From contig DAOWFY010000036.1 in the NCBI GenBank assembly GCA_030637775.1, forward strand, positions 1 through 9,046: a stretch of 9,046 nucleotides of DNA, given 5' to 3'. Below the pieces are notes generated by a model. It did no database searches. It saw nothing but the letters and a program-made list of their open reading frames with translations, and was not told the DNA's origin. The stretch comes from DAOVGU01 sp030637775 [NCBI: bacterium]. Its GTDB lineage: Bacteria > Ratteibacteria > UBA8468. The position numbers and the translations under genes were made by a program. Positions 1 through 9,046 of the stretch are shown piece after piece. Position 1 is the stretch's first letter. Each line of letters opens with the position of its first letter.

Positions 1-1
1 G

Positions 2-40
2 ATTGAAGAAGAAATCAGGGCAAAAGTGGGAGTTTCTTAA
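2..40 (+). CDS. recA: C-terminal tail of RecA recombinase (partial, 5' end outside window)
   Basis: The first frame reads IEEEIRAKVGVS followed by a TAA stop at 38-40. An acidic helix of the form 'EIEEKIRxKLG' close to the stop is what the C-termini of many bacterial RecA proteins look like. RecA forms the filament on single-stranded DNA that drives homologous recombination and LexA cleavage. The next genes but one are recX, encoding the RecA modulator, and alaS; the order recA-recX-alaS is common in bacteria, and this supports the call. Only 12 residues are visible, so the identification rests on the tail motif plus context. Another protein ending in a charged helix cannot be excluded. Confidence 0.62.
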   Translation: MEEEIRAKVGVS

Positions 41-80
41 AGACCAATGGTCAGTTGCTCCGCAACTACCATTGTCTTTA
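38..80 (+). other. Long bulged hairpin between recA tail and htrA
   Basis: Bases 38-58 pair with 62-80 to form a 19-bp stem with two single-base bulges (C45 and C52) and a 3-base loop at 59-61. It begins at the stop codon of the upstream gene. No clean T-run follows the stem; only GTCTTTA lies in its 3' arm. It may be a weak terminator, an attenuator or an mRNA processing/stability element separating recA from the downstream cluster. The pairing was read directly from the sequence; the role is inferred. Confidence 0.6.
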
Positions 81-83
81 ATG

Positions 84-102
84 TTCTCCCCTTTGAGGAG
101 AA
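84..102 (+). promoter_or_regulatory. Hairpin pairing with the htrA ribosome binding site
   Basis: TTCTCC at 84-89 pairs perfectly with GGAGAA at 97-102 across a 7-base loop. The 3' arm overlaps the Shine-Dalgarno GAGGAG at 95-100, which sits 6 bases before the ATG at 107. Melting this short helix would expose the ribosome binding site, the arrangement seen in RNA thermometers of heat-shock genes. A 6-bp helix is modest and could be chance, so the regulatory role is a hypothesis. Confidence 0.4.
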
Positions 103-106
103 AGAG

Positions 107-1591
107 ATGAAGAAATCTATTCTTATAGGAGTTTTTATCGCGGCATTGATTGCTGGCTTTAACCTCTCCGCAAAATATAGATTAGAGAGAATGAACCCGA
201 TAATAGGGTCTCAGGGTCTATCTGCCAGAGAGGAAGATTTAGAGGTGGGTAAAGGTGTTCTCTCTCTGCAGGAATCCTTTGTAAATGTGGCCAAAACAGT
301 AAAACCGGCGGTTGTTCAAATTACTACCGAAAAAGTGGTAACCCTTCGTTATTGGGACCCCTTTGGTGATTTTGAGGAGTTCTTCGGTCCATTTGAGGAC
401 TTTTTTGGTCGGCAGAGACCAAGAAAAAAGAGAGAATTTAAGCAGAAACAAAGGGGACTTGGTTCTGGCTTTATTATTGATCCGGCAGGATATATCCTCA
501 CCAATAGTCATGTGATTAAGGGCGTGGATAAGATAATGGTGAAATTATTGGATAAGAAAAAGAAGTTGGAGGCGAAGGTTATTGGCACCGACAGCAAAAC
601 CGATCTGGCGCTTCTTAAGGTCAAAGGAATAAAAGCATTCCCCACAGTAAAATTAGGTGATTCGGATAATATTCGTGTGGGAGAATGGGTGATTGCTATT
701 GGCAATCCCTTTGGATTAGAGGAGACCGTCACCGTGGGAGTAATCAGCGCCAAAGGCAGAAAGGGTTTTGGCATCAGTCAATACGAGGATTTTATTCAGA
801 CCGATGCCTCCATCAATCCCGGAAATTCCGGTGGTCCACTGGTGAATATCAAAGGAGAAGTAATTGGAATCAATACCTTTATTGTTGCTCCTTCCATTGC
901 CTCCGGCATCGGTTTTGCCATTCCGATTGATATGGCCAAAGGGGTCTTTAGTCAATTAAAGGAAAAAGGGAAGGTCATTCGGGGTTGGTTAGGGATTATC
1001 ATCCAACCATTAAGCGAGGAATTGGCAAAATCATTTGGGTTGGAAAAAACCGAAGGCGTGCTTATTGGTGATGTGATGGAGGATGGTCCGGCAGAGAAGG
1101 GTGGGTTGAAAAGGGGAGATGTGATCATTCAATTTGGCAAAAGAGCGATTAAGGAGCCTTCCGAACTTCAGCGTATTGTTGCCAATACCCCTCCCGGCAA
1201 GGTAGTTGAGGTGAAAATAATTAGAGAAAAAAAAAAGAGAGTTCTGCAAATAAAGATTGGAGAGATGCCTACCGAGGAAGAGCTTGTTGCTGAAGAAAAA
1301 GAATCCTGGCGTGGCCTAAGCGTAGAAGCAATTAGCGGAGATTTGGCCGAAAGATTTAACCTGAGAACAAAAAAAGGAGTTATTGTCAGCAACGTGGAGC
1401 CAGGCAGTCCGGCCGCAGAGAGCGGAATAGTAAGAGGAATGATTATCAGACAGATTAATCGAGAAGAGGTAAAAAGTCTGAATGACTATTACCGGATTAT
1501 TAAAAAGATAAAGAAGAAGCGAGATGTAGTATTGCTTGTTCAGGAAGGTCGATATAGTCGTTTCCTTGTCTTGAAAAGTGAAGCAGGATGA
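107..1591 (+). CDS. htrA: HtrA/DegP-type periplasmic serine protease with two PDZ domains
   Basis: This 494-aa protein should be an envelope quality-control protease or chaperone that degrades misfolded exported proteins. The N-terminus (MKK, then a hydrophobic stretch at about 4-20) is a Sec signal or membrane anchor. An F-rich acidic segment at about 82-100, then a basic stretch at about 101-115, resembles the LA loop of DegP. The trypsin-like domain spans about 112-285 with the triad His135 (TNSHV), Asp166 (TDLALL) and Ser241 (GNSGGP). PDZ1 lies at about 291-385 and PDZ2 at about 405-490. The length is close to E. coli DegP. The start at 107 is chosen because GAGGAG lies 6 bases upstream and the signal sequence begins there; an in-frame ATG at 47 lies inside a hairpin and adds a non-signal-like extension. 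The 3' end overlaps recX by 14 bases. All catalytic residues are present. Confidence 0.95.
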   Translation: MKKSILIGVFIAALIAGFNLSAKYRLERMNPIIGSQGLSAREEDLEVGKGVLSLQESFVNVAKTVKPAVVQITTEKVVTLRYWDPFGDFEEFFGPFEDFFGRQRPRKKREFKQKQRGLGSGFIIDPAGYILTNSHVIKGVDKIMVKLLDKKKKLEAKVIGTDSKTDLALLKVKGIKAFPTVKLGDSDNIRVGEWVIAIGNPFGLEETVTVGVISAKGRKGFGISQYEDFIQTDASINPGNSGGPLVNIKGEVIGINTFIVAPSIASGIGFAIPIDMAKGVFSQLKEKGKVIRGWLGIIIQPLSEELAKSFGLEKTEGVLIGDVMEDGPAEKGGLKRGDVIIQFGKRAIKEPSELQRIVANTPPGKVVEVKIIREKKKRVLQIKIGEMPTEEELVAEEKESWRGLSVEAISGDLAERFNLRTKKGVIVSNVEPGSPAAESGIVRGMIIRQINREEVKSLNDYYRIIKKIKKKRDVVLLVQEGRYSRFLVLKSEAG

Positions 1592-2063
1592 GATAGAGAA
1601 GGCAAAGAGATATGCCCTTCGTTTATTGGGAGGCCGTCCCTATACTAAAAAAGAGCTTAAAGATAAACTTTTCAAGAGAGGTTATAGAAAGAGAATTGTA
1701 GATGAGATAGAAGGGGATTTAAAGAGATTAAATCTCATCAATGATGAGCAATTTGCTCTCTCCTATATCGAAACAAGACTCTCCAGAAAACCAAAAGGTC
1801 GCCGGCTGTTGACTCAAGAACTCCAGAGGAAAGGCATTAATCCGGAAATTATTAAAAAATCTCTTGATAAGTTACTCCCGAAGAAAAAGGAATTTTTTTT
1901 AGCCCGGAGATTAGCCGGGAAAAAAATAGAAAAATGCCAATCTTTAAATAAAGTACCAACAAAGCAGAGGCTTTATTTTTATTTGCGGGGTAGGGGTTTT
2001 GAAGAAGAGATTATTGAAGAAGTGATAGAAAAAATTGGGACCACAGATTATGATGACGAGTAA
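1578..2063 (+). CDS. recX: RecX family regulator of RecA
   Basis: This 161-aa protein has the RecX layout of tandem three-helix repeats. The first repeat reads AKRYALRLLGGRPYTKKEL with the following KLFKRGY, and the second has LINDEQFALSYIETR leading to KGRRLLTQELQRKGI. A third region near the end (KQRLYFYLRGRGFEEEII) fits the C-terminal repeat. RecX binds within the RecA filament groove and limits its activity. The frame is closed by TGA at 1572-1574, so the GTG at 1578 is the earliest start; it lies inside the htrA 3' end and has no strong ribosome binding site, which points to translational coupling. It overlaps alaS at its own 3' end. The nearby RecA-like tail supports the assignment. Confidence 0.85.
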   Translation: MKQDEIEKAKRYALRLLGGRPYTKKELKDKLFKRGYRKRIVDEIEGDLKRLNLINDEQFALSYIETRLSRKPKGRRLLTQELQRKGINPEIIKKSLDKLLPKKKEFFLARRLAGKKIEKCQSLNKVPTKQRLYFYLRGRGFEEEIIEEVIEKIGTTDYDDE

Positions 2064-4713
2064 CGAAATCAGAAAGATATTTTTGGATTTTTTTAAGGAA
2101 AAAAATCATCGGATTGTTCCTGGTTATGCTCTTGTCCCCGATGATCCTACACTTCTCTTTACCTCTGCCGGTATGGTTCAATTTAAGTCCCTTTGGGTGG
2201 AGAAGAAACCGCTCCCTTTTTCCCGGGCAGTGACTGTCCAAAAATGCTTGCGTGCAGGGGGGAAAGACAGTGATCTGGAGAATGTTGGTAAGAGTGTAAA
2301 ACATCATTCCTTCCTTGAGATGTTAGGAAATTTTTCTTTTGGTGATTATTTTAAAAAGGAGGCAATTTCCTGGGCCTGGGAATTCCTCATCAAGATCTTG
2401 AAACTTCCCAAAGAAAATCTCTGGGTCTCGGTATATGAAAAGGATAGAGAAAGTTTTCAAATTTGGCAAAAGATTATAGAGGTAAGAAAAATTGTTTTTT
2501 TGGGAAAGGAAGATAACTTTTGGGGCCCAGCCGGAGACAGTGGTCCCTGCGGTCCCTGTTCAGAAATCTATTTTGATTTTGGTGAGGAATTTGGTTGTGG
2601 AAAAAAGAGTTGCCAGCCCGGCTGCAGTTGCCGTCGGTTTTTGGAATTCTGGAATTTGGTCTTTCCCCAGTTTGACCAGAGAGGAGGAAAGCTTTTACCC
2701 TTGGGCCGGCCAGGTGTAGATACGGGGATGGGATTGGAGCGAATTGCCTCTATCTGTCAGGGAAAAACAAATGATTACGAAACAGACCTCTTCACTCCAA
2801 TTATTGAGGAAATCAAGACCTTAGCTAATATAGAATATGGAAAGCAAAAAACAAAAGATGCAGCCGTTCAAATTATTGCCGATCACATCAGGGCGGTTGT
2901 TTTTGCGATTTCCGAGGAAATTTATCCGGAAAATATAGGTCGGGGTTACGTAATAAGAAGAGTTATCAGAAGGGCAGCAAGGGCAGGCAGGACCTTGGGA
3001 ATCAAAGTTCCTTTTCTCTATCGGTTAGTGCCGGTTGTCGCGGGAATAATGCAAGAGCCCTATCCTTACCTTTCTAAAAAGAGCAAAGAAATTAGCCGGA
3101 TCATTAAAAAGGAGGAAGAGAGATTTGCCGAACTTCTTGATTCCGGGAAAGACCTGTTTATGCAGGCAGTCTCTTCTTTGAAAGGAAGCAAGGTATTGAG
3201 CGGGGAGGTTCTCTTTAGACTTTATGACACTTATGGTTTACCCCTTGATCTGGCCGAGGAGATGGCAAAAGAAAGAGGATTGATTATCGATCGGGACGGT
3301 TTTGCTAAACTTATCGAAAAGCAGCGGGAAAGGGGAAGAAAAGTTTCGAAATTTGTAAGTTCAGAAGTAATACCAGAGGAAAGCAAGGACATTACTGGGA
3401 AGGATTTAAAAAGAACGGTTTTTGTCGGTTATGACAAGGAGAGTATCAAAACAAAAATTTTAGGGGTTTTTCAAGTTACACCCCCACCTATCTCCTCCCC
3501 CCTTGAGGGGGAGGATGGAGGTGAGGGGGAAATCGTTTTGCAAGAAACACCTTTCTATCCGGAGAAGGGGGGTCAGGTTGGGGATAAAGGATTAATTAAA
3601 AATGGGAAGATAGAGTTTGAGGTGATTGATACCCAGAAGAGCGAGGATGATCTCATCCTTCATTTAGGGAGATTTAAAAAGAAATCACCGGAAATAAAGG
3701 GGAACGAGGTTATTGCCGCGGTTGATAGAAATTTTAGAAAGGCGGTCTCGGCCAACCATACCGCCACTCACCTCCTGCATTGGGCTTTAAGAGAAGTCTT
3801 AGGTAAAGAAGTAAGGCAGGCAGGTTCATTTGTGGGAGAGAAATACCTGAGGTTTGACTTCACCTATTCTCCGGAAGTTGCTTCCCAAGAATTAAGAAAA
3901 GTGGAAGCACTTGTCAATGAGAAGGTCAGGGAAAATTCTCCCCTTTCTTTTACGCAGATGAGTTTAGAGGAGGCAAAGGAAAGAGGAGCGCTTGCCCTTT
4001 TTGGTGAGAAGTATGAGAAAAAGGTAAGGGTTGTCTCTATCGGAGATTATAGTAAGGAGGTCTGCGGAGGAACCCATCTTGCTCAAACCGGGGAGATTGG
4101 TTTATTTCTTATTAAATCTCTTTCTTCAATAGGAAAGGAAATAAGACGCATCGAGGCTCTTAGCCGAGAGGCTGCCTATGAGCAGGTAAAAAATGTAAGA
4201 GCGATAGTTGAAAGATTAACTTTGCGCCTAAAAACCCCTGTTGATTTGATTCCTCCAAGAATTGAACAGTTATTTAAGGAGGGGAAAGAGGAAAGAAAAA
4301 AAAGAGAAGTATTGATGAATCGACTCCTTAATTTAGAGGCAAAAGAACTATTGGGTAAGATTAAAATTATAAAAGGGATAAAATTAATTTCCGAGGTGGT
4401 AGATGGATTTGAGCAAAATAGCTTGAGAATTCTGGCTGAGACTCTCCGGGAAAGGATAGGTTCTGGCATCATCCTTCTATCTACCAAGATTAAGGATAAA
4501 TCCTTCTTAGTGACAACAATAACAGATGACCTTACTAAAAGAGGTTTTTCTGCCGATTTCATCATTAAGGAAGTTACCGCTCTTCTTAGAGGAGGGGGTG
4601 GCGGAAGAAAAAATTTTGCTCATGGAAGTGGAAAGGATTTATCCCGACTTAAAGAAGCATTGAAAAAGGTGGAAGAAATTATTGAGAGAAATGAAGAAAG
4701 AAGAGCGAGATGA
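2050..4713 (+). CDS. alaS: Alanyl-tRNA synthetase
   Basis: This 887-aa cytoplasmic class II synthetase charges tRNA-Ala and hydrolyses mischarged Ser/Gly-tRNA-Ala. The N-terminus (SNEIRKIFLDFF) is typical of AlaRS. The aminoacylation domain shows HHSFLEMLGNFSFGDYF (motif 2 region), a Cys-rich GCGKKSCQPGCSC segment and GMGLERI, followed by RGYVIRRVIRRAAR. The editing domain has HTATH (His570, His574) and CGGTH (Cys672 to His676), the zinc-type site. The C-Ala domain ends with the glycine-rich GGGGGRKNFAHGSGKD. The ATGs at 2050 and 2053 are both possible, and a TTG at 2035 is also open; 2050 is used because GGGA lies 9 bases upstream. It overlaps recX by 14 bases and the sigma gene by 23. Residues about 477-494 are encoded by a palindromic insert, described separately. 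Length is normal to slightly long. Confidence 0.97.
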   Translation: MMTSNEIRKIFLDFFKEKNHRIVPGYALVPDDPTLLFTSAGMVQFKSLWVEKKPLPFSRAVTVQKCLRAGGKDSDLENVGKSVKHHSFLEMLGNFSFGDYFKKEAISWAWEFLIKILKLPKENLWVSVYEKDRESFQIWQKIIEVRKIVFLGKEDNFWGPAGDSGPCGPCSEIYFDFGEEFGCGKKSCQPGCSCRRFLEFWNLVFPQFDQRGGKLLPLGRPGVDTGMGLERIASICQGKTNDYETDLFTPIIEEIKTLANIEYGKQKTKDAAVQIIADHIRAVVFAISEEIYPENIGRGYVIRRVIRRAARAGRTLGIKVPFLYRLVPVVAGIMQEPYPYLSKKSKEISRIIKKEEERFAELLDSGKDLFMQAVSSLKGSKVLSGEVLFRLYDTYGLPLDLAEEMAKERGLIIDRDGFAKLIEKQRERGRKVSKFVSSEVIPEESKDITGKDLKRTVFVGYDKESIKTKILGVFQVTPPPISSPLEGEDGGEGEIVLQETPFYPEKGGQVGDKGLIKNGKIEFEVIDTQKSEDDLILHLGRFKKKSPEIKGNEVIAAVDRNFRKAVSANHTATHLLHWALREVLGKEVRQAGSFVGEKYLRFDFTYSPEVASQELRKVEALVNEKVRENSPLSFTQMSLEEAKERGALALFGEKYEKKVRVVSIGDYSKEVCGGTHLAQTGEIGLFLIKSLSSIGKEIRRIEALSREAAYEQVKNVRAIVERLTLRLKTPVDLIPPRIEQLFKEGKEERKKREVLMNRLLNLEAKELLGKIKIIKGIKLISEVVDGFEQNSLRILAETLRERIGSGIILLSTKIKDKSFLVTTITDDLTKRGFSADFIIKEVTALLRGGGGGRKNFAHGSGKDLSRLKEALKKVEEIIERNEERRAR
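3479..3529 (+). repeat. GC-rich palindromic repeat inserted in frame within alaS
   Basis: The arms TCCTCCCCC (3493-3501) and GGGGGAGGA (3507-3515) pair perfectly around a 5-base loop. A 3x3 internal mismatch and then ACCT/AGGT and C-runs against G-runs extend the stem outward to about 3481 and 3528. The local base composition is strikingly GC-rich compared with flanking codons. Arrays with the core CTCCCCCTTGAGGGGGAG are widespread dispersed repeats in bacterial genomes, recalled from general knowledge. Here the element stays in frame and encodes a low-complexity Pro/Ser then Gly/Glu loop just before the conserved TPFYPEKGGQ segment of AlaRS. Confidence 0.75.
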
Positions 4714-5410
4714 ATTGGTAAGAAGAAATATCTACTTGGCTACATCCTGTGCAAGACGGTATAGTGTTTATTCTCATCTCCCTTTTGCCGACCTTGTTGG
4801 AGAAGGATGCGTAGGGCTACTCTACGCCATTAATAAGTTTAAGCCCAATTATCGGAAGAAAAATGGGAGAAAGGTCAAATTTTCTACTTATGCCTATTGG
4901 TGGGTCCGACGCTTTATTCTCAGGGCAATAGAAAGGGAAAAGGTAGTAACCGTACCTGCCCATATCAGTCGGATGGCTTCCCGATGGAAAAAAGAGGCGC
5001 AATTACTTACCGAGGAATTCGGCAGAATGCCCGAGGATGAAGAAATAGCAAAAACGGTGAAGATTAATTCTAAAAAGATCAAGAATGTTAAAAAGAGCCT
5101 TGCTCTAAAAGAGATATCTCTTGACCTTCCGCTAGGTGAAAAAAGGTTACTTGATCTCATTGGAGATTCAACTGAAAGGGGTTTTGCTACCTTTAGGAAT
5201 AAGGAACTGTTGAGAAGGTTATTTCGATCCCTGGATAAAAAGGAGCAGGAAATTTTAAGGCTCTATTTTGGCCTTGATGGTCAAATTCCCTTAACCTTAG
5301 CAAAAATAGGAGAAAAATTGCGTCTTAGCAAGCAAAGGGTTCATCAGATTACGAAAGGTGCCATTGGAAAATTAAGGAGCAACTTAAATGAAGAAGACAG
5401 GCCCCGTTAG
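4691..5410 (+). CDS. Short sigma-70 family sigma factor (group 2/3-like)
   Basis: This 239-aa protein carries sigma regions 2, 3 and 4 but lacks 1.1 and 1.2. Region 2 spans about 10-80, with PFADLVGEGCVGLLYAINKF (core binding, 2.1-2.2) and KFSTYAYWWVRRFILRAI (regions 2.3-2.4, -10 melting and recognition). About six extra residues rich in Lys/Arg/Asn sit between them (51-62) compared with RpoD. Region 3 covers about 85-140, and region 4 about 173-235 with the helix-turn-helix TLAKIGEKLRLSKQRVHQI. The full set of regions excludes an ECF factor, which would lack region 3; small size excludes a normal RpoD. It resembles RpoS/SigB/RpoH-like alternative factors, but the regulon cannot be told. The ATG at 4691 lies within alaS; the in-frame TTG at 4682, 9 bases after AGGTGG, is an alternative start. 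It overlaps apt by 23 bases. Confidence 0.88.
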   Translation: MKKEERDELVRRNIYLATSCARRYSVYSHLPFADLVGEGCVGLLYAINKFKPNYRKKNGRKVKFSTYAYWWVRRFILRAIEREKVVTVPAHISRMASRWKKEAQLLTEEFGRMPEDEEIAKTVKINSKKIKNVKKSLALKEISLDLPLGEKRLLDLIGDSTERGFATFRNKELLRRLFRSLDKKEQEILRLYFGLDGQIPLTLAKIGEKLRLSKQRVHQITKGAIGKLRSNLNEEDRPR

Positions 5411-5933
5411 AGATTTATCCCTAAACGTGGTAAAAAGTCTTATCCGGGCTATCCCTGACTTTCCCAAAAAAGGGATTCTCTTCCGGGATATTACCCTCCT
5501 TCTTCAGGATCGGGAAGGGTTTCAGAGGGCGATTAAACTTCTTCAAAAGGAATGTCCCAAGGATACAGAGAGCATTGCTGCCGTGGAGTCGAGGGGGTTC
5601 ATCCTTGGCGGCGCTTTAGCTGCAAACTTAAAGGTTGGTTTTGTCCCCATCCGCAAAAAGGGAAAACTTCCATATCGGACAGCGAAGATTACCTATCAAT
5701 TGGAGTACGGAACGGAAACGATAGAAATTCATACCGATAGCATTTGCCCGGGAGGAAGAGTGGTACTGGTTGATGACCTCCTGGCTACGGGAGGAACTGC
5801 TACTGCCTCAGCCAAACTGATTGAAAATTTAGGTGGCAAGATAATCAAGATTCTCTTTCTTATTGAATTAACCGGTCTGAAGGGAAGGGAAAAATTAAAA
5901 AAATATAATCTTTTTTCTCTGATAAAATATTAG
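5388..5933 (+). CDS. apt: Adenine phosphoribosyltransferase
   Basis: This 181-aa cytoplasmic enzyme converts adenine and PRPP to AMP and pyrophosphate in purine salvage. The N-terminal IPDFPKKGILFRDIT (22-36) is an Apt signature. AVESRGFILGGALA (65-78) follows, and the PRPP-binding loop VVLVDDLLATGGTA lies at 125-138 with the two acidic residues intact. The C-terminal segment with LKGREKL matches the family. Length is usual for Apt. The ATG at 5388 is supported by AAGGAG at 5374-5379 with 8 bases of spacing. The gene starts inside the end of the sigma gene and the receiver gene begins 11 bases after its stop, so it is part of the same likely transcript. Confidence 0.94.
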   Translation: MKKTGPVRDLSLNVVKSLIRAIPDFPKKGILFRDITLLLQDREGFQRAIKLLQKECPKDTESIAAVESRGFILGGALAANLKVGFVPIRKKGKLPYRTAKITYQLEYGTETIEIHTDSICPGGRVVLVDDLLATGGTATASAKLIENLGGKIIKILFLIELTGLKGREKLKKYNLFSLIKY

Positions 5934-5944
5934 TTTTAATTAAA

Positions 5945-6325
5945 ATGGCAAAGCGAATCTTAGTCGTAGATGATGATCAAGACTTGGTTGAGGTTTTGAA
6001 GACCACTTTAACCAAGGCGGGTTATCGAGTTCTTACCGCTTACGATGGGGAAGAGGCCTTAGAAAGAATTAGAAAGGTTATTCCTGACCTCATCGTCCTT
6101 GATGTGGTGATGCCAAAGACGGATGGAATCGAGGTTCTTAAAGGTTTAACCAGGATGAAGAATCTTAACCGTCGATTAGCAACACCGGTAATTCTTCTTA
6201 CAGCTAAATCTGAAAAGAAGAATGTTCATCAAGGCTATGAATTTGGTGCTGATTGGTATCTTGCTAAACCCTTCCAGGCCCCCGACCTTCTTGCTGCGGT
6301 GAAATCCCTCCTTTCAGGGAAATAA
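5945..6325 (+). CDS. Stand-alone response regulator receiver protein (CheY/Spo0F-like)
   Basis: The 126-aa protein is a single receiver domain with no output domain. Asp9-Asp11 form the acidic Mg2+ pocket in ILVVDDD, Asp53 (LIVLDVVMP) is the phospho-acceptor, Thr86 (VILLTAKS) is the switch threonine and Lys108 (LAKPF) is the conserved lysine. All key residues are present, so it should be phosphorylated by a histidine kinase that is not encoded here. Such proteins act in phosphorelays, in motility or as protein-protein switches; being next to the sigma gene makes a link to sigma control possible, but nothing in the sequence proves it. No good ribosome binding site precedes the ATG. Its stop is only 3 bases from the end of the converging XRE gene. 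Confidence 0.93.
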   Translation: MAKRILVVDDDQDLVEVLKTTLTKAGYRVLTAYDGEEALERIRKVIPDLIVLDVVMPKTDGIEVLKGLTRMKNLNRRLATPVILLTAKSEKKNVHQGYEFGADWYLAKPFQAPDLLAAVKSLLSGK

Positions 6326-6328
6326 AAT

Positions 6329-6673
6329 TTATTTTTTGTCTTTATTTTTTAGCATTATCTTGGCAATCTTAACCATATTCTTCTTATCATCTGGACTTCC
6401 ATCCTTTATCAGATAGAAGAGTTGTTTTAAAGATTTATCCTCTTCCGTCGTCTTATATTCCCTCACCATACTGAAGAGAGCACTGATGGGAATTTCCAGA
6501 GCGCGGGCAATATTCTCCACCGTCTTGAGGGATGTTCTCTTCGTCCCCCGCTCAATATGTCCCAAGAAATTTGTGCTTATTCCTGCCTTCTGAGCTAACT
6601 CCTCCTGACTCAGTCCTAATCTCTTCCTCTCCGCTTTAACTCTTATCCCTACCAAGCGATAGATTTCTTCCAT
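6329..6673 (-). CDS. XRE-family helix-turn-helix transcriptional regulator
   Basis: The 114-aa protein has an N-terminal HTH_3/Cro-C1-type DNA-binding domain at about 8-65. GLSQEELAQKAGIS is followed by TNFLGHIERGTKRTSLKTVENIARALEIP, the helix 2-turn-helix 3 pattern with a typical recognition helix. The C-terminal part (about 70-114) is helical and charged, with SPDDKKNMVKIAKIMLK possibly a dimerisation region. The start is set by GAAGGA at 6678-6683, just before the ATG. It is transcribed toward the receiver gene and away from the LamG region. A palindrome and overlapping divergent promoters directly upstream suggest it regulates itself and the + strand transcript, as is common for this family. 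Confidence 0.9.
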   Translation of the reverse strand: MEEIYRLVGIRVKAERKRLGLSQEELAQKAGISTNFLGHIERGTKRTSLKTVENIARALEIPISALFSMVREYKTTEEDKSLKQLFYLIKDGSPDDKKNMVKIAKIMLKNKDKK

Positions 6674-6706
6674 TTTTTCCTTCTCATTCTTTTTTCTTAC
6701 ATTGTC

Positions 6707-6735
6707 TTGACATTATATGATATTCTTCTTATAAT
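6707..6735 (+). promoter_or_regulatory. Consensus sigma-70 promoter P1 (+ strand)
   Basis: TTGACA at 6707-6712 and TATAAT at 6730-6735 are separated by exactly 17 bases. Both hexamers and the spacing match the housekeeping sigma-70 consensus perfectly. The expected transcript starts near 6742 and reads toward the 58-codon frame and the LamG gene. Confidence 0.8.
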
Positions 6736-6741
6736 TGTAAT
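6712..6741 (-). promoter_or_regulatory. Candidate divergent promoter for the XRE gene (- strand)
   Basis: On the - strand TATAAT lies at 6717-6712. A poor -35 (ATTACA, 6741-6736) is 18 bases upstream. Its -10 box overlaps the -35 box of P1, so the two directions would compete for polymerase. The transcript would start near 6705 and give a leader of about 30 bases before the XRE start. Confidence 0.5.
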
Positions 6742-6756
6742 AGCCTAAAAGGCAAT

Positions 6757-6768
6757 AAGAATATTCTT
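6757..6768. promoter_or_regulatory. 12-bp perfect palindrome, candidate XRE operator
   Basis: AAGAATATTCTT equals its own reverse complement. Its right half, ATATTCTT, recurs at 6720-6727 inside the P1 spacer, 41 bases away in the same orientation. The palindrome overlaps the -35 box of P2. XRE dimers commonly bind such short inverted repeats, so repression at this site is plausible but unproven. Confidence 0.45.
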
Positions 6769-6796
6769 GACTTATGGGACACTAAAGGAGTATAAT
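6767..6796 (+). promoter_or_regulatory. Second + strand promoter P2
   Basis: TTGACT at 6767-6772 and TATAAT at 6791-6796 are 18 bases apart. The start would fall near 6803, only a few bases before the ATG at 6807, which would make that message almost leaderless. AAAGGAG at 6784-6790 lies in the spacer; in a P1 transcript it would be 16 bases upstream of the ATG. Confidence 0.6.
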
Positions 6797-6806
6797 AATT
6801 ATAAAA

Positions 6807-6983
6807 ATGCCTATGGTCTTCAACCAATTAAGCCGGGGGCCTATCGCGAGTAATTCCTTTCGGGTCGGGGATGAATTCAATGCTCCGGTAATGTCAAAAT
6901 CTAAGAAGGGAGACTATCGGGTCTTTTTTTTAATATCCGCAGAACAAAAATCTTCTGGGGTGGAAATCCTGAAGATAAAGTAA
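6807..6983 (+). CDS. Small 58-aa open frame, unrecognised; possibly the 5' part of the frame-broken LamG gene
   Basis: The frame starts at ATG 6807, just after two tandem promoters, and encodes a polar peptide with VFNQLSRGPIASNSFRVGDEF near its N-terminus and KSKKGDYRVFFLIS in the middle. I do not recognise a family. It has no signal peptide or membrane segment. Codons look reasonably like coding sequence. Within it, at 6924-6931, is a run of eight T's; one extra T there would join this frame to the long LamG frame downstream. It could therefore be an independent small gene, a broken 5' end or a product of slippage. The ATG has no well-spaced ribosome binding site. Confidence 0.35.
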   Translation: MPMVFNQLSRGPIASNSFRVGDEFNAPVMSKSKKGDYRVFFLISAEQKSSGVEILKIK

Positions 6984-7000
6984 CCTTAACAGTTAATGGA

Positions 7001-8149
7001 GTGAGCCACCGGTTGGTCAATGAATCTGATATAGATAATTTCAGGATAAATTATTATGATGGAGATTATGACGAGGTAAGCCCTACCAGCACCCAGGCAA
7101 ATCGCAACAATATCAAAATAGTTAAAATTTTATTAGGACTAAAAAAGGATAATCAGGAATTCAGTTTAGAGAATATTATTACTTTAAGAAAAGAATTGCC
7201 CGGGGAGGCAGAAGAAACAGGTCTAGTAGGCTACTGGAAGATGGGTGAGTCTTCATGGGACGGCACTGCTGGTGAAGTAATTGACTCATCCGGCAACAGT
7301 CATCACGGCAGAGCCTATGGAGGAGCAACTACGGTAGCTCCTGGGAAATATGGGAGCCACTGTGGAAGTTTTGATGGAACAGATGATTATATTGATTGTA
7401 GAGATATTGTAGGCTTTGAGAGAAATAACGCCTTTAGTGCAGAAGCTTGGATATCGGTAACCTCAACGGCAAGGAATTTAATTGTCAGTAAACAAACGGA
7501 TGCACCCAACTATAGAGGATGGGGGTTTTATATATTAAACGGGCAGGTTTATGTAATTATTGCCAATGTTCCTTTTAATTCAATACAAGCCAGAACTAGT
7601 GGTGTTTTTAATGATGGGAACTGGCATCACGTTGCTTTCACTTATGACGGTTCCTCCAATGCTAATGGTATCCACATATACATTGATGGAAATGAGGATT
7701 CGGTTGTAACATACAATGCATTGTCTGACACTATCCTCAATTCTGTCAATTGTCAGATTAGTGGTAGAGATGGAGCAAACTATGTATTTGAGGGTTATGT
7801 AGATGAAGTTGCAATCTACAATCGGGCATTATCTGCACAAGAAATTGGTGACCATTACAAACGAGGAGCGTGCAATCCGAAGTTTCAGGTGCGGTCCGGC
7901 TCTTCTAATCCGCCTACGGGAGAGTTTGTTGGTCCTGATGGCACAAAAGATACTTACTTTACCGATAGCGATGGAGAGGAGATAGATGTTTCTGATAACC
8001 GCTATTTTCAGTATAAAGCATATTTCTCCACAGAGGATAAAGGGTATACTCCGGAACTTCACAGTGTTACCGTTACCTATAGTCTTCCAGGAACAGCCGG
8101 TGCTCGCACCGGGCCTTACATCTATCACTGGGAAGAGGTGTTTGAGTGA
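7001..8149 (+). CDS. Pseudopilin-like segment fused to a LamG (concanavalin A-like) domain; probably 5'-truncated
   Basis: The open frame runs from 6905; GTG 7001 is the first listed start and gives 382 aa, but there is no good ribosome binding site. Residues 1-66 (SHRLVNESDIDNFRINYYDG, then IKIVKILLGLKK and IITLRKE) resemble the C-terminal half of PilW/GspJ-like prepilin proteins, where 'enV-dF-f-YYD' and 'LRN' patterns recur. A LamG/laminin-G-3 fold spans about 74-290: GLVGYWKMGE, DSSGNSHHG, GSFDGTDDYIDC, AFSAEAWI, GNWHHVAFTYDG, IYIDG, and EGYVDEVAIYNRALSAQEI. A beta-rich tail (about 291-362) follows, with FQYKAYFSTED and TPELHSVTVTY. LamG domains bind carbohydrate or protein ligands on the cell surface. 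The N-terminal prepilin signal and hydrophobic helix expected for such a protein are absent, so export is doubtful unless the gene is completed upstream. Low-confidence alternative: intact cytosolic protein. Confidence 0.78.
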   Translation: MSHRLVNESDIDNFRINYYDGDYDEVSPTSTQANRNNIKIVKILLGLKKDNQEFSLENIITLRKELPGEAEETGLVGYWKMGESSWDGTAGEVIDSSGNSHHGRAYGGATTVAPGKYGSHCGSFDGTDDYIDCRDIVGFERNNAFSAEAWISVTSTARNLIVSKQTDAPNYRGWGFYILNGQVYVIIANVPFNSIQARTSGVFNDGNWHHVAFTYDGSSNANGIHIYIDGNEDSVVTYNALSDTILNSVNCQISGRDGANYVFEGYVDEVAIYNRALSAQEIGDHYKRGACNPKFQVRSGSSNPPTGEFVGPDGTKDTYFTDSDGEEIDVSDNRYFQYKAYFSTEDKGYTPELHSVTVTYSLPGTAGARTGPYIYHWEEVFE

Positions 8150-8169
8150 CGGAAAAGTCAAAGGTAAGA

Positions 8170-8201
8170 AAAAATTATTTAGAGATTTCTAAGCTTTTTT
8201 T
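8170..8201. terminator. Weak bidirectional terminator between convergent genes
   Basis: TTAGA (8179-8183) pairs with TCTAA (8188-8192) around a 4-base loop. On the + strand GC and seven T's (8195-8201) follow; on the - strand ATAA and a run of T's (complement of the A-run ending at 8174) follow. The stem is only 5 bp and AT-rich. It overlaps the last codons of the aspartyl protease gene, so the T-run is also explained by lysine codons. Confidence 0.35.
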
Positions 8202-8561
8202 GAGAAAATAAAGTCCGATGTCGAAATGATGAAGGAAATTTAATCCGAGTAAACCATCAACCTGGCTTCGTGGAGGGAGATTATGACAGGCAACATGAAG
8301 ATTTTTAAGCTCAAAGCCAAAGGCTTTGATGAAAGGAATAGTAATAAGAGGGGCATATTCAATACCGCTTGCGGTAACAATTTCAATTTTTTGTTTGGAA
8401 GCTGTTGGATTGCAACCGATAGCAAAGGCAGCTTCAAAGGGAATAATAGTATAGGTAGCTCCTGTATCAAGAGCAAGTTTTACTATTTTAGTGTGGGTAC
8501 CGGAAATAATGGTATATACTACAATAACTCCGAATTCTATTGATAATGGATATTTAGACAT
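8175..8561 (-). CDS. Retropepsin-like (clan AA) aspartyl protease
   Basis: The 128-aa protein is the size of a single retropepsin-type subunit, which works as a homodimer contributing one catalytic Asp each. Asp32 lies in LALDTGATYTIIP, the classic hydrophobic-hydrophobic-DTG(A/S) motif. The second hallmark, a hydrophobic run before Gly, appears as VDGLLGLNFL at 101-110, just before HHFDIGLYF. A beta-rich middle (IEIVTASGIEYAPLITIP) would hold the flap. There is no signal peptide or membrane segment, so it should be cytoplasmic. Its ATG overlaps the stop of the preceding 77-aa gene (8 bases), implying coupled translation. Substrate and role are not known for these bacterial families. Its 3' end converges on the LamG gene, 25 bases apart. 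Confidence 0.82.
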   Translation of the reverse strand: MSKYPLSIEFGVIVVYTIISGTHTKIVKLALDTGATYTIIPFEAAFAIGCNPTASKQKIEIVTASGIEYAPLITIPFIKAFGFELKNLHVACHNLPPRSQVDGLLGLNFLHHFDIGLYFLKKSLEISK

Positions 8562-8787
8562 AGAAGGCTACCGCAAGACCCTTAGGAAGTTTATCCTCGG
8601 AATAGGTAGTCAAAGTCAGACCTTTATATTTCATCATTTTTTTATAGATTTCATCGCGATTTTTACTATGAGCAAGCAGATGTCCTGTAAGAGGAGTGGT
8701 GGTAGATTCATCCACCTTATTAACGCGAATGAGCAACCACTCATGAGGATATTTCTTTCGGATAGTTTCAATCTTTTGGAATTTCAT
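8554..8787 (-). CDS. 77-aa protein of unknown function, partner of the aspartyl protease gene
   Basis: The protein starts MKFQKIETIRKKYPHEWLLIRVNKVDE and then has TGHLLAHSKNRDEIYKKM and a C-terminal DKLPKGLAVAF. The pattern of a 'EWL-i' strand, a 'G-llAHs' strand, an acidic/basic helix and a final strand recalls the small DUF5678-like proteins; this is from memory and uncertain. There is no signal peptide or membrane helix. GAGGTG at 8800-8795 lies 7 bases before the ATG, and a good promoter lies upstream. The gene overlaps the start of the aspartyl protease gene by 8 bases, so the two are translated together. A substrate, inhibitor or adaptor of the protease are all possible; none is shown by the sequence. 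Confidence 0.72.
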   Translation of the reverse strand: MKFQKIETIRKKYPHEWLLIRVNKVDESTTTPLTGHLLAHSKNRDEIYKKMMKYKGLTLTTYSEDKLPKGLAVAFYV

Positions 8788-8808
8788 TCTTTTTCACCTC
8801 TGAGGGAA

Positions 8809-8837
8809 ATGATAGCATAAGAAAACGTAAAAGTCAA
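8809..8837 (-). promoter_or_regulatory. Promoter of the 77-aa/aspartyl protease operon
   Basis: On the - strand TTGACT (8837-8832) and TATCAT (8814-8809) are separated by 17 bases. The transcript would begin near 8802, at the ribosome binding site region, leaving a very short leader of about 15 bases. GCATAA (8815-8820) and TTATGC (8840-8845) form an inverted repeat bracketing the spacer and -35 box. Confidence 0.65.
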
Positions 8838-8851
8838 GATTATGCGCAGGT

Positions 8852-9046
8852 TCAATACATGGGTAAGAGTCGAGGTTCCCTCTTTTCAACTCTATTTTCA
8901 ACATTTAATTTACTAATCTGATGTTTGTAATAATACTCCTCTGGGGTTAAATAATCAAGAGAAGCATGTGGCCTAACTTTATGATAGGTCTCCTCCCATT
9001 TGCTCAATAAAGCGTTTTGTTCCTCAACATCAGAGGTGAGATTCCC
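8852..9046 (-). mobile_element. C-terminal end of a DDE (integrase core) transposase, partial
   Basis: The - strand frame is open from the window edge to TGA at 8854-8852 and gives 64 residues. LLSKWEETYHKVRPHASLDYLTPEEYY is the characteristic end of the rve integrase core in IS3- and IS481-type transposases, where 'W...YN..RPH.sL.y.tP.e' follows the catalytic Glu. A basic, non-conserved tail (VENRVEKREPRL) ends the protein. The catalytic DDE residues and the other IS end lie outside the window. The near-end terminal repeat should fall somewhere between the stop and about 8810, but cannot be defined without a second copy. Whether the element is intact cannot be judged here. Confidence 0.85.

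What the first reader, a model, noticed from the sequence alone, without database searches (positions are those of the whole stretch)
3479..3529. Palindromic repeat inserted in frame inside alanyl-tRNA synthetase
A GC-rich imperfect palindrome with a 9-bp perfect core stem interrupts alaS at a loop just before the conserved TPFYPEKGGQ segment and adds about 17 low-complexity residues without breaking the frame. The core resembles dispersed intergenic palindromes seen in many bacteria. Insertion of such an element into an essential gene, tolerated as a protein loop, parallels the Rickettsia palindromic elements and would be a case of repeat-driven protein insertion.
Basis: partly seen in the sequence, partly recalled or inferred. 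Interest (0 to 1): 0.62.

Follow-up and report, generated by a model that had tools for sequence, protein, structure and literature searches.

The report
Hairpin repeat inserted inside essential enzymes
A short self-complementary DNA repeat has copied itself around the genome of an uncultured bacterium and landed, without breaking the reading frame, inside the gene for an essential enzyme and dozens of other genes, much like the selfish palindromes known from Rickettsia but in an unrelated host.

Summary
The element (window 3476-3530) is one copy of a dispersed palindromic family, "A": 26 matches at 25 places in the window's own 1.40-Mb genome. Relatives carrying it include a MAG named Candidatus Ratteibacteria. 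In stretches fetched from the four held genomes of the host's family, 100 copies reach 35 bits; 54 lie in frame inside ORFs, 12 of 19 in the own genome. Fifty-one of the 54 are in ORFs with a Pfam match and 20 sit inside one continuous Pfam alignment, for example in TopA, IspG, ValS, GatC and RecJ. The AlaRS insert is absent from the family's two other genera and from 26 of 26 further relatives read. The congener carries an unrelated multi-copy palindrome, "B", in the same AlaRS loop. Loops of TopA, IspG and ValS are likewise reused. It works like Rickettsia palindromic elements and intragenic REPs, but lacks the GTAG or CGTC tag and has no demonstrated transposase. New member of a known kind; the intragenic load and reuse of the same loops are the interesting parts. 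Translation, tolerance and the mobilising enzyme are inferred.

The parts
3476..3530 (+). Copy of palindromic family A (nhmmer model 1-55), inserted in frame in alaS; encodes VTPPPISSPLEGEDGGEGE
3481..3489 (+). Outer stem, 5' arm (CCCCCACCT); pairs with 3519-3523 and 3525-3528
3493..3515 (+). Inner perfect 9-bp hairpin TCCTCCCCC-CTTGA-GGGGGAGGA
3519..3528 (+). Outer stem, 3' arm (AGGTG-A-GGGG)
2050..4713 (+). alaS, alanyl-tRNA synthetase (start ATG at 2050 or 2053); only full-length AlaRS match in the own genome; Pfam tRNA-synt_2c alignment runs unbroken across the insert (protein residues 11-565, insert 481-499 of the ORF from 2035)
3531..3590 (+). Conserved segment IVLQETPFYPEKGGQVGDKG directly after the insert; start of the part that matches solved AlaRS and AlaX-like chains

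Best explanation
A short non-autonomous palindromic repeat, family A, has multiplied in one lineage of uncultured bacteria and inserts into genes as well as between them. Insertions that keep the frame and bring no stop codon, in loops and between domains, are tolerated and survive. In this alaS the element entered a loop just ahead of the TPFYPEKGGQ motif and is translated as a flexible Pro/Gly/Glu-rich stretch of 18-19 residues; the consensus stop codon in this frame (TGA) reads GGA here. SHOWN: multi-copy family, in-frame position, many in-gene copies in conserved proteins, absence from orthologues, filling of the same loops by different inserts. INFERRED: that the protein with the insert is made and works, that the insertion is neutral or mildly harmful (selfish), and that a Y1/RAYT-type transposase moves the element in trans.
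For: Copies: 26, 46, 9 and 44 matches in G000, G001, G002, G003 (only 40 of 75 and 40 of 70 candidates were scored in G001 and G003, so these are lower bounds); 138 non-redundant hits of which 100 reach 35 bits (the rest weaker) in fetched stretches. In genes: 54 of 100, in 50 ORFs (59 passed the ORF test; 5 short ORFs were dropped for negative or mixed coding scores and no Pfam match): G000 12/19, G001 22/40, G002 5/7, G003 15/34. 51 of 54 are in ORFs with a Pfam match at E<=1e-3 (one of these, L109, below Pfam's own cut-off) and 20 of 54 lie within one Pfam alignment (tallied by hand). AlaRS: insert absent in G002, G003 and 26 of 26 other relatives read; dN 0.110, dS 0.484 against G001, so alaS is under purifying selection. 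IspG alignments break at or next to the insert in five of five relatives with a match, with an empty site in four of those five. In-ORF copies keep one length class modulo 3 (42 of 49) more than the others (23 of 42), Fisher p=0.002, with a selection caveat. Y1_Tnp (PF01797) is present in 4 of 4 genomes.
Against: None of the 8 Y1_Tnp loci (about 1.5 kb each side, less at contig ends) carries a family A copy of 35 bits or more; one (G003) has a related palindrome of 13 bits about 170 bp away, so the transposase link is weak. No target-site duplication stood out in 90 copies. The in-gene class was defined by an open ORF across the element, so gene-breaking insertions would be scored as not in a gene; the modulo-3 result is partly built in. 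In-ORF copies are depleted against random placement (54 of 100 against 2283 of 3000 random windows of the same loci, p=1.5e-6), as expected if many insertions are lost. There is no protein-level evidence. All four family genomes are draft assemblies, the window's own 84% complete.
Confidence: 0.88

Rival explanations
1. An ordinary lineage-specific loop expansion (low-complexity or slippage), with the palindrome a coincidence of proline- and glycine-rich codons.
For: The encoded peptide is low-complexity, and this AlaRS loop varies in length among relatives; three distant ones (L027, L031, L035) have a loop some residues longer without the element.
Against: The same 55 nt recurs at 24 other places in the own genome, including outside ORFs, at up to 93% identity over nearly full length; the exact 35-nt core pattern is found in 24 contigs of 4 MAGs in a collection of 84,980 genomes.
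Confidence: 0.02
2. The element is present in the gene but not in the protein: the ribosome bypasses the hairpin, or it is cut out of the RNA, as for the untranslated palindromes of Magnusiomyces mitochondria (mentioned in a passage of PMC6649704).
For: Stable predicted RNA hairpin (-36.8 kcal/mol); no protein data exist.
Against: Frame is kept and stops are absent in 54 copies inside ORFs (though stop-containing ones would have been missed); the alaS copy lacks the stop that the consensus has in its frame; one reading frame is preferred, 29 of 54. None of this is needed if the segment is skipped.
Confidence: 0.06
3. The in-frame elements are kept because they do something useful: a regulatory mRNA hairpin, or a functional linker between domains.
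For: Some insertions sit at the same place with the same outer ends in different species (TolC-like protein in G000 and G001, Lon in G001 and G003), so they may have been retained for a while; orientation is biased 40:14 (p=0.0005).
Against: Host proteins are unrelated in function. Orthologues without a family A insert: AlaRS 29 of 29 relatives read (one of them, G001, has family B instead), IspG 4 of 5 with an empty site, the ValS loop 2 of 4 with an empty site, TopA 3 of 5. The inner hairpin differs inside similar outer arms.
Confidence: 0.12
4. Assembly or binning artefact in draft MAGs.
For: All four family genomes are fragmented (177 to about 290 contigs); GC-rich hairpins are hard to assemble (general knowledge).
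Against: The same pattern occurs in four separate genomes; named records show separate MAGs, one named Ca. Ratteibacteria and others named CSMAG (that three of these are G003, G001 and G002 rests on matching contig lengths and positions). Insertions at the same place share their junctions between species.
Confidence: 0.03

Closest known systems
Rickettsia palindromic elements (RPE; Ogata et al. 2000, 2002; Claverie and Ogata 2003; seen only through passages of PMC2229807 and PMC6649704, not the originals)
   Same: Dispersed palindromes; intergenic and intragenic; in-frame insertion into genes for conserved proteins (19 reading frames reported there); effect described as neutral or slightly detrimental.
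   Different: Another host lineage; about 55 nt instead of 105-146 bp; the RPEs discussed by Di Nocera et al. end in CGTC, family A does not; 54 of 100 copies found lie in ORFs here; protein production and activity were tested for at least one RPE-bearing protein (guanylate kinase), none here.
Intragenic GTAG and CGTC REPs (Di Nocera et al. 2013, PMC3733652; section 15 and passages read)
   Same: Short palindromes found in frame inside genes of several species (most in O. terrae and R. conorii), including tRNA synthetases and DNA repair genes; different REPs at about the same recB site in two Xanthomonas species.
   Different: Family A begins TTACACC and ends GGGGGA, with no GTAG or CGTC tag; family B is CGTC-tagged in only 2 of 43 contexts.
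Bacterial MITEs with open reading frames (ERIC/RU-1, Correia/NEMIS; review PMC2229807, passages read)
   Different: Those are about 100-200 bp with terminal inverted repeats and, for several, a target duplication; none was detected for family A.

Membership tests
Rickettsia palindromic elements (RPE) | Dispersed, multi-copy palindrome able to fold into a stem-loop | tested here: met
Rickettsia palindromic elements (RPE) | In-frame insertion inside genes for conserved proteins | tested here: met
   54 of 100 copies in ORFs, 51 of 54 in ORFs with a Pfam match
Rickettsia palindromic elements (RPE) | Sequence homology to a described RPE family | not tested
   No RPE sequence was fetched; consensus length and ends differ from what the read passages describe
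Rickettsia palindromic elements (RPE) | Host is Rickettsia | tested here: not met
   Exact core pattern found in GTDB only in MAGs named Ca. Ratteibacteria or CSMAG 'bacterium' (the window's own record may be left out there); the window's genome is in the same family as three of these by the handles
Rickettsia palindromic elements (RPE) | Protein carrying the insert is made and active | not testable with these tools
   needs proteomics or an enzyme assay
GTAG/CGTC REP superfamilies | GTAG or CGTC tetranucleotide at one end | tested here: not met
   Family A end profile over 90 copies: TTACACC left, GGGGGA right; family B: base before GTC is C in 2 of 43 contexts
GTAG REP / RAYT system | A RAYT gene flanked by copies of the repeat | tested here: not met
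   Y1_Tnp in 4 of 4 genomes, but 0 of 8 fetched loci with a copy of at least 35 bits; one weak 13-bit palindrome
MITE | Target-site duplication | tested here: inconclusive
   No offset stands out in 90 copies; exact boundaries uncertain
Structured RNA family (Rfam) | Match to a curated covariance model | tested here: not met
   0 matches in the whole window at gathering threshold

The most novel reading that the evidence does not exclude
Across this bacterial class certain loops of conserved proteins act as standing landing sites: unrelated repeats have entered the same loop independently in different species (AlaRS: family A in the host, palindromic family B in its congener; ValS: family A in G001, a different A+T-rich repeat in G003 and another insert in G004; IspG: one element in G003, an insert of about 60 residues in G004), and inside retained elements the inner hairpin is exchanged while the outer arms stay. 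Small repeats would then be a main and continuing source of new protein segments in these bacteria, through a shared permissive-loop filter rather than through one transposon.
Probability: 0.5. Interest if true: 0.75.

Novelty: new member of a known kind. Interest (0 to 1): 0.6.

Why it matters
In-frame palindrome insertion was described for Rickettsia in 2000 and later for REPs in some other bacteria. Here it appears in an uncultured lineage with other element families, at a load where 54 of the 100 copies found lie inside ORFs, including the only AlaRS seen in the host. Related species with filled, differently filled and empty versions of the same loop make a natural experiment on how selfish DNA adds segments to proteins. 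It also warns annotators: peptides such as LHPHLSPPPLRGRIEERG in these proteins are repeat-derived, not domains.

Tried and rejected
Family B searched as a whole 74-nt query gave only itself at E<=1e-3 and as a 21-mer with up to 3 mismatches one extra match; the tip motif with a variable centre showed it to be multi-copy. A target-site duplication was looked for and not found. IMG/VR held no exact core. A link to the Y1 transposases was looked for and not established. Whether the 46 copies not in ORFs break genes was only partly checked: 11 ORFs of 120 aa or more run into such an element; of the 10 scanned, 8 had Pfam domains before the element, so some copies seem to supply a new C-terminus; whether others are broken genes was not settled. 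The first AlaRS alignment was wrong because minus-strand loci had not been turned; one search replaces it. Paper searches for this phenomenon in Ratteibacteria, Omnitrophota or other candidate phyla (3 papers; none; 12 of 61 shown) listed nothing on it by title or start of abstract; this covers only the held open-licence library.

Full report
What is in the window. The palindrome lies at 3476-3530 in an uninterrupted alaS ORF. It folds into two stacked stems, an inner perfect 9-bp stem with a 5-nt loop and an outer 9-bp stem with one bulge. It encodes VTPPPISSPLEGEDGGEGE directly before IVLQETPFYPEKGGQ. A search of solved structures shows that the matched AlaRS and AlaX-like part begins at the end of the insert. 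The Pfam alignment tRNA-synt_2c runs through it (protein 11-565, insert 481-499). The own genome holds no other full-length AlaRS match (three matches, two of them short element peptides), so the interrupted gene is the only AlaRS seen, in an assembly 84% complete.

It is a repeat. The own genome has 26 matches at 25 places at E<=1e-3, itself included. In stretches around the matches in the four held genomes of the same family (G000 own; G001 same genus; G002, G003 other genera) a profile found 138 non-redundant hits, 100 of at least 35 bits, with consensus TTACACCCCCACCTATCTCCTCCCCCCTTGAGGGGGAGGATTGAGGAGAGGGGGAA. Counts for G001 and G003 are lower bounds because not all candidates were scored. 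Some copies are mosaics with other hairpins nested in the inner loop. The exact core pattern is found in 24 contigs of four MAGs in GTDB r220, one of them named Candidatus Ratteibacteria, and in none of IMG/VR. That three of these MAGs are G003, G001 and G002 follows from matching contig lengths and positions.

It sits inside genes, in frame. By ORF criteria (at least 25 codons before and 10 after, no stop across), 59 of 100 copies qualified; five short ORFs with negative or mixed coding scores and no Pfam match were dropped, leaving 54 copies in 50 ORFs: G000 12 of 19, G001 22 of 40, G002 5 of 7, G003 15 of 34. Of the 54, 51 lie in ORFs with a Pfam match at E<=1e-3 (one below Pfam's own cut-off; the three without are two copies in L094 and one in L061) and 20 lie wholly inside one Pfam alignment (my tally). 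Those 20 include a GspE-type ATPase, an aminotransferase, AlaRS, RecJ, a sulfatase, carbamoyl-phosphate synthase, a Mur ligase, ValS (two), an apolipoprotein N-acyltransferase, a PolA-type 5'-3' exonuclease, a molybdopterin oxidoreductase, a PfkB kinase, GatC, TopA, IspG and CobA/BtuR. Others sit between domains, for example in Lon, electron transfer flavoprotein alpha, a GT4 glycosyltransferase (three species) and an Mfd-like protein. A few near ORF ends (LpxB, NuoB-like, ComEC-like) may be outside the true protein.

Frame and selection. The consensus is open in three of six frames. In-gene copies use one of them in 29 of 54 cases (LHPHLSPPPLRGRIEERG) and the orientation is biased 40:14 (p=0.0005). 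AlaRS uses the frame TPPPISSPLEGED, in which the consensus carries a TGA that reads GGA here. Among copies with a usable start, 20 of 43 not in ORFs, and 30 of 51 in ORFs (which are read in other frames), have a stop in this frame. Element length modulo 3 falls in one class in 42 of 49 in-ORF copies against 23 of 42 others (p=0.002). This is partly built into the in-gene definition, but it also suggests that the canonical element adds a frame-neutral length. In-ORF copies are fewer than random placement gives (54 of 100 against 2283 of 3000). alaS itself is under purifying selection (dN 0.110, dS 0.484 against G001).

Orthologues and reuse of sites. In AlaRS, G002, G003 and 26 of 26 other relatives read lack the insert. 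The congener G001 has, between the same conserved anchors, 31 residues where the host has 24, and the DNA there is a different palindrome. Its tip motif TTGCCACGTCC-N(4-30)-GGACTCGCAA occurs 17, 6, 9 and 0 times in G001, G002, G003 and G000, with 0 for the reversed control. In IspG the element is in G003, the site is empty in G001, G002, G005 and G013, and G004 (another family) has an insert of about 60 residues at the same site; whether that one is a repeat was not tested, and G000 gave no IspG match. In one ValS loop G001 has family A; G003 has another stretch, which is itself repeated (10 matches in G003 with itself, 4 in G001, 1 in G002, 0 in G000 and G004; A+T-rich, so weaker evidence); G004 has yet another insert, not tested for copies; G005 and G013 are empty. 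In TopA, G000, G001 and G003 are filled with different variants, while G005 and G013 are empty and G004 has a few residues; G002 has only part of the gene. In the TolC-like protein and Lon the outer arms and junctions are alike between species while the inner hairpin differs. I read this as old insertions with hairpin turnover inside; that is inference.

How it moves. The element is too short to code for a transposase. Y1_Tnp genes are present in all four genomes (2, 4, 1 and 1 matches), but none of the 8 loci has a good copy within about 1.5 kb. There is no clear target duplication, which would fit a Y1 enzyme (general knowledge); the left flank favours AA before TTAC. I recall that one IS200/IS605 enzyme targets TTAC; no call shows this. 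Mobilisation by Y1/RAYT enzymes is therefore a lead only.

Comparison with what is known. In-frame palindromes in protein genes are known from Rickettsia (passages of PMC2229807 and PMC6649704) and, for GTAG and CGTC REPs, from several other bacteria, including different REPs at about the same recB site in two Xanthomonas species (PMC3733652, section 15). Family A works like these. It is not a GTAG or CGTC REP by the tag test and its host is not Rickettsia. Hence: new member of a known kind. What lifts it is the share of copies in genes, the range of conserved proteins hit and the repeated use of the same loops by different repeats.

Limits. The genomes are draft assemblies. Gene calls are by ORF and Pfam only. 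No expression data exist. Single-sequence structure prediction failed. Names of the window's other genes are recalled, not searched.

Noticed in passing
window 40-78: Another intergenic-looking palindrome (AAGACCAATGGTCAGTTGCTCCGCAACTACCATTGTCTT) just before the HtrA-like protease ORF (seen by eye).
   Followed up: no
window 8873-9046 (minus strand): Contig end reads, on the minus strand, like the C-terminal end of an integrase-type transposase (KWEETYHKVRPHASLDYLTPEEYY, read by eye); cut by the contig end.
   Followed up: no
L006:436-2277 (-): RecJ ORF of the own genome carries two family A elements in one ORF, in opposite orientations.
   Followed up: partly
G003:C114:1351-1413 (valS): A third, A+T-rich repeat type (encoding LKVQNSKF) fills the ValS loop in G003 where G001 has family A; 9 other matches in G003, 4 in G001, 1 in G002.
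   Followed up: partly
right flank of family A copies in L062, L051, L087, L058, L083: Some copies carry an A+T-rich extension with GAAATTCC next to the palindrome (right side 14 of 90 copies, left side 9 of 90, random windows 5 of 1800 for the right-hand motif), in places translated as NFEIPY or NSYTIKL; the element may be longer than 55 nt.
   Followed up: partly
L041:1516-3054, L122:646-1437, L042:3-824, L076:1-1527: Some copies not counted as in-gene supply the stop codon and a new C-terminus to an upstream gene (for example ...TPPPISSPLEGED-stop), with Pfam domains before the element.
   Followed up: partly
L166 (JAUWGW010000004.1, CSMAG_2252): A fourth named MAG with the exact core pattern on a 108-kb contig; not examined further.
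   Followed up: no
L049:380-3052 (-): Family A copy between an M28 peptidase domain and an aminoglycoside 3-N-acetyltransferase-like domain in one ORF (891 aa as fetched) of G002.
   Followed up: no
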